From: Flavobacteriaceae bacterium
Lineage (GTDB): Bacteria > Bacteroidota > Bacteroidia > Flavobacteriales > Flavobacteriaceae
Direction of reading: 5' to 3'
Length of the DNA stretch: 64,000 nt
NCBI GenBank assembly: GCA_029243165.1
Contig: JAQWSN010000003.1
Span: 62,001 to 126,000 of the forward strand
Notes under the pieces: model-generated
What the model was told of the DNA's origin: nothing
What the model saw: the letters and a program-made list of their open reading frames with translations, nothing else
Database searches by the model: none
In this document: positions 1-64,000 of the stretch, piece after piece
Position numbering within the stretch: the first letter of the stretch is position 1
Layout: each line of letters begins with the position of its first letter
Position numbers and translations under genes: made by a program

Positions 1-1
1 T

Positions 2-1474
2 AAAAAAGAGCCCTTTCCAAGAGTGTTTTTTACCCGAAGAGTTATCAAAGACGGTTCGGAATACTTTGGTCCTTTTACCAGTATGAAAACCATACGTTCT
101 TTGATGGACTTAATCCGAAGTTTATATCCATTGAGAACTTGTAAATACGATTTGAGCAAAGAAAAAATAGAAGCTAAAAAATACAAAGTATGCTTAGAGT
201 TCCATATTGGAAATTGTATGGCGCCTTGTGTTGGAAAGGTTGAGCTAAGCAAATACAATGCGAATATTAATGCCATTCGAAACATAATTAAAGGGAACTT
301 TAAATCAGCCCTTCAAGAACTTCGAAAAGAGATGAATATTCATGCAGAAGCAATGGAATTTGAAAAAGCGCAATGGATTAAGGAAAAAATCGGAAACTTA
401 GAAAATTATCAAGCCAAGTCTACAGTAGTAAACCCAAAAATTAGTCATGTCGATGTTTTCTCTGTCATTTCAGATGAAAGCTATGGCTATGTCAATTACA
501 TTCAAGTTTCTTTTGGAGCCATCGTTCGTTCGCACACCCTTGAAATCAAAAAGAAACTGGATGAATCCGATGCAACCTTATTACAATTGGGAATCGTGGA
601 AATTAGACAACTCTTTTCCAGTGCTTCAAAAACCGTTTTCCTTTCGGAAAGAGTTTCTTTAGGCGATACTTTGAAAGTAGAAGTTCCTCAACAAGGTGAC
701 AAGCGAAAACTGGTAGAAATGTCACTTAGAAATGCTAAATATTTCAGAATGGAACGCTTCAAACAAATCAAAATTGTAGATCCTGATCGGCATGTAAAGC
801 GGATCATGGAGCAAATGAAAAAAGACTTAAGACTCCCTAAGGCGCCCTATCACATTGAGTGTTTTGATAATTCTAATATTCAAGGAACCCATCCCGTTGC
901 GGCTTGTGTAGTTTTTAAAGACGGGAAACCTTCTAAAAAAGAATACCGCCATTACAACATTAAAACGGTAAGCGGTCCCGATGATTTTGCTTCTATGGAA
1001 GAAGTGGTTTTTAGAAGATACAAAAGACTTCAAGAGGAAGCCTCTTCCCTTCCGCAGCTTATTGTTATTGATGGAGGAAAAGGGCAACTATCGTCTGCAG
1101 TTAAAAGTTTGGAGTTACTCGGTCTGAGAGGAAAAATTGCTATTTTGGGAATCGCAAAAAGATTGGAAGAAATTTACTTCCCTGATGATTCTATCCCTCT
1201 GTATCTTGATAAAAAATCAGAAACCTTAAAAATTCTTCAACGCGCACGAGATGAGGCACACCGCTTTGGTATTAGTTTTCATCGGAACAAAAGGAGCCAA
1301 ACCAGTTTAACTTCTGAATTGGATCAAATTCCGGGGATTGGTCCTGCAACTCGAGACCAATTATTAACCCATTTCAAATCCCTAAAGCGAATTAAACAGG
1401 GAACTGAAAAAGAAATGATTGCCTTATTAGGTCCACAAAAAGGACAAAAAATATTCCAAGCCTTACACCCTTAA
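2..1474 (+). CDS. uvrC: UvrABC excinuclease subunit C, 5'-truncated by window edge
   Basis: Makes the dual incisions in nucleotide excision repair after UvrB has marked the lesion. The reading frame is open to the left edge (frame from base 2). The GTG at 23 lies inside the conserved RVFFTRR region just after the GIY-YIG nuclease, so it is not the start. What remains is about 490 of the usual roughly 600 residues. It shows the UVR helix pair (around EAMEFEKAQWIKEKI), the RNase H-like second nuclease domain (HIECFDNSNIQGTHPVAACV, LIVIDGGKGQL) and a C-terminal helix-hairpin-helix DNA-binding region (IPGIGPATRDQLLTHF). The missing N-terminus carries the 3' incision site. No internal damage is seen. 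Confidence 0.97.
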   Translation, partial: KKEPFPRVFFTRRVIKDGSEYFGPFTSMKTIRSLMDLIRSLYPLRTCKYDLSKEKIEAKKYKVCLEFHIGNCMAPCVGKVELSKYNANINAIRNIIKGNFKSALQELRKEMNIHAEAMEFEKAQWIKEKIGNLENYQAKSTVVNPKISHVDVFSVISDESYGYVNYIQVSFGAIVRSHTLEIKKKLDESDATLLQLGIVEIRQLFSSASKTVFLSERVSLGDTLKVEVPQQGDKRKLVEMSLRNAKYFRMERFKQIKIVDPDRHVKRIMEQMKKDLRLPKAPYHIECFDNSNIQGTHPVAACVVFKDGKPSKKEYRHYNIKTVSGPDDFASMEEVVFRRYKRLQEEASSLPQLIVIDGGKGQLSSAVKSLELLGLRGKIAILGIAKRLEEIYFPDDSIPLYLDKKSETLKILQRARDEAHRFGISFHRNKRSQTSLTSELDQIPGIGPATRDQLLTHFKSLKRIKQGTEKEMIALLGPQKGQKIFQALHP

Positions 1475-1540
1475 TTTCTTCCCTAAAATTAGGAATTGCA
1501 TAAAAATTAGAAGAAGGTATTTAACAATTTTTAAACGTGA

Positions 1541-1576
1541 TTTGTGAAAATCATCATTCGGGATTGCTTACCTTTG
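1541..1576 (+). promoter_or_regulatory. Candidate Bacteroidota promoter for the DUF3108 gene
   Basis: TACCTTTG at 1569-1576 is an exact match to the -7 consensus TAnnTTTG. A TTTG at 1541-1544 is possible for the -33 box, but its 24-nt spacer is longer than usual. The ATG at 1581 is only 4 nt downstream, so a transcript from this promoter would be leaderless or nearly so. Confidence 0.5.
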
Positions 1577-1580
1577 ACCC

Positions 1581-2378
1581 ATGGCAAAACGTTTCGTAAT
1601 TGTACTCCTTTTGACCTTGTACGCAGGAACTTCGCAAAGTTTTCCTTTAGATTCACTAGCCCCTACACCTTCCTTTCAAAACGGAGAATGGTTTCAACTT
1701 CGGTTGCATTATGGATTTTTTAATGCCAGCTATGCTAGCTTTTCTTTAGAGCGGGATACCTTGGATACCAAGCCAGTATTCCACGCCAAAGGTTTCGGAG
1801 AAACTACAGGTCTGGCACGATGGTTCTTTAAAGTTGAAGATTACTACGAAAGCTATTTTGATGAAAAAACAGGAGCCCCCTACAAATTTGTTCGAAACAT
1901 CAATGAAGGAGGTTACACGAAAAATATTGAAATCGATTTTAACCACGAGCTCAAAACAGCAAATGTTCTTGACAAGAAAAAAAATAAAACAAATCAATAC
2001 AAAATTGAATCTAATGTTCACGACCTAGTTTCTTGCTTTTATTATCTGAGAAATCACTATCCTCAACAGGGTATTGCAGTAAACGAGACTTTTGATATCA
2101 ATATGTTTTTTGATAATGAAAATTATGTCTTCAAACTTAAATACTTGGGAAAGGAAAAAATAGACAGTAAATTTGGGGAGATAAATTGTTTAAAATTTAG
2201 ACCCATGGTACAGTCAGGAAGAGTTTTTAAGGAACAAGAAAGTCTGACCCTTTGGGTTTCAGACGACAAAAACAGATTGCCCATTCGATTGCAAGCAGAT
2301 ATCTTAATCGGATCAATCAAGGCAGATTTAGAAAATTTTAAAAATCTGAAGCACCCATTTAAAATTGTGGTAGAATGA
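1581..2378 (+). CDS. DUF3108 domain-containing exported protein
   Basis: A 265-residue protein with an N-terminal signal peptide (hydrophobic residues 5-17, probable cut after a short Ser/Gln stretch) and no other membrane segment. The body matches the DUF3108 family in layout, for example the GFGETTGLARWFFKVEDYYE stretch near residues 72-91. The family is probably a beta-rich periplasmic protein. Its function is unknown. Its stop overlaps the start of the downstream M23 peptidase by 4 nt (ATGA), so the two are translationally coupled and may act together at the envelope. Confidence 0.88.
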   Translation: MAKRFVIVLLLTLYAGTSQSFPLDSLAPTPSFQNGEWFQLRLHYGFFNASYASFSLERDTLDTKPVFHAKGFGETTGLARWFFKVEDYYESYFDEKTGAPYKFVRNINEGGYTKNIEIDFNHELKTANVLDKKKNKTNQYKIESNVHDLVSCFYYLRNHYPQQGIAVNETFDINMFFDNENYVFKLKYLGKEKIDSKFGEINCLKFRPMVQSGRVFKEQESLTLWVSDDKNRLPIRLQADILIGSIKADLENFKNLKHPFKIVVE

Positions 2379-3703
2379 TGAATTCCATAAACCCCTTTTT
2401 GAAATCCTTTAGAAATTTTGTACTCCGTTTTGGAATACTCATCTTCATTGTGGTGGGTTGTAAAGAAAAAGAGGAAGTAAAGACCCCTGAACAAGAAATA
2501 ATTGAAGCCCCAGTTCCAGATTATTATTTTGGAATTGATCGAAATGAATATGAAGCCAAGGAATTCAAAATTCAACGCGGTGATACTTTTGGAAAAATTT
2601 TAGAGAAAAACGGTATTGATTACCCTGAGGTTTATGCTGTTCTCCAAGCCATTAAAGGCAAAGTTGATGTCCGTAAATTAACTCTCGGAAAACCTTATAC
2701 TTTATTTTTTAGTAAAGATTCTGTACCCACACCGGAATATTTTGTGTACCATCCAGGCGTTTCAAGTTTTAAAAGAATTCACCTTCGTGATAGTTTGTTT
2801 GGAGAAGAAATCGTCAAACCTTCTCGTCTTGTAGAGCTAGAAGCATCAGGTATTATTGAAAGTTCGCTCTATGAAACCATGCTAAACAGTGGTATTAATG
2901 AATCATTAACCTACTACCTCTCGGATGTTTACGCCTGGACTATTGATTTTTTTCGTTTACAAAAAGGCGATCGCTTCAAAATTATCTACACCGAAAAGTT
3001 TGTAGACAATAGTATTTCTATTGGAGTTGAACGGATCAAAGCTGCTTATTTTGAACACAAAGGAAAACCACTTTATGCCTTTGAGTACATAAGTGACGAA
3101 CAAAAAGGAATTGTAGATTATTTTGACGATCAAGCTAAAAGTCTTCGAAGGGCTTTTTTGCAGGGTCCTCTAAAATTTAATCGAGTCTCATCTCGGTTTA
3201 ATCTTAGAAGAAGAATTGCCTATTACGGCAACCGAATTAGACCTCACAAAGGGACTGATTTCGCTGCAGCTGTAGGAACTCCTATCTTGGCTACTGCAAA
3301 CGGTACCGTTGTCAAAGCTAGTTACACTAGAGGAAACGGAAACTACGTCACGATAAAACACAATGCTGTGTATTCTACTCAATACCTTCACATGAAAAAA
3401 AGAAATGTGAAAGTAGGAGCTTTTGTAAAACAAGGAGATGTCATAGGATGGGTAGGAATGACAGGGAACACCTCTGGACCCCATGTCTGTTATCGGTTTT
3501 GGAAAAACGGTCTTCAAGTAGATCCTTTTAAACAAAAACTCCCTGAGGCAAAACCCATAGCACCTGAATTAAAAAAGAAGTTTGCCCAACATATTATTCC
3601 TTACAAAACCAAATTAGATTGCATTACTTTTGAAACTGAAATTGATTCAGAAATTGCTGTAATCAACAACCAAAAAGATAATGCAAAAAAAGATCCTTCT
3701 TGA
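2375..3703 (+). CDS. M23-family peptidoglycan endopeptidase, lipoprotein
   Basis: A 442-residue cell-wall peptidase-like lipoprotein. A hydrophobic N-terminus ends in a lipobox (FIVVGC), so it is likely membrane anchored. A LysM-like or OapA-like substrate-positioning region (around FKIQRGDTFGKILEKNGI) is followed by a C-terminal LytM/M23 domain. The metal-site residues are H291 and D295 in RPHKGTDFAA and the catalytic-type H339 in YLHMKK. The final motif is GPHVCYRF, so the position that is normally the second His of HxH is Cys372. This Cys could still bind zinc, or the enzyme could be altered or regulatory. It overlaps the DUF3108 gene upstream and pgi downstream (23 nt). Confidence 0.9.
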   Translation: MMNSINPFLKSFRNFVLRFGILIFIVVGCKEKEEVKTPEQEIIEAPVPDYYFGIDRNEYEAKEFKIQRGDTFGKILEKNGIDYPEVYAVLQAIKGKVDVRKLTLGKPYTLFFSKDSVPTPEYFVYHPGVSSFKRIHLRDSLFGEEIVKPSRLVELEASGIIESSLYETMLNSGINESLTYYLSDVYAWTIDFFRLQKGDRFKIIYTEKFVDNSISIGVERIKAAYFEHKGKPLYAFEYISDEQKGIVDYFDDQAKSLRRAFLQGPLKFNRVSSRFNLRRRIAYYGNRIRPHKGTDFAAAVGTPILATANGTVVKASYTRGNGNYVTIKHNAVYSTQYLHMKKRNVKVGAFVKQGDVIGWVGMTGNTSGPHVCYRFWKNGLQVDPFKQKLPEAKPIAPELKKKFAQHIIPYKTKLDCITFETEIDSEIAVINNQKDNAKKDPS

Positions 3704-5321
3704 TAAAGCACTCACTGCAAATCCTTCATGGAAAGCACTTGAAACGCATCAAAAAAAAATAGCAGAAACCTCAATACTCACCCACTTTAAAAATGAACCT
3801 CATCGGCTGGATTACACCAGCTTTGATTGGGAAGATTTCTATGTAGATGTTTCTAAAAATAGAATCGATCAAAAAGGGTTTGAACTCTTGATCAAACTTG
3901 CTGAAGAAAGTGGACTCTCTGAGGCCATCAAAGCTCAATTTTCTGGAGCCATCATAAATACTACAGAAAATCGAGCGGTACTTCATACGGCTTTGCGAAC
4001 ACTAAAGAAAGACCCCATTTTGGTCGATGAGAAAAATATTCTTCCTGAAGTGGAAGCTGCTCAAAAGAAGATGTTTGACTTTTGTGATAAGGTAATCTCT
4101 GGAGACTGGAAGGGGTACACTGGAAAATCCATAACTCATATCGTCAATATCGGTATTGGAGGGTCTGATCTCGGACCCGCTATGGTGGTAGAAGCTTTAG
4201 CACATTATCAAAATCATTTGGAAGTTCGCTTTGTCTCAAATGTTGAGGGCGATCATCATGTAGAGGTTTTGAAAGGGTTGAATCCAGAAACTACTTTATT
4301 TGTGATTGTATCCAAAACCTTTACTACTCAGGAAACACTAAGTAATGCCAACAGCATTAGAGAGTGGTTTTTAAAACAGGCTCCAAAGCAGGGAATTGCA
4401 CAACATTTTGTAGCAGTTTCTACCAATTTGGAAAAGACCCAAGAGTTTGGTATTGATCCTGAAAACACCTTTCCCATGAATGACTGGGTAGGAGGCCGCT
4501 TTTCTTTGTGGAGTACCGTAGGACTAAGTATTTGTTTGGCCGTAGGACCCAAACATTTTAAATCCTTGCTCGAAGGTGCTGGAAAAATGGATCTCCATTT
4601 TAGTGAAACCCCCTTTGAGAAAAACATCCCAGTTGTACTCGCACTTCTAAGTATTTGGTACAACAATCTTTGGGGTGCGGAAAGTGAAGCTATTATTCCT
4701 TACACACAATATTTACGAAACCTCCCAGCCTATTTGCAACAGGGAATCATGGAAAGCAATGGAAAATATGTAGGAAGGGATGGAAAACCAGTAGATTACC
4801 AAACAGGAACCATCATTTGGGGAGCTTCTGGAACCAATGCGCAACATGCCTTTTTTCAACTTATTCATCAAGGCACAAAACTGATCCCAGCAGATTTTAT
4901 CGGGTTTAAAAAGTCCCTAAACGGAAATTCTGATCATCAAAATAAACTCCTCGCAAATTTCATTGCTCAAACCGAAGCCCTTTTGGCTGGAAAAACCGAA
5001 GCCCAAGTAATGGAAGAGTTAAAAAAATCAGGGTTGTCCGAAACCGAACAAAAACAACGGGCTCCTTTTAAAATTTTTCAAGGAAACAAACCCACCAATA
5101 CCATTTTAATAGAACAACTGACTCCTAAAAATTTAGGGGCACTTATTGCTTTGTATGAGCACAAAATATTTGTTCAGGGAATCCTTTGGAATATTTACAG
5201 CTATGACCAATGGGGCGTTGAACTAGGAAAACAACTGGCCAAAAAAGTTCTAAATGACATAGAGGGAAAAGAAAAAAATACACACGATACTTCCACTTTA
5301 AACTTACTTTCAAAGATATAA
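3681..5321 (+). CDS. pgi: Glucose-6-phosphate isomerase
   Basis: Interconverts glucose 6-phosphate and fructose 6-phosphate in cytosolic glycolysis and gluconeogenesis. At 546 residues it has the usual length of the E. coli-type enzyme and aligns to both ends. Visible landmarks are TENRAVLHTALR, NIGIGGSDLGP, the signature DWVGGRFSLWS, QQGIMESNGK (catalytic Glu), GTNAQHAFFQ (catalytic His) and GVELGKQLAKK (catalytic Lys). Its ATG lies inside the end of the M23 gene, which suggests co-transcription of 1581-5321. Confidence 0.97.
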   Translation: MQKKILLDKALTANPSWKALETHQKKIAETSILTHFKNEPHRLDYTSFDWEDFYVDVSKNRIDQKGFELLIKLAEESGLSEAIKAQFSGAIINTTENRAVLHTALRTLKKDPILVDEKNILPEVEAAQKKMFDFCDKVISGDWKGYTGKSITHIVNIGIGGSDLGPAMVVEALAHYQNHLEVRFVSNVEGDHHVEVLKGLNPETTLFVIVSKTFTTQETLSNANSIREWFLKQAPKQGIAQHFVAVSTNLEKTQEFGIDPENTFPMNDWVGGRFSLWSTVGLSICLAVGPKHFKSLLEGAGKMDLHFSETPFEKNIPVVLALLSIWYNNLWGAESEAIIPYTQYLRNLPAYLQQGIMESNGKYVGRDGKPVDYQTGTIIWGASGTNAQHAFFQLIHQGTKLIPADFIGFKKSLNGNSDHQNKLLANFIAQTEALLAGKTEAQVMEELKKSGLSETEQKQRAPFKIFQGNKPTNTILIEQLTPKNLGALIALYEHKIFVQGILWNIYSYDQWGVELGKQLAKKVLNDIEGKEKNTHDTSTLNLLSKI

Positions 5322-5431
5322 ACAAGAGTTATTAACGATTGTTTAATTTTTTTTGGAATTCATAATGTTTTGTTAAAGTACAGCTCCCCAGATAATAGTA
5401 TTTTTACCCCATCAAAAAAAATAAATTTTAA

Positions 5432-7939
5432 ATGAAAAAAACAGTTCTATTAATTTTTGCATTAAATCTTACTTTCGTTTTCGCACAAGAAGCTAAAGAA
5501 GAAGAAACAGATTCTCTAGGTACTTATCAATTCTTAGAGGAGGTTGTGGTCTCTTCGGGTGTTATTGATATTGCAAAAGAAAGAGAAACTCCAATCGCTG
5601 TGAGTCAGATTTCTGCTCAAGAGGTTCTTTTAAAAGTAGGAAATCAAGAATTTCCCGAAATTATGAACAAAACTCCTGGAGTTTATGCTACCAAACAAGG
5701 AGGTGGTTATGGAGATAGTCGAATTTCTTTAAGGGGATTTGATCAGAGAAATACTTCTTTTCTTATCAACGGACAGCCTGTTAACGACATGGAAAATGGA
5801 TGGGTTTATTGGTCGAACTGGCAGGGTCTTACTGATGTTGCTTCAGGGATTCAAGTACAGAGAGGTCTTGGAGCTTCTAAACTTGCTGTTCCTTCAGTTG
5901 GGGGAACCGTATCTATTTTTACAAAAAGTGCCGAAAAACAACAAGGAGGTTCAATTACCCAAATGATTGGAAATGACGGATACATTAAAACTACGGCTGC
6001 CTACAATACTGGAGTCAATGATAAAGGTTGGTCTTCTTCCTACTTATTAACCAAATGGTCAGGAAACGGTTATGTTTACAACACCAGTGGAGCAGGGTGG
6101 ACTTACTTTGCTGCGGTTGGATACACTCCTGAAGGATCCGCGCACAGTTTAAATCTATCTTTATTAGGAGCTGGGCAATGGCACCACCAAAGAGATGTGT
6201 GGGTGTCCATTAGAGATTATGAAAACTTTGGTGAATCAGGAATTGATCAAAGATGGAATACAAACGGTGGAACACTCAATGGTGAAGAATTCAACATGAG
6301 AAGAAACTTTTACAACAAACCTCTCGCTACATTTAACTGGGACTGGAAAATCTCTGAAAATATCAATCTAGCTACTTCACTTTACGGCTCTGCAGGACGC
6401 GGAGGAGGTACAGGACCTCGCGGTAAAAATTACGACGTACTTCCTTTCAGAGAAGATCTAACTTCATTTTTCATTGAAGATGGAAAAACTGACTTTAGAC
6501 GAACAGATGGAACCGTAAATTACGATGCCATAGTTTCAGACAATCGTGCAGGGGCAAGTCCTTACACTGGTGCCATTTCAAAATTCGAAGGGTCGCTTTT
6601 AGGGTCTAATGGATACAGTGACGATGGTGTCTTTAAAAGTGGAATGATTCGAAGAGCTTCAATGAATTCTCACAACTGGGTTGGAGGTATTTCAAACCTA
6701 AACATCAACGCAGATAAAATGCGCTACAGTATTGGTGTTGATCTCAGAAACTACAAAGGTTTTCACTACAGAACTTTGAACAACTTGATGGGGTTTGATG
6801 GTTATTATTCTACTGGAAACAAAAACTCTGCAGGTCAAATCATTGAAACAGTTATTGAGGCGTCTCCATTCAATAATACTGGACTTCAAGGTCCAAAAAT
6901 TGATTATTACAACATTGGTTATGTTGGATGGCAAGGTGTGAACGGTTTAGCAGAATACTCTGGAGATAAGCTTACAGCGGTATTACAAGCAGGATTATCC
7001 AATCAGTCTTTCCAAAGAGAAGATTTATTTGACCAACCCGGCACACCTCTTTCTGAAAAGAAAAACGTGGGTGGAGGATATCTCAAAGGAGGAGCCAATT
7101 TGAACTTAAATGAAAATTCAAATGTTTTCTTCAACGCTGGATACATTTCACGTCAGCCTAACTTTGACGGTGTCTTTCCTAACTACGCCAACGTAGTCAA
7201 CAAAGATCTTCAAAATGAAAAAATTCAATCCATTGAATTGGGTTACGGATACATTGGAAACGGATTCAAATTAAATGTCAATGTGTATTCAACCGTATGG
7301 GGAAATCGTTTCGTGTCAAGGAGTTTATCCAACCAACAAGGTGTTGACGGATTTGCTCAATTCAATGACATCGACGTTGTTCACAACGGTATTGAGATTG
7401 AAGGACAGTACCGCCCTTCAGGAAGTACAAAAATTAGAGGAATGCTATCTATCGGCGATTGGACTTACACCAAAGATTTCGAAGCAGAATTATTTGATGA
7501 CAACCAACAATTGGTGGGTACAGGAACCTTGTATCTAGAAGGGGCCAAAGTAGGAGATGCTGCCCAATTCGTAGCCTATGTTGGAATTGATCAAAGATTT
7601 GGTGAAAAAATCAATGTGGACTTGGATTATCGTTTTGTAGACGGACTTTATGCTGATTACAGCATTACTGACTCAGCTTTTACCGAAGCTAATAATCCCG
7701 GTGCCTTAAAACTTCCTTCCTACGGTCTAGTAGATTTGGGAGCTACCTTTAGATTTTCATCAGGGTGGAGTCTTAGAGCAAATATCAACAACCTCTTAAA
7801 TACTGTTTACATTGCTGAATCTAATTCTAATATTCATGCATCAGCGGGTTCTGATACATGGAATGGAATTGATAAGCAAAATTCAGTTTGGTTTGGATTT
7901 GGAAGAACTTGGAACTTATCCTTGCGCTACCAATTCTAA
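5432..7939 (+). CDS. TonB-dependent outer membrane receptor
   Basis: An 835-residue outer membrane receptor with signal peptide (cut after FAQ near residue 19), a TonB plug domain (PGVYATKQGGGYGDSRISLR, FLINGQPVNDMENG, VQRGLGASKLAVPSVGGTVS) and a long beta-barrel ending in an aromatic terminal strand (LSLRYQF). It lacks the N-terminal carboxypeptidase-like domain of SusC proteins, and no SusD gene is beside it. The substrate cannot be told from sequence. The position directly after pgi looks like ordinary flavobacterial core order. The 110-nt upstream gap suggests its own promoter. Confidence 0.94.
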   Translation: MKKTVLLIFALNLTFVFAQEAKEEETDSLGTYQFLEEVVVSSGVIDIAKERETPIAVSQISAQEVLLKVGNQEFPEIMNKTPGVYATKQGGGYGDSRISLRGFDQRNTSFLINGQPVNDMENGWVYWSNWQGLTDVASGIQVQRGLGASKLAVPSVGGTVSIFTKSAEKQQGGSITQMIGNDGYIKTTAAYNTGVNDKGWSSSYLLTKWSGNGYVYNTSGAGWTYFAAVGYTPEGSAHSLNLSLLGAGQWHHQRDVWVSIRDYENFGESGIDQRWNTNGGTLNGEEFNMRRNFYNKPLATFNWDWKISENINLATSLYGSAGRGGGTGPRGKNYDVLPFREDLTSFFIEDGKTDFRRTDGTVNYDAIVSDNRAGASPYTGAISKFEGSLLGSNGYSDDGVFKSGMIRRASMNSHNWVGGISNLNINADKMRYSIGVDLRNYKGFHYRTLNNLMGFDGYYSTGNKNSAGQIIETVIEASPFNNTGLQGPKIDYYNIGYVGWQGVNGLAEYSGDKLTAVLQAGLSNQSFQREDLFDQPGTPLSEKKNVGGGYLKGGANLNLNENSNVFFNAGYISRQPNFDGVFPNYANVVNKDLQNEKIQSIELGYGYIGNGFKLNVNVYSTVWGNRFVSRSLSNQQGVDGFAQFNDIDVVHNGIEIEGQYRPSGSTKIRGMLSIGDWTYTKDFEAELFDDNQQLVGTGTLYLEGAKVGDAAQFVAYVGIDQRFGEKINVDLDYRFVDGLYADYSITDSAFTEANNPGALKLPSYGLVDLGATFRFSSGWSLRANINNLLNTVYIAESNSNIHASAGSDTWNGIDKQNSVWFGFGRTWNLSLRYQF

Positions 7940-7955
7940 TCCATACTATCTTTTT

Positions 7956-7987
7956 AAAAAACCTCCACTCTAGTGGGGGTTTTTTTA
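7956..7987. terminator. Intrinsic terminator between convergent TonB receptor and recJ genes
   Basis: An ACCTCCAC / GTGGGGGT stem with a 4-nt TCTA loop (7961-7980) is preceded by an A-run and followed by a seven-T run, so it can work in both directions. It overlaps the recJ stop codon region. Confidence 0.8.
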
Positions 7988-9679
7988 TGCTTCAAATTGA
8001 ATGTCTTTTACAACCAATTGCAGACTTTTTGTCCCATTGAATTCATTTTCATCTAGGACATACAAAATGGAAAAAGTACGTTTTTGTTTCATTTTGGTGT
8101 AGTGTTGGGCTAAAGAAAAACCAATCCCCTGAAAAACAGCTCCAGTGGCATCAGTAACTTCAAGTTTGAGATGCTCTTTATTACTACCTACTAAACGAGT
8201 TCCTCCTTGGTCTCTACATTGGTGGGTTACAAAAACTGGCCTCATATTTTTAGGGCCAAAAGGTGCCATTTGAATAAGTATTCGATACAATTTAGAAGTA
8301 ATTTTTTTAAGAGGTATTTCAATGTCATAAAGCAAAACAGGACTGCGTTGAGAGTCTAAAATACGTTCTTGAACAGCTTGCTCAAAGGCCATTTTAAATG
8401 CATCTAATTTCGATTCTTCCAGGGTCAGTCCCGCAGCATATTTATGCCCCCCAAACTGAATCATGTGGTCTTTACATGCCTCGAGTGCTTGATACACATC
8501 AAACCCTTTTACAGAACGAACCGACCCTGCTAAAATCCCTTCAGATTGGGTCAAAACTACGGTCGGGCGATAGTAATGTTCTATTAATCTAGATGCTACA
8601 ATCCCAATTACTCCTTTATGCCATGAGGGATGGTAAACCACAGTACTTAGGCTATTTACATTCTCTTCAAGTTCAATTTGCTGAAGGGCTTCTTTGGTAA
8701 TGCGCTCGTCTGTAGATTTGCGTTCGGTATTAAAAAACTCTATGGAACGTGCCAAAGGTAAAGCCTCTTCTTGATCTTGAGCTAATAACAATTCCACCGC
8801 ACTAATTCCTTGATTCATTCTTCCAGCAGCATTAATTCTTGGAGCAATAATAAATACTAAGTCTGTTACTCGAACCGGTTTTTTGAGATTGCTCAAGAAA
8901 AATTGAAAACCAGGACGTGGGTTTTTTCGCATTTGTTCAATTCCCAAAAAAGTTAAAAGTCTGTTTTCTCCTGTCATGGGGACAATGTCAGCAGCTATGG
9001 CTGTGGCTACCAGGTCTAAAAAATAAAATAAATCGGTTACTTCTAATTTAAAGTGTTGCTGTAATGCTTGAATTAATTTAAACCCTACACCACAGCCACA
9101 TAATTCTTTGTAAGGATAATTACAATCTACTCTTTTTGGGTCCAAAACAGCTACTGCTTTTGGAATTGAATCATCAGGTAAATGATGGTCACAAATAATA
9201 AAATCTATTCCCAAGGAATGTGCATAATCAACTTGTTGGTGCGCTTTAATTCCACAATCAAGAGCGATAATTAAACCAATTCCTTGCTCGTGAGCGTGGT
9301 CAATCCCAGCCTTAGAAATTCCATAACCCTCTTTGTATCGATCCGGTATGTAAGGAATCACGACCCCTAAATGATCTTGAAGGTAAGAAGTTAGAAGTGC
9401 AACAGAAGTTGTTCCATCTACATCGTAATCTCCATAAACCATGACAGGATCTTGATTTTCAATAGCATGACTGATTCGTTCTACCGCTGCATTCATATCC
9501 TTCATCAAATAAGGATCGTGGAGGCTGCTCGGAATGGGTCTGAAATAGTTTTTTGCTTGATCAAAAGTTGTTATCCCTCTTTGCATCAGTAAATAAGCAA
9601 GTTCATAAGGAATTTTAAGGAGGATACTCAATTCCTGAACTTTTACATCATCAGGAGGACTTACTGCTTGCCACAACAT
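7985..9679 (-). CDS. recJ: Single-stranded-DNA-specific exonuclease RecJ
   Basis: A 5'-3' ssDNA exonuclease used in recombination and repair. At 564 residues it has the normal RecJ size. The DHH-phosphoesterase core is intact: MVYGDYDVDGTTS (metal-binding Asp residues), ALDCG, and the DHH motif in FIICDHHLPDD. The DHHA1 motif FGGHKYAAGLTL follows, with a C-terminal OB-like region. The start MLWQAVSPPDD is supported by the close spacing to rsmI, whose stop lies 2 nt upstream, so rsmI and recJ are probably one transcript. Confidence 0.96.
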   Translation of the reverse strand: MLWQAVSPPDDVKVQELSILLKIPYELAYLLMQRGITTFDQAKNYFRPIPSSLHDPYLMKDMNAAVERISHAIENQDPVMVYGDYDVDGTTSVALLTSYLQDHLGVVIPYIPDRYKEGYGISKAGIDHAHEQGIGLIIALDCGIKAHQQVDYAHSLGIDFIICDHHLPDDSIPKAVAVLDPKRVDCNYPYKELCGCGVGFKLIQALQQHFKLEVTDLFYFLDLVATAIAADIVPMTGENRLLTFLGIEQMRKNPRPGFQFFLSNLKKPVRVTDLVFIIAPRINAAGRMNQGISAVELLLAQDQEEALPLARSIEFFNTERKSTDERITKEALQQIELEENVNSLSTVVYHPSWHKGVIGIVASRLIEHYYRPTVVLTQSEGILAGSVRSVKGFDVYQALEACKDHMIQFGGHKYAAGLTLEESKLDAFKMAFEQAVQERILDSQRSPVLLYDIEIPLKKITSKLYRILIQMAPFGPKNMRPVFVTHQCRDQGGTRLVGSNKEHLKLEVTDATGAVFQGIGFSLAQHYTKMKQKRTFSILYVLDENEFNGTKSLQLVVKDIQFEA

Positions 9680-9681
9680 GA

Positions 9682-10353
9682 TTATTTATTTTTTTTACCT
9701 TCAACAACAATTACGAATTCTCCTTTGGGTGGGTGACTTTCAAAAAAATCAATTGCCGCTTCCAAACTTCCTCTAAAATTGCTCTCAAATTTTTTACTTA
9801 TTTCGCGAACTACAGCCAGTCTTCGAGTTGAGCCAAAATAAGGTACCATCTGTCCTAATGTTTTTTGAAGTTTGTGAGGAGATTCGTAAAAAACTAACGT
9901 TCGTGGTTCTTGAGCCATCTGTTCTAAACGACTTTGCCTACCCTTTTTGGGCGGAAGAAACCCTTCGAAAATAAATCGATCAGCGGGAAGACCACTCTGA
10001 ACAAGGGCGGGAATCAAAGCCGTAGCACCGGGCAAACATTGAACTTCAATCTCTTTCTTTAGGGCTTCATAAACCAGCAAATACCCAGGATCGGAGATCC
10101 CTGGGGTTCCTGCGTCAGAGATCAATGCTATTGTTTTTCCTTGAAGAACTTCTTCGACGATTTGAGGTACTTTTTTATGCTCATTGTGCATATGAAAGCT
10201 CAACATCGAAGTTTTGATTTCGTAATGGTTGAGCAATTTCTGACTGGTTCGTGTATCCTCTGCCAAAATCAAATCTACCTCTTTTAATAAGCGGATGGCT
10301 CTTAAGGTCATGTCCTCTAGATTGCCTATGGGTGTTGGAATTAAATAAATCAA
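9682..10353 (-). CDS. rsmI: 16S rRNA (cytidine-1402-2'-O)-methyltransferase
   Basis: Methylates the 2'-O of C1402 in the 16S decoding centre using SAM. A complete SAM-dependent tetrapyrrole-methylase-fold protein of 223 residues: YLIPTPIGNLEDMTLRAI at the N-terminus, LAEDTRTSQKLL, ALISDAGTPGISDPGY and CLPGATALIPALVQSGL, all hallmark RsmI segments. It lacks the extra C-terminal domain of longer homologues. It lies between recJ and an uncharacterised gene, all on the minus strand. Confidence 0.95.
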   Translation of the reverse strand: MIYLIPTPIGNLEDMTLRAIRLLKEVDLILAEDTRTSQKLLNHYEIKTSMLSFHMHNEHKKVPQIVEEVLQGKTIALISDAGTPGISDPGYLLVYEALKKEIEVQCLPGATALIPALVQSGLPADRFIFEGFLPPKKGRQSRLEQMAQEPRTLVFYESPHKLQKTLGQMVPYFGSTRRLAVVREISKKFESNFRGSLEAAIDFFESHPPKGEFVIVVEGKKNK

Positions 10354-10389
10354 TTTCTGTTGTTTAGCTAGGGTAGATGAGCCTGTAAA

Positions 10390-11076
10390 TTAAGCTCCAA
10401 AATTATTTTGTAAAATGGCCATAAAACGCGCTTCTATGACTTCTTTCTCTTTCCAATGAGGATATTCAACTTTTACTTTATTTTCGATAAAATTCTGAAC
10501 TTCTTCCCATGAATCAAAGGTCACAATCTGGGAAATCACCATTTCATATGCGGAAACTTTTTCTTCAAATAAATGTTTAATAAAAGCCAATCGATCATTC
10601 AAATCAATTGAAATTGATTTTGCAAAATGATCGTTCAAATTTTTTCGCTCTTCCGCTTCTGTTTGAATAGGAGTTTTTTCCCTACTCAATTCAGAATCTC
10701 TAGAAGTTTTAGGAACAAAAACTGGAGGTTCTTTTACCACTTCAAAAAGCCGCTCATAATTTTCAGGCTCTGGCATTTCAGTGACCATGTTTTTTATGGT
10801 TTCCATCATAGGAGGAACCTCTAACTCTTCCTCTTTTTCAACTTTAGTCTCACTAGAAGTTCCAGTCAGTGCCTCTAATACGGATGACAACTCAGCTTGC
10901 TGACGTTTCCACAGGTCTGTTGCTGGTGAAGTATCCTCCATTAAAACTTTTTGGCAAACAGACAGTTCGTACAACTTTTGAATGGTCTGATGAACAGCAT
11001 CAGAATCCCATTGGGCTTCGTTTTTTAAAACCTTTTCCGCCCACTCTTTCAAAGCCCTTTTTATTTTTTCTGTCAT
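10390..11076 (-). CDS. Conserved hypothetical cytoplasmic protein
   Basis: A 228-residue charged protein with no signal peptide, membrane segment or motif that I recognise. The C-terminal 90 residues ([22 protein letters not shown] onward, in part) look like a compact helical domain. The middle (residues 75-140) is acidic, proline-rich and probably disordered. I chose the ATG at 11076 ([12 protein letters not shown]); a TTG seven codons upstream would give a longer form. It lies 36 nt upstream of rsmI and is divergent from tdk. Confidence 0.75.
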
Positions 11077-11107
11077 AAAATAATCTGCCTCAACCAACCT
11101 AATTTAA

Positions 11108-11115
11108 TACCTTTG
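11108..11115 (+). promoter_or_regulatory. Candidate -7 box for tdk-alr
   Basis: TACCTTTG matches TAnnTTTG exactly and would give a leader of about 40 nt before the tdk ATG at 11164. No convincing -33 TTTG is seen at the standard distance. Confidence 0.45.
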
Positions 11116-11163
11116 ACAATACCGTATGGGTTGACTGCCATTAATTTAGTTGAAAATTACAAA

Positions 11164-11775
11164 ATGTTTTTAGAAAATACCGTTAACACAAACGAACAAT
11201 TTGGATGGATCGAAGTGATTTGCGGTTCTATGTTTTCAGGCAAAACAGAAGAATTGATTCGTCGTTTAAAAAGAGCGCAATTTGCACAGCAAAAAATTGA
11301 AATTTTTAAACCCGCTATTGATCTGCGTTACGATGACGAATTGGTTACCTCTCACGATCAAAATCAGATTCCCTCAACACCCGTACCTGCTGCTGCAAAC
11401 ATTCCAATCCTCGCAGATGGTTGTGATGTTGTAGGCATAGACGAAGCTCAGTTCTTTGATGATGAAATTATTCAAGTCTGTAACGACCTTGCCAATAGAG
11501 GGGTTCGTGTCATTGTAGCCGGTTTGGACATGGACTACCAAGGCAACCCCTTTGGCCCAATGCCAGCGCTGATGGCAACTGCAGAGTATGTTACAAAAGT
11601 ACATGCAATCTGTACCCGCACAGGAAATTTAGCGAATTACAGCTACCGAACTTCCAAAGAAAGTGACTTGGTTCTTTTGGGGGAAAAAGAAAATTACGAA
11701 CCTCTATCGCGTGCTGCATTTTTTAATGCTAAAAAAAAGAAAAACGCGCCCAAGAAAAAGAATAAAAATTCCTAG
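11164..11775 (+). CDS. tdk: Thymidine kinase
   Basis: Phosphorylates thymidine to dTMP with ATP in the salvage pathway. It has a P-loop ([14 protein letters not shown]) near residue 21, an Asp-Glu motif ([11 protein letters not shown]) and the substrate loop [12 protein letters not shown], as in type II TK. The start is the ATG at 11164 ([14 protein letters not shown]), not the upstream TTG that overlaps the promoter box. The lasso region reads [13 protein letters not shown], with only one Cys of the usual zinc set, and the C-terminus is a Lys-rich tail. Gap to alr is 12 nt. Confidence 0.95.
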
Positions 11776-11787
11776 CCACTTTCGCTC

Positions 11788-12876
11788 TTGAACACTCTAA
11801 ACATTTATCTGTCGAATCTTAATCATAATTACGAATGCATTCGGAAACAACTCCGTAATTCTACGCAATGTATTGGTGTAGTAAAAGCGAATGCGTACGG
11901 TGGGCAATCTATTGAGATTGCGAAACGTTTGATTCAAATAGGCATTGACAAACTCGCCGTTGCTTATGCTGAAGAAGGGATTCAGCTTCGAAACCATGGA
12001 ATCAAAACGCCCATCATGGTATTTTACCCTCAGAAGGATTCCCTCGCCGATCTGATCACCTTCGATTTAGAACCTTGTATCTATTCTAGAAATATGTTCT
12101 TGGCATTGGAGCAGCAACTGAACCTATTACAAGTCAAAAATTATCCGATCCACATTAAATACAATACAGGTTTGAATCGTGTGGGTTTTCCCAGTTCAGA
12201 CGTGAATTGGGTGCTGGATAAAATAAAACAACCCTATTTTAAGTTGGAGAGTGTTTATTCCCATTTAGCCGCTTCGGAGGAGGAGCGTCCATCAAATGGA
12301 TGTTTACAACAAATTGAACAATTTGAAAAAATCAAAAAAGAACATACTCAAGCCACAAAATCACCACCAAAGTTTCATTTACTTAACAGTTCTGGAATTT
12401 TCAATTATCCCGAATATCAATACGATGCTGTTCGTTGTGGTATTGCCCTTCACGGTTATGCAAATCAACCTAAATGGGATCGACTCCTAAAACCTATTGC
12501 TGAACTAAAGTCAAAAATTAGTCAAATCCACCAAGTACAAAAAGGAGCAGCAGTTGGATACAACAATGGATGGGTTGTTCCCAAAACAAGTCGAATTGCA
12601 ACCCTCCCTCTAGGTCACGCCGATGGTATCGGACGTCATTTTGGACACCATCGGGCTAGTGTACTGATTCAGGGTAAAAAGGCTCCTTTGGTTGGAAATA
12701 TTTGCATGGATATGCTGATGATCGATATCAGCGGAATCGACTGCGAAGAAGGCGATGAGGTTTCTTTTTTTGGTCCATCCAATTCTGCAGAAATTTTTGC
12801 TGCTCAAGGAAGTACAATAAGCTATGAATTACTGACAGGGTTAGGCCCAAGAATTAAACGCATCTTCCATCAATAA
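11788..12876 (+). CDS. alr: Alanine racemase, TTG start
   Basis: PLP enzyme that makes D-alanine for peptidoglycan. It has 362 residues, full length. The PLP lysine is K33 in GVVKANAYGG. The second catalytic residue, Tyr in AAVGYNNGW, and the downstream PLGHADG and GNICMDMLM segments are present. The frame is closed by the tdk stop at 11773-11775, and TTG at 11788 is the only usual initiation codon before the conserved N-terminus. That start and the 12-nt gap suggest low, coupled expression from the tdk transcript. Confidence 0.95.
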   Translation: MNTLNIYLSNLNHNYECIRKQLRNSTQCIGVVKANAYGGQSIEIAKRLIQIGIDKLAVAYAEEGIQLRNHGIKTPIMVFYPQKDSLADLITFDLEPCIYSRNMFLALEQQLNLLQVKNYPIHIKYNTGLNRVGFPSSDVNWVLDKIKQPYFKLESVYSHLAASEEERPSNGCLQQIEQFEKIKKEHTQATKSPPKFHLLNSSGIFNYPEYQYDAVRCGIALHGYANQPKWDRLLKPIAELKSKISQIHQVQKGAAVGYNNGWVVPKTSRIATLPLGHADGIGRHFGHHRASVLIQGKKAPLVGNICMDMLMIDISGIDCEEGDEVSFFGPSNSAEIFAAQGSTISYELLTGLGPRIKRIFHQ

Positions 12877-12887
12877 ATTTTTTTGTT

Positions 12888-12914
12888 ACAAAAACAACAT
12901 TTTGTTATTTTTTT
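12888..12914 (+). terminator. Weak AT-rich terminator after alr
   Basis: An ACAAAA / TTTTGT stem (12888-12893 / 12900-12905) is followed by a T-run at 12908-12914. The stem has only one G-C pair, so it may be inefficient. Confidence 0.35.
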
Positions 12915-12933
12915 GAAACAAAATAAGATTCTA

Positions 12934-12964
12934 TTTGATTGCCCTGGAATTAGTAGTATTTTTG
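12934..12964 (+). promoter_or_regulatory. Strong Bacteroidota promoter for asd
   Basis: TTTG at 12934-12937, a 19-nt spacer, then TATTTTTG at 12957-12964. Both boxes match the consensus TTTG-N19-TAnnTTTG exactly. The expected start point near 12970 leaves a leader of 15-20 nt before the asd ATG at 12987. Confidence 0.8.
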
Positions 12965-12986
12965 CCCAGAATTTAAAACGCGAAGG

Positions 12987-13985
12987 ATGAAAATAGCAGT
13001 AGTAGGTGCCACGGGAATGGTGGGAGATATCATGCTAAAAGTATTGGAAGAAAGAAACTTCCCAGTTAGTGAATTATTATTAGTTGCTTCTGAACGATCC
13101 GTTGGAAAAAAAATAAATTTTAAAGGGACTCATCACACGGTCATTGGTTTAGAGACAGCAGTTGCTTCACGCCCTGACATTGCCTTATTCTCAGCAGGAG
13201 GAACCACTTCTGTGGAGTGGGCACCAAAATTTGCTGCAGTTGGCACAACAGTTATTGACAATTCCTCTGCTTGGCGTATGGATCCTTCCAAAAAACTAAT
13301 CGTCCCTGAAATTAACGGTCAGTCCTTGACTCAGGAAGATAAGATCATCGCAAACCCGAATTGTTCAACCATCCAGATGGTAATGGCTTTAGCGCCACTT
13401 CATCAGGAATACAAAATAAAACGACTGGTCATATCTACTTATCAATCCATTACAGGAACAGGTGTAAAAGCAGTACAACAACTTGATCGAGAATCCAAGG
13501 GTCTTGAAGCAGAACCTGCCTACCCTCACCCCATCCATAAAAATGCAATTCCTCACTGTGATGTGTTTTTAGAAAATGATTACACTAAAGAAGAAATGAA
13601 ATTGGTTCACGAAACCCATAAAATATTGAACGATAAAACCATGGGAGTTACCGCTACTGCAGTGCGGATACCTGTGGTAGGAGGACATAGTGAAGCCGTC
13701 AATATTGAATTTGAAAAAGAATTTGAGGTGGAACAAATTCGTGAAATCCTTCAGAACACCCAAGGGATTGAAGTTCAAGACAAGCCTTCAGACCAACTTT
13801 ATCCGATGCCTATTTTAGCAGAAGGGAGTAATTCGGTTTTTGTAGGACGTATTCGTCGGGATACTTCTCATTCAAACGCAGTAAATATGTGGATTGTAGC
13901 AGATAATCTTCGGAAAGGAGCCGCGACAAATACCATTCAAATCGCCGAGTATTTAATAGCGAATGCGTTGGTTAGTAGTAACTAA
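12987..13985 (+). CDS. asd: Aspartate-semialdehyde dehydrogenase
   Basis: Reduces aspartyl phosphate to the semialdehyde, the branch point to lysine/diaminopimelate, threonine and methionine. It has 332 residues, full length. The NADP-binding motif is VVGATGMVGD at residues 5-14, the catalytic Cys is C126 in NPNCSTIQ, and the active-site His lies in VVGGHSEAVN. It is a single gene behind a consensus promoter, and the next gene appears to have its own promoter. Confidence 0.97.
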   Translation: MKIAVVGATGMVGDIMLKVLEERNFPVSELLLVASERSVGKKINFKGTHHTVIGLETAVASRPDIALFSAGGTTSVEWAPKFAAVGTTVIDNSSAWRMDPSKKLIVPEINGQSLTQEDKIIANPNCSTIQMVMALAPLHQEYKIKRLVISTYQSITGTGVKAVQQLDRESKGLEAEPAYPHPIHKNAIPHCDVFLENDYTKEEMKLVHETHKILNDKTMGVTATAVRIPVVGGHSEAVNIEFEKEFEVEQIREILQNTQGIEVQDKPSDQLYPMPILAEGSNSVFVGRIRRDTSHSNAVNMWIVADNLRKGAATNTIQIAEYLIANALVSSN

Positions 13986-14002
13986 TTTAGAATCCCTGAA
14001 AA

Positions 14003-14037
14003 TTTGACTCGTTGCTTGAGTTTTTTTTATAAATTTG
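14003..14037 (+). promoter_or_regulatory. Candidate promoter for the DUF177-rpmF unit
   Basis: TAAATTTG at 14030-14037 is an exact -7 match. TTTG at 14003-14006 gives a 23-nt spacer, at the long end. The ATG of the DUF177 gene is at 14056, leaving a short leader. Confidence 0.5.
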
Positions 14038-14055
14038 CCGATCAATTGTGGATGA

Positions 14056-14577
14056 ATGGAAGCGATTAAGGAATTTACAATCCCATTTGTGGGACTGAAA
14101 GACGGAAAGCACCATTTTGAATTTACCATTGACAATACGTTCTTTACGCATTTTGAGTTTAGTGATTTCAATAAAGCAGCCTTATCTGGTCAGCTGATTT
14201 TGGATAAAAAAACAACTTTCCTAGAGTTGCATTTCGAAGTGAATGGACCTGTTGTCCTTCCGTGTGATGTCTCTACAGAATTGTTTGATTATCCTATTCA
14301 AACTGAATTTGATTTGATTGTTAAATTTGGTGAGCCTTCAAACAACACTACAGATGAAATTTTGGTGTTATCCGAAGGAAGCTATCAAGTTAACGTGGCT
14401 CAATACTTTTATGAAATGGTTGTTTTGGCACTTCCGCAAAAACGCGTTCATCCTGGGATTAAGGATGGAAGCCTAAAAAGTGAAATTGTTGACAAACTCA
14501 AAGCACTAGAACCGAAAGAAACGCATTTAAAAGGATCTGAAGATCCACGTTGGAATAAATTAAAAGATCTTTTGTAA
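14056..14577 (+). CDS. YceD/DUF177 family protein
   Basis: A 173-residue member of the YceD/DUF177 family, judged by size, the acidic beta-rich N-terminal half, the FDYPIQTEFDLIVKFG region, the C-terminal DPRWNKLKDLL motif and its place directly before rpmF. In many bacteria this gene and rpmF form a conserved pair, and YceD-type proteins are linked to 23S rRNA/ribosome biogenesis and fatty acid-ribosome coordination. The exact role here is inferred from family and neighbourhood. It ends 21 nt before rpmF. Confidence 0.88.
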   Translation: MEAIKEFTIPFVGLKDGKHHFEFTIDNTFFTHFEFSDFNKAALSGQLILDKKTTFLELHFEVNGPVVLPCDVSTELFDYPIQTEFDLIVKFGEPSNNTTDEILVLSEGSYQVNVAQYFYEMVVLALPQKRVHPGIKDGSLKSEIVDKLKALEPKETHLKGSEDPRWNKLKDLL

Positions 14578-14598
14578 AAAGGATAAAAATTAAACATT

Positions 14599-14796
14599 AT
14601 GGCACATCCTAAAAGAAAAATTTCTAAAACAAGAAGAGATAAAAGACGTACGCATTACAAAGCTGCCGATCAGCAAATAGCGACCTGCTCTTCAACTGGA
14701 GAAGCACATCTTTATCACAGAGCGCACTGGCACGAAGGAAAACTTTACTACAGAGGTAAAGTGCTGGTAGACGCTACTGCTACAGCCGAGGCCTAA
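14599..14796 (+). CDS. rpmF: 50S ribosomal protein L32
   Basis: A 65-residue basic protein starting [18 protein letters not shown] after the initiator Met, the conserved L32 N-terminus that threads into the large subunit. The zinc-ribbon is of the C-minus type: one Cys ([17 protein letters not shown]) in place of the four-Cys set, as is common in Bacteroidota. It is co-transcribed with the DUF177 gene. Confidence 0.97.
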
Positions 14797-14851
14797 ATTA
14801 TTAGGCTTGAAAACCATACGACCTTCCCTAGTGCTTTTTTATGCCATTTAT

Positions 14852-14881
14852 TTTGATTGCATAAAAAAACCTTTATCTTCA
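14852..14881 (+). promoter_or_regulatory. Candidate promoter for fabH-accB-accC
   Basis: TTTG at 14852-14855, an 18-nt spacer, then TATCTTCA at 14874-14881 (six of eight consensus bases). The fabH ATG is 36 nt downstream. Confidence 0.4.
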
Positions 14882-14916
14882 CTTACGAATAGATTATTTT
14901 ACTGCTACGCAATAGC

Positions 14917-15915
14917 ATGAATCTAACAAGGACGAATCAAACAAAAGCAGCGATCACAGCTGTTGGCGGATATGTGCCTGAAACAATTTTATCTAATGAA
15001 GATTTAGAAAAAATGGTTGACACTAACGATGCATGGATCACCTCAAGAACGGGCATTAAAGAACGTCGAATTCTCAAAGACAAAGCAACCTCTTTTTTAG
15101 CCATTGAAGCAGCAAATGACTTAATTTTAAAACATCAGGTCAATCCAGAAAGTATCGACTTAGTTCTTGTAGCTACCATTACCCCTGACATGCCTGTTGC
15201 TGCAACTGCAGCCTATGTAGCATCATCCATAGGTGCAAACAATGCCTTTGCATATGATTTGAGCGCTGCCTGTTCCGGATTTCTTTATGGAATGAGTACC
15301 AGTGCTGCCTACATAAACTCTGGGCGATACAAAAAAGTTCTGCTAATCGGAGCAGATAAAATGTCATCAATAGTAGATTACACCGATCGTACTACCTGTA
15401 TTATTTTTGGAGATGGCGCAGGCGCAGTATTGTTTGAACCCAGTTCTAATGAACATGGTTGGGAAGATGAATATTTTAGAAGTAATGGAAATGATCGTAT
15501 GTCATTGCGAGTAAAAGCAGGAGGATCACTACATCCTACCACAAGAGAAACCGTCGAAAATCAATGGCATAATATTGAACAAGATGGAAAAACAGTTTTT
15601 AAATATGCTGTGACTGAAATGGCTCATGCCACAGAACAAATTATCAAGCGTAACGATTTGAAAGGAGAAGATATTAGCTATCTGGTTCCCCATCAAGCAA
15701 ATAAAAGGATCGTGGATGCTACCGCAAAAAGAATCGGGCTGAAAGACGATCAAGTTCTGATGAATATTGCCTATTACGGAAATACTACTGCAGCAACAAT
15801 ACCGCTGTTATTAAACGATTACAAATCAAAAATTAAAAAAGGAGACAAGTTGATCTTTGCAGCATTTGGCGGAGGATTTACTTGGGGTGCAGCCTATCTA
15901 AGTTGGGCATATTAA
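14917..15915 (+). CDS. fabH: 3-oxoacyl-ACP synthase III
   Basis: Condenses acetyl-CoA (or another primer) with malonyl-ACP to start fatty acid synthesis. It has 332 residues. The catalytic triad is visible: C119 in LSAACSGF, His in VPHQANKRI and Asn in YYGNTTAATIP. The C-terminal FGGGFTWGAAYL is typical. It is the first gene of a fabH-accB-accC unit with gaps of 17 and 9 nt. Confidence 0.97.
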   Translation: MNLTRTNQTKAAITAVGGYVPETILSNEDLEKMVDTNDAWITSRTGIKERRILKDKATSFLAIEAANDLILKHQVNPESIDLVLVATITPDMPVAATAAYVASSIGANNAFAYDLSAACSGFLYGMSTSAAYINSGRYKKVLLIGADKMSSIVDYTDRTTCIIFGDGAGAVLFEPSSNEHGWEDEYFRSNGNDRMSLRVKAGGSLHPTTRETVENQWHNIEQDGKTVFKYAVTEMAHATEQIIKRNDLKGEDISYLVPHQANKRIVDATAKRIGLKDDQVLMNIAYYGNTTAATIPLLLNDYKSKIKKGDKLIFAAFGGGFTWGAAYLSWAY

Positions 15916-15932
15916 AAATTAAACAAATATTT

Positions 15933-16415
15933 ATGGATATTAAAGACATTCAAAACCTAATCAAATTCGTGGCTAAGTCTGGAGCTCAAGAGGTTAAACT
16001 TGAGATGGAAGATGTAAAAATCACAATCAAAACTGGCTCTGATCCACAGCAGGTAGAAACTGGATTTGTACAACAAATTCAAGCTGTTCCTGCACCTGTA
16101 GCAGTTCCCCCTGTAACCGTTCCAGCAGCTACTCCGGTCCCTGAAGCCTCAGAGGCCCCTAAAACAGATGATCATCTGATTACAATAAAATCCCCTATTA
16201 TCGGTACTTTTTACAGAAAAGCTTCCCCCGACAAACCTGCTTTTGTTGAAGTAGGAGATACAATTAAAGACGGAGATGTATTGTGTGTGATCGAAGCAAT
16301 GAAGCTTTTCAATGAAATTGAATCCGAAGTAAACGGAACAATTGTCAAGATCCTCGTAGATGATGCTTCACCCGTAGAATTTGATCAACCCTTATTTGTA
16401 ATCAATCCATCCTAA
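15933..16415 (+). CDS. accB: Acetyl-CoA carboxylase biotin carboxyl carrier protein
   Basis: Carries the biotin that shuttles carboxylate from AccC to the carboxyltransferase. It has 160 residues. A short N-terminal dimer region is followed by a Pro/Val/Ala-rich linker (residues 50-78) and the biotinyl domain with the modified lysine K124 in EAMKLFNEIE. The true start is the ATG at 15933 (MDIKDIQNLIKF); the longer frame would run back into fabH. Confidence 0.96.
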   Translation: MDIKDIQNLIKFVAKSGAQEVKLEMEDVKITIKTGSDPQQVETGFVQQIQAVPAPVAVPPVTVPAATPVPEASEAPKTDDHLITIKSPIIGTFYRKASPDKPAFVEVGDTIKDGDVLCVIEAMKLFNEIESEVNGTIVKILVDDASPVEFDQPLFVINPS

Positions 16416-16424
16416 ATCAACCTC

Positions 16425-17765
16425 ATGTTTAACAAAATTCTGATAGCCAATCGTGGAGAGATTGCAATGCGTATCATACGCACGTGTAAAGAAATTGGCG
16501 TGAAAACTGTCGCTGTTTATTCCAAGGCAGATGCGGATAGTTTACATGTTCGTTTTGCAGATGAAGCGGTCTGCATAGGTCCTGCTCCAAGCAATGAGTC
16601 GTATTTAAAAATGTCAAACATTATCGCTGCAGCTGAAATAACCAATGCCGATGCGATTCATCCGGGTTATGGTTTTTTGTCTGAAAATGCGAAATTCTCT
16701 AAAATTTGTAAAGAACACGAAATTAAATTTATCGGGGCTTCTGCAGATATGATAGATCAAATGGGCGACAAAGCCTCTGCAAAAGCTACGATGAAGGCTG
16801 CAGGAGTTCCTACAATACCCGGTTCGGAAGGGCTTTTAGATTCATTAGAAGAAGCGGAATCCCTTGCCGTTGAAATAGGGTATCCCATCATGCTTAAAGC
16901 AACTGCTGGAGGGGGTGGTAAAGGAATGCGAGCCGTATGGAAACCCGATGAACTTCAAAAAGCATGGGAAAGTGCACGCCAAGAAGCAGGTGCTGCTTTT
17001 GGAAACGACGGAATGTACATGGAAAAGCTCATCGAAGAACCACGACACATAGAAATCCAAATTGTAGGGGATTCTTCTGGAAAAGCATGCCATCTGTCTG
17101 AAAGAGATTGTTCGGTTCAACGTAGACATCAAAAATTAACAGAAGAAACTCCCTCTCCATTTATGACGCCAGCGCTTAGAAAAAAAATGGGAGAAGCTGC
17201 AGTCAAAGCTGCAGAATACATCAAATACGAAGGTGCTGGAACCATAGAATTCTTGGTAGACAAGAATAAGAATTTTTATTTTATGGAGATGAATACCCGG
17301 ATTCAAGTTGAACATCCCATTACGGAACAAGTTATTGATTATGACTTGATTCACGAACAAATTAAAGTTGCTTCAGGAGAAATGATTTCTGGGAAAAATT
17401 ACTTCCCAAAGCTGCATTCAATTGAATGTAGAATCAATGCCGAAGACCCCTACAATGACTTCCGCCCTAGTCCTGGGGTAATTTCTACGCTACATTTTCC
17501 TGGAGGTCATGGGATTCGTCTAGATACTCACGTTTACAGTGGCTATGTAATCCCTCCGCATTACGACTCCATGATTGCAAAACTAATTACCACCGCTCAG
17601 ACCCGAGAGGGGGCAATCAGCAAAATGAAGCGAGCTTTAGAAGAGTTTATTATTGAAGGAGTTAAAACTACTATCCCTTTTCATTTAAAGCTAATGAGTC
17701 ATCCTGATTATGTAAAAGGGAATTACACAACGAAATTTATGGAAGACTTTTCTATGGAAGATTAG
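16425..17765 (+). CDS. accC: Acetyl-CoA carboxylase biotin carboxylase subunit
   Basis: ATP-dependent carboxylation of biotin on AccB, the first half-reaction of acetyl-CoA carboxylase. It has 446 residues, standard length. Landmarks are [19 protein letters not shown], the glycine-rich ATP loop [27 protein letters not shown] and [13 protein letters not shown], followed by the C-terminal domain. It ends 6 nt before the stop of the convergent acetyltransferase gene, with no clear terminator between them. Confidence 0.97.
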
Positions 17766-17771
17766 TTTCAA

Positions 17772-18251
17772 TTACAAATTCAATTCCCAATAACCCACAT
17801 CAATCCAACGATTGAATTTAAATCCAACTTCTTCTAGCTGACCCACCTTTCTAAACCCTAACTTTTCATGAAAATGAATACTTTCATCATTGGGAAGAGC
17901 GATGCCTGCTAAAAGAGTATGAAGTCCACTCTTTTTGAGTTCCGATATTAAATGGCTGTAAATCTGCTTTCCAATCCCCTTTTTTTGATGAGCTGGTGCT
18001 ACATAAACACTAGTTTCAGCCGTGTACCGATAAGCCGATCTTGGTTTCCAAAGTGCAGCATAAGCATATCCAACAATTTCATTTTGAATTTCATAAACCC
18101 ACCAATCAAGCTTTTTGTTTGAATTCAATCGCTCTGAAATAATTTGCCCATCAACTGCTTCCTCCTCAAATGTAATTGTGGAGTTTAGGATGTAATGATT
18201 GTAAATTAAGGCAATCAAATCAACGTCTTTGCTTGTCGCTTTTCGAATCAT
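17772..18251 (-). CDS. GNAT acetyltransferase, phosphinothricin/MnaT-like
   Basis: A 159-residue N-acetyltransferase. It matches the PAT/YncA subgroup: MIRKATSKDVDLIALIYNHY at the start, TFEEEAV, GYAYAALWKPRSAYRYTAE, and the acetyl-CoA loop VAPAHQKKGIGKQIYSHL. The C-terminal FHEKLGFRKVGQLEEVGFKF is also characteristic. These enzymes acetylate small amines such as methionine sulfoximine or amino acid analogues; the natural substrate here is unknown. It follows the prolyl oligopeptidase gene by 9 nt on the same strand. Confidence 0.88.
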   Translation of the reverse strand: MIRKATSKDVDLIALIYNHYILNSTITFEEEAVDGQIISERLNSNKKLDWWVYEIQNEIVGYAYAALWKPRSAYRYTAETSVYVAPAHQKKGIGKQIYSHLISELKKSGLHTLLAGIALPNDESIHFHEKLGFRKVGQLEEVGFKFNRWIDVGYWELNL

Positions 18252-18260
18252 TTTGAAAGC

Positions 18261-20399
18261 TTATCCCTTAATTTTATTTTTCACCTTATTGGGTAGTACC
18301 TCAAATCCCATATTGAATAAAGTAAAGCCAAAAATATCTGCAAATTGTTCGATCCTCTTTGAAACTGGAGTTCCTGCTCCGTGTCCTGCTTTGGTTTCAA
18401 TTCTAATAAGTACTGGATTTTGTCCCTGATGCTTGTCTTGTAATTCTGAAATAAACTTAAAAGAATGCGCTGGAACAACCCGATCGTCATGATCTGCAGT
18501 GGTAACTAATGTGGCTGGATAGTACGTTCCCTTTTTTACATTGTGAACCGGTGAATATCCTTTTAAGTAGTCAAACATTTCTTCAGAATCATCTGCTGTT
18601 CCATAGTCATATGACCACCCAGCCCCTGCAGTAAATTTGTGATACCGCAACATATCTAATACTCCTACAGCGGGTAGAGCAACTTTCATTAATTCTGGTC
18701 TTTGAGTCATTGTGGCGCCAACTAAAAGGCCTCCATTAGACCCTCCCCTAAGGGCAAGGAATTCTGGACTTGTAACCTGCTCTGAAATAAGGTATTCAGC
18801 TGCTGCAATAAAATCATCAAAAACATTCTGTTTTTTCATCTGAGTACCGGCTTTATGCCATTCTTTTCCATATTCACCTCCACCTCTCAAATTGGGAACA
18901 GCATAAACCCCTCCCTGTTCCATCCAAACCGCATTGGCAATACTGAATGAAGGTTGTAAACTAATATTAAACCCACCATATCCGTATAAAATTGTAGGAT
19001 TCTTCCCGTTGTATTCAATTCCTTTTTTGTGAGTAATAATCATGGGCACTTTGGTACCATCAGAAGAGGTGTAAAAAACCTGTTTAGAAACATACTTTTC
19101 AGGATCAAAATCAATATCAGGAGACCAATATTTTTCAGAAGTGTTTGATTTGGGATCGAATTCGTAGATAATTCCAGGCGAATGATAATTGGTAAAGCTG
19201 TAGTACAATTTTTCTTGTTCTTTTTTTCCATTCCAACCTCTCGCGGTTCCAATTCCAGGAAGGTTAACGGTCCCCATTACATCACCCTCCAGATTAAATT
19301 GTATCACCTGAGAAATAGCGTCAATCATGTAGTTTGCAAAAAAATAACCCGCTCCACTAGTTACGGATAAAACATGTTCCGTTTCGGGAATAACATCTTC
19401 CCAATACTTTTCATTTACCTTACTGAACTTTGCACGAACCAGTTTTTGGTTGGGCGCTTCTTTATTAGTAACAATAAAAAAAGTATCTCCTTCGCTATGG
19501 AGTAAATAGCTGTCGGTGCTGTAATCCTCATCCACAGGTAAAAGTGGGCTGTCAGGAATTCTCAAATCTTTTACATAGCTTATGTTTCCAGAAGTCGTTT
19601 TAGAAGCATAAATAAACAGATAGTTGCCATCTTCTGAAACACTAGCTCCGATGTAACGATGCTTTTCTTCCGGAGTTCCTCCGTAAATAATTTGATCCTC
19701 TGACTGAGGCGTTCCTAACTTGTGAAAATAAAGCTTGTGTTGATCTGTCATTTCACTCAATTCACTTCCCTCAGGTTTGTCGTAGCTAGAATAAAAAAAT
19801 CCTGCTTCCTTTTGCCATTGTATTCCGCTAAATTTAATATCGACTAAAGTGTCCCCGATAACTGAATTCTTGACTGCGTCAAGCACAATAATTTTCCTCC
19901 AATCACTTCCTCCTTCACTAATGGAATAGGCTGCGAAAGTTCCATTCTTAGAAAAACTCAATCCTGCTAACGAGGTTGTACCGTCTTCCGAAAAACTATT
20001 GGGGTCTAAAAAAACTTCTTCTTCTGTATCGTCTTTCTTTCGATAAACCACATACTGGTTTTGAAGACCATCATTTTTGTAATAGTAGGTGTAATCCCCT
20101 TCTTCAAATGGAGCAGTTAACTTTTGGAAGTTCCAAAGTTGTTCTAATCTATTTTTTAATTCATTTCGAAACGGTATTTTATCCAAATAAGAAAAAGTAA
20201 CTTCATTTTGTTCCTTTACCCAACTCTTCGTTTCATTACTGTTATCATCCTCCAGCCAGCGATAGTTATCTGTAACTTCTTTTCCAAAATAAGTATCCAC
20301 TACTGGAACTTTTTGGGTCTTCGGATATGTCAAGGATTCTGTGGACTGGGAACACGAGAAACCAAGGCTAAGTACTAAGGTGTAAATGAAAAATCTCAT
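18261..20399 (-). CDS. Prolyl oligopeptidase (S9A), lipoprotein
   Basis: Serine endopeptidase that cuts after proline in short peptides. It has 712 residues. The N-terminal hydrophobic stretch ends in a lipobox (SLGFSC), so it is likely tethered in the envelope. A seven-bladed propeller region (about residues 80-430) is followed by the alpha/beta-hydrolase domain with the nucleophile in GGSNGGLLVG, the Asp in TADHDDRVVP and the His in KAGHGAGTP. NLRGGGEYGKEWH is the usual substrate-binding segment. It is complete. Confidence 0.95.
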   Translation of the reverse strand: MRFFIYTLVLSLGFSCSQSTESLTYPKTQKVPVVDTYFGKEVTDNYRWLEDDNSNETKSWVKEQNEVTFSYLDKIPFRNELKNRLEQLWNFQKLTAPFEEGDYTYYYKNDGLQNQYVVYRKKDDTEEEVFLDPNSFSEDGTTSLAGLSFSKNGTFAAYSISEGGSDWRKIIVLDAVKNSVIGDTLVDIKFSGIQWQKEAGFFYSSYDKPEGSELSEMTDQHKLYFHKLGTPQSEDQIIYGGTPEEKHRYIGASVSEDGNYLFIYASKTTSGNISYVKDLRIPDSPLLPVDEDYSTDSYLLHSEGDTFFIVTNKEAPNQKLVRAKFSKVNEKYWEDVIPETEHVLSVTSGAGYFFANYMIDAISQVIQFNLEGDVMGTVNLPGIGTARGWNGKKEQEKLYYSFTNYHSPGIIYEFDPKSNTSEKYWSPDIDFDPEKYVSKQVFYTSSDGTKVPMIITHKKGIEYNGKNPTILYGYGGFNISLQPSFSIANAVWMEQGGVYAVPNLRGGGEYGKEWHKAGTQMKKQNVFDDFIAAAEYLISEQVTSPEFLALRGGSNGGLLVGATMTQRPELMKVALPAVGVLDMLRYHKFTAGAGWSYDYGTADDSEEMFDYLKGYSPVHNVKKGTYYPATLVTTADHDDRVVPAHSFKFISELQDKHQGQNPVLIRIETKAGHGAGTPVSKRIEQFADIFGFTLFNMGFEVLPNKVKNKIKG

Positions 20400-20432
20400 A
20401 AGTTCTATTTATTTTTTTCAAGATACAACTTA

Positions 20433-20473
20433 ACAAAAAAAACCCTTTTTCAATAGCTATTGAAAAAGGGTTT
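20433..20473 (-). terminator. Intrinsic terminator of the SulP-carbonic anhydrase operon
   Basis: A perfect 34-bp palindrome at 20440-20473 (17-bp arms centred on 20456/20457, right arm TGAAAAAGGGTTT) lies just after the carbonic anhydrase stop. Read on the minus strand it is followed by a run of U. It would end the minus-strand transcript, though the symmetry also allows some function in the other direction. Confidence 0.8.
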
Positions 20474-20494
20474 GATAGAAATTAATGATTTTTA

Positions 20495-21121
20495 CTAGTA
20501 AATAGTTACTTTACCTGATTGAATATCATACATACCCCCAAGAATTTGGATCTCGCCAGCATCTTCCATTTCCTTGAGTACCTCACTTTGATTTCGAATG
20601 TTTTCAATGGTCATCTTTACATTTTGAGCAGCAACTTCATTTACAAAATCACTATTAGATGAATTTCTGATACTTTCATCTGCAGGTTCTTTTACTGCCT
20701 CAACAGCGGGTTCAATTTTGTTAATTAAAGCTGTGAGATTTCCCAAACGAGCATGGTCACAGGCTCCTTTAACTGCTCCACAGGCAGTATGCCCCAGAAC
20801 GAGAACTAATTTAGTCCCTGCAAGTTTACAAGCAAATTCCATGCTCCCTAAAATGTCTTCATTGACAAAATTTCCAGCGATTCGTACGCTAAAAATATCT
20901 CCAATTCCTTGGTCAAAAATAAGTTCTGATGAAACTCGAGAATCGATGCAACTTAAAACTGTAGCAAACGGAAATTGTCCTGTACTGGTTTCTGAAACTT
21001 GTTGTAATAAATCTCGATTCAACTGCTTTTTTTCGATAAATCGCTGATTGCCGTCTTTCAGTTCTTGCAATGCAGTTGTTGGGGTCATTAAATATTGTGT
21101 TTCTTTTGTTTGTGCTTTCAT
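20495..21121 (-). CDS. Beta-class carbonic anhydrase
   Basis: Interconverts CO2 and bicarbonate. It has 208 residues. The zinc site is C58 and H111/C114 (SCIDSRVSSE, LGHTACGAVKGAC) with the D60/R62 dyad, the type I pattern of beta-CAs. There is no signal peptide, so it is cytosolic. It is last in an operon TetR - small protein - SulP - UspA-like - CA. That placement points to conversion of bicarbonate taken up by SulP. Confidence 0.95.
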   Translation of the reverse strand: MKAQTKETQYLMTPTTALQELKDGNQRFIEKKQLNRDLLQQVSETSTGQFPFATVLSCIDSRVSSELIFDQGIGDIFSVRIAGNFVNEDILGSMEFACKLAGTKLVLVLGHTACGAVKGACDHARLGNLTALINKIEPAVEAVKEPADESIRNSSNSDFVNEVAAQNVKMTIENIRNQSEVLKEMEDAGEIQILGGMYDIQSGKVTIY

Positions 21122-21129
21122 AATTAAAA

Positions 21130-21930
21130 TTAATTAGGAAGTACCAAAATTGGTGCTTCAAGGTTAGATAATTTATTGATAATTATTTTTTTATTAAATG
21201 AGTTTAAATTTTTGTTAGAAAAAAGGGCTTTTTGAATGCAAAGAATACTAAGATTACTTGCTTCAATATACCTTAAAAAGTTAGAGAACATACTTGCCTT
21301 ATCTTCAAAATCATAGACCACGACTTCTTCTTTTTCATCATGTTTTTTATGTTTTTTTTCTGATGAAAATTGAAAAAGTTTGTACGAGGGATTTGATTTT
21401 CTTGATAAAGATTGAAGGAAAGGATGCTGTTTACTGAACTCGTTTACAAAACCAAGTTTCAAAGTTTTATTGTTATTAAATTGGGTATTGCTGGAAGCCA
21501 AAAGAGTCACCCCTGAATGATGGTCTAGGACCGTATTCAAAAGGTTCGAATTTATCCATTGTTTTCCAAAGCCTTTGTGGTTTCCTAAAATAACGACATC
21601 TGGCTTGGTCAATCTAATATGTTCCTGGACTAGATCCTTAATTACTCCAACCTTAGCATTGTAGATTACCGAAATATTCTCTTCTTCTACAAGGATATCA
21701 ACTAAGCTACTTAAATGCGATTTCAGCCTCTTTTTTTCATCTTTATAAATTCTGATCAAAGCAACTTGATTGCTCTGATCTTTGAGTGGTTTTAAAGAAC
21801 TTACACTGAGAATATCAATAGCTGCTCCTGTCTTTTTGGCAATAGAAACCGCAGTGGGTAGTGTTGTAGCCATACGATTCAGCGGGTTGTACAAAACCAA
21901 AATTCGATAATTTGGAGTAGCGTAATTCAT
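21130..21930 (-). CDS. Universal stress protein-like tandem protein
   Basis: A 266-residue cytosolic protein with two UspA-like alpha/beta halves: YRILVLYNPLNRMATTLPTA at the start and PDVVILGNHKGFGKQWINSN near residue 128 in the first half. The second half is more degenerate and ends APILVLPN. I chose ATG 21930 because longer versions would run into the SulP gene. It lies between SulP and carbonic anhydrase with gaps of 10 and 8 nt, so it may modulate the transporter; that is inference. Confidence 0.7.
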   Translation of the reverse strand: MNYATPNYRILVLYNPLNRMATTLPTAVSIAKKTGAAIDILSVSSLKPLKDQSNQVALIRIYKDEKKRLKSHLSSLVDILVEEENISVIYNAKVGVIKDLVQEHIRLTKPDVVILGNHKGFGKQWINSNLLNTVLDHHSGVTLLASSNTQFNNNKTLKLGFVNEFSKQHPFLQSLSRKSNPSYKLFQFSSEKKHKKHDEKEEVVVYDFEDKASMFSNFLRYIEASNLSILCIQKALFSNKNLNSFNKKIIINKLSNLEAPILVLPN

Positions 21931-21940
21931 ATTGTAATTC

Positions 21941-23533
21941 TTAAGCGCTCTTGCGTTTTTTTTCGAAAAAGTGGAAGAGGCTCTTTGGGTTATCAGTAAT
22001 TCCTTTCTCAGAAATAATTTGAAGTTCAATATTCCTTTGACGTGCTTTTTCAGAGAAATCATCTAAAATTTCAATGATATCATAATCCAAAAAACGCGTA
22101 TTTCTTACATCCAGCTGCAAAGAAGTGTCTCTAGGAAGTGAATCCAGTTCCTTCAAAATAGCACCTTTATTAATAAAGGTTACTTCTTCTGCTAAGGTCA
22201 TCTTAATTTTGTGCTTCCCATTACTTTTATCTTCAATATGAAGAAAATGTGAGTTTTGAAAACTCTTAATTAAAATAACAATAATTCCCACTGCAAGACC
22301 TAAACCAATTCCGACTAATAAATCAGTGAAAACAATTCCAACAATCGTTACAATAAAGGGCGTAAACTGTTTCCATCCCAGTTGATACATAGTTTTAAAT
22401 AAGCTGGGTTTTGCCAACTTGTATCCTACTATTAGTAAAATAGCGGCAAGAACTGAAAGAGGAATCTTATTCAATACTGTTGGAATTAAGATCACCGAGA
22501 TCAATAGAAAAAAGCCATGGATAATAGCAGACATTTTAGTCCTCCCACCCGATTGAATATTCGCTGAGCTTCTAACAATTACCTGTGTGACAGGCAAGCC
22601 TCCTATCATCCCTGAAATAAAGTTTCCTGCTCCTTGAGCTATGAGTTCTCGGTTTGTTGGAGTGACACGTTTTTCTGGATCTAATTTGTCAGTAGCTTCA
22701 ACACAAAGCAAGGTTTCTAAACTTGCAACTAAAGCAATGGTAAAGGCTGTAACCCAAATATCTGGATTTCCAATTTCACCGAAATTAGGGAAACTAAATT
22801 GCCCAAAAAATGAACTCAAATCACTTGGAATGGGAACCGATACTAGTTGTGATGCCTTGATTTGCCAAAAGGGATTGCTGTTTGAGAAAATTGCATAAAC
22901 AATTCCAATGACTACGGCAACTAAAGGTCCCTGAATCAGTTGAAAGATTTTTCCTTTTTTACTGAGCACATTAGACCACAATAAAAGGATTCCTAAACTT
23001 AAAACTGCTATGAGAGTAGCCCCCGGACTGATGAAATTGATGGCATTAAAAATCCCTGAAAAAGTATTTTCTCCATTGGATTGAATAAAGGAAAAATCTC
23101 CTTCAGGACTGTAATAACCAAAAAAGTGGGGGATTTGTTTAAGAATAATAATAATTCCAATACCCGTAAGCATCCCCTTAATTACTGAAGAAGGAAAGTA
23201 ATATCCAATAATTCCTGCTCGAAGAATCCCGAAAAGGAATTGGATTACACCACCCAATACAACTGCTAAAAGGAAGTTTTCAAAACCTCCCAAGCTGCCT
23301 ATGGCAGTAAGAACAATAGCAGCCAAGCCGGCTGCTGGACCACTAACTCCAACTTGAGAATTACTGAGTATCCCTACCACGATTCCTCCTACGATACCTG
23401 CAATCAAACCAGAGAAAAGAGGAGCTCCGCTGGCTAAAGCAATTCCCAAACATAAAGGAAGTGCTACAAAGAAAACGACAACACTTGCTGGTAAATCGTG
23501 TTTTAGATTTGATAATAAATTTGAATTTTTCAT
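21941..23533 (-). CDS. SulP-family anion transporter with STAS domain
   Basis: A 530-residue inner-membrane transporter. It has about 11-12 hydrophobic segments in residues 15-425 and a cytoplasmic STAS domain (about 430-525, LQLDVRNTRFLDYDIIEIL). The SulP signatures include GVSGPAAGLAAIVLTAIG and GLPVTQVIVRSSANIQSGG. SulP members carry sulfate, bicarbonate or other anions. Co-transcription with a beta-carbonic anhydrase makes bicarbonate, as in BicA-type systems, the better guess here. Confidence 0.92.
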   Translation of the reverse strand: MKNSNLLSNLKHDLPASVVVFFVALPLCLGIALASGAPLFSGLIAGIVGGIVVGILSNSQVGVSGPAAGLAAIVLTAIGSLGGFENFLLAVVLGGVIQFLFGILRAGIIGYYFPSSVIKGMLTGIGIIIILKQIPHFFGYYSPEGDFSFIQSNGENTFSGIFNAINFISPGATLIAVLSLGILLLWSNVLSKKGKIFQLIQGPLVAVVIGIVYAIFSNSNPFWQIKASQLVSVPIPSDLSSFFGQFSFPNFGEIGNPDIWVTAFTIALVASLETLLCVEATDKLDPEKRVTPTNRELIAQGAGNFISGMIGGLPVTQVIVRSSANIQSGGRTKMSAIIHGFFLLISVILIPTVLNKIPLSVLAAILLIVGYKLAKPSLFKTMYQLGWKQFTPFIVTIVGIVFTDLLVGIGLGLAVGIIVILIKSFQNSHFLHIEDKSNGKHKIKMTLAEEVTFINKGAILKELDSLPRDTSLQLDVRNTRFLDYDIIEILDDFSEKARQRNIELQIISEKGITDNPKSLFHFFEKKRKSA

Positions 23534-23542
23534 ATAATTTTT

Positions 23543-23573
23543 TTTAAACTGAATTTCAAAATATCAGTTTAAA
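23543..23573. repeat. 10-bp inverted repeat upstream of SulP
   Basis: TTTAAACTGA at 23543-23552 and TCAGTTTAAA at 23564-23573 form a perfect inverted repeat with an 11-nt spacer, 10 nt before the SulP start codon. There is no U-tail on the minus strand, so it is not a simple terminator. It could be an operator or an RNA hairpin limiting SulP translation. Confidence 0.55.
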
Positions 23574-23620
23574 TGATTTTAAAATAAAAATAGAAAGTGT
23601 AGTTGGGGCTAAAAAAAGAG

Positions 23621-23947
23621 CTAAACCAACTCAGGAGGGGGGCTGTAAATCTCTAAAAAAGAATCTTTATACGATTCCGAGAGAACATAAAGAAGTGTAT
23701 TGATTTTTAAAGAAAATAAATGATTGTAAGACAGTATTTGAGGCTGTATTTTCTTTTCTAGTTTTTCCCTTTGGTCTTCTGTTTCCTCTTGCGAATCTTC
23801 CTGCCATTCCCCTTTTACAATCTCAAATGAATTTTCACTTAATAAAGACAAAGACTCTAAAGTAGTGGATAGTGTAAGAGAAGTAAGAATGCCTATCACA
23901 AAAAAATACTTCATCGTATCCAACGAAAAAATGTTTATGAATTTCAT
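23621..23947 (-). CDS. Small hypothetical protein with one hydrophobic segment
   Basis: 108 residues. One hydrophobic segment near the N-terminus (YFFVIGILTSLTLS, residues 13-27) is followed by an acidic, charged middle (EDSQEETEDQREKLEKK). The C-terminus is YSPPPELV. The ATG overlaps the stop of the TetR gene (ATGA), so it is translationally coupled to it. The alternative ATG at 23914 would place the hydrophobic segment at the very start, like a signal peptide. I do not recognise a family. Being between regulator and transporter it may assist the SulP system. Confidence 0.65.
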   Translation of the reverse strand: MKFINIFSLDTMKYFFVIGILTSLTLSTTLESLSLLSENSFEIVKGEWQEDSQEETEDQREKLEKKIQPQILSYNHLFSLKINTLLYVLSESYKDSFLEIYSPPPELV

Positions 23948-24615
23948 TGCTTCAGTGCATCTTTGGTTAATTGTTTGTAAAACTCAACAATGTTATTTTT
24001 ACCCTCTTCAAAGTCCGTTAATGAGGGCAGGTGTTCTGAAAAAAAGCGTTGATGGTGTGCTCCTTCAATAATGGTAGAAACCAACATATGTGGAAACTTG
24101 AATTGAGGATTAATCTCCAAAACAAAATCACATACCCTTTGAACGACTCGTTTGTATGTCTTGTAAAAGCCTTTTTCATTTTCCTTATCTACTTGCTTAG
24201 TATGATATGCTTTGACAGACTCTGCAATGATGATTTTATTCAACGTAACTTGGTTAATGAAAGTGAAGGTGTCATCTTCCTTAACCTGCTCTGTCAATAG
24301 CTGAACGGCTTTATCCAATTTTTCTTCGGCGGAAGAAACATTAGTCGTTAAAAGTTCAAGTTTAAATTCTATCCAACTCCAGTACCAATTCACCAGATAA
24401 ATTAAAAAAGTGTGTTTACTTTCAAAGTATCGGTAAATAGAACTTTCATTAGAATGGATTTGAGCCCCTAGTTTTTTAAATGTAAACGATTCATATCCAA
24501 GTTCATGAATCATTTTAATCCCATTCATAACAATCTTCTTTCCCAAATCAGATGACTCAGGGTCTTTAAAATAAAGATTGGAATCGATGGCCATATGGAC
24601 TTGCAAATCATTCAT
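23944..24615 (-). CDS. TetR-family transcriptional regulator
   Basis: 223 residues. The N-terminal helix-turn-helix (residues about 25-70: IKMIHELGYESFTFKKLGA, SNESSIYRYFESKHTFLIYL) is a clear TetR DNA-binding domain, and the C-terminal ligand-binding domain is divergent. It heads the small protein - SulP - UspA-like - CA operon and overlaps the next gene by 4 nt. A perfect palindrome next to its -7 box suggests autoregulation. The start could also be the ATG at 24594 (MAIDSNLYF). Confidence 0.9.
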   Translation of the reverse strand: MNDLQVHMAIDSNLYFKDPESSDLGKKIVMNGIKMIHELGYESFTFKKLGAQIHSNESSIYRYFESKHTFLIYLVNWYWSWIEFKLELLTTNVSSAEEKLDKAVQLLTEQVKEDDTFTFINQVTLNKIIIAESVKAYHTKQVDKENEKGFYKTYKRVVQRVCDFVLEINPQFKFPHMLVSTIIEGAHHQRFFSEHLPSLTDFEEGKNNIVEFYKQLTKDALKQ

Positions 24616-24622
24616 AGAGGTG

Positions 24623-24645
24623 CAAATATAATAGTAATACTATTA
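24623..24645 (-). promoter_or_regulatory. Promoter and palindromic operator of the TetR-SulP-CA operon
   Basis: On the minus strand TATATTTG (24630-24623) is an exact -7 box. It abuts a perfect palindrome TAATAGTA-A-TACTATTA at 24629-24645, with 8-bp arms and a 1-nt centre. Size and position fit a TetR-dimer operator that blocks RNA polymerase. The -33 box is not obvious. The first ATG is only 7 nt downstream. Confidence 0.6.
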
Positions 24646-24745
24646 AGGTTTCTTTTTTACTTAAGCTTTTTTAAAAACTCTTAAACAAAATGAGTCTTGC
24701 GTAGTACTACTTAATGATTGGTTTTGTTCCCTCTGTCCAAGTTTT

Positions 24746-26830
24746 TTACGTTTGAAAATAACCTTCTATTTTCTTGAGCAGCATCAATTCAGCAGTAAAC
24801 TGCCAGTCAAAATTTATCGTTTGATTGGCGGGATGTCTGTGATGGTCCTGATCTAAAATATAATCTTGAGGTTTATTTAAAATTCGTGATTTACTGTAAG
24901 TGTCCTCAAATTGTTTTCTTATTGTAACAAACTCATTTGCAATATTTTGAAGATCTTTAATCCGTTCTCTTTCTTCAGAAATAGTTGTGGTAAGGTCAAT
25001 GTTTTTGATTGCATTCATAAGCTTAAAATTATACGCTACTAGATTGGCTACCTCATTGTAAACTGCAAGATTAAATCCTGCTTTGGTATCCAAAGATTGG
25101 AGTGAATCAAGCTTTTTTTGAGCTTTTTTTAATACTTTTTGTTGGGCTTCTAATTGGATCAATCTTTGGGCATACTTTTCTGTCCAAATTCCTTTTTTGT
25201 CTAAAGAAGGAAGATCAATTATGTGAGTTTCAATGGGATTTTCACGCTGATTTAAGGAATTTCTATGAGTCTCTTCTTCAACAAAAAGATTGGTCCACAG
25301 TGCAACAGGCTCGTCAAGGTCATCAATAAAAGCAAACTTCTCAGATTGATAACGAGGTCCAAACTTTCGGTGTCGATACGCTTTTTTGAAATCCTCTTTG
25401 GTACGTTGAAGTCCTCCCCAACTAAACTCAGCAAAGGCTGAAATCCCTCTTTTATACAATTCAAAATGGGGAGAATCATCGTCCCATAGGGTCAATAGCA
25501 ATCCATTGTAATTTCGCTTGATGGACTGCTCAGCAAAGGTGCGTATTTGTTCAATATTACTTTCCCTTTGGGGCATTAAGGTCCATCGTGTCTGACCCGC
25601 CGTTGCTCCCATTACATGAAATCCATTTGACGAAAACCAGTCCATCGCCTTACTATTACCATAGGTTTCTGCCATAGAATAGTTCCATCGCATGTAAACA
25701 CAATTTTTCGGAAATTGTTCAATAAAGCGATTCAGCTTGGGTTCATTAGCTTCCCAAATAGAATCCACAGTTTGAGTAGAAATAGTTGCATGGTAGATGG
25801 GACTCATCAATCCCGCTTGCTTGAGAGGCATATCATCCCAAAAGATCGGAATCCGATTGTGCTCTGCTGCAAATTTCGTAACCTTATTCAACCAAAACAA
25901 ATTTAGTTCTAAAGCGCTTTTACCGCTCCCCCTTCCCGTGGTTTGCACCTCATCTCCTCCTACATGGAGGTACTTACCGTGAGGAAAAGCCTCTAAAGCA
26001 TCCAAATACAAATCGTACTGGAGAATATAGGTTTCAGGGTCGAGTGGATTGAAGGCCCAATCGCTTTCTGGATCATCTCTCAAATGCTTATTCTTATCGT
26101 GTTTCAAAACAAATGAGGCATGACCTAAACCCTGCACCAAAGGACTGATAAATATATTTCTGGCAGCGGCATAGTCACTGATCGTTCTCCAAACTTCAAT
26201 TGAAAATGCATCGGAGGAAGCAATTTCAGGACGTCTTTTGTATTTTAATTTATCCTCTATTTCAAGGATGATTCCATTGATTTTTAGTTGTGCTAACTCG
26301 TCTATCAAATCGTAGTAATACACTTCCTTTTCTAAGTGGTGTTTCACGTCAATTTGTATGGGACGAAAAGCAATTTTTGGAGTATCCCTAATTTCCACTA
26401 AGGGTAGTGAAAGTCCTTGGTCATTGGCATCTTCAAGTAATTGATTTAGTGTAATAAAGGCATAAAATAGCCCTGCTTGATCTTGAGCTTCTAAAACAAT
26501 TTTATCTTCTTTTATTTGTAGGGTGTAAGATTCTTTAGCCTTATTTTTTTTTGGTTTTATGCTGAAAATAAGTTGAGCTGTGTCGGCATTATTTGTCAGT
26601 TCAAAACTTTTTGTAATCCCATAACGAAGAGGCAGAGAATCAGCCGTAGGACTAAAAGCCAAATCCAAAGTATTGACTGTAAGATTAGAACGACCTTGGT
26701 TAAATTTACTTTCTGTCACTGAAGGAAGTAATAAAAATGAGGATGGGGGTGTAGTAGAAGGTGAAGAACACCCTAGGGCGAGTAGTATTAAAACGACAAA
26801 TTTGAATTTTAATAAATCTGAATGAAACAT
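24746..26830 (-). CDS. Family 20 beta-N-acetylhexosaminidase, lipoprotein
   Basis: Removes terminal beta-linked GlcNAc/GalNAc from glycans. It has 694 residues. A lipobox (LALGCSS) shows membrane attachment. The GH20b-like N-terminal domain (to about residue 150) precedes the TIM barrel with the catalytic pair D293-E294 in HVGGDEVQTTGRG. The final 200 residues are helical and Lys-rich. The gene stands alone, divergent from a BASS transporter; with the nearby sulfatase it suggests use of sulfated amino-sugar glycans. Confidence 0.9.
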   Translation of the reverse strand: MFHSDLLKFKFVVLILLALGCSSPSTTPPSSFLLLPSVTESKFNQGRSNLTVNTLDLAFSPTADSLPLRYGITKSFELTNNADTAQLIFSIKPKKNKAKESYTLQIKEDKIVLEAQDQAGLFYAFITLNQLLEDANDQGLSLPLVEIRDTPKIAFRPIQIDVKHHLEKEVYYYDLIDELAQLKINGIILEIEDKLKYKRRPEIASSDAFSIEVWRTISDYAAARNIFISPLVQGLGHASFVLKHDKNKHLRDDPESDWAFNPLDPETYILQYDLYLDALEAFPHGKYLHVGGDEVQTTGRGSGKSALELNLFWLNKVTKFAAEHNRIPIFWDDMPLKQAGLMSPIYHATISTQTVDSIWEANEPKLNRFIEQFPKNCVYMRWNYSMAETYGNSKAMDWFSSNGFHVMGATAGQTRWTLMPQRESNIEQIRTFAEQSIKRNYNGLLLTLWDDDSPHFELYKRGISAFAEFSWGGLQRTKEDFKKAYRHRKFGPRYQSEKFAFIDDLDEPVALWTNLFVEEETHRNSLNQRENPIETHIIDLPSLDKKGIWTEKYAQRLIQLEAQQKVLKKAQKKLDSLQSLDTKAGFNLAVYNEVANLVAYNFKLMNAIKNIDLTTTISEERERIKDLQNIANEFVTIRKQFEDTYSKSRILNKPQDYILDQDHHRHPANQTINFDWQFTAELMLLKKIEGYFQT

Positions 26831-26901
26831 AGGAGCTTTTTTTAAATGGTCAAATTACAAAAAGAGTTCCTTAATTTTATTGTTTTTAAAAATTTATACA
26901 A

Positions 26902-27816
26902 TTGAGATCACATAAAATAACTGCGTCTTTTCCCTGGATTGTTACCACTTTTTCAATAATAGGGCTGATTTATCCGCCCCTATTTACTTGGTTTCAAGGG
27001 TCCTTAATTACGCTAGGGCTAGGAGGCATAATGCTCGGTATGGGATTAACATTAAAAGGAAGTGATTTCATTCAAATTGTAAAGCATCCCAAATGGGTTT
27101 TCCTTGGCTTAGCGATGCAATTTCTTGTTATGCCACTATTAGGCTGGATGCTTGCGTATCTTTTTCAATTGCCTCCACTATTTGCTGTTGGAATGATTTT
27201 AGTGGCTTCCTGTCCAGGGGGCACTGCCTCCAATGTGATCGCCTATTTGGCTAAAGCAGAAGTAGCTTTGTCCGTAACCATGACAGCATGCTCAACACTT
27301 GCCGCCATTTTTATGACTCCCTTTCTAACCCTCCAACTCTCGGGAAGTTATCTTGAAATTCCCGCCGAAGGACTTTTTTACAGTACACTTAAAGTAGTTC
27401 TTCTTCCCATAGCTGCGGGTATTCTTGTAAATCGTTATTTCCCCAAGACCACGGAAAAAACAGTCCCTTATGCGCCTCCAATTGCTGTATTACTCATTTC
27501 TCTAATCGTTGCAAGTATTGTAGGGCAAGGAAAGGAGATTATTCTTAGTTCAGGAATCCAATTGATTTTAGCCTTAATTATTTTGCATCTTTTAGGTTTT
27601 ACTTTTGGTTTTTTAATAAGCCTTGGTCTGCTAAAAAATTGGAAGGTTGCAAAAACAATCTCCATAGAGGTAGGAATGCAAAATTCAGGACTTGGTGTTG
27701 TTTTAGCAAGAGAAAACTTTACCAACCCCGCCGTTGCTATTCCAGCTGCAATTTCAAGTTTGATTCACTCACTTTTAGGAAGTTTTTTTGTCAAGCTTTT
27801 TAAAAATAAAAAGTAA
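26902..27816 (+). CDS. BASS-family (bile acid:sodium symporter-like) transporter, TTG start
   Basis: A 304-residue inner-membrane protein with about nine or ten hydrophobic segments. Family signatures are GLGGIMLGMGLTLKGSDF, ASCPGGTASNVIAYLAKAEV and EVGMQNSGLGVVLA, the crossover regions that bind Na+. Substrates in this family include bile acids, pantoate and other organic anions; none can be assigned. A stop at 26887-26889 leaves TTG at 26902 as the only usual start. It is 70 nt from the divergent GH20 gene. Confidence 0.9.
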   Translation: MRSHKITASFPWIVTTFSIIGLIYPPLFTWFQGSLITLGLGGIMLGMGLTLKGSDFIQIVKHPKWVFLGLAMQFLVMPLLGWMLAYLFQLPPLFAVGMILVASCPGGTASNVIAYLAKAEVALSVTMTACSTLAAIFMTPFLTLQLSGSYLEIPAEGLFYSTLKVVLLPIAAGILVNRYFPKTTEKTVPYAPPIAVLLISLIVASIVGQGKEIILSSGIQLILALIILHLLGFTFGFLISLGLLKNWKVAKTISIEVGMQNSGLGVVLARENFTNPAVAIPAAISSLIHSLLGSFFVKLFKNKK

Positions 27817-27852
27817 GGCTCTAATATTTAAGTTCCAAAAAAAATAAAATTC

Positions 27853-27883
27853 ATTGTAGTATCTTTAATGATAACTATTTTTG
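27853..27883 (+). promoter_or_regulatory. Promoter for the sulfatase gene, leaderless layout
   Basis: ATTG at 27853-27856, a 19-nt spacer, then an exact -7 box TATTTTTG at 27876-27883. The sulfatase ATG begins at 27887, 3 nt after the box, so the expected transcript starts at or very near the start codon. Confidence 0.6.
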
Positions 27884-27886
27884 ATC

Positions 27887-29488
27887 ATGAATTTATTTAA
27901 ATGCCTTTGGTTTTGTTCTCTTCTTTTTTTCTCGTGTAGTCCAGAAAAGACAACCCCCACTGCTCCAAATATCATTTGGTTGGTTGCAGAAGATCAGTCC
28001 CCAGAATTTTTTCCAATGTATGGGAATGCTTCGGTACAACTCCCTTATCTGTCTAGTTTGGCTAAGGACGGAGTCGTCTTTACCAATGCTTACAGTCCTG
28101 TTCCTGTATGTGCTCCAGCACGGAGTGCATTAATAAGCGGTCTTTATCCTACAACCTTGGGAACTCACAATATGAGAACTTACAACGCCTACAAAAAAGA
28201 AAATGAACCCAGTATTGGGATTCCTAGTTATTCACCGCCTGCTCCTCAAGGTGTTAGAATGTTTCCTCAGTACCTTCGAAGCAAGGGCTATTACACAACA
28301 AATAATGCTAAAGAAGATTACAACTTTCAAAAAACAGAAGGTGTTTGGGACGAAAGTAGTTCCAAGGCCCATTGGAAAAATCGCAACCCGAATCAGCCCT
28401 TCTTCGCCGTATTTAACTTTGGAATTACCCACGAGTCCCAAATATGGAATCAAGGAAATGAACCGCTTTTAGTAGATCCTCAAAAAATCCCTGTACCTCC
28501 CGTTTTCCCAGATACAGCGGAAGTCAGGAAAGATCTGGCAGTAAACTACAGCAACCTAATTCGGCTAGACAAACAAATTGGTAACCTTATTGAAGAACTC
28601 AAATCAGAAGGACTTTACCAAAATAGTATCATTTTCTTTTACGGAGATCACGGAGGACCATTCCCTCGGTACAAGAGAGCCCTTTACGAAACGGGGATTA
28701 AAGTTCCTTTGATCATCAAATTTCCCAATCAAAAAAGAGCAGGAACCAAAAATAAAGACTTGATCAGCTTTATTGATTATGCTCCTACAGTTCTTTCTAT
28801 TGCAGGAATAAAACCTCCTGATGTAATGCAAGGGAAAGCACAATTTGGACCCCATGAAGCATCAGAAAAAGCTTCTTTTATTTTCGCCTCCTCTGACCGT
28901 TTTGACGAACAAGTCGATCGGTTAAGAGCTTTACGCTTCGGTACGTTTAAATACATTCGAAATTTTAATCCTGAAATCAGTAATGCACTCCCCGTTTCCT
29001 ATCGGGAACAGATGCCCATGATGCAACATTTAAACCTATTGTGGGAGGAACAAAAACTTGAGCCAAAAAGTGCTGCTTGGTTTAAAACTCCCAAGCCAAA
29101 AGAAGAACTTTACGATCTTGAAAAAGATCCTTATGAACTGGAAAATTTAGCAGGCAAATTACATTTGCAAGACACCTTGGACTTCTTCAGAAAAAGTATG
29201 GATAAGTGGATTGTAGAAACGGGAGACTTGGGTCAATATCCCGAAAAGGAATTAATGGAAAATTGGTTTCCGGAGGGAAAGTCCAGAAAGCTAACATCTT
29301 TAATAAGTAAAATCAAAGGTGGAAAAATCCACCTAGAACATCCTGATGAAGGAGCAACTATTGTCTGGAAAAAAAGTCCCGATTCCGTGTGGTCGGTCTA
29401 TTCCAACGCTTTAGATTTTAATAAATCCATAGAAGCAAAAGCGGTAAGGATTGGCTATGACCAAAGCCCTTTAACTACTTTTAATTAA
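27887..29488 (+). CDS. S1-family sulfatase, lipoprotein
   Basis: Formylglycine-dependent sulfatase. It has 533 residues, with a lipobox at C17 (LFFSC). The maturation motif is C75-A-P-A-R79 in PVCAPARSALISG, recognised by FGE/anaerobic SME. Metal-binding residues include AEDQSPEFF near the start and FYGDHGGPF. The layout resembles the heparan N-sulfatase-like branch (nucleoside/N-sulfo-sugar types), but substrate is not provable. It ends in a 4-nt convergent overlap with pdxA. The TTG two codons upstream lies in the promoter and is unlikely to be used. Confidence 0.92.
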   Translation: MNLFKCLWFCSLLFFSCSPEKTTPTAPNIIWLVAEDQSPEFFPMYGNASVQLPYLSSLAKDGVVFTNAYSPVPVCAPARSALISGLYPTTLGTHNMRTYNAYKKENEPSIGIPSYSPPAPQGVRMFPQYLRSKGYYTTNNAKEDYNFQKTEGVWDESSSKAHWKNRNPNQPFFAVFNFGITHESQIWNQGNEPLLVDPQKIPVPPVFPDTAEVRKDLAVNYSNLIRLDKQIGNLIEELKSEGLYQNSIIFFYGDHGGPFPRYKRALYETGIKVPLIIKFPNQKRAGTKNKDLISFIDYAPTVLSIAGIKPPDVMQGKAQFGPHEASEKASFIFASSDRFDEQVDRLRALRFGTFKYIRNFNPEISNALPVSYREQMPMMQHLNLLWEEQKLEPKSAAWFKTPKPKEELYDLEKDPYELENLAGKLHLQDTLDFFRKSMDKWIVETGDLGQYPEKELMENWFPEGKSRKLTSLISKIKGGKIHLEHPDEGATIVWKKSPDSVWSVYSNALDFNKSIEAKAVRIGYDQSPLTTFN

Positions 29489-30495
29489 GTTGTCTCAAGT
29501 TCTTTGCGTTGGAGGAAAATTGATCTCGCAGCAAATAAGGCCTCTACAAATGAACTCGAATCCGCTTTCCCTTGTCCTGCAATATCAAAAGCAGTTCCGT
29601 GATCAGGTGAAGTTCGTACTCTATTGAGTCCAGCTGTAAAATTGACTCCTTTCCCAAAAGAAAGAGTTTTAAAAGGAATCAGCCCTTGATCGTGATACAT
29701 GGCTAAAACGGCATCGTAGTTAGAAAATGACTGACTGCCAAAAAACCCATCGGCTGGGAAAGGCCCAAAGACTAGATCTCCCTTTTGAAATAGCTTTTGA
29801 ATCAACGGTCTAAGTACCTTGTCATCTTCTGTTCCGATTACTCCCTGATCGCCCGTGTGAGGATTGATACCCAGTACGGCAATTTTTGGTCGTGAAATTC
29901 CAAAATCTTGAATGAGGCTTTTTGATAACAACTTAATTTTTTTAGTGACTTCTTCCTCTGTCAAGGAATTAACGACGTCTTTAAGGGGAATATGATCGGT
30001 AACCAACGCTACTCTTAAGTTTTCTGAAATCATAAACATCAAACTTTCACCCTCAAGTTGTTGATTCAAATAATAGGTATGACCAGGAAATTGAAATGCA
30101 TTTGTTTGAATATTTTTTTTGTGAATTGGGGCGGTGACCAAAGCATCAATCTGATTGCTTTTTAAAGCTGCTGTAGCAGCCTCCAAAGAACTAAGCGCTG
30201 CATCACCGCCTGCTGGCTCTGCTTTTCCATAATTAAATTCGAATGTGTTTTTCCAAGTATTGATCACGTTCAACTGACCTTGCTTTGGGGTTTTTAAATT
30301 TTTTAAAGAAAAAATTGAAGTTTGCAAATCCAAACGGTTCTTTTCATTAATCAGATTATCACTATTTGCAAATACCACAGGGGTAAAAAAAGTAAAAAGA
30401 CGTTTGTCCTGAAATGCTTTTAAAATAATTTCTATTCCAATTCCATTGGGATCTCCAGCTGAAATTCCAACGCTAATTTTAGAGATATCACTCAC
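29485..30495 (-). CDS. pdxA: 4-hydroxythreonine-4-phosphate dehydrogenase
   Basis: NAD-dependent oxidation in the DXP-dependent pyridoxal phosphate pathway. It has 336 residues, full length. Landmarks are VGISAGDPNGIGIEI at the N-terminus, TAPIHKKNIQ, FPGHTYYL, LGINPHTGDQGVIG and AMYHDQGLIPFK (metal-binding His residues). It is divergent from ribE, with a promoter box of its own. Confidence 0.97.
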   Translation of the reverse strand: MSDISKISVGISAGDPNGIGIEIILKAFQDKRLFTFFTPVVFANSDNLINEKNRLDLQTSIFSLKNLKTPKQGQLNVINTWKNTFEFNYGKAEPAGGDAALSSLEAATAALKSNQIDALVTAPIHKKNIQTNAFQFPGHTYYLNQQLEGESLMFMISENLRVALVTDHIPLKDVVNSLTEEEVTKKIKLLSKSLIQDFGISRPKIAVLGINPHTGDQGVIGTEDDKVLRPLIQKLFQKGDLVFGPFPADGFFGSQSFSNYDAVLAMYHDQGLIPFKTLSFGKGVNFTAGLNRVRTSPDHGTAFDIAGQGKADSSSFVEALFAARSIFLQRKELETT

Positions 30496-30512
30496 ACCTT
30501 GTCATTTATAAC

Positions 30513-30532
30513 TACTTTTGTAAACAAATGTA
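30513..30532. promoter_or_regulatory. Back-to-back -7 boxes for ribE (+) and pdxA (-)
   Basis: TACTTTTG at 30513-30520 faces ribE (ATG 30548). TACATTTG on the minus strand at 30532-30525 faces pdxA (ATG 30495). Both match TAnnTTTG exactly and are 4 nt apart, so the polymerases would compete. Neither has a clear -33 box at the standard distance. Confidence 0.5.
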
Positions 30533-30547
30533 CTTAATTTTAAACGC

Positions 30548-31135
30548 ATGTTTACAGGAATCATAGAAGCTTTTGGACGTGTCATTGCACTTGAAAGAGA
30601 GGGAGAAAACCTTCACATAAGCATTGAAAGTTCGTTGTCTAAAGAGCTCAAAATAGACCAAAGTGTTGCCCATAACGGAGTTTGTCTTACCGTTGTAAGA
30701 TGCGATCCTAAAAACTACACTGTAACGGCTATTGACGAAACTTTAAAAAAAACCAATCTTGGGACTTTAAAAATGGGTTCTTATGTCAATCTCGAACGTG
30801 CCATGAAACTCGGAGCTCGTTTAGACGGTCATATGGTTCAAGGTCATGTAGATCAAACAGCTAAATGTATTGAAGCCAAAACATTAGACGGTAGCTGGTT
30901 TTACACATTTGAATACGACAAGAGTTCGGGTCATATTACCATAGAAAAAGGTTCAATTACAATAAATGGAGTAAGCCTAACAGTGGTCAACTCGAAAGAG
31001 AACCAGTTTTCTGTAGCCATCATTCCTTTTACCTACGAACACACAAATTTTAATCAACTCAACATAGGAGACCCCGTCAATCTTGAATTTGATCTGATTG
31101 GCAAATATTTAGCTAAATTGTATTTAAGTCGTTAA
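30548..31135 (+). CDS. ribE: Riboflavin synthase alpha subunit
   Basis: Dismutates two 6,7-dimethyl-8-ribityllumazines to riboflavin. It has 195 residues made of two lumazine-binding repeats, each with a GVCLTV/GVSLTV motif (residues 48-53 and about 142-147), and starts with the invariant MFTGIIE. No FMN riboswitch is visible in the 52-nt leader. It is followed after 30 nt by the Na+/H+ antiporter. Confidence 0.97.
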   Translation: MFTGIIEAFGRVIALEREGENLHISIESSLSKELKIDQSVAHNGVCLTVVRCDPKNYTVTAIDETLKKTNLGTLKMGSYVNLERAMKLGARLDGHMVQGHVDQTAKCIEAKTLDGSWFYTFEYDKSSGHITIEKGSITINGVSLTVVNSKENQFSVAIIPFTYEHTNFNQLNIGDPVNLEFDLIGKYLAKLYLSR

Positions 31136-31165
31136 TTTTTATATATTTAGGTAAACTATATCATA

Positions 31166-32434
31166 ATGAATTTACTCGAATTATCAACTGTATTGTTGCT
31201 CCTAGCATCTGTCTTTTCCATTATTAATCTTAGAATTTTAAAACTCCCACAAACCATTGGCTTAATGGTTTTAGCCATTGTACTTTCCTTGGGTGTTTTA
31301 GTGATCGGTTTGATTGCTCCAGATTTTTTATCTCTGGCCACATCGTTAACCCAGCAATTTGATTTTAGTGTATTACTAATTGACGTCATGCTCCCGTTTT
31401 TATTGTTTGCCGGTGCCATCAGCGTCAATGTTCATGAATTACTTAAAGATAAAGTCACCATCCTTTTATTGGCAAGCTTTGGTGTTGTTTTTTCCACTTT
31501 TGCTGTAGGTACAGGTCTTCACTGGCTCGTTAGTCAGCCCTTTTTAGGGATGACCTCCGTCGGTTTGACTTATGTTGACTGCCTCTTATTCGGAGCCCTT
31601 ATTGCGCCTACAGATCCTATTGCTGTTTTGGCCATGGTCAAGAAAATGAATCTATCTACCGTTACCGAAACACGAATTGCAGGCGAATCTCTATTTAATG
31701 ATGGAATTGGCGTGGTTGTATTTCTAACGCTCTTAAGTATGAAAATAGAAGGAGTAGAAAATATTACCGCACAAAGTGTTACTGCTTTATTTGCAACTGA
31801 GGTCATTGGAGGAATTTTACTTGGAGCTGCTATGGGATATTTAGGTTTGAAACTTGTAAAATATATTGAAAATGAACACGTAGAATTGGAGGTCCTCATT
31901 ACCCTCTCGTTGGTTCTTTTAGTTCCTGTAATTTCTCATATGTTTCACTTCTCCGCAGTTTTAGGTGTGGTTATGATGGGACTTTTTTTAAATCAAAATA
32001 TCGATACCGATAAAGATGCAGAAGGAGTACAAAAAGCCATGGGAGATTATGTTTACAAATTTTGGCATTTGATTGACGAAACTTTGAATGCTATCCTGTT
32101 CATCCTTATTGGTTTGGAAATTATCCCCATCCTTCAAAACTTTGATTTAAGCTATGTCTTGATTATCCTTTTAGTCATTTTTTTGGTTGTAATTTCAAGA
32201 GGTATTGGTGTTTTTGTTCCCATCAAAATTTTATCCATCAAAAAGTCTTTTGAAAAAAATACCGCTCTCATAATAACTTGGGGAGGCTTACGAGGGGGCC
32301 TGAGTATCGCCTTGGCGTTAAACTTGCCAGATAGTATCGGTACAGGAAAAGATTTAATCCTAATCCTTACTTATGGAGTTGTTTTATTTACAATTTTAGT
32401 ACAAGGACTTACTTTGAAAAAAATCGTCAAATAA
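31166..32434 (+). CDS. CPA1-family Na+/H+ antiporter
   Basis: A 422-residue inner-membrane cation:proton antiporter with about 12 hydrophobic segments. The ion-binding motif is FGALIAPTDPIAV and the conserved AGESLFNDGIGVVVF follows. WGGLRGGLSIALALNLP is the typical late helix. NhaP-type members exchange Na+ or K+ for protons, which fits a marine habitat. The usual long cytoplasmic tail is missing. Confidence 0.93.
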   Translation: MNLLELSTVLLLLASVFSIINLRILKLPQTIGLMVLAIVLSLGVLVIGLIAPDFLSLATSLTQQFDFSVLLIDVMLPFLLFAGAISVNVHELLKDKVTILLLASFGVVFSTFAVGTGLHWLVSQPFLGMTSVGLTYVDCLLFGALIAPTDPIAVLAMVKKMNLSTVTETRIAGESLFNDGIGVVVFLTLLSMKIEGVENITAQSVTALFATEVIGGILLGAAMGYLGLKLVKYIENEHVELEVLITLSLVLLVPVISHMFHFSAVLGVVMMGLFLNQNIDTDKDAEGVQKAMGDYVYKFWHLIDETLNAILFILIGLEIIPILQNFDLSYVLIILLVIFLVVISRGIGVFVPIKILSIKKSFEKNTALIITWGGLRGGLSIALALNLPDSIGTGKDLILILTYGVVLFTILVQGLTLKKIVK

Positions 32435-32435
32435 G

Positions 32436-32466
32436 TTTCTTCTCAAGATTGGGATTCCTATATTTG
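32436..32466 (+). promoter_or_regulatory. Promoter of the short transcription unit
   Basis: TTTC at 32436-32439, a 19-nt spacer, then an exact TATATTTG at 32459-32466. The expected start point is about 32472. It starts inside the antiporter stop region and drives a unit of roughly 165 nt ending at a strong terminator. Confidence 0.6.
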
Positions 32467-32528
32467 AAATGAGAAGTTCGAGCTGTGACAACAGCTAAGT
32501 TTAACTAAATGTAGAAAGGAGGTGTCTT

Positions 32529-32591
32529 ATGTCTTATGAAAATCATTTGAGGAATTCAAGACAGCAGGTGCCTACTCATGGCCCGCTGTAA
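32529..32591 (+). CDS. Putative 20-residue peptide with ideal Shine-Dalgarno
   Basis: The ORF encodes MSYENHLRNSRQQVPTHGPL and stops at TAA 32589-32591. GGAGG at 32518-32522 sits 6 nt before the ATG, the ideal distance, inside a 13-nt match to the 16S tail. Almost no other gene in this window has such a site, as expected in this phylum. Codons such as AGG, CCG and CTG are unlike the neighbours, which may reflect RNA structure. It is basic, lacks a membrane segment and has no family I know. It could be a leader peptide for the oxygenase gene downstream, or not translated. Confidence 0.4.
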   Translation: MSYENHLRNSRQQVPTHGPL

Positions 32592-32610
32592 TATTCCTTA
32601 TCTATGTATA

Positions 32611-32637
32611 AAGCGAGCCGATGGGCTCGCTTTTTTT
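32611..32637 (+). terminator. Strong intrinsic terminator before the 2OG oxygenase gene
   Basis: AAGCGAGCC / GGCTCGCTT stem (32611-32619 / 32624-32632), GATG loop and a seven-T tract. It ends only 13 nt before the ATG of the next gene, so that gene needs read-through or attenuation control unless it has an unseen promoter. Confidence 0.88.
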
Positions 32638-32650
32638 AAACCTTCAAACC

Positions 32651-33601
32651 ATGCAAAAAATTCCTCAGGCCGACTTAAACGCTTTTCTTTCCGAAGATAT
32701 TCAACAACAAAAAGCATTTGTACAAAAAGTAGGGAACGCCTTTGAAGAAATCGGATTCTTGGCCCTCAAAGGGCATTTCCTAGATCGTGAACTGCAAACA
32801 GCTCTTTATCGAGAAATCAAGGCTTTTTTTGCTCTCCCTGATGAAATAAAAAATTCCTACGAAATAAAAGGAGGCGGTGGACAGCGAGGTTACACCGGTT
32901 TCGGAAAAGAACATGCTGAAGGAAGAAATGTTGGCGATTTAAAAGAATTTTGGCACTTTGGTCAAGATCTAGAAAGTCATCCTAACCTAAAATCTAATTA
33001 TCCTGAAAACATTCAAGTTAAACAATTGGATGCTTTCAATTCCATTGGTAACACCGTTTTCAAACGTTTAGAAAAAACAGCCCAAATACTTCTTCAAGCC
33101 ATTGCTTTGTACCTGGATCTCGATCTAAACTATTTTGATCGTTACATCTTGGAAGGAAACTCGATACTAAGAGCCATTCATTACCCTCCAATAACAGAAG
33201 CCCCGAAAGAAGCTGAACGTGCTGCTGCTCATGGAGACATTAATCTTATCACCCTTCTCATGGGAGCTCAGGGAAGTGGATTACAGGTTTTAAATAGACA
33301 AAATGAGTGGATTGATGCCATTGCCGAACCTGACGAATTAATTGTAAATGTTGGAGATATGCTTTCCCGTTTAACCAATAACAAACTTCCATCCACCATT
33401 CACAGGGTTGTAAATCCACCCGAAAAAGATTGGTCTAAAGCTCGTTACTCCCTCCCTTTCTTTATGCATCCTGTACCTCATATGCCCCTAAACTGTTTGT
33501 CACAAACAGTTGATGAAAAGCACCCAAAAAAATACGATGATATTACCGCAGGTGAGTTTTTGCATCAACGACTCGTAGCATTAGGGCTCTTTGATAGCTG
33601 A
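32651..33601 (+). CDS. 2-oxoglutarate/Fe(II)-dependent oxygenase, IPNS-like
   Basis: A 316-residue cytosolic dioxygenase of the isopenicillin N synthase/ACC oxidase family. The iron ligands are H194 and D196 in AAAHGDINLITLL and H251 in STIHRVVNP. The 2OG-binding Arg is R265 in KARYSLPFF. The N-terminal DIOX_N-like region has the RGYTGFGKE segment. The substrate is unknown. I chose ATG 32651 because an in-frame ATG at 32621 is inside the terminator hairpin. Its 3' end overlaps the convergent serine hydrolase gene by 21 nt. Confidence 0.9.
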   Translation: MQKIPQADLNAFLSEDIQQQKAFVQKVGNAFEEIGFLALKGHFLDRELQTALYREIKAFFALPDEIKNSYEIKGGGGQRGYTGFGKEHAEGRNVGDLKEFWHFGQDLESHPNLKSNYPENIQVKQLDAFNSIGNTVFKRLEKTAQILLQAIALYLDLDLNYFDRYILEGNSILRAIHYPPITEAPKEAERAAAHGDINLITLLMGAQGSGLQVLNRQNEWIDAIAEPDELIVNVGDMLSRLTNNKLPSTIHRVVNPPEKDWSKARYSLPFFMHPVPHMPLNCLSQTVDEKHPKKYDDITAGEFLHQRLVALGLFDS

Positions 33602-34798
33602 TTTATTTTTTCTTAATTCCTCCAAAACAAAACGCCCTAGCGAAGCTAAAAAAGGAATCCCTACATTGTCAAATTCATAAATGTCGTCGTTAAAGATTTC
33701 ATTTTCGTTTACCAAAATAGTAGCCGTTAAGAAAAAGGCCAAATCGAATTCCTTGTCTTGAATAAATGCTACATCTGTTAGCGTGCCATAAGCATATCCC
33801 ACCTTGTTATGAATCCGGATTTGGTCGGTCATCATCCCTTTTTGATCTCCATGAATAAAAAACTTGTTGTAACTGTCCCAATATTCCCCATTATCATAAT
33901 TTGGGAATTGACTTTCTAAGGTGGAACGACTCATCCAAAAACGTAAGAATTCATAATCCGTATCTGCTAATCTGAATTGTTTTGATTTCGGAAAGGCTTG
34001 TGGAAACATAAGTCGTTTTAAAATTCCTTCTAAATCCAGGATGGAAATTCTGTTTTTTTTGCTAAAATCCATCGGACTATTGACCAAAGTCCCTTCAGAT
34101 AAAAATCCCTTCCCCTTAACTACTCCTTTAAGGTTTTGGTTGCTTTGCTTAAAGCTTGAAGTTATTGAGCCTTGATGATAAAGTGTATCGCCCTCACTGT
34201 TAAAAAAAGTGTATTCCCAAGTCGTTTCATTGTCTGCACCAAAAAGAAACTTGTGAAAAATCTGAGTATTGTTAAGCCCAACACCCTTCAATTCGGAGTT
34301 GATGTAATCCCTTCCTAAAAAATCAAACAAATAGTTGTATGCATCGTTATCACTAACTAAAAATATTTTTTTAATAAGGTGAGAGAATGTCAACGCTCCC
34401 TCTTCCTGACTAGGGTCATTTAATTTTACTGGGACTCCTTGCTGGGTTCGAATTGTAAATGGAGTATCCGCGTCAATCAGAATCCCGCTACTTTGAAGTT
34501 CTCTGAGTTTTTGCAATGTTAAAGCAGCAATAGGAAGCTTGGCAGTACTGGCCGGATAAAAATAATGACCCTCATCTAAGTTAAAAAACGAAGAGTGAAA
34601 GTTCGTCTCTGTTGCCTCATTTGTATCAATCTGGGTTAAAAGGAGTTGAACTTCGTGCTTATCAAGCTGTTCAACAACTCTTTGAATGGCGCTATCAGGA
34701 CTCGACATGGCACGCTCAAGAATTGACTCCGTTTTACTACATTGAATACTAGTTAAGATCAATCCCATCAGGCAGATTAACTTCCTTTTTTTTAACAT
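33581..34798 (-). CDS. Class A beta-lactamase-fold serine hydrolase, lipoprotein
   Basis: 405 residues, with a lipobox at C20 (TSIQC). The beta-lactamase2/PBP-like catalytic set is present: S84-x-x-K87 in YPASTAKLPIAAL, SDN in FLVSDNDAYNYLF and a KxG-like triad in HNKVGYAYG. A large insertion lies between SDN and KVG (about 150 residues), and I see no omega-loop ExxLN. It is therefore more likely a peptidoglycan- or ester-acting enzyme than a resistance lactamase. It is separated from the sugar module by 83 nt. Confidence 0.85.
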   Translation of the reverse strand: MLKKRKLICLMGLILTSIQCSKTESILERAMSSPDSAIQRVVEQLDKHEVQLLLTQIDTNEATETNFHSSFFNLDEGHYFYPASTAKLPIAALTLQKLRELQSSGILIDADTPFTIRTQQGVPVKLNDPSQEEGALTFSHLIKKIFLVSDNDAYNYLFDFLGRDYINSELKGVGLNNTQIFHKFLFGADNETTWEYTFFNSEGDTLYHQGSITSSFKQSNQNLKGVVKGKGFLSEGTLVNSPMDFSKKNRISILDLEGILKRLMFPQAFPKSKQFRLADTDYEFLRFWMSRSTLESQFPNYDNGEYWDSYNKFFIHGDQKGMMTDQIRIHNKVGYAYGTLTDVAFIQDKEFDLAFFLTATILVNENEIFNDDIYEFDNVGIPFLASLGRFVLEELRKNKSAIKEP

Positions 34799-34881
34799 AA
34801 TTTGTTTTCCGTTTAATAGAACAATTGAATTTCAACTTTGGAACTCAAAAAATAGAAATTCGCAGCTGCTTAGTCATTATT

Positions 34882-35727
34882 TTATTCATTAAATTTTAAA
34901 ATATCCTCCGCTGAGGTTAAATCCGGAAGGTGTTCATGAACAGGTAAACAAATCGTCGTTTTCGGAAGTGTTTTATTCATCATTCTCAATGCTTCAGGCA
35001 GTTCCTTTTCATTTCGTTCGGGATGTATCGGACATTGCTTTAAAAAAGGGTAGAATACCTTCCCATCAAAGCTAAAAATATTCATGCTTACCCGAATTTC
35101 GCCTGTTCCATCTTTGTATTGATCTACTTGTTCTGGATCTGGTTTTTCAATAATATTTTTTAAATACCCTTCTGAATCGATATCCATGACCGCAAATTTG
35201 GAAATCCGCTCATCAGAAAAAGCCAATCCAGAACGGGCATAGCTGATTAACGCATGCGGTTCCATTCTTTCCGTTCGGAGCATTTCTAAAACCTTTGTTG
35301 AGTACAAATTATCCCCATTACAAACGGTAAAAGTGGTTTGCATTAGCTCTGGATGTTGCTCTAAAGTCTGCTGAACTGCATCTGCGGTTCCAAGGGGTTT
35401 TTCTCTATTTTTAGGAAGGTATTGAAGTGCAAAACGGATCTCAATATCGTTCAATAAAGTGTCGGTTTTCCACTGCTCCAATTGAGATTTAAACGCCTCA
35501 TTCTCAGGGCTGGTTATCAAATAAATATTTTTGTACCCTGCAGCTTTTGCGTTTTTTACCAAATAATACAAGAGCGGATGTTGACTCAAGCCAAGGGGTA
35601 TTAGACTTTTGTGTACTGTTGCAGCTTGCTTTTTTATTTCGTCTGCTACTGCACTTTTTTTTAGGGAACGTTTCATCCGCGATGAGGCTCCTCCTGCCAT
35701 AATCAATAATGAATTTGAATCTTTCAT
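34882..35727 (-). CDS. Sugar-phosphate nucleotidyltransferase
   Basis: 281 residues with the NTP_transferase fold. The nucleotide-binding motif is LIMAGGASSRMKR at residues 8-20, with a metal-binding Asp in VCNGDNLYST, and IIEKPDPEQ. It probably joins a sugar 1-phosphate to NTP, or acts in the reverse direction. Its start overlaps the stop of the GHMP kinase gene by 4 nt, and a kinase plus transferase pair is the usual salvage route from free sugar to nucleotide sugar. The sugar is not known. Confidence 0.85.
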   Translation of the reverse strand: MKDSNSLLIMAGGASSRMKRSLKKSAVADEIKKQAATVHKSLIPLGLSQHPLLYYLVKNAKAAGYKNIYLITSPENEAFKSQLEQWKTDTLLNDIEIRFALQYLPKNREKPLGTADAVQQTLEQHPELMQTTFTVCNGDNLYSTKVLEMLRTERMEPHALISYARSGLAFSDERISKFAVMDIDSEGYLKNIIEKPDPEQVDQYKDGTGEIRVSMNIFSFDGKVFYPFLKQCPIHPERNEKELPEALRMMNKTLPKTTICLPVHEHLPDLTSAEDILKFNE

Positions 35728-36800
35728 TTATTCGAAACTAATTGTACTTCATAGGCGTCAGCAGCTCCGGCATCTTTGAAGGCTTTTATGACACGTTCTT
35801 TAGCGGATTCATTTGTTATTGCAACCATACAACCGCCGCCGCCTGATCCAATAATTTTAGCCCCTGAAGCTCCCGCTGTCAAGGCCGCCTCCATTTGATT
35901 AATCATTAGAGCTGGAGTGTTTTGAATACAGTCTTGTAAAATTTTTTGATGTGCATTCATAAGGGTTCCTATTTTATTAAAATTAGGTTCGGCAGTGATC
36001 AATTCCTGTTTGGCTGTTTGCGTGATTAAATGGTTGTGAATTGCAGCGTACCAATAGGGTTGAAATGGCTTTGATACTAGGGAAAGGTAATTTTTAAAAT
36101 CCTGCTCTTGTGCCTTTTTTAGATCAAATTCAGGATGTTTACTTTGTACTTCTTCTATTGCATTTTGAGCATAATTTCGCGCATTTTGAAGTACGGATAG
36201 GGTCTGTTTTGGAATTCCTGACTCGGCCAAGATCAACGTTCCTAGTTTGGGAGTTAAATTCGTAGTTTCACCCGATTGGGTATCGATAAAAATCAACCCC
36301 CCTTGTGCAATCGTAAATTGATCCATCAGCCCTCCCGGCTGATCAAAATAAAGGACCTCGGCTTTGTAAGCCCATTCTCCAATTTGCTTATCTGTAAAAT
36401 TCCAAGTGGCCTCTTGAGCTTGGAGTAAAAATCGAATCCAAGCCACTACCAAAGCAGATGAACTCGATACACCCGCATTTACGGGCACATCTCCTGATAT
36501 TTCCACAGTGTAGCCTTGTAAAAATTCTGCCCCTTCTTTTTTTAATACTGCCATACAGGAACGGAAGTAATCTTCTGTTAAAATTGAATTAAAGTTATCG
36601 TTTAGATTTATGATTACTTCTTTATCTAAATCAAGAAGTTGAATAAAATATTTTGAATCTGAATTTGGGGTTCCATTAATCTGAATATGTCGGTTTATTG
36701 TTCCTGCAATCACAGGGAGTCCTAGGTAGTCTTGATGGTCTCCAAAAAAACAAATTCTCGCTGGTGCTTGAACTTTAATTCTCGCTTTGATAGGCTTCAT
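35724..36800 (-). CDS. GHMP-family sugar kinase
   Basis: 358 residues. N-terminal APARICFFGDHQDYLGLPV resembles the galactokinase/glucuronokinase signature. The ATP loop is PVNAGVSSSSALVVAW, and the third motif is IIGSGGGGCMVAI. It likely makes a sugar 1-phosphate from an anomeric hydroxyl and ATP. It is coupled by a 4-nt overlap to the nucleotidyltransferase and lies 3 nt after a GH109-like gene, so the sugar may be one released by that enzyme, such as GalNAc. That substrate is inference. Confidence 0.85.
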   Translation of the reverse strand: MKPIKARIKVQAPARICFFGDHQDYLGLPVIAGTINRHIQINGTPNSDSKYFIQLLDLDKEVIINLNDNFNSILTEDYFRSCMAVLKKEGAEFLQGYTVEISGDVPVNAGVSSSSALVVAWIRFLLQAQEATWNFTDKQIGEWAYKAEVLYFDQPGGLMDQFTIAQGGLIFIDTQSGETTNLTPKLGTLILAESGIPKQTLSVLQNARNYAQNAIEEVQSKHPEFDLKKAQEQDFKNYLSLVSKPFQPYWYAAIHNHLITQTAKQELITAEPNFNKIGTLMNAHQKILQDCIQNTPALMINQMEAALTAGASGAKIIGSGGGGCMVAITNESAKERVIKAFKDAGAADAYEVQLVSNK

Positions 36801-36803
36801 TAA

Positions 36804-38198
36804 TTAAGAAATTATTTTCAACGGTTGGGTTGTTGACCAATTTTTACGCGTAAAGTCTGGAAATTTTTGAGGCATTCCTCCTTGGGCAACGGAAGCTTCA
36901 CTCAAAGGCGATACTGCACTCCACAAGCATCCTTCATAAACATTTTGATCTAATGCTTCCCCACCTCTTAAACACTCTACGATCCGATAAAGCATCATAA
37001 AATCCATTCCACCGTGTCCTCCCATTTTTTTGGCCAAAGCGCCCAGACGTTTGTACATGGGGTGTTCGTGTTTTTCAAAAAGTAAATCCAATTGCTCCCC
37101 CTGTGCCCATTCATGGTGGCTGTCCGTTGCTCCCTCAACACCACCTTCCAAAGCAACTCGGGTTGGATACCCTGCTAACGTTCCTTTTGTTCCCTGGACT
37201 AAATTGTGTCTAGAATAAGGGCGTGGACTGGTTTCGTCCCACTGAATCATGACCGTTCTTCCTAGAGCTGTTTTGACTAAAGATGTGTTTAGATCTCCTC
37301 CTTCATAGGAAAGTTGATTCCATTTATGTTCTTTAGGATAATTTTTTTCTGCGTACATATTTCTCCCTTTGGCCGGTGATGAAAAAGAGACTAAGGTCGA
37401 AAATTGATCTTCACCACGACCGATGTTCATGTACTGAGCTACAGGGCCTAGACCGTGGGTAGGATAGAGATTTCCATTTCGGTTTGCATAATGTAAGGTT
37501 CTCCAAGAGCCCGTTCCCCGTTCTTGTTCTTCCATTTGAAATCGAAGTTCATGAATGTAGGCTGCTTCGGCATGTAAAATTTCTCCGATCAACCCTTTTC
37601 TGCAAAGGTTTATGTAAAGTAACTCCTCCCTTCCATAGTTAACATTTTCCATCATCATACAGTGTTTTTGGGTCTGTTCGGATGTATCCACAATATCCCA
37701 CATCTCTTGAAGAGTGACTGCTATGGGAACCTCCACAAAGGCATGCGCACCTTGCTTCATAGACTCAATGGCCATAGGAGCGTGATTTTTCCAATTGGTT
37801 GCAATAAAAACTGCATCGGGCTGAACTTGCTTCAACATTTCTTTCCATTGCGTCTCGTCTCCAAAAAAGCGTTGGATGTTTTGATGGCGACCCTTGCCAA
37901 CTGCTTGGCAATTCGTTACAGATCGATCAACCAAATCTTCGTACAAATCAGCAATGGCAACAATCTCAGTTCCTTCAATAGCCGCTAATTGTTTAGCGTG
38001 TCCCGTCCCCCTAGCACCAACTCCGATGATGGCGATCCGTACTTTATCAAGCTTTGGAGCTTGATAATCTCCCATGTAAATTCCCCCGGAAGGGTTTAAT
38101 TCCTTCTCTTGTGAGCATGCCATCGAACTTGCCAAATAAAGAGAAGCCGTTGACAAGGAGGTCTTTTTAATAAAATTTCTTCTGTTGATTGATTTCAT
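36804..38198 (-). CDS. GH109-like Gfo/Idh/MocA protein, Tat-exported
   Basis: 464 residues. The N-terminus SINRRNFIKKTSLSTASLYL is a twin-arginine-type signal followed by AxSMAC, possibly also lipidated. The Rossmann motif IAIIGVGARGTGHAKQL starts near residue 57. Segments MMMENVNYGREELL, LYPTHGLGPVAQYMNIGRG, GHGGMDFMM and WSAVSPLSEASV match the GH109 family, NAD-dependent alpha-N-acetylgalactosaminidases. The family also holds enzymes of other specificity. I chose ATG 38198, which puts the Tat motif at the N-terminus. It heads the module with the kinase and transferase. Confidence 0.85.
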   Translation of the reverse strand: MKSINRRNFIKKTSLSTASLYLASSMACSQEKELNPSGGIYMGDYQAPKLDKVRIAIIGVGARGTGHAKQLAAIEGTEIVAIADLYEDLVDRSVTNCQAVGKGRHQNIQRFFGDETQWKEMLKQVQPDAVFIATNWKNHAPMAIESMKQGAHAFVEVPIAVTLQEMWDIVDTSEQTQKHCMMMENVNYGREELLYINLCRKGLIGEILHAEAAYIHELRFQMEEQERGTGSWRTLHYANRNGNLYPTHGLGPVAQYMNIGRGEDQFSTLVSFSSPAKGRNMYAEKNYPKEHKWNQLSYEGGDLNTSLVKTALGRTVMIQWDETSPRPYSRHNLVQGTKGTLAGYPTRVALEGGVEGATDSHHEWAQGEQLDLLFEKHEHPMYKRLGALAKKMGGHGGMDFMMLYRIVECLRGGEALDQNVYEGCLWSAVSPLSEASVAQGGMPQKFPDFTRKNWSTTQPLKIIS

Positions 38199-38333
38199 AA
38201 TCCTATTTTTTGTTTTGTAGTTTTGGGTAATGATTTTTCTAAAGTAAAAAATCTTCAAAGAACTCCCTTATTTTAAAACGTCTTTAAAAATTTTATTTTT
38301 AAAAATTTCTATCTTTAGATAAATTAATAAATT

Positions 38334-38423
38334 ATGGGAGTCGGTGGAACAGTTTTAGCAAGTCTTGTAGTATGTTTAGTAATTGGTCTAATCATAGAAC
38401 TTAAAGAGCGGCATTTAAATTAA
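38334..38423 (+). CDS. Micro-ORF 1, predicted single-helix membrane peptide (29 aa)
   Basis: Begins MGVGGTVLASLVV and ends IIELKERHLN. A single hydrophobic helix (residues 5-22) is followed by a charged tail, as in small membrane subunits. A TATCTTTA box at 38310-38317 may serve as promoter. The next micro-ORF begins 1 nt after its stop. Confidence 0.45.
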   Translation: MGVGGTVLASLVVCLVIGLIIELKERHLN

Positions 38424-38424
38424 A

Positions 38425-38523
38425 ATGGGCTATTTTTTGAAAAATATCTTAGTCTATGGAGCGATCGCACTTGTAGCTTGGATGCTTTACGCAGCCATCC
38501 GTGGAATGAAGAATAAAAAATGA
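38425..38523 (+). CDS. Micro-ORF 2, predicted single-helix membrane peptide (32 aa)
   Basis: Begins MGYFLKNILVYGAIA and ends AAIRGMKNKK. A hydrophobic helix (residues 8-24) and a Lys/Arg-rich tail obey the positive-inside rule with the tail in the cytoplasm. The stop is 6 nt before micro-ORF 3. Confidence 0.45.
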   Translation: MGYFLKNILVYGAIALVAWMLYAAIRGMKNKK

Positions 38524-38529
38524 TCTTCT

Positions 38530-38622
38530 ATGAAAAACAAATTAAAAAATAATTACAAGTTGATTGTCGCACTTGGAATTCTCAAAAAAGTAGGGATCCT
38601 TCTTTGGATTCTTTTCTTTTAA
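38530..38622 (+). CDS. Micro-ORF 3, predicted single-helix membrane peptide (30 aa)
   Basis: Begins MKNKLKNNYKLIVAL and ends GILLWILFF. A basic N-terminus precedes a hydrophobic C-terminal stretch, so orientation is opposite to micro-ORF 2. No homologue is recognised. It is followed by the convergent lipoprotein gene at 38652. Confidence 0.4.
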   Translation: MKNKLKNNYKLIVALGILKKVGILLWILFF

Positions 38623-38651
38623 AAATCCAAAACGAACATTTTAGAACTGAC

Positions 38652-39023
38652 TTATTTATTAATTCTACTTCCTTCTAAGTCAAACATACCCATTAAAGAT
38701 CCAGACACAGCATCTTCATCAATTGAAATTTCAAAATAGATATCGTAACCTGAAGCATAAGCTTCAATAGTGAAAACACCTTCATCTAAAGTGGTCCCTT
38801 CGATTTCAAATTCTACCTGTTGATCTGGATTTCGAGGTTTAATGGAGGCTACATAAGCATCGGCTTCTTTATTGATCTCAAGAAAAAGTTCAATGTCCCC
38901 GAAATTATCAACCTCAAAAACGGTTATTTCGTAAGAACCAACATAAGGGTCTTGATTGATGTTTTTTTGGACACCACAGGATACAATAAGAAACAGGCTT
39001 AAAAAAAATACTAATTTTTGCAT
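38652..39023 (-). CDS. Small hypothetical lipoprotein
   Basis: 123 residues, with a signal peptide ending in a lipobox (FLIVSCG, Cys16). The mature part is acidic and probably all-beta (YEITVFEVDNFGDIELFL, ISIDEDAVSGSLMGMFDL), like a small lipocalin-type or "YtfJ-like" barrel fragment. No family is recognised. It lies 39 nt from another small lipoprotein gene on the same strand. Confidence 0.75.
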   Translation of the reverse strand: MQKLVFFLSLFLIVSCGVQKNINQDPYVGSYEITVFEVDNFGDIELFLEINKEADAYVASIKPRNPDQQVEFEIEGTTLDEGVFTIEAYASGYDIYFEISIDEDAVSGSLMGMFDLEGSRINK

Positions 39024-39062
39024 GATACAATTACGTTGTTTTAGTTAACCCAATGTACCATT

Positions 39063-39542
39063 TTATTCTGAACTTTCCGCTGTTGCTTGCACTACGCGAT
39101 TCCATACCGTAATGGCCCCATTGGATTGATCCTTCCATGTCATTTGATTATCCCCATTTGAAAACGTAATCATGTAGTTAATCACATTATTCCCTTGAAC
39201 ATATTTGTAAATTCCTGTCTCTGGATCCGAAGACCAAGTGTAAATAGAAATTGCTGGAGCAAGACAGCCTCTTGAGTTAACATCGACAATCGTGTATTTT
39301 GTGCTCACAAGACTACCCGTAATCGTTGCGGTGAAATCCATACAAGAATATTCAGAGATGAGCCCTACTAAAGATTCTTTTAACTCATTCCAAACGGTAA
39401 GGTTTCCCTCAGCATCCGTAATGGAATAAACTTGCCATTCTCCAATCGATTTATCTGGAATAACCTCTTCTTCTGAACAGCTTAGGAAAAATAAAATCGT
39501 TAAAATTGAAATTGAAAATTTGATAGATGTATTGAGTCTCAT
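39063..39542 (-). CDS. Lipocalin-like hypothetical lipoprotein
   Basis: 159 residues with a lipobox (FFLSCSEEE). The short body with GEWQVYSITDAEG, two Cys (SCMDF, SRGCL) that may form a disulfide, and a QMTWKDQSNGAITVW ending resembles the lipocalin-like proteins common in Bacteroidota. Function unknown. Likely co-transcribed with the lipoprotein at 38652. Confidence 0.75.
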   Translation of the reverse strand: MRLNTSIKFSISILTILFFLSCSEEEVIPDKSIGEWQVYSITDAEGNLTVWNELKESLVGLISEYSCMDFTATITGSLVSTKYTIVDVNSRGCLAPAISIYTWSSDPETGIYKYVQGNNVINYMITFSNGDNQMTWKDQSNGAITVWNRVVQATAESSE

Positions 39543-39658
39543 GATTTATGGATATGATTCAAAATTATTAAAAATTAAACTATTTAAGATCATTTTTAGT
39601 TTTCTTTTTAACTAGGGGGGTAATCCATTTTAAAAAGCTAATTCTAAGATGAATTCAC

Positions 39659-39687
39659 TATTTTTGAGATGGATCTTAACTCAAAAA
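39659..39687 (+). promoter_or_regulatory. -7 box overlapped by an inverted repeat, upstream of the plug-like gene
   Basis: TATTTTTG at 39659-39666 is an exact -7 box, 41 nt before the ATG at 39708. TTTTTGAG (39661-39668) and CTCAAAAA (39680-39687) form a perfect inverted repeat across the expected transcription start, so a repressor could act here. The -33 box is unclear. Confidence 0.45.
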
Positions 39688-39707
39688 AGATTTAAAACAT
39701 CTTATTC

Positions 39708-40172
39708 ATGAAAATAAAACTCTTAATTTTTTGCTTTTCATTGAGTTTATTCGTCTTCGGTCAAAAAGAGATTGAAGCAAAAGAACTTACCAAAAAAGAA
39801 ATTCGCGCTTTAAAACGTCAAAAAAGTTATGAAAAACAAAAAGAGCGGTATGCTAAAAGAGGTTTAAATGAATGGGGCATTAATGAAAATGCTCCCAATT
39901 TAGTAGCTGCAATTAGAGAACATCTTGGTTCTGCCAGATTGGATCTCCAAAGAGGAAGGGTAATCATTCGCCAATCAGAATCTCTAAATAATGCGCAACC
40001 TTACCCTTTGTGGGTCGTGGATGGACAACTTTACACCTTTCCACCAGACAACATTGCCTATCAAAACATCCGGGAAGTAAATGTTTTTGAATCCTTAGCC
40101 GAAACAAACAAATGGGGGCAACAGGGTCGTGCAGGAGTTATTCAGATTAAAACAATCAATAATACAAACTGA
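39708..40172 (+). CDS. Stand-alone TonB plug-like exported protein
   Basis: 154 residues with a signal peptide (cut after VFGQ near residue 19), a charged helical linker (KKEIRALKRQKSYEKQKE) and a C-terminal domain resembling the plug of SusC-type receptors: PLWVVDGQLYTFPP and NIREVNVFESL, then GRAGVIQIKT. No barrel follows. The frame ends in TGA and the next gene is in another frame, so it is not an obvious truncation. Such a free plug could bind TonB or an outer membrane protein. Sharing a transcript with the PqqB-like gene is likely. Confidence 0.75.
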   Translation: MKIKLLIFCFSLSLFVFGQKEIEAKELTKKEIRALKRQKSYEKQKERYAKRGLNEWGINENAPNLVAAIREHLGSARLDLQRGRVIIRQSESLNNAQPYPLWVVDGQLYTFPPDNIAYQNIREVNVFESLAETNKWGQQGRAGVIQIKTINNTN

Positions 40173-40173
40173 A

Positions 40174-41106
40174 TTGGTAAAGTCTTCTGTTTTAAAAAAT
40201 ACGCTGCTTTGTGTCTTAATCGCATCATCCCACTTAGCTGTTTTCGGTCAGTCCAAAACACCCATTAGTCCGCCTTTACTTACAATTCTAGGTACCGTTC
40301 AAGACGGAGGTCTTCCCCATATCGGTTGCCAAAAAAAATGTTGCAATAATCTTTCTCCTGAAGGTAAAAACAGCCTCCTTGTTACCGCTTTAGCCATTCA
40401 TCAACCTGATCTCAAATCAACCGTACTTTTTGAGGCTACACCTGATATTATTGAACAGTGGAGTATTTTAAAACAGCCTCCCTCGGCTATTTTTTTAACA
40501 CATGCTCATATGGGACATTATGCTGGATTGATGCATCTTGGAAGAGAAGCTCTCGGTGCTAAAAACATCCCTGTTTTTGCCCTGCCTAAAATGAGAGCTT
40601 TTTTGAAAGAAAACGCTCCTTGGAGTCAACTTATTTCGTTAAAAAACATCTCCCTTATGAAGTTGGAAGCTGGACTCAAGACCTCGCTGGGTGCCCTTGA
40701 AATAACTCCCATTTTAGTACCGCATCGGGATGAGTTTTCGGAAACCGTCGCTTATCGGATCAAAGGACCCAACAAAACCGTTTTGTTTTTACCCGATATT
40801 GACAAATGGAACCGCTGGGAAAAGGATTTAGCGGTAGTTTTACAGTCCGTGGACTACGCTTTTATTGATGCCACTTTTTTTGACGAAGCAGAGATAAATT
40901 ACAGACCCATTGATGAAATTCCACACCCCTTAGTTACAGAGACGGTTGCTTTGATTAAACCCCATTCGGATTCCCTCAAAAACAAAATTTACTTCATCCA
41001 TATGAATCACACCAATCCCATGCTAGACGAAACTAGTGATGCCACAAAATGGGTGCTCAAACAAGGATTCCATATTGCCAGAGAGGGTCAAACTTTTGAA
41101 TTGTGA
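40174..41106 (+). CDS. PqqB-like metallo-beta-lactamase-fold hydrolase, TTG start
   Basis: 310 residues from TTG 40174, one base after the stop of the plug-like gene. The signal peptide (LLCVLIASSHLAVFGQ) implies export. The fold and the segments TILGTVQDGGLPHIGC, VPHRDEFSETVAYRI and IHMNHTNPML match PqqB, a pyrroloquinoline quinone biosynthesis protein. The metal motif reads H110-A-H112-M-G-H115, with Gly in place of the Asp of HxHxDH. A Cys cluster (GCQKKCC) lies at residues 51-57. No other pqq gene is present, so it may have a separate, unknown role. Confidence 0.8.
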   Translation: MVKSSVLKNTLLCVLIASSHLAVFGQSKTPISPPLLTILGTVQDGGLPHIGCQKKCCNNLSPEGKNSLLVTALAIHQPDLKSTVLFEATPDIIEQWSILKQPPSAIFLTHAHMGHYAGLMHLGREALGAKNIPVFALPKMRAFLKENAPWSQLISLKNISLMKLEAGLKTSLGALEITPILVPHRDEFSETVAYRIKGPNKTVLFLPDIDKWNRWEKDLAVVLQSVDYAFIDATFFDEAEINYRPIDEIPHPLVTETVALIKPHSDSLKNKIYFIHMNHTNPMLDETSDATKWVLKQGFHIAREGQTFEL

Positions 41107-41198
41107 TCTCTTTGTTTTAATGAACTTATCTTGTACGGAGTAGTAAAAAAAACTACCTTTAAAATTCATCAAACGATCTTCCAATTAAAATTGCCAAA

Positions 41199-42245
41199 AT
41201 GGAGAAAAAAAGAAGAACATTTATCAAACAATCCCTTGCAGCAGCCAGTGGCATTGCAGCAACCCCTTTTCAAGATATTTTCATCCTAAACAAATCTTCA
41301 GAAAAAATGAATCCTATTGTTGGACACGGCGATTTCACCTATCGAGTAGATAAGGAATGGGGAATTCAGGATCCTTCGCAATTTCCTGTAAACGATTGTC
41401 ATGAAATGATTCTTGACAAAAAGAATCGGATCTTTATGACTACAACCCATCCGAAAAATAATATTTTAATTTATGATCGATCTGGAAAAATATTGGATGC
41501 ATGGGGAACAGAATACCCTGGAGCTCACGGGCTAACAATCGTTTCTGAAGGTGAAGAAGAATTTTTATTTATTACCGATCCAGACACCCATAAAGTTTGC
41601 AAAACCACCCTAAAAGGGGAAAAATTATTAGAGTTTTCTGCCCCTAAAGAAATCTCAAACTATGCTGATGTAAGTCAGTTTAAACCAACTGAAACCGCCG
41701 TGGCTCCTAATGGAGATATTTACATCGCAGACGGATACGGTTTGGATTTTATTATTCAATACGACTCCAAAGGAAATTACATTCGACATTTTGGAGGAAA
41801 AGGAGAAGATCAATTTGATTGTTGCCACGGAATAACACTGGATACACGTGGAGGAAATGTTCCTAGTTTACTGATCACCTCTAGAACTGCAAATTGTTTT
41901 AAACGTTTCACATCAGATGGGAAACACCTAGAAACCATTGCACTGCCCTCTTGCTACATTTGCAGACCCGTCCTCAAAAATGACATACTTTATTTTGCAG
42001 TCATAGTAACCAAAGATTGGGGAACCTATGACGGTATGCTTGCTGTTTTAGATCAAGACAATAAAGTAGTCTCCCTACCCGGCGGAAGCTTGCCCTCTTA
42101 CAGCGGAGGAGTTCTTAATGCGCCTACCTACGATCAAAAAACATTTTTGAACCCTCATGACGTTTGTATTGACGACGATGAAAATATCTATGTCCCCCAA
42201 TGGAATTCTGGGAAAACCTATCCCATAAAATTGGAGCGTGTTTAA
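41199..42245 (+). CDS. NHL-type six-bladed propeller protein, Tat signal
   Basis: 348 residues with a twin-arginine signal (KKRRTFIKQSLAAASGIAA). The repeats have NHL character: NILIYDRSGKILDAWG, GAHGLTIVSEGEEEFLFITD, EKLLEF, NGDIYIADGYG, NPHDVCIDDDENIYVPQWNSG. The fold is like that of peptidylglycine-type lyases and vWA-free NHL proteins. The catalytic role is unknown. It lies between the PqqB-like and gluconate genes, but spacing (92 and 244 nt) does not prove an operon. Confidence 0.88.
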   Translation: MEKKRRTFIKQSLAAASGIAATPFQDIFILNKSSEKMNPIVGHGDFTYRVDKEWGIQDPSQFPVNDCHEMILDKKNRIFMTTTHPKNNILIYDRSGKILDAWGTEYPGAHGLTIVSEGEEEFLFITDPDTHKVCKTTLKGEKLLEFSAPKEISNYADVSQFKPTETAVAPNGDIYIADGYGLDFIIQYDSKGNYIRHFGGKGEDQFDCCHGITLDTRGGNVPSLLITSRTANCFKRFTSDGKHLETIALPSCYICRPVLKNDILYFAVIVTKDWGTYDGMLAVLDQDNKVVSLPGGSLPSYSGGVLNAPTYDQKTFLNPHDVCIDDDENIYVPQWNSGKTYPIKLERV

Positions 42246-42406
42246 TCCTTTTCTCAAAGCGAAACCAAAAGCATTTGATGAAATAAGACGCTGTACCGCG
42301 TCCGTTAAAAAACTTTTTTAGCCAACGAATTTGACAGCAGTACATTTTGGAACTCTGAGGCAGAAGCTAAACTTTTAGGGGAAAAACCAATAATCGTTTG
42401 TCGTTA
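42246..42406 (+). pseudogene. Possible frameshifted coding remnant
   Basis: Reading +1 to the upstream gene gives PKAFDEIRRCTASVKKLF then a stop at 42319-42321. A second frame continues from the same T-run as ANEFDSSTFWNSEAEAKLLG...KPIIVCR and stops at 42404-42406. A one-base change in the T6 or A6 tract would join them into about 50 protein-like residues. No start codon exists. It could be the end of a lost gene, or chance. Confidence 0.22.
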
Positions 42407-42489
42407 GGGAAGAATTTAATTTGGTTATAGCGAATTACATACTAGATTGTATTTCTTTATTATTCCGTCAGGTTTTTTAACTTTACTCC

Positions 42490-42981
42490 GTGTCAAAAAT
42501 TGTTATTGTTATGGGTGTAAGCGGATGTGGAAAAACCACTTTGAGTAAAGCTCTGGCAACGGCATTCAACTACGAATTTTTAGAAGGTGACGCCTTTCAT
42601 TCTCTTGAGAATAAGAAAAAAATGAAAAACGGAATCCCGTTAACGGATCAAGACCGTGAACCTTGGTTGATGTCAATCAATCAGACACTACAAAAAAAAC
42701 AGGAAAAAAAACGTGTTCTAGCCTGTTCTGCTTTAAAAAATAAGTATCGATTATTGCTTAGTAAACAGCTTCCAAAACAATCTGTTTTATGGGTGTACTT
42801 GCACTGCGAATTCTCTGTCCTAAAAAAACGTATGGAAACACGCAATCATTTCATGCCAGTAGCACTCTTGCAAAGTCAATTGGATGCCTTAGAACCGCCT
42901 AAAGATGCCGTAGTATTGAACAGCTCAGTTCCTCTCGAAAAAATGATTCAACAATTAAAACCACATCTGAATGAACAGTAA
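42490..42981 (+). CDS. gntK: Gluconokinase, GTG start
   Basis: Phosphorylates D-gluconate to 6-phosphogluconate with ATP. It has 163 residues. The P-loop is MGVSGCGKTTLSKAL, with the family segments LEGDAFHSLENKKKM, GIPLTDQDREPWL, ACSALKNKYR and FMPVALLQSQ. GTG is used because the first ATG lies just before the P-loop. It overlaps gnd by 11 nt, so the product passes directly to the next enzyme. Confidence 0.94.
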   Translation: MSKIVIVMGVSGCGKTTLSKALATAFNYEFLEGDAFHSLENKKKMKNGIPLTDQDREPWLMSINQTLQKKQEKKRVLACSALKNKYRLLLSKQLPKQSVLWVYLHCEFSVLKKRMETRNHFMPVALLQSQLDALEPPKDAVVLNSSVPLEKMIQQLKPHLNEQ

Positions 42982-44377
42982 AGCGCAATGGGGAATCGCC
43001 GGAATGGGAGTCATGGGAACCAGTCTGAGTAGAAATTTTGCTCAGAAAGGAATCCCGTTGGCATTGTTTAATCGTCGAGTTGAAGGAGTCGAAGAACAGG
43101 TCGCTTTAAAAAAGATAAAAAAATACCCCGAACTGAATCAAGCTCAGGCTTTTGAAGATTTAAAAGGGTTTGTCGATTCTATTGAACGCCCTAGAAAGAT
43201 CTTTCTTATGCTTGCTGCTGGAAAACCCACAACATCCTTTCTAGAACTACTTAGCCCTTTGTTGTCAGAGGGAGATGTTCTTATTGATGGAGGCAATACC
43301 CATTATCAACAAACGGAAAAACGAGCAACTTCATTAAAGGAAAAAGGAATTCTGTTTTTGGGAATTGGGGTCTCTGGTGGAGAAGAAGGAGCACTAAAAG
43401 GGCCCTCTCTTATGGTTGGCGGAGATCAAAAAGGATATGAGATCGTAAAAGAAGATTTATTTTTAGTTGCTGCCAAAAACAGTAAAGGAACCCCTTGTTG
43501 TTCTTACTTTGGTTCAGGAGGAGCAGGTCATTTTGTGAAAATGGTTCACAACGGAATAGAATATGCTGAAATGCAACTGGTAGCCGAAGTCTATGGATTA
43601 GCTAAAACTAGCACTTTAGATACTACTTTACAACAAACACTCTATCAATGGAATAAAACAGAAAGTAAATCTTATCTTTTAGAGATTACAGCTGCACTTT
43701 TACAGCATCAAGAAGATGGAGTATCTTTTGTTGAATTCATTCAAGATGAAGCGTCTAATAAAGGCACGGGGGCTTGGGCCACCGCTGCGGCTACTTCATT
43801 AGGCTATCCAAATACCCTAATGGCAAGTGCACTACATGCGCGATTTATCTCTTCTACCAAGTCCGATAGAGTGCGTTTCGCCAAGCAATTCAAAACCCCT
43901 TCTAAGCCTTCAGAAATAAACTTTTCCTTGCTTAAAAAAAGTTATGATCTTTCTCGTTGGATCAATCATCATCAAGGGTTTGAAATGCTAGCCTCAGCTT
44001 CTAAATCTTTTGGCTGGAAGCTCAACTTAAGCGAAGTAGCTTCTGTTTGGGCAGAGGGATGTATTATCAAATCTGAACTAATAGATTTTTGTATTACCCT
44101 ATTCAAAAAAGAGTCTTCGCTTCTCTTAACTCCCGCTTTTGAATCCCTTTTAGCTAGCGGTAAAAAAGATTGGAAAGAACTCCTTCAACTGGCAATAAAA
44201 AATGAGACCCCAATCCCTTGCATGCAAGCTGCATGGACTTATTTTTCCAGTTTAAAAACAGCAAAAAGCAATGCCAACATCATACAAGCCCAACGGGATT
44301 ATTTTGGTGCACATGGTTTTTTAAGAATTGACCAACCCAAGGAACAGCTTCAACACGGCCCTTGGGCTTCAATTTAG
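42971..44377 (+). CDS. gnd: 6-phosphogluconate dehydrogenase, decarboxylating
   Basis: Oxidises 6-phosphogluconate to ribulose 5-phosphate with NADP+. It has 468 residues, full length. Rossmann motif GIAGMGVMGTSLSRN, LIDGGNTHYQQT, GVSGGEEGALKGPSLMVGG and KMVHNGIEYAEMQLVAE with the catalytic Lys. The C-terminal helical domain is complete. With gntK it forms a two-gene gluconate shunt. It ends in a 4-nt convergent overlap with a sulfatase gene. Confidence 0.96.
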   Translation: MNSKAQWGIAGMGVMGTSLSRNFAQKGIPLALFNRRVEGVEEQVALKKIKKYPELNQAQAFEDLKGFVDSIERPRKIFLMLAAGKPTTSFLELLSPLLSEGDVLIDGGNTHYQQTEKRATSLKEKGILFLGIGVSGGEEGALKGPSLMVGGDQKGYEIVKEDLFLVAAKNSKGTPCCSYFGSGGAGHFVKMVHNGIEYAEMQLVAEVYGLAKTSTLDTTLQQTLYQWNKTESKSYLLEITAALLQHQEDGVSFVEFIQDEASNKGTGAWATAAATSLGYPNTLMASALHARFISSTKSDRVRFAKQFKTPSKPSEINFSLLKKSYDLSRWINHHQGFEMLASASKSFGWKLNLSEVASVWAEGCIIKSELIDFCITLFKKESSLLLTPAFESLLASGKKDWKELLQLAIKNETPIPCMQAAWTYFSSLKTAKSNANIIQAQRDYFGAHGFLRIDQPKEQLQHGPWASI

Positions 44378-45786
44378 TTTATCCGTCCCACAGGACGAAC
44401 TTCAGTGCCCTTAATTCCAGTCAATTTATCTCCTAAAATCCCTCGGATTGAATCCGCAATTTTAGAAATTTTTTCCACTATTTCTGGATGGTTTTCAGCT
44501 ACATTTTCAAGCTCTTCAGGATCTTCTATGAGATGATAAAGCTCAGATTTCTCAATTTGATTCTGATCGTAAGGAACAGGAAAACCGTCATTGGTTCCGG
44601 CTCTGCCGTTTAAACTTCTGTAAGTATGAGGTACGTAAAGTTTCCAATCTTTATGCCGAACAGCATGCAATTCATTTGTCCGGTAGTAAAAGAAAAAGTT
44701 GTCGTGTGGGGATTCTAAACTCACACCCGTAAGTAAGGGAACAAGTGAAGCTCCGTCAATTTTTTTCTCAGGGGGAGTACTCTGAGTAAACTCGACTAAG
44801 GTTGGCAACCAATCAATTCCCATTGCTGGGGCGTCAATACGTGTATTGGGTTTTATTTTTTTCGGATAACGAACAATTCCGGGCACACGATGTCCACCCT
44901 CCCAATTGGTTCCTTTTCCTTCTCTAAAAATTCCTGAAGAGCCAGAATGCCCGCCATAAGATAGCCATGGGCCATTGTCTGAAGTAAAAACTACTAGGGT
45001 ATTTTCTTCCAAACCTTCTTCTTTAAGCGTTTTTAAAATACGCCCTACAGAATAATCTATTTCATGGATAACATCGCCGTACAAACCACGCTTTTGGGTG
45101 TCTTTAAAAACATTGTCTACAAATAAAGGAACATGCGGTTGTGGATGCGGTAAATACACAAAGAAGGGTTCGTCTTTATTTTTTTGAATAAAATCAATCG
45201 CTTTGTCTGTAAGTGCATCAGTCAAAAAGGTTTGATCTTCTAAAACTCTGAGTGGTGTTTCATTTTCATACAGGAAGATATCTGGAAAATTGAAAACCGT
45301 TCCTTGTTGTGGGTGTTTGGGCCACATATCGTTGGAATAAAGTATTCCATAAAATTCGTCAAAACCGTGCTTGCGCGGCATGAATTCGGGCGCATCCCCA
45401 AGATGCCATTTTCCGAAAATTCCTGTTTTGTATCCTTGCTTTTTGAGCACTTCCGCTAGGGTTGTCTCCTCTGGATTAATCCCTACTTTAGACCCTGGAC
45501 CATAGGCATTATGAATCCCAATTCGATCTGGATAGCAGCCCGTAAGTATGGATGCTCGTGAGGCGGAACAAACGGGTTGCGTTGCGTAATAAGATGTAAA
45601 CATAGCCCCCTCAGCAGCCATTTTATCTAAATTCGGAGTGCTAAGATCCTTCGCTCCATAAACCCCAACATCTCCATATCCTTGATCGTCCGTTAAGATG
45701 AAAATAATATTAGGGGGTTGCTCTACTGTTGGGGTGTTGCATCCTAGAACAAAGAGCGTAATGAATAATAATAAAATAGACTTCAT
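44374..45786 (-). CDS. S1-family arylsulfatase, lipoprotein
   Basis: 470 residues, with a lipobox at C16 (LFVLGC). The metal-binding D33/D34 lies in ILTDDQGYGDVGVYG. The formylglycine motif is C73-S-A-S-R77 in PVCSASRASILTG, followed by the HLG segment GIFGKWHLGD and VFTSDNGPW. It resembles the arylsulfatase A-like/GALNS branch that removes sulfate from sugars. Close to the fucose and GH20/GH109 genes, it suggests sulfated polysaccharide use. The metalloprotease gene lies 27 nt upstream on the same strand. Confidence 0.93.
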   Translation of the reverse strand: MKSILLLFITLFVLGCNTPTVEQPPNIIFILTDDQGYGDVGVYGAKDLSTPNLDKMAAEGAMFTSYYATQPVCSASRASILTGCYPDRIGIHNAYGPGSKVGINPEETTLAEVLKKQGYKTGIFGKWHLGDAPEFMPRKHGFDEFYGILYSNDMWPKHPQQGTVFNFPDIFLYENETPLRVLEDQTFLTDALTDKAIDFIQKNKDEPFFVYLPHPQPHVPLFVDNVFKDTQKRGLYGDVIHEIDYSVGRILKTLKEEGLEENTLVVFTSDNGPWLSYGGHSGSSGIFREGKGTNWEGGHRVPGIVRYPKKIKPNTRIDAPAMGIDWLPTLVEFTQSTPPEKKIDGASLVPLLTGVSLESPHDNFFFYYRTNELHAVRHKDWKLYVPHTYRSLNGRAGTNDGFPVPYDQNQIEKSELYHLIEDPEELENVAENHPEIVEKISKIADSIRGILGDKLTGIKGTEVRPVGRIN

Positions 45787-45813
45787 AGAGTTAAAAATAG
45801 GTTTTAAACGTTT

Positions 45814-48366
45814 TTATTTTACCTCCTTAAGGACATTCTCAATCAGCGTATTCAAATGTGTTTTATGCGCTACGGAACTCAAATTTCCTTTTGGTTTTTT
45901 TACCCAATCTTGAATCTGCTTTAAATTGTAAAGTGCCAAAGATTGAGCCGACATATTAAATCGAGAGGCCTTGCTCCCCTTAATCATATCAATTAGCCTT
46001 TTTACATAGGTCAATTGCAGATTTTGACGGAAGGTATTGATATTTCCTTTAACGTCAGAGGAGAACATTGTCTTGTTTAGCTCGGCCATAAAAGAATCTA
46101 GCGGGTATTGATTTCCATACAATTCTGAATCCAAAATACGCTGTAAGGTGTTTGGATGAAGCAGATGCGCTAGCACCCTTGCCTGATAGCCTAAAACAAT
46201 TTCGTGAATTTTAGGATCTTCCGGTCCAGAGAAAAAATCAAATCCCCTTCTTTTCTTGGCGAGGTAGTTGTAAACTTCCTTGGGAGTATTGAATGCGGCG
46301 GGTGAAAAAATGTAGGTGCTCAAGGCATTAAAAGCTCGTTTCTGATCTTTTAAACTTACCGGCGTGTAAGGTTGCTTTGCCCCTTTTTGCCCTGCTGCGG
46401 TTCGTTCTACATAAACACCGCCAATAAAACGGGAAAGAATATCTCCAGCTCGAGCCGATTGGCTGTTAAGAACATAAAAAGAACGTCTCAAGTCGTCATA
46501 GAATTCTCCCTCTACACTAAATTGGTTTAGAATATCTTTTTTCAATCTGTTGACCAACTTAATACGATCAATAGAATACTGAATTTGATCCGAAGAAAGG
46601 TCTCCTGTCATTACGCGTGGGTCTATTGCTTTTCCAGGAGAACGCATGTCGTCAGCGTCATTCCCAAAGATCAATTCCGGCTCTGTAGAACGTTCGAGTA
46701 ATGCTTCCCGATCATTTTCATTTTCAAAAGGCTGATACCCGTATTGGATCGCCCAAATATCGTAAGGCCCTACTGCCATATCAGCATAGTGCCCTTGTTT
46801 ATCCCGATCGGGATTGATGTTAAGCCCTGCATAATCCATAACTGAACCGGTAAGGGCTTTTCCTTGGATGAATTCAGCATCGTACAACTCTTCTGGACTA
46901 AACAGTTGGCTTGCTTTCATGTTGTGATTCAACCCTAAGGTATGCCCAACTTCATGCATGATTAAGGCCTTCATGCTTTCTTTTTTTACTTTTTCCAGTT
47001 CAAAATCAGGGGCGTTCATCATTTGTAAAAAAGTTGTGCCAAAAAGAAGATTTTCGTGCATTACACTCCCTAGAGAGCAATACAAAGGAGATTCTTCAAT
47101 CCCTTTTTTTAGTTGCATTTCTTCTAACGTTTCTAATTCCATAACGCTAGTGGGATCTACAAAAAGTTTGTCATAAAACACACGGTTGGTGAAATGGACA
47201 AACTCCAACATGATGTCTGCGCCAATAATCTCTCCGGTTTTAGGATTGGTCATACTGGGTCCATACCCGCCAAATGGGGGTCTTGGTGAAGAGGTCCAGC
47301 GCAATACATTGTACCGAATGTCACCTGCATCCCATTCTGCATCGTCTGGTTGAACTTTGACTTCAATTGCGTTTTTAAAGCCTGCTTTTTCAAAGGCTTC
47401 ATTCCATGCTAGTACTCCTTCTTTGATGACCTCTCTCCATTCCATTGGAGTCGAATTTTCAATCCACCAAGTGATGGGTTTCAACGGCTCTGAAATTGCC
47501 TGCTCTGGATTCTTCTTTATTAATTTCCAACGATGAATTCTATCCCGATAATTCGTTGTTGTGGTCGCAGTTTGGTCGTTAACTTGGGTAATAAAATATC
47601 CTACTCTCGGGTCATCCCTCCGAACCTCATAATCTTCTGTTGGAAGATTTAAAAAGGTGTGAAATACTTTAATCGAAACGTTTCTTCCGTCGGTTACGGC
47701 TTCAGATCCTCCATTTCTAACACTTGGGTTTTTAAAAACATACTCTGTTTTTATGTTGGTGTTTTCTGGGTAGTTTTTAATTTCCTCAATTTTGGACTTG
47801 TTTTTGTCAAACGAACCTAGGCTAAATTGATTTGGAGGAGAATTTGGTCTTTTTGGCTGTTTTACTCGAGTCAGGGTTTCAGATAAAAAGAGGTCGTTTG
47901 CATTAATTAAATAAAGCCCTTTTTCTTTATCGTGTGCTAATATTTTACTGCTTGAGATTAATGCCTCAGAGATATTGGCGTCTTTTGATTTAGACAATGG
48001 ATTTTCAGGGTCGAAATAAAAGTTGGTATTCGGAGCAATGATCTCGATTTTATTAAAATACTTTTTGATTTCAAACAAGGTTGATCCTCTGTAGGATCCT
48101 CTAAAGCTTCCCGCTTCGTAAACTCCATCGGCAATTTGAGAAAAATAAATAAACTCTTGTTGAAGCTGTTCTTCTTTGATGGACATTTTAACCTCTGCTG
48201 TAATGGTGTCTTGATAAATGGTGAAAAGCCCTTCTATTTTCTTACACGACTTGGTCAGTTCTTCAATGGTTTTTTCTTTTTTTTCAGGTTTCTCCTTTTT
48301 CTTTTCGTCCTGAGCAAAACTCAATCCACAAAATAAAAAGACTAGCGTTACAATTCTGAATTTCAT
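45814..48366 (-). CDS. DUF5117/DUF5118 zinc-dependent metalloprotease
   Basis: 850 residues with a signal peptide (cut after LSFAQ). The N-terminal DUF5117-type region is followed by a metzincin-like catalytic domain with H471-E472-x-x-H475-x5-H481 in MHEVGHTLGLNHNMKAS. SVMDYAGLNINPD supplies the downstream Met-turn. A C-terminal DUF4953-type helical domain follows (residues about 560-850). A secreted or periplasmic protease is likely; the substrate is unknown. Confidence 0.9.
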   Translation of the reverse strand: MKFRIVTLVFLFCGLSFAQDEKKKEKPEKKEKTIEELTKSCKKIEGLFTIYQDTITAEVKMSIKEEQLQQEFIYFSQIADGVYEAGSFRGSYRGSTLFEIKKYFNKIEIIAPNTNFYFDPENPLSKSKDANISEALISSSKILAHDKEKGLYLINANDLFLSETLTRVKQPKRPNSPPNQFSLGSFDKNKSKIEEIKNYPENTNIKTEYVFKNPSVRNGGSEAVTDGRNVSIKVFHTFLNLPTEDYEVRRDDPRVGYFITQVNDQTATTTTNYRDRIHRWKLIKKNPEQAISEPLKPITWWIENSTPMEWREVIKEGVLAWNEAFEKAGFKNAIEVKVQPDDAEWDAGDIRYNVLRWTSSPRPPFGGYGPSMTNPKTGEIIGADIMLEFVHFTNRVFYDKLFVDPTSVMELETLEEMQLKKGIEESPLYCSLGSVMHENLLFGTTFLQMMNAPDFELEKVKKESMKALIMHEVGHTLGLNHNMKASQLFSPEELYDAEFIQGKALTGSVMDYAGLNINPDRDKQGHYADMAVGPYDIWAIQYGYQPFENENDREALLERSTEPELIFGNDADDMRSPGKAIDPRVMTGDLSSDQIQYSIDRIKLVNRLKKDILNQFSVEGEFYDDLRRSFYVLNSQSARAGDILSRFIGGVYVERTAAGQKGAKQPYTPVSLKDQKRAFNALSTYIFSPAAFNTPKEVYNYLAKKRRGFDFFSGPEDPKIHEIVLGYQARVLAHLLHPNTLQRILDSELYGNQYPLDSFMAELNKTMFSSDVKGNINTFRQNLQLTYVKRLIDMIKGSKASRFNMSAQSLALYNLKQIQDWVKKPKGNLSSVAHKTHLNTLIENVLKEVK

Positions 48367-48547
48367 GATTTCAATTGTTTTTAAAATTTGTTTTTTAGAA
48401 AAGTACTGGGTTCAAATAAGGGTAAAACTCGGGGGTTCCTTGTTGAAAATTGAATTAGAGAACTCAATGTATTGGTGCTTTTCAAATTTGTTTTGTTAAA
48501 TGTACAAAAACAAAAGTGATCTTTTAACTTGTCTTGTTTAGCAGTTG

Positions 48548-49675
48548 TTAATCGAAAAGCAATCTGGCTGTAGTCTGACCTATTTTACTGCCTATTGCGA
48601 TTCCCATTCCTCCCAACCGAACCCCCAGCGCAATATGGTCTCCTTCTTTTTTAATCAGGGGGGTTTTATTTTTTCCAAACGCCATAATTCCCGACCATTC
48701 CATTTCTAAGGTGTACTTATGGTCTGGAAGAATAAAATCGTTAAGATGGCTTATTAAGTTTTGTTTTATGGTGGGGTTTGATCCGAATTCAGCTGTGGTT
48801 TCAGTTTCAAAATCCAGTTCTCTCCCCCCTCCAAGAAGAATTCTATTGTCGATGTTTCGAAAATAGTAGTATCCTTCTTTGTAATGAAAGGCTCCCTTAA
48901 CTTTTAAATCCTGTATGGGTTTGGTCAAAAGAACCATTCCCCTTCCGGGTTTTAATTGAATCTCTGGAAAAAATTGCTTTGTAAACGCATTGGTACAAAC
49001 CGCTAGCTTTTTTGTTTTTAGTGAAATTGTTTGGTTTTTTAAATTGAGTTCTAATTCCATTTTATTCTTGTCTAACTCAAAAGCGGTTAGCTCGGTTTGT
49101 GAAAAATAATCAATCGTGCTACTGTTGATTTTAGATCGAAGTGCACGCATCATTTTACCTGTGTGAATTTGTCCTTCAAATGGATTTTCTATGAGGTGTT
49201 TTACCTTTTTAGGATGAAATCCAAAGCTTTCAATTTTGGCCTTGTTGGGTGTAAACACCTCTTTATTAAATATCGGATTCAACAAGTCGTTGATTTCATC
49301 AATTCGATCAAGAGCTTTGGGTGATTTTTCGAAAAAAAGTTCATAGCCTCCATAGGGCTGAAAGTCGATATTTTGATTTCCTAAGCTGTCTTTTAAAAGC
49401 TGGAGCCCCTCCAAACGCAATTGCACTAAATCCAATAAGGCTTGTGTTTCCATGTGTTGGGTGTCATCAACCAATTCAGATAGGGATCCAAAACAGGCAA
49501 AACCTGCATTTTTGGTACTCGCCCCTGAGGAAAATAACCCCCGTTCTAGAATTGCTATTCGGGCTTTAGGATACCGATCTCGATAGGTTTGAGCACAAAA
49601 CATTCCTGTAATACCTCCGCCCAAAACAACCAAATCGTAATCGAGCAATGCTGATTTTTCCCAATAACTCAACAT
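48548..49675 (-). CDS. FAD-dependent oxidoreductase, DAO-like, in the fucose operon
   Basis: 375 residues. FAD-binding motif DLVVLGGGITGMFCAQTY, ERGLFSSGASTKNAGFACFG, PGRGMVLLTKP and a C-terminal VRLGGMGIAIGSKIG, as in glycine/D-amino acid and 2-hydroxyacid oxidoreductases. It lies 3 nt after the mutarotase gene at the end of the fucose operon. No published step of L-fucose breakdown that I know needs it. It could oxidise lactate-like or hydroxy-acid products of the pathway. Confidence 0.85.
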   Translation of the reverse strand: MLSYWEKSALLDYDLVVLGGGITGMFCAQTYRDRYPKARIAILERGLFSSGASTKNAGFACFGSLSELVDDTQHMETQALLDLVQLRLEGLQLLKDSLGNQNIDFQPYGGYELFFEKSPKALDRIDEINDLLNPIFNKEVFTPNKAKIESFGFHPKKVKHLIENPFEGQIHTGKMMRALRSKINSSTIDYFSQTELTAFELDKNKMELELNLKNQTISLKTKKLAVCTNAFTKQFFPEIQLKPGRGMVLLTKPIQDLKVKGAFHYKEGYYYFRNIDNRILLGGGRELDFETETTAEFGSNPTIKQNLISHLNDFILPDHKYTLEMEWSGIMAFGKNKTPLIKKEGDHIALGVRLGGMGIAIGSKIGQTTARLLFD

Positions 49676-49678
49676 CCG

Positions 49679-50020
49679 TTACAACTTAAAAATTTGTTCC
49701 ATTAAAACCCATTTTTCTCCCGGTTTTGCGCAAGGCAAAGCTTGCTGATAATTGGACATCAACGTTTCCCATTGTTGAACCCTAGGATTGGCTGCATCCT
49801 TAGCTTGCTTTTGGGTAAAGGAAAATTCAGGAGTGGTTTCCATAATCATAAAGAGTCGGTTAGAAACCTGATAAATTTCCATGTGTTCAATTCCTGATCC
49901 TTTAATTTGCTCAAGAATCTCAGGCCACACTTTTTTATGATGCTCTTTGTAGGTCTCTATTAAAGCTTCATCTTCTTTTAAATCCAGAGCAAAACAGTAT
50001 TTTTTTCGTTTCCTTTTCAT
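49679..50020 (-). CDS. L-rhamnose/L-fucose mutarotase-type protein
   Basis: 113 residues of the COG3254/DUF718 fold: YCFALDLKEDEALIETYKEH, HHKKVWPEIL, MEIYQVSNRLFMIME and KWVLMEQIFKL. These proteins interconvert alpha and beta anomers so the dehydrogenase gets its preferred form. ATG 50020 is chosen because the longer version enters fucP; the stop and start of fucP and this gene then overlap by 4 nt. Its context makes L-fucose the probable substrate. Confidence 0.88.
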   Translation of the reverse strand: MKRKRKKYCFALDLKEDEALIETYKEHHKKVWPEILEQIKGSGIEHMEIYQVSNRLFMIMETTPEFSFTQKQAKDAANPRVQQWETLMSNYQQALPCAKPGEKWVLMEQIFKL

Positions 50021-51336
50021 CCTACGTTTGTTTTCATACTTCTGTAACCGAAAAGAGCCACTACTCCAAAACAAATTAGTGGTAAAATAAAAGAAAAGTT
50101 AACTTCAGGTACTCCTAAAATTAAGGTGTCGTTGTATCCTTGCCCGCCAATATCTAAAATCATGCCTTGCAAAATGGGCATGAATGCACCCCCCACAATG
50201 GCCATAACTAAAAATGCAGAAGCGGGTTTAGCATCGTCTCCCAAACCGTTGAGGGCAATACCATAAATGGTAGGAAACATCAAGGACATACAAAATGAGG
50301 TCAATACCAAAGCATACAAACCTCCCATTCCTTGAATGAAAATAGTCCCTAAACAACAGCAAACAGCCAAAAAGCCAAGGATCATTAATAGTTTTCCAGA
50401 ATGGATAAATTTCAATAAATAAACACAAATAAATCGGCCCAATAAAAAGATAATAAGTGCTGCATACGCATAATTGACCGCACTTCTGTTATCAATTCCG
50501 AGGTTTTCTGCATATTGGTAGATGTACGTCCAACACATGATCTGTGCACCTACGTAAAAAAGCTGGGCGATGACTCCCCCTACAAAGGCCTCTTCCTTAC
50601 AGATCCGCTTGATGGAATTCCACAGGTTCAGTTTCTTTTTTGTTTGCGCTTCCTCTGGCATTTTTACAAATGCAATGACCACGAACAGTAGCGCTACAAA
50701 AATACCAAGTCCGACGTAAGGATTCCGAATCAGTTCAAGGTCGGCTGTTTTAACAGCAGCCTTGGCTGAGGTAGAAAGGGTTTCGTAAATCCCATTTCCT
50801 TGTGCATCCAAATCATCCGACTGTAAAGACCCCAAGATAAATGTTTGAGCAACCAATAAGCCCATCAGAGCGCCTAAGGGATTAAAGGCTTGTGCCAGAT
50901 TCAGCCGCAGTGTTGCAGTAGCCTCATCTCCCATAGATAGAATAAAAGGGTTGGCGGTAGTTTCCAAAAATGCCAAACCAAAAGTAATGATGTACAATGC
51001 CGCTAAAAAAAATGCATAATTTTCTAGAGCTGCTGCAGGAAAAAATAAAAGTGCTCCGATTGCGTAAAGAGCCAATCCTACTAAGATTCCTGTTTTGTAG
51101 GAGAATTTTTTTACAACATAAGCTGCGGGTAACGCCATCGTAAAATAACCTCCGTAAAAAGCCGCTTGAACCCAAGAGGCTTGCGTATTGTTTAGCTCTA
51201 AAATTTTTTTGAATGCTGAAACCATAGGGTTGGTAATGTCATTTGCAAAACCCCAGAGCGCAAACAAAGAAGTAATCAATACAAAGGGAACCAACATTTC
51301 TTTTGGGACAACTGGAATTTTCTTGTTCTTGTTCAT
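50017..51336 (-). CDS. fucP: L-fucose:H+ symporter, MFS
   Basis: 439 residues, 12 hydrophobic segments. The N-terminal motif LFALWGFANDITNPM and the following GYFTMALPAAYVVKKF are typical of FucP; FLETTANPFILSMG follows in helix 5. It imports L-fucose by proton symport across the inner membrane. It lies between the SDR gene (10 nt away) and the mutarotase (4-nt overlap). Confidence 0.93.
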   Translation of the reverse strand: MNKNKKIPVVPKEMLVPFVLITSLFALWGFANDITNPMVSAFKKILELNNTQASWVQAAFYGGYFTMALPAAYVVKKFSYKTGILVGLALYAIGALLFFPAAALENYAFFLAALYIITFGLAFLETTANPFILSMGDEATATLRLNLAQAFNPLGALMGLLVAQTFILGSLQSDDLDAQGNGIYETLSTSAKAAVKTADLELIRNPYVGLGIFVALLFVVIAFVKMPEEAQTKKKLNLWNSIKRICKEEAFVGGVIAQLFYVGAQIMCWTYIYQYAENLGIDNRSAVNYAYAALIIFLLGRFICVYLLKFIHSGKLLMILGFLAVCCCLGTIFIQGMGGLYALVLTSFCMSLMFPTIYGIALNGLGDDAKPASAFLVMAIVGGAFMPILQGMILDIGGQGYNDTLILGVPEVNFSFILPLICFGVVALFGYRSMKTNVG

Positions 51337-51346
51337 AATTTGGTAA

Positions 51347-52126
51347 TCATAATGATCGATCTAAGTGACTGTATCCTCCATCCACAAAAAGAAGCTGCCC
51401 TGTGGTGTGGCTTGATTTTTTTGATAATAAAAAGGCGACTGTACTGCCGATTTCTGTCGGGGTAGTCATCCTATTTTCCAAGGGTATGTTGGCCTCAATT
51501 TGTTTTAATTTTTCCTCGGGATTTGGATATGTTTGAATCCATTTCTGATAAAGCGGGGTAAAACATTCCGCTACGATAACTGCATTGACACGAATAGAAA
51601 ATGGCAACAGCTCAACAGCCCATTCGCGGGTTAAGGCATTTCGTCCTCCATTTGCTGCAGCATAAGCAGACGTGCCTCCTTGCCCTGTAAAAGCTGTTTT
51701 GGAACCAATATTTACAATGGCTCCTTTAGCCTTTTTTAATGCGGGAAGACAATAATGTGCCATCATAAAATAATGTGTTAGATTCCGATGGATGGATTGT
51801 GTAAACGTTTCAAAGTTGCCTTCTGAAAGGCTTACCCCATCATTAATTCCAGCATTGTTTACCAAACCATCAATTGTTCCGTAGTCTGCTAGTATTTGTT
51901 CTACTGCGGTTTTACAGGCTTCAGGATTCGTAAGTTCAGCATAAGCAAATCCAACTTTCCCCCCTGCTGCTTCTAATTTCTTTACAGCCATGGGAATGGT
52001 TTCTTTATTTCTTCCTACAATTACAGGAACTGCTCCTTCTTGCAGCAATTGCTCACAAATTCCATAGCCAATTCCCTTTGATCCTCCCGTAACAATGATG
52101 ACTTTTCCTGATAATTGTAAATCCAT
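51347..52126 (-). CDS. SDR oxidoreductase, probable L-fucose dehydrogenase
   Basis: 259 residues, short-chain dehydrogenase. NAD-binding TGGSKGIGYGIC, NNAG at 90-93, catalytic-type S142 (NIGSKTAF) and Y155, but position 159 is Asn in YAAANGGRNALTREW in place of the usual catalytic Lys. Context and the TREWAVELLPFSIRVNAV segment fit L-fucose dehydrogenases that make L-fucono-1,5-lactone. ATG 52126 avoids a longer frame that runs into the lactonase gene. Confidence 0.82.
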   Translation of the reverse strand: MDLQLSGKVIIVTGGSKGIGYGICEQLLQEGAVPVIVGRNKETIPMAVKKLEAAGGKVGFAYAELTNPEACKTAVEQILADYGTIDGLVNNAGINDGVSLSEGNFETFTQSIHRNLTHYFMMAHYCLPALKKAKGAIVNIGSKTAFTGQGGTSAYAAANGGRNALTREWAVELLPFSIRVNAVIVAECFTPLYQKWIQTYPNPEEKLKQIEANIPLENRMTTPTEIGSTVAFLLSKKSSHTTGQLLFVDGGYSHLDRSL

Positions 52127-52130
52127 AGTT

Positions 52131-52961
52131 TTAATTGATAATATTGTAAAATCTCTCGGCATTTGCGCCAAAAAGCTTGTCTCTTTGCTCAAGAGAAAAG
52201 TTGACCGTGTAATCTGTAATTAGTTGATACACTTCTTGGTAAGAAGCTGCCAGCAAACATACGGGCCAATCCGATCCGAAAAGGATACGATTTTCTCCAA
52301 AAGCCTCAAAAACAATATCCAAATACGGAATAAAATCACTGGGTTTCCATTGTGCATGATCGGCCTCTGTGACCATTCCTGAAATTTTACAGCTCACATT
52401 GGAAAATTGAGCCATCCGCTGGATTTGATTTTTCCATGGATCGATTTTGCCGTTCTTAATGTTGGGTTTTGCCAGATGATCCAATACAAATTTTTGGTTT
52501 GGAAATTGAGAAACCAGTTTGATCGCCGCCTCGATTTGGTGCGAATAAATTAGGAGGTCATAAGTCAAGTTTAAGTTGCCGAGTTTCCCAATTCCATTTT
52601 GAAATGCAGGATCAAGAAGAAAATCTTGCTTTTCAGACTGAACAATATGTCGTACCCCTTTGAAATATTGATTTTGGGAATAAAATTGTAGTCGTTCTTC
52701 AACATTTTTTGCACGTAAGTCCACCCATCCTACCACACCTTTGATGAATTCATATTGTGTTGCCAGTTCCAATAAAAACTCCGTTTCTTTTTCTGACTGA
52801 TCTGCCTGAACTACCACACAAGCCTCAATTTTATTTTCAATCAAATGGGGCTCTAAATCGTTAGGGAGAAAATCCCGTTTTAGTGAAACCATAGAATCGT
52901 CTATCCAGTTGTGTTGCTGCGGACTGTACTTCCAAAAATGCTGGTGCGAATCAAGTTTCAT
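52131..52961 (-). CDS. L-fucono-1,5-lactonase (amidohydrolase 2 family)
   Basis: 276 residues, TIM-barrel metal hydrolase. The metal motif DSHQHFWKYSP is near the N-terminus, with VGWVDLR, VLDHLAKPNI and FGSDWPVCLL completing the site. This subgroup opens sugar lactones; the L-fucose setting makes L-fuconolactone the probable substrate. It is spaced 4 nt from the dehydrogenase gene downstream and 2 nt from the hydrolase upstream. Confidence 0.9.
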   Translation of the reverse strand: MKLDSHQHFWKYSPQQHNWIDDSMVSLKRDFLPNDLEPHLIENKIEACVVVQADQSEKETEFLLELATQYEFIKGVVGWVDLRAKNVEERLQFYSQNQYFKGVRHIVQSEKQDFLLDPAFQNGIGKLGNLNLTYDLLIYSHQIEAAIKLVSQFPNQKFVLDHLAKPNIKNGKIDPWKNQIQRMAQFSNVSCKISGMVTEADHAQWKPSDFIPYLDIVFEAFGENRILFGSDWPVCLLAASYQEVYQLITDYTVNFSLEQRDKLFGANAERFYNIIN

Positions 52962-52963
52962 TT

Positions 52964-53821
52964 TTAATTAGAATAAGCAACTACTTTTTGTTTTGATATT
53001 CCAAGACCTTCAATTCCTAATTCAACCTCATCCCCAGCTTCTAAGTATTTTGGAGGGTTTAATCCCAATCCCACTCCAAAGGGAGTTCCGGTGGAAATTA
53101 CATCCCCAGGAAGTAAGGTCATGAATTGGCTGATATGACTGACCACTTCTTGAATATTGAAGATAAAATCTGAGGTATTGCTGTCTTGCATGGTTTTTCC
53201 ATTAAGCTTAAGCCACAGTCTGAGGTTGTTCGGGTCTTTAATTTCATCGGGTGTAGCAATAAAGGGTCCTAAAGGAGCAAAGGTGTCACAACTTTTTCCT
53301 TTGACCCACTGTCCGGATCGCTCGATTTGAAATTCCCTTTCGCTTACATCGTTGTGAAGTACATATCCCACAACATGATGGAGTGCATCTGCTTCAGTAA
53401 CATAGGATGCCTTAGCTCCAATAACGACAGCAAGCTCTACTTCCCAATCGGTTTTAACACTTCCCTTGGGAAGCATAATGGAGTCATTGGGTCCTACTAT
53501 GGCGGTTGTTGCTTTAAAAAATAAAACCGGTTCTTTTGGTGGTTCCATTCCGCTCTCTTCTGCGTGTTTGGCATAATTGAGTCCAACACAGACGATCTTA
53601 GAAGGTCGCGCTAGAGGGGAACCCAAGCGGGTATCTGGATTTACTATGGGACAGCTGTCTTGGTTGTTTTGCAACCAGAGCTGAAGGTTTTCAATTCCCT
53701 CGGTTCCGAAAAAGGCTTCGTTGTAGTCCTCTACAAAAGCGCTTACATCAATACGAGTTCCGTCTTGAAGTTGTACTCCTGGTTTCTCATTTCCTTTTGT
53801 TCCAAATCGAATCAGTTTCAT
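52964..53821 (-). CDS. Fumarylacetoacetate hydrolase-family protein, probable diketodeoxyfuconate hydrolase
   Basis: 285 residues. CVGLNYAKHAEESGM, VKTDWEVELAVVIG (metal Glu), VGYVLHNDVSERE (metal Asp), GKSCDTFAPLGP and GDVISTGTPFGVG match the FAH fold. In non-phosphorylative fucose breakdown this enzyme splits 2,4-diketo-3-deoxy-L-fuconate to pyruvate and L-lactate. The assignment is from neighbours and subgroup. Gaps to both neighbours are 2-3 nt. Confidence 0.9.
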   Translation of the reverse strand: MKLIRFGTKGNEKPGVQLQDGTRIDVSAFVEDYNEAFFGTEGIENLQLWLQNNQDSCPIVNPDTRLGSPLARPSKIVCVGLNYAKHAEESGMEPPKEPVLFFKATTAIVGPNDSIMLPKGSVKTDWEVELAVVIGAKASYVTEADALHHVVGYVLHNDVSEREFQIERSGQWVKGKSCDTFAPLGPFIATPDEIKDPNNLRLWLKLNGKTMQDSNTSDFIFNIQEVVSHISQFMTLLPGDVISTGTPFGVGLGLNPPKYLEAGDEVELGIEGLGISKQKVVAYSN

Positions 53822-53824
53822 CTT

Positions 53825-54607
53825 TTATTTTCCGTTTAATTTAATAAATCCTCCATCAATGGGATAGTCTGTCCCCGTAATGAATCCCGCTTCATCCGAA
53901 CACAAATAAAGTGCTAAAGATGCGATTTCTTCTGGGGTACCCATTCTCCCTATGGGTTGAGTTTTAGAAAGTTTTTCAAACATTTCTTCTTCCTTTCCGG
54001 GGTAATTGTTCTTGATAAATCCATCTACAAAAGGAGTGTGAACTCGGGCAGGGGAAATGGAATTGCAGCGGATGTTGTGGTCTAAATAATCTTTCGCAAT
54101 GGAATAGGTCATGGACAAAACCGCTCCTTTGGTCATGGAATAGGCAAATCGATCGTTGATTCCCACAGATCCTGCAATAGAACCCATATTTAAAATGCAT
54201 CCCTTTTTTGCTTTTTTCATAAAGGGTATGCATGCTTTTACACAGTTGAAAACCCCTTTTACATTAACCTTGTACAAGCGGTCAAAGGCTTCTTCATCGG
54301 TAGATTCAGCAGTGCCGATGTGAGCAATCCCTGCATTATTGATCAGAATATCAATTGAACCGTTTTTGGCTATGGAATTTACCAAAGGATGAATTTCATC
54401 GTACTGACTTACATCTGCTCTATGCGTTTTAATGTTGAGACCCATTTGCTTGAGATCCAAAACCGCTTGGTCTCCCGCTTTTGCATCATTTTCTATGATA
54501 TGAACTGAAGCGCCTTGTCGTGCAAAAGCAATTGCTATTTCTTTTCCAATACCACTACCTCCTCCAGTAATTACTGTTGTTTTGTTTGCCAGACTGAATA
54601 TTGCCAT
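53825..54607 (-). CDS. SDR oxidoreductase, probable 2-keto-3-deoxy-L-fuconate dehydrogenase
   Basis: 260 residues, first gene of the operon. TGGGSGIGKEIA cofactor loop, NNAGIAH, and a complete catalytic set: Ser in MGSIAGSVG, then YSMTK. The C-terminal GTDYPIDGGF is standard. By pathway position it would oxidise 2-keto-3-deoxy-L-fuconate to the 2,4-diketo acid. Its role and that of the SDR at 51347 could be exchanged; the catalytic Lys here favours a normal dehydrogenase. Confidence 0.87.
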   Translation of the reverse strand: MAIFSLANKTTVITGGGSGIGKEIAIAFARQGASVHIIENDAKAGDQAVLDLKQMGLNIKTHRADVSQYDEIHPLVNSIAKNGSIDILINNAGIAHIGTAESTDEEAFDRLYKVNVKGVFNCVKACIPFMKKAKKGCILNMGSIAGSVGINDRFAYSMTKGAVLSMTYSIAKDYLDHNIRCNSISPARVHTPFVDGFIKNNYPGKEEEMFEKLSKTQPIGRMGTPEEIASLALYLCSDEAGFITGTDYPIDGGFIKLNGK

Positions 54608-54642
54608 ACTAATTCTACCGCTTTAAAATGATTCTTTAACAC

Positions 54643-54673
54643 TAAAAATACGGATTTGAATTTATCCTCCAAG
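54643..54673 (-). promoter_or_regulatory. Candidate promoter of the fucose operon
   Basis: On the minus strand CTTG (54673-54670), a 19-nt spacer and TATTTTTA (54650-54643, one mismatch to TAnnTTTG) precede the ATG at 54607 by 35 nt. Confidence 0.45.
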
Positions 54674-54687
54674 GGTATTAAAAAAAT

Positions 54688-54728
54688 AAAAGGATAAGTC
54701 CAGCCAACCATAGCCTTGTTATCCTTTT
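54688..54728. repeat. 10-bp inverted repeat, 21-nt spacer
   Basis: AAAAGGATAA at 54688-54697 and TTATCCTTTT at 54719-54728, followed by an A-run on the plus strand. It could be an operator pair or part of a hairpin; as a terminator it lacks a T-tract. Confidence 0.5.
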
Positions 54729-54915
54729 AAAAAAGTAGGGTGTGAAGCCCTACGGGGTAAAAGTATGTAAAATAAATTCATTGGTGTGCAGTTTTATCTT
54801 TTTATCGTAAAACAGGAGGCGGATTTGCCGAGTCCTACTCAGTCGTTCCTTATGCTGTGCCTAAACCCGTAGTTTTTATTTTTTGTGTTGGCATAAGGTT
54901 TTGGGGTGGGTGTAA

Positions 54916-54949
54916 AAATTAAATACTTATTTAAATAAGTATTTAATTT
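54916..54949. repeat. Perfect 34-bp AT-rich palindrome
   Basis: The 17-bp arms are centred on TTTAAA at 54930-54935 and read ACTTAT/ATAAGT around the centre. There is no T-tract after it. A binding site for a dimeric regulator of the fucose operon or the divergent gene is plausible. Confidence 0.65.
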
Positions 54950-55207
54950 AGCGTTTAATTTTTCTTTATCCTAACACCTAAATTTGAGGATACGAATAAA
55001 ATGGCAATTGTGTACCCCTAAACGATTCCGTGCCCTCAAAAATAAAGCCTTCTTTCTGTTGCAATTTTAATTTTCAGATTTAATATCTTTAGAGACGCTT
55101 TGCCTTAAATCATTTATCAATAAAAACCTCCTTTTTTGTTCTGGACACACGCTATTGATCATTAAAAAATGATTGATTAGAAATGCCTGTGGGATAAACA
55201 TCTACAA

Positions 55208-55861
55208 ATGATGTGTTTCATAAGGATGAATCAAAAAAAAAAAAGAATGAAACAACAAGGGATGGTAATCGCCAGTGAAAAAGAAGAGTTATTTAAATAC
55301 AATACCAAAGATCAAAAAAAGGAATGGAGTACCAAGTTTGAAAAGAGTATTGTAGGTATTTCGAGAATAGAGGATTTCGTTTTTGTAAGCACAACCCGTT
55401 GGGGTAAAATCTACACGACCTTGGTAGATTATCACACTGGAGAAAAAAAATGGTCACTTAAGAAAATACTGTACAATATTCATATCCTTGAAGATACCCT
55501 CCTTTATCTTGATACATCAAAAGAAATTGTATCCTTGTCAATTGAAACAGGAGAAGAGCGTTTCAGGGTCAAAACGGGCTTTCGGTGGACCTCACCCAAA
55601 ATGACCCTATTAGGAGGTAACGTTTATTTGTTTTCACCTAAGAAAACCCTGTTGCTAAATCAAAAGAACGGTGCTTTGACCGAAACGCAATTGCCTTCTA
55701 AATTGAATTCCAAAGAAATAACCTTCATTATTGATGAATTTCAAATGAATATCAACACGCTGGGGTCTGCTGATACGGGTCATTATTTGATGCACGATGG
55801 TGGTGGTGGTGATGCTAGTGGTGGTGATTTTGGAGGTGACGCTGGAGGAGGAGGAGAATAA
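55208..55861 (+). CDS. PQQ-like propeller fragment with Gly/Asp-rich tail
   Basis: 217 residues, no signal peptide. The body has weak propeller repeats (GKIYTTLVDYHTGEKKW, EIVSLSIETGEERF, KTLLLNQKNGALTE), about three blades, too few for a closed propeller. The tail after residue 190 is Gly/Asp-rich (DGGGGDASGGDFGG). An A12 run near the start (55228-55241) could shift the frame, so the true start may be ATG 55262 or the gene may be a 5'-damaged remnant. Function unknown. Confidence 0.6.
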   Translation: MMCFIRMNQKKKRMKQQGMVIASEKEELFKYNTKDQKKEWSTKFEKSIVGISRIEDFVFVSTTRWGKIYTTLVDYHTGEKKWSLKKILYNIHILEDTLLYLDTSKEIVSLSIETGEERFRVKTGFRWTSPKMTLLGGNVYLFSPKKTLLLNQKNGALTETQLPSKLNSKEITFIIDEFQMNINTLGSADTGHYLMHDGGGGDASGGDFGGDAGGGGE

Positions 55862-55906
55862 GAACCGCTTAAAAAAAATCTACAAACCCAATCTAAATCC
55901 TTTGTT

Positions 55907-57292
55907 TTGACTGAGATTCAATTTAAAAAAGCACTGCATCACTATTACAAAAACGTGACTTCTAAACACTTTGCAACTTCTCAAGATGCGCGAATTGAGG
56001 CTGCAAAACTTTCAAAAGAGCTTTTTGGGTTAAACAAATTTGATTTAAGAGGGACCGAAAACTTGCCCCCAAAGCAGGCCGTTGTATTCATTTACAATCA
56101 TATTTCTAATAATGCAGCGTACACTCTGGATAATAATTTTCAAATTACTTTAGACAGCCATTTTATCAGCAGCTTGGTTTCTTACACCTATTACGATACG
56201 CCCGGAACAAGAATTATTCGTCACGGTCTTCCCTCCGAAAAAGCACATCGGAACTATTATGATAAATTCGACTACATAAAGGTTTACTCCAAAGATTTTT
56301 TACCTGAAGATGTTTCCGAAGAAGCTATTGTAAATTGGAAAGAAAAGTTTTATTACGAATCAAAAAAAGTCTTGGCGAAAGGGGAAAATTTGATCATAAG
56401 TCCCGAAGGTAAATCGGCAACCACAGAGAACTCTCCAAGTGAATTTAAGGCAGGCGTTTTTAAAATGATCATCCGTTCTGAATTGGATCCTTTAATCGTT
56501 CCCTTAGTGATGGCTAACTTTGACAAACACAATTCAGAAACTGTTTATCGGTGTGAAATTAAGAAGCCTTTTCGTTTGTCTGAAGTAATTACAGATTTGA
56601 ATAATAAAGAACAACTCAGTCAGTTTCTGATATCGATTAGCAATCAATACAAAGGGTGGGTAAATGATTTAAGAAAAATAACACCCGGATACGATCAAGA
56701 AATTAAAAAACTAATTGAACGCAAGAAAAATCACTTGCAAAAAGAAGATCTCATAGTTTTTTATGGAAGTTCAACCTTTAGACTTTGGGACAACTTAAAA
56801 TCCGATTTCGATCCATACAATGTTTTAAATTTTGGTTTTGGAGGCTCATTTATTGAGGATTGTATCGACCATTTTGAATTGCTTTTTTCTGACATAAATC
56901 CAAAAGCAATTGTACTCTACGTTGGTGGAAATGATATTTCTTTAGGATATTCTGCTCAAAAAATCAATGCATTATTTAAAAAGCTTTTAACGCTCATACG
57001 AATCAAATTTCCCGAGGCTCATATTTTTTGTGTTTCGATCAAACCCAGTCGGCATCGGTTAGAACAAATAGAGAAGATCGAAGCATTGAATGAGCTAATG
57101 AAAAAGGAATTAGAAAAATTAAAAAGAGCCTTTCACATCAATATTTTTGATTCCTTTTTCGACCAAGAGAATGCAATCATTGATGATTATTTTCTGGTTG
57201 ATAATCTGCATTTAAGCCGTTCGGGTTATGAAATTTGGAGGAAAGAGATCCAAAAATTTTTAAGTCGAGAGCTCCGTTTCGCATCAAAATAA
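55907..57292 (+). CDS. Acyltransferase-SGNH hydrolase fusion protein, TTG start
   Basis: 461 residues with two domains. Residues about 35-240 look like a PlsC-type acyltransferase: VVFIYNHISNNAAYTL near 57 holds an H-based motif (NHxxxN, not the usual HxxxxD), then SPEGKSATTENSPSEFKAG. Residues about 270-455 are an SGNH/GDSL hydrolase: IVFYGSSTFRLW (Ser), NFGFGGSFIEDC, YVGGNDISLGYS and DNLHLSRSGYEIW (Asp/His). No membrane segment is seen. It may remodel an acyl-carrying lipid or glycan. The TTG is the only start before the conserved part. Confidence 0.78.
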   Translation: MTEIQFKKALHHYYKNVTSKHFATSQDARIEAAKLSKELFGLNKFDLRGTENLPPKQAVVFIYNHISNNAAYTLDNNFQITLDSHFISSLVSYTYYDTPGTRIIRHGLPSEKAHRNYYDKFDYIKVYSKDFLPEDVSEEAIVNWKEKFYYESKKVLAKGENLIISPEGKSATTENSPSEFKAGVFKMIIRSELDPLIVPLVMANFDKHNSETVYRCEIKKPFRLSEVITDLNNKEQLSQFLISISNQYKGWVNDLRKITPGYDQEIKKLIERKKNHLQKEDLIVFYGSSTFRLWDNLKSDFDPYNVLNFGFGGSFIEDCIDHFELLFSDINPKAIVLYVGGNDISLGYSAQKINALFKKLLTLIRIKFPEAHIFCVSIKPSRHRLEQIEKIEALNELMKKELEKLKRAFHINIFDSFFDQENAIIDDYFLVDNLHLSRSGYEIWRKEIQKFLSRELRFASK

Positions 57293-57334
57293 CACCAAAT
57301 CTGAAGCATAAACCAGACTGAGGGCTAAAGCGAG

Positions 57335-57499
57335 TTAACCCTTCCAAGTGCCTCCATACCGGTAGTGTTCGTTTTTGGGTTTTACTTCGAGAACACAATT
57401 TTTACACAAAAAAAGCCATTTCCTGTTGGCTTGATATTGTACCCTGTACATGAGATCAAATTCAACTTTACAAACTGGACACAACTTTGTTTTTTTCAA
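57335..57499 (-). CDS. Small zinc-ribbon protein (54 aa)
   Basis: Two Cys pairs, KLCPVCKVEF and LFLCKNCVLE, and the ending YRYGGTWKG make this a real small protein of a widespread uncharacterised zinc-ribbon type. It begins at TTG 57499 directly after an in-frame stop (the next Met is residue 17) and ends at 57335. It is convergent with the acyltransferase-SGNH gene 42 nt away. Confidence 0.72.
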   Translation of the reverse strand: MKKTKLCPVCKVEFDLMYRVQYQANRKWLFLCKNCVLEVKPKNEHYRYGGTWKG

Positions 57500-57711
57500 T
57501 TAAATTTAATTTTAACTCGGTGTAAAACAAAAATAATACTTTAGAATTTCCGGCAGATTACAAAGCAAGAATTAAAAATCTTAAACCAAAAAAGTACTTG
57601 AGCGTACCTCCTGTCTCACAAAATAAGGTTATTTTGAGTGGGAACTAAAATCAATTTCATATCGCCGACACTACCAAAGACAAAAAAGGCAGTTTTCTAA
57701 GCATCTTTCTC

Positions 57712-58923
57712 TTGATACTCTCTGGGGAATTGGTCTTTATCTTACCCTACTTTTTGTCTCGTGTCTTTAGACCCACTTTTTTGGAGGTCTTTGATCTGTC
57801 CAATGTTGAACTGGGAAGTTTGTTTTCCGTGTATGGCACAGTAGCTTTATTTTCATATCTATTTGGTGGTGCTTTAGCAGATCGATTTTTGCCGGGGAAA
57901 CTGATTGCTATTTCACTGCTTTCAACAGCACTGGGTGGATTACTACTCGCAACCTATCCCTCTTACCTGATGTTGCAAGTGCTTTATGGATATTGGGGTT
58001 TTACAACAGTATTCCTTTTTTGGGGCGCCATGATTAAAGGGACACGAATTTGGGGTGGCTCAAAAAATCAAGGTCAGGCTTTTGGATTTTTGGACGGTGG
58101 AAGAGGACTTGTAGCCGCTTTTATGGGCTCTTTAGGTGTTTTTATTTATGCTTTATTTTTAGATGCTGATGTTCAAACTGCCAGTATTTTGGAACGCCAA
58201 GACGCCTTTCGCTATGTTATTTTATTTGCTTCTTTTATGGTAGGTCTCGTTGGTGTTTTTGTTTATTTCAACCTCAAAATAAAACCTAGCGAACAAAACC
58301 CAAATAATAAAACTGCTCACTCATTTAAGAATATTGTTGCGGTTTTAAAATTAGAATCCGTATGGCTTTTGATGATCATTATTTTATGTGCTTATTTTGG
58401 ATACAAAGTGACTGATATTTATTCTCTTTATGCCTCCGAAGTAATGAATTATGACGAGATAGAAGCTGCCAATGTAGGTTCCCTTCAATTGTATTTGAGG
58501 CCTATTGCTTGTGTTCTTTTCGGATTTTTAGCGGATAAATCTCGAAGTATTTTATGGATTATTGTCGGTTTTGTGATCATGCTGATAGGCTCAGTCCTTT
58601 TTGCATCGGGAATGATACAATCTCATCTAAGTGCCTTGTTCTTTTTATCATTAACTGTATTAGCCGTTGGGACTTATGCCATTCGAGCATTGTATTTTGC
58701 GGTATTACAAGAAGGTCAGGTTTCACTTGCCCTAACCGGTACTGCTGTGGGTGTCATCTCGTTAACGGGTTACACTCCTGATATCTTTTCAGGTCCATTA
58801 ATGGGTTACTATTTAGATCGATTTCCAGGGCTTTTAGGGCATCAATATGTTTTTATTTATTTGGTTGGCTTTTCTGCATTGGGTCTGTTGTGCTCAATTC
58901 GTTTTGCAAAGCGTATGAATTAA
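57712..58923 (+). CDS. MFS transporter, N-terminus uncertain
   Basis: A 403-residue membrane protein with 12 hydrophobic segments. MFS character shows in FGGALADRFLPGKLIA (loop 2-3 motif), FLDGGRGLVAAFMG and ADKSRSILWIIVG. The subfamily and substrate are unclear. The frame is open back to 57649, and the stretch 57661-57711 (ending KKGSFLSIFL) reads like a natural N-terminus, but no ATG, GTG or TTG occurs before TTG 57712. Either a rare start codon is used or the N-terminus has lost its start. Confidence 0.85.
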   Translation: MILSGELVFILPYFLSRVFRPTFLEVFDLSNVELGSLFSVYGTVALFSYLFGGALADRFLPGKLIAISLLSTALGGLLLATYPSYLMLQVLYGYWGFTTVFLFWGAMIKGTRIWGGSKNQGQAFGFLDGGRGLVAAFMGSLGVFIYALFLDADVQTASILERQDAFRYVILFASFMVGLVGVFVYFNLKIKPSEQNPNNKTAHSFKNIVAVLKLESVWLLMIIILCAYFGYKVTDIYSLYASEVMNYDEIEAANVGSLQLYLRPIACVLFGFLADKSRSILWIIVGFVIMLIGSVLFASGMIQSHLSALFFLSLTVLAVGTYAIRALYFAVLQEGQVSLALTGTAVGVISLTGYTPDIFSGPLMGYYLDRFPGLLGHQYVFIYLVGFSALGLLCSIRFAKRMN

Positions 58924-59001
58924 ACGTTGAAAATTTTTAAAATATATTAAATAATTCAATTGAAAAATAATACTTTGTAGTACACTAAAAATTTGAAATT
59001 T

Positions 59002-59982
59002 ATGAAACTGCATTTATTTAAGAAAACGCTTGCCCTATTTCTACTTTTACCTGCTTTTGCCTTTTCTCAACTTAGCTTTGAAGGAATCGTAAAAGATGAA
59101 AAAACAGGTACCGAACTCGAAGGTGCCTTAGTAACGGTAAAGCCTTTAAGAATTTCTGGAGGCGGATACTACACTGGTAAAATTACTAGAGAAGATGGAA
59201 CTTTTAAAACAACCACAAACTACGACTATCCACTTCAGATTGTTGTAACCAAAAAAGGCTGTAAGCGACAAATCGTAAAGGTCAAAAAAGATAAAAATGT
59301 AACTCGTTACGTTATTGAAATGGATTGCGAACAAGAAACAATTGATCAAATTATTGTGGAAAGAACTAAGGACACAGATGGAGATGGCGTTCTAGACAAA
59401 GATGATGAATGCCCTGAGACAGCAGGTCCCGTAGATAACGGAGGATGTCCATGGCCTGATAGTGATCAGGATGGCGTTGTAGACAAAGATGATGCTTGTC
59501 CCGAGCTTGCTGGGGTAAAAGAAAAAATGGGTTGTCCAGTAACCGATCGGGATGATGACGGTGTAGATGACAACAACGACGCCTGCCCAGATGAAGCAGG
59601 TAGTGCGAAAAACATGGGTTGCCCAGACCAACCCAAGTCTCTTGTAAATTTAATTTCAGCTGCACAAATTTCGTTTGGGTTTAGCGGTGAAAAGCCAATA
59701 GATGACAGTGATTCTTTTTTAGGCGCACTTTCAGAATTACTTAAAAAATACAGCTATGTAAATTTGGTAATTAGCGGATCGGCTTCTAACGAAGGGCCAG
59801 AGCAATTTAATCAGCTGCTTTCTGAAAGAAGAGCTGCCCATGTAAAAGTCACCTTAGAAGGTTTAGGGATTGATTCGAGTCGTCTTAAAAGTATTGGTAA
59901 AGGAGAAAATAATCCTTCTTATCCGAACGATTCTAAAGCCAACAGAGCAAAAAATAGGGCTGTTAAAATCTCCATAGAATAG
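59002..59982 (+). CDS. OmpA-family outer membrane protein with TSP3-like repeats
   Basis: 326 residues, with a signal peptide (cut after FAFSQ). A carboxypeptidase-regulatory-like beta domain comes first (residues 20-110, FEGIVKDEKTGTELEGALV). Next are three thrombospondin type-3 calcium-binding repeats (DTDGDGVLDKDDECPE, DSDQDGVVDKDDACPE, DRDDDGVDDNNDACPD), then a C-terminal OmpA peptidoglycan-binding domain with SASNEGPEQFNQLLSERRA and GKGENNPSYPND. The beta-barrel of classic OmpA is missing. I start at ATG 59002; a TTG three codons upstream is less likely. Confidence 0.93.
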   Translation: MKLHLFKKTLALFLLLPAFAFSQLSFEGIVKDEKTGTELEGALVTVKPLRISGGGYYTGKITREDGTFKTTTNYDYPLQIVVTKKGCKRQIVKVKKDKNVTRYVIEMDCEQETIDQIIVERTKDTDGDGVLDKDDECPETAGPVDNGGCPWPDSDQDGVVDKDDACPELAGVKEKMGCPVTDRDDDGVDDNNDACPDEAGSAKNMGCPDQPKSLVNLISAAQISFGFSGEKPIDDSDSFLGALSELLKKYSYVNLVISGSASNEGPEQFNQLLSERRAAHVKVTLEGLGIDSSRLKSIGKGENNPSYPNDSKANRAKNRAVKISIE

Positions 59983-60006
59983 AAAATTATTTTTCTTTGA
60001 AATAGC

Positions 60007-60036
60007 AAAAAAGCAACCTTAGGGTTGCTTTTTTTT
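60007..60036 (+). terminator. Intrinsic terminator after the OmpA-like gene
   Basis: AAAAAAGCAACC / GGTTGCTTTTTT stem with TTAG loop (60007-60034) and a T8 run at 60029-60036. Confidence 0.85.
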
Positions 60037-60139
60037 GATCTCATAAAAATAAAAAACTTTTGTAATGCGCTTAAAAAAAAGCTGTTCGACCTGTTGATTT
60101 GTATCAAGTGAAAGGTGTTTTTTATTTCGTTCTACATCA

Positions 60140-60147
60140 TAAATTTG
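60140..60147 (+). promoter_or_regulatory. -7 box for the PycTM-like gene
   Basis: TAAATTTG, an exact match to TAnnTTTG, 29 nt before the TTG start at 60177. A T-rich stretch at 60118-60121 could serve as -33. The leader ends in a T8 run. Confidence 0.5.
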
Positions 60148-60176
60148 CCTATATTTAGTATCTAAATTTATTTTTT

Positions 60177-60710
60177 TTGGGGAAAATTAAAGACATTGAT
60201 GTAGAGGATTACTGGCATGTAATTAACTACAACTACAGCCAAATTCAATTTGCTGAAATTAAAGCCAGTGCTGTAATCTCGATTTACAGTATTTTAATTG
60301 GCTTGGGGTTTACTTTGGACATCTTGGACGATGAAAACGACTACAACCTCGGCTTTGATTCCTTTTATTGGATTATCAAAGTGATTCTGTTTATCGCAGC
60401 ATTTTATTTTACAATTGTTTCGCTCAAACGTTGCATACAGTGTATCCTTCCCATCCTAAATATTGCAGTAAAGAAATCTCCATTGTTTTTTGGAGACATA
60501 AAAAATTTCAAAGATTTTGAGAGTTTTAATGGTTCCTTTAACGAACTCTTGGATAGTCCTAAGGAATACAAAACACATCTGACCCAAATGGTCTATGCGA
60601 CAGCAAATATTACTTCGATTAAGTTTTTCAATGTAAATCTCGCAATGAGACATCTTTTGAAATCAATTGTATTTTACGCTTTATTTTTTCTAAGTCTTTA
60701 TTTGCTCTAA
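60177..60710 (+). CDS. PycTM-like (DUF5706) membrane protein, TTG start
   Basis: 177 residues. Two hydrophobic segments (about 31-47 and 64-85) and a C-terminal one (about 160-177) enclose a cytosolic middle with SPLFFGDIKNFKDFESF and NITSIKFFNVNLAMRHLLKS. These resemble the Pycsar effector domain (PycTM, DUF5706). Pycsar effectors respond to cCMP or cUMP made by an adjacent cyclase and damage the membrane on phage infection. Here a class III cyclase lies tail to tail with a 21-nt 3' overlap, not in an operon. TTG is used as no ATG is near. Confidence 0.68.
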   Translation: MGKIKDIDVEDYWHVINYNYSQIQFAEIKASAVISIYSILIGLGFTLDILDDENDYNLGFDSFYWIIKVILFIAAFYFTIVSLKRCIQCILPILNIAVKKSPLFFGDIKNFKDFESFNGSFNELLDSPKEYKTHLTQMVYATANITSIKFFNVNLAMRHLLKSIVFYALFFLSLYLL

Positions 60711-62672
60711 TTCCGAGTGCGTAAATTTCCAGTTTTTAATTGCATTCGATTTCCCTTTCACTTTTAAGTCTTGGTTTTTAATAAAACCTTGCTTTTCCTC
60801 TAATTTTTCAAAAACAGACTCTGAAATAATAACTTCATTACTCTTTGCGGCCGAGCACAGCCTGGCTGCTAAATTTACATTATCGCCAATTACGGTGTAA
60901 TTCATTTGTTGACTGGATCCAATATTCCCCGAAATGACCTTTCCATAATTTATTCCAATGCCAACTCTGATTTCTGGTAAATCCTTTTTTTGCATCTCTA
61001 CATTAAATTGATCTAGTACCACAAACATTTCTTTAGCGGTTCTGATGGCATTGTCAACGTCCTGTTCATCTTTCTCAGGAACTCCGAATAAGACCATGAG
61101 TTCGTCTCCAATAATTTTATCTAATGTGCCCTTGTTTTTGAATAGCACACGGATCATGATTTCAAAATAATGATTGAGTAGAAAAACGACTTTGGAAGGT
61201 TCTAATTTTTCTGACATTGCTGTAAAACCCCTTATGTCACAAAACAAGACACAAACTTCTTGTTCTTTACCGCCTAATTCTAATGAAGAATCATTTAACA
61301 ATAGCTCGTCAACAATACTTTCAGATACATATTTTTTGAATGTTGTTTTTACCTTATTGATATCCGATAAGTCTTCAAAAGAAATGACTACCCCAGAGTT
61401 GCTGCCTTCATCAAAAACGGGAGAAATGGTTAAATTGACCTGGGTGGTTTCTTTGTTTTCTTTGTGAATTAAAATATTTTCTTCATAAAAAATATGCTCT
61501 TTCGTTTCCGCAAATTCTAGAAGCTCTAAGAGTTGATCGTTGTTTTCAAATACCATTGCGTAATGGTTGTTTAAAACATTTTCTTGCTGAAAATTAAAAA
61601 TTTCCAAAGCAGAATCATTGATGTATTCAATCTCACCCAACAAATCAATTTTAATGATTCCCGTTGTGATTGAAGACATGATGCTGTCAATTAGTTTTTT
61701 GGAGTTTTTGATTGAATCGACCAATAAAATATTGTTGTAAGCCAGTTCAATTTTTTTGAGAATTGAGTCAAAAAGTCTCAAATCTTTTGCATCAAACTTG
61801 TTTAAATGATCTCGTGACTCTTTATCGAATAAAAGGATGCAGCCGAAAAGGATTCCGTCACTGAAAATGGGTCCCACCAGACAGTTTTCACTTGCTTGGT
61901 TTGATAAAACAAACTTTTCCGAAGGGTCTAAAAGAAATGACTTGGATTTGGTTTTTGCCAATTCTAGTATTCCTTTAGAGTCTCTTATGATCTTATTTTT
62001 GAAAAAAGAAGCATCTACGTTTAAAAATGCGGCAAGTTCAAAAATTCCAGCATTTTGGTCACGGGTTAAAATAACTCCCTTAGACGCATTGATTGTAAAA
62101 ACCAGATATCCCAATAAGTTTTCAAAAAGAGCGGTAGTTTCTTGATCCGAGTTTAATAATTCCGTAATGTCAAATAAGGACTCAATTTCTAAAACTTTAT
62201 CCCTCAACGCGCTTGATTTTTTCTTTAATTTTTCATTTAAAGAAATTTGATCTAAACAACTTCCAATCAAATGCTTGATCAGATTTAATAATAGAAACAG
62301 CTGCGTTTTATCTATTTTGGAATGATGGAGATAAAGGCCCCCATCGGCAGCGCCATTTTTTAAGATTGAGGTTACAAAGCCCTTGGGATTTAGATCTATC
62401 GGCAAGGTTTGTGAAAAAAGCGATGCTGTTTGAAATTCTTTAATAGCAGAAGCCGAAATAATTTCTTTTTTCGAAAAGAGTTTTTGAAAATCGAAAGAAG
62501 GAAAAACAGAAAAACTTCCCTTTAATTTTGCCCCGATCTCAGGAGCGTTTTTGAGAATCACATGGGATTCAAATCCTTGATCTTTAAGCCATCTAAATAG
62601 ATAAATTAGCTTCGCCTTAGAAGAAGATATGTTTTTATATCCCTCATTCAATGAGGCAGCTAAATCTTTCAT
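60690..62672 (-). CDS. Class III nucleotide cyclase with GAF and PAS domains
   Basis: 660 residues, cytosolic. An N-terminal region (1-160, unassigned) is followed by a GAF-like domain (about 170-310), a PAS domain (about 325-435) and a class III cyclase domain (about 465-650). Metal-binding D479 (LFCDIRGFT) and D523 (KIIGDELMVLFG), purine-selecting K519 and T593 (YTVIGDNVN), and transition-state N600/R604 are all present. The K/T pair is usual in adenylate cyclases, so cAMP is the likely product. It is the third gene of an operon with a STAS antagonist and an RsbW-like kinase (gap 2 nt), so partner switching may govern it. Confidence 0.9.
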   Translation of the reverse strand: MKDLAASLNEGYKNISSSKAKLIYLFRWLKDQGFESHVILKNAPEIGAKLKGSFSVFPSFDFQKLFSKKEIISASAIKEFQTASLFSQTLPIDLNPKGFVTSILKNGAADGGLYLHHSKIDKTQLFLLLNLIKHLIGSCLDQISLNEKLKKKSSALRDKVLEIESLFDITELLNSDQETTALFENLLGYLVFTINASKGVILTRDQNAGIFELAAFLNVDASFFKNKIIRDSKGILELAKTKSKSFLLDPSEKFVLSNQASENCLVGPIFSDGILFGCILLFDKESRDHLNKFDAKDLRLFDSILKKIELAYNNILLVDSIKNSKKLIDSIMSSITTGIIKIDLLGEIEYINDSALEIFNFQQENVLNNHYAMVFENNDQLLELLEFAETKEHIFYEENILIHKENKETTQVNLTISPVFDEGSNSGVVISFEDLSDINKVKTTFKKYVSESIVDELLLNDSSLELGGKEQEVCVLFCDIRGFTAMSEKLEPSKVVFLLNHYFEIMIRVLFKNKGTLDKIIGDELMVLFGVPEKDEQDVDNAIRTAKEMFVVLDQFNVEMQKKDLPEIRVGIGINYGKVISGNIGSSQQMNYTVIGDNVNLAARLCSAAKSNEVIISESVFEKLEEKQGFIKNQDLKVKGKSNAIKNWKFTHSELEQIKT

Positions 62673-62674
62673 TT

Positions 62675-63016
62675 TTACCCAATGGCGTTGACCGCCTCTT
62701 CTTCATTTTCGTAGGTGGTACAATACTTTGTAAGTCCCATTATTTTGAATGTTTTACCAATAATAGGTGAAAGATTACAAAAGCTGAGAGTGCCGTCAAC
62801 GGTTTGGAGTTCTTCGATAATTTCAATTAATATGGAAGCCCCAATACTGTTTACAATTTTTGATTCCTTGAGATTAATGAGGAAATGTTTGCCTCCTTTT
62901 TTTATTTCTTGATCTGTGAAGTTTTTCAAATCTTCTCCTAGATCTTTGTTGAAATACCCTTCCGTTGAAATGATTGTTATGTCACCCTTGGATTCTGTAT
63001 TTAAAATCTTACTCAT
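62675..63016 (-). CDS. STAS-domain anti-sigma factor antagonist-like protein
   Basis: 113 residues, a single STAS domain. The probable phosphorylation site is S57 in IVNSIGASIL, where the usual Asp before Ser is Asn. Typical STAS start (GDITIISTEGYF) and end (ENEEEAVNAIG). It overlaps the RsbW-like gene by 8 nt and is 2 nt from the cyclase gene, so it is probably the switch partner of the kinase. Confidence 0.88.
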   Translation of the reverse strand: MSKILNTESKGDITIISTEGYFNKDLGEDLKNFTDQEIKKGGKHFLINLKESKIVNSIGASILIEIIEELQTVDGTLSFCNLSPIIGKTFKIMGLTKYCTTYENEEEAVNAIG

Positions 63017-63434
63017 CTTTTTCTTTATTTTTGGTCATGGTTAAGGTAGTTCCTGAATCATCTGATTCAAAATGGACTTTGTCCATAAGTTCTTGCATCA
63101 ACATAAGTCCCCAACCTCTTTTTCTCTCGGAGGATCCAACTTTTTCGTCAATATTTGGTAGTTTGATAGAAGATGCATCGAATCCTTTACCCTTGTCAAT
63201 TACTTTGATGGTAAGATTATCGTCATTAATGATAAAATGGATGTAAATTTCTTCTTTAGTTTCAGAATGCTCAAATGCATTGATGCATGCTTCGATTAAT
63301 GCCATTGAAATTTCAGCAGTATCGTCTTCTGAAAGTTGCATGTGTTTTGAAATTACATCCGAAGTATGAGTTGCAACTAACTCCATATCTTTGATTATCG
63401 GAAGTTTTAATTCAACGGTTGGATTTTTTTTCAT
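63009..63434 (-). CDS. RsbW-like serine kinase/anti-sigma factor
   Basis: 141 residues, GHKL ATPase. N-box EACINAFEHS (E48, N52), G1 box VIDKGKGFD and G2 box RGWGLMLMQ are present, as in RsbW/SpoIIAB. It would phosphorylate the STAS protein. No sigma-factor gene is near, so its second partner may be the cyclase or a sigma factor elsewhere. First gene of the three-gene unit. No PP2C phosphatase is seen in the window. Confidence 0.9.
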   Translation of the reverse strand: MKKNPTVELKLPIIKDMELVATHTSDVISKHMQLSEDDTAEISMALIEACINAFEHSETKEEIYIHFIINDDNLTIKVIDKGKGFDASSIKLPNIDEKVGSSERKRGWGLMLMQELMDKVHFESDDSGTTLTMTKNKEKDE

Positions 63435-63655
63435 TTAAAAAAATTTATGGTCTTATCTAATAGTCAATAAATTTATAAAAAAAACATCGGTTAACCATTA
63501 CAAACACATTGAACCTAACCAAAAAAAGGGATTGCAACCTTTTTAAATTTAAATTTCAAATATTTCAACTGATTAAAGGCTGAAAGGGAGTATGTTTATT
63601 CTGTTAGCTGGTTTTTTAAAAAGGCTCCTTTCGTTAGGCTTAGTTCAGTCAAGAT

Positions 63656-64000
63656 TTACAAGGTATTTCTTTTTTGATCTATTTTGTAAATGGTTGAAAT
63701 GGTTTTCATCGGGAACCATTTTTTTTGGCTATTACAATAAATCAAATGGCAAGTAGATTTAGGGGTAAATAAATTGTTGTTTTTAGCATTCTTAATAATC
63801 TCAGATTTTGGAATGCTGTCGTTTTCATCTGTGATGATTTTATTTGAAAAATAATGAATGCGTGTAACTGGTATTTTTTGAAACCCCAATTCTTTTAGAG
63901 CTGTGTATCGATGATGTCCGTCAATAATTACATTGGATTTATTACAGACAAGAATCGTTGAAAAAGAGATGGGATCTTTCTTTTTAAATTTTTCTTTTTT
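63656..64000 (-). CDS. ParB/SerK-like protein, 5' end beyond the window
   Basis: The frame is open to the right edge, so only the C-terminal 114 residues are visible. NVIIDGHHRYTALKELGF is a ParB/Srx-fold motif (GHHR), like SerK/SbnI serine kinases and ParB-like nucleases. The motif is followed by PVTRIHYFSNKI and PKSEIIKNAKNNNLFTPKST. Free serine phosphorylation (ADP-dependent SerK type) or DNA binding are both possible. The missing N-terminus decides. Confidence 0.72.
   Translation of the reverse strand, partial: KKEKFKKKDPISFSTILVCNKSNVIIDGHHRYTALKELGFQKIPVTRIHYFSNKIITDENDSIPKSEIIKNAKNNNLFTPKSTCHLIYCNSQKKWFPMKTISTIYKIDQKRNTL

Follow-up and report, generated by a model that had tools for sequence, protein, structure and literature searches.

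An independent small gene, with a promoter and a terminator of its own, can be read from the sequence immediately upstream of a 2OG-Fe(II) oxygenase gene in the flavobacterial DNA analysed here, and its predicted RNA is about 165 nt long. We propose, at a probability of roughly 55%, that this RNA is a mini-mRNA on which ribosomes lacking bS21, with the tail of their 16S rRNA exposed, would dock and translate a 20-codon open reading frame (ORF). The proposal draws on an extended Shine-Dalgarno sequence (SD) conserved between genera, on a frame kept open in all homologues and on covarying folds around the start codon.

The window, a stretch of 64,000 nucleotides, holds the unit on its forward strand. 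The promoter (32436–32466) consists of TTTC at 32436–32439, a 19-nt spacer and TATATTTG at 32459–32466. Downstream lie a 5' hairpin with a GACA loop, P1 (AGCTGTGACAACAGCT, 32481–32496); a 13-nt match to the anti-SD, TAGAAAGGAGGTG (32512–32524), which includes the extended SD AGAAAGGAGGTG (32513–32524); and an ORF of 20 codons plus TAA (MSYENHLRNSRQQVPTHGPL, 32529–32591), whose ATG at 32529 stands 6 nt 3' of GGAGG. The ORF contributes to a second hairpin, P2 (32548–32600), with a base pairing 32548–32555 with 32593–32600 and a top pairing 32561–32572 with 32580–32589, the latter visible in the window sequence as a bulged hairpin at 32561–32589. P3 (32610–32637) is an intrinsic terminator with a conserved GAUG loop and a T run, and 13 nt past that run is the ATG (32651) of the neighbouring oxygenase gene (32651–33601, same strand; PF14226 and PF03171). 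Every element that an earlier note on this DNA had listed is present at the position it gave. The RNA 32472–32636 has a predicted fold of −54.9 kcal/mol (z −4.65), which none of 200 shuffles equalled. A simple terminator scan reported no terminator at 32610–32637, though stem and T run are plain and conserved, presumably because the 10-bp stem consumes part of the T run.

By DNA search, 32 of 36 genomes of the same genus carry the unit (E ≤ 6.8e-25). The four genomes without a match (G002, G011, G020 and G021) are 56–82% complete; at E 1e-10, three of them gave no match to the upstream antiporter gene, the unit or the oxygenase, and in G020 the match was confined to the front of the antiporter. 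The strongest hit across 23 genomes from other families had an E of 1.1e-4, and the matches listed for these genomes were short. With a covariance model the unit was detected across nine genera of the family, in 17 of 397 genomes (E ≤ 3.5e-10), all of the 17 being assemblies of at most 2.2 Mb; matches in 58 further family genomes, at 1.8e-6 or weaker, we take for terminator-like hairpins and not the unit. An order-wide search with the model at E 1e-5, covering 395 genomes (297 of them at least 90% complete), matched the unit's own genome alone, and the exact P1–SD pattern was absent from viral contigs. No description of the unit was found in the open-licence literature, preprints excluded.

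For comparison we aligned 45 units, 30 from loci of the genus and 15 from other lineages, leaving out near copies (L144 of L066, L153 of L152), genus repeats (L141–L143) and further genus members (L031–L033). In 42 of the 45 a TAnnTTTG box precedes the AAAGGAGG core by 53–56 nt; L152, L155 and L157 have none. Among ten genus representatives, identity between genera is 97% for the SD, 86% for the terminator and 79% for P1; for the peptide it is 42% over residues 2–9 and 16% over residues 10–19. Hairpins, SD and ORF are all kept in relatives, the SD far better than the peptide, and this conservation, together with covariation between genera, bears out both the stand-alone unit of about 165 nt and the hairpins that the earlier note had proposed. 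One copy, L157 in G330, is decaying, with damage to SD, 5' hairpin and terminator, and no oxygenase was found in that genome. In G018, two pieces of the unit lie close to the ends of contigs C126 and C78, which may represent a second copy or the same copy assembled twice where the contigs overlap.

Bacteroidota seldom use SD pairing, because their ribosome hides the 16S tail, which in Bacteroidia normally lies behind bS21, bS18 and bS6; rpsU is the noted exception. The 13-nt match had been called striking for this reason, and the comparison upholds that judgement: the SD is kept between genera at the strength of that of rpsU. GAAAGGAGGTG occurs once in the window versus 0.06 times expected (5 of 100 shuffles had at least one), and a chance hit is unlikely. 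In the unit's own genome GAAAGGAGG is followed by an ATG 4–11 nt downstream at four sites, of which only rpsU and the unit read GAAAGGAGGTG. Seven other GAAAGGAGG...ATG stretches mostly lie inside longer frames or open only 2–3 codons.

No match to the 16S tail was found in the own genome or in 60 relatives, and we took its letters to be those of F. johnsoniae. With these assumed letters, the SD of the window's unit has a predicted pairing energy of −20.1 kcal/mol. The mean over 45 units is −19.2 kcal/mol, versus −19.3 for each of two rpsU start regions of the genus. In 44 of the 45 the energy is −15.9 kcal/mol or lower, the exception being the decayed L157 at −12.9, so the same 44 fall below the −13 kcal/mol in the SD window that marks rpsU-type pairing. 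The start codon follows the SD by 5 nt in 15 units and by 6 nt in 30. The F. johnsoniae tail ends at U1544 (PMC9976891); the 13-nt match is present as claimed, but with such a tail only 12 of its 13 nt can pair.

The unit does not encode bS21. The gene for that protein, rpsU, lies at a separate locus of the same genome (G000:C4), the encoded bS21 has Tyr54 and the genome shows the published rpsU arrangement. GAAAGGAGG is present in 20 of 25 rpsU loci examined in the genus. Two genomes of the genus have a weakened SD at rpsU (L140 in G015 and L117 in G024), and G015 retains the full SD in the unit; with the one intact and the other decayed, unit and rpsU need not act together. In G047, which belongs to another family of the order, two GAAAGGAGGT sites stand ahead of 19- and 21-codon frames (L204 and L205), with no sequence kinship to the unit as far as they were compared.

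The ORF is a conserved feature of the unit. Its frame is open in 45 of 45 homologues, and the two alternative frames are interrupted by stops in 44 and 45 of them. It is 20 codons long in 31 units, 21 in ten, 19 in two and 26 in two, ending in TAA (25), TAG (17) or TGA (3). In L097 and L105, the two with 26 codons, the stop comes about 5 nt ahead of the terminator stem and the oxygenase start is likely GTG. Conservation of the frame across three stop types argues against an untranslated RNA that pairs with other mRNAs in trans and carries the ORF incidentally; a stand-alone transcription unit with covarying hairpins would suit such an RNA, which we nevertheless regard as very improbable. Within the genus, dN is 0.23 versus a dS of 0.60 (dN/dS ~0.38; 322 usable pairs among 26 ORFs), and codons 2–15 give ~0.34. 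Some constraint on the peptide therefore exists, and the peptide may matter. It might even be the product itself, a small effector made mainly by tail-exposed ribosomes, as the universal retention of the ORF, the dN/dS ratio and the M(S/F)Y...LR pattern with which most ORFs begin would suggest. We consider this a possible but rather unlikely account, given the low identity of residues 10–19 between genera; moreover, the conserved N-terminal codons overlap paired RNA, so that their conservation may in part reflect constraint on the RNA. By inspection most peptides look polar; a type I toxin mRNA would encode a hydrophobic membrane peptide and be paired with an antisense RNA. Of a secreted peptide, which the earlier note had entertained, there is by inspection no sign in these short, polar sequences with their unconserved C-terminal half.

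The folds of the unit were examined with RNAalifold on 33 MAFFT-aligned sequences and with swap tests, in which the own partner of a segment was compared with those of other genera, using one sequence per genus in three overlapping sets of ten. The genomes are metagenome-assembled (MAGs), many of them incomplete, and the sequences are related, so that the shuffle counts given here are no strict probabilities; alignment A3 leans to the structure of the model to which it was fitted. The RNAalifold consensus comprises P1, a long-range pairing over SD and start codon (32514–32602) and the terminator, with 98.1% of cells paired and 11 pairs with two-sided change, each value reached by none of 500 shuffles. 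The helices that hide the SD and start codon, 32521–32526 with 32567–32572, 32530–32534 with 32559–32563 and 32514–32520 with 32595–32602, are paired in 97–100% of cells, and P3 has four pairs with two-sided changes. In the swap tests, pairing in P1, P2 top, P2 base and P3 was stronger between native arms than after exchange with other genera (0 to 3 of 5000 shuffles). The arms of P1 gave −5.94 kcal/mol versus −4.19 when swapped (0 of 5000, set A), and P2 top and P2 base each gave 0 of 5000 in all three sets. By columns, P2 top is 82.4% paired (none of 500 shuffles as high; 33 sequences) but its covariation is weak, the score being reached by 55 and the two-sided pairs by 210 of 500 shuffles, so the swap tests are the main support for P2. 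Single-sequence folds of the 3' part of the ORF have a mean z of −1.63, with 29 of 45 below −1. An additional stem around P1, AGUU/AACU, was rejected: 85.4% of its cells are paired, but two-sided change occurs in one of four pairs, and in one cell.

The middle of the ORF also covaries with the start region, at 2–5 of 5000 shuffles (0.0004–0.001) in the three one-per-genus sets. Within that region, AUGNNNN paired with the ORF middle at 0.043 with one sequence per genus, and the SD-proximal GGAGGUG with the ORF middle alone showed no covariation (0.08; 1.0 with one per genus). The pairing of the SD with 32595–32602 is invariant, free of two-sided change and borderline in the swap test (0.03–0.07). 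From repeated ACAGC/GCTGT segments the earlier note had expected competing folds; the one between the 5' arm of P1 and the ORF middle is weakly supported (none of 2000 shuffles when 22 related sequences were used; 0.016–0.032 with one per genus), and that between start region and ORF middle is better supported. Since the ORF middle covaries both with the start region and with the ORF end, it has two mutually exclusive partners. Imposing the complete hidden fold takes the RNA 0 to 19.6 kcal/mol above its minimum, and the unit of the window 9.1; L019 and L021 alone have this fold as the minimum itself. To expose the SD takes 3.7 kcal/mol on average, far below the predicted 16S pairing. These energies speak against a switch poised evenly between the two states: the hidden one may be weak or short-lived, and the RNA probably adopts the open form as a rule.

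The earlier note had also offered the unit as a leader peptide or attenuator for the oxygenase gene, on which reading translation of the short ORF would decide whether transcription reaches that gene. Within the genus the arrangement is suggestive. At 30 of 30 loci the oxygenase adjoins the unit, its start lying 1–19 nt past the terminator's fourth T, and at all of them the stretch from the SD to that start is free of a TAnnTTTG box; with no recognisable promoter of its own, the oxygenase is there probably reached by read-through. G012 (L026) shows a local rearrangement: the pair of unit and oxygenase is preserved there and follows a riboflavin-synthase-like gene, and the antiporter is found on a different contig. 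Outside the genus the arrangement dissolves: the oxygenase adjoins the unit at only 6 of 14 loci, and the other eight have no oxygenase within 1.5 kb downstream; by inspection their downstream neighbours include a glycosyltransferase-like gene and genes in convergent orientation, among others. In G243, G236 and G409 unit and oxygenase are on different contigs, and five of ten unit-bearing genomes searched yielded no oxygenase (G111, G330 with its decayed unit, G339, G124 and G307; completeness 85–91%). At L145 the oxygenase has a TATCTTTG box of its own. Of at least 591 named oxygenase loci, the best 80 include six with the unit, and by eye most of the other 74 have a TAnnTTTG-like box close upstream of the gene. 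The 5' arm of the terminator has no covarying upstream partner that could act as antiterminator (0.40–0.85 in three one-per-genus sets; 0.15 with 22 sequences); a protein- or ribosome-mediated antiterminator may take its place. On synteny and the lack of a covarying antiterminator we reject attenuation of the oxygenase as a general role; within the genus the unit may act as a read-through leader, and we judge control of this kind improbable as the explanation of the unit. Its persistence where the oxygenase is elsewhere or was not found marks it as a gene in its own right. A tie to the antiporter, which lies upstream of the unit at 14 of 14 other-genus loci, was likewise rejected in view of G012 and of the unit's own promoter.

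Among the readings first offered, a candidate RNA that binds 30S subunits through its SD fits best. In the mini-mRNA that we propose, promoter and terminator would yield an RNA of about 165 nt in which the extended SD sits between P1 and the P2 formed by the ORF. Ribosomes without bS21 expose the 16S tail and favour extended-SD mRNAs, as described for rpsU in PMC9976891. As the unit is predicted to pair as strongly as rpsU does, we infer that its reader would be the same ribosomes, which would dock on the RNA and translate its 20 codons. Pairing of the ORF middle with the start region would hide initiation, pairing with the ORF end would open it, and docking might hold or tip the RNA into the open state. 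That SD, ORF length and hairpins are kept far better than the peptide suggests that docking or translation itself is the likely function; we therefore suggest, with some reserve, that the unit acts as a sensor or decoy for tail-exposed ribosomes rather than through a peptide effector. The fullest version, a two-state mini-mRNA that would report or soak up such ribosomes, with docking as the regulatory act and the peptide secondary, is offered only tentatively.

Several known systems resemble the unit. Structured 5' elements and small RNAs of Flavobacterium psychrophilum such as Rfp18 are likewise small flavobacterial transcripts with strong folds; compared by description only, in the part of PMC9723704 used here, they are given no extended SD or ORF. 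A search of the window against Rfam, one of the checks that had been suggested, gave 0 matches, and the best sub-threshold resemblance (32506–32633) was to CC2171 (RF01867), which from its name is presumably a Caulobacter small RNA. The CC2171 consensus has GAAAGGAGGUG, a full anti-SD match, then a possible GUG start codon and a terminal hairpin, and is perhaps a parallel case; the unit scores only 21.6 bits, whereas the gathering score is 75. Leader-peptide attenuators, including the trans-acting peTrpL (PMC7298713), share a short ORF, an ORF hairpin and a terminator downstream. Unlike them, the unit lacks a covarying antiterminator and a fixed downstream gene and is its own gene unit.

The closest likeness is to the rpsU mRNA of Flavobacteriales, whose autoregulation through an extended SD is described in PMC9976891. 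Both belong to the same order, are transcribed on their own and form 9–13 pairs with the 16S tail at a predicted energy near −20 kcal/mol. The unit differs in encoding a 20-residue ORF instead of a ribosomal protein, in an SD-to-start spacing of 5–6 nt (9 nt in its own genome's rpsU), and in its covarying hairpins and a terminator directly after the ORF. Extended-SD rpsU is reported there as widespread; the unit was detected in no more than 17 of the 397 family genomes, so it is not needed for rpsU control. In a scan of annotated complete genomes, rpsU was typically the sole extended-SD gene in Flavobacteriales, and SD-dependent control was concluded to be limited to it (McNutt et al. 2023, PMC9976891); a unit whose ORF has only 20 codons is easily missed. 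If our reading is right, the unit joins rpsU as a second extended-SD target in Flavobacteriaceae. Specialised bS21-lacking ribosomes may then have another target, and the unit would be a compact RNA for asking how such ribosomes choose their mRNAs.
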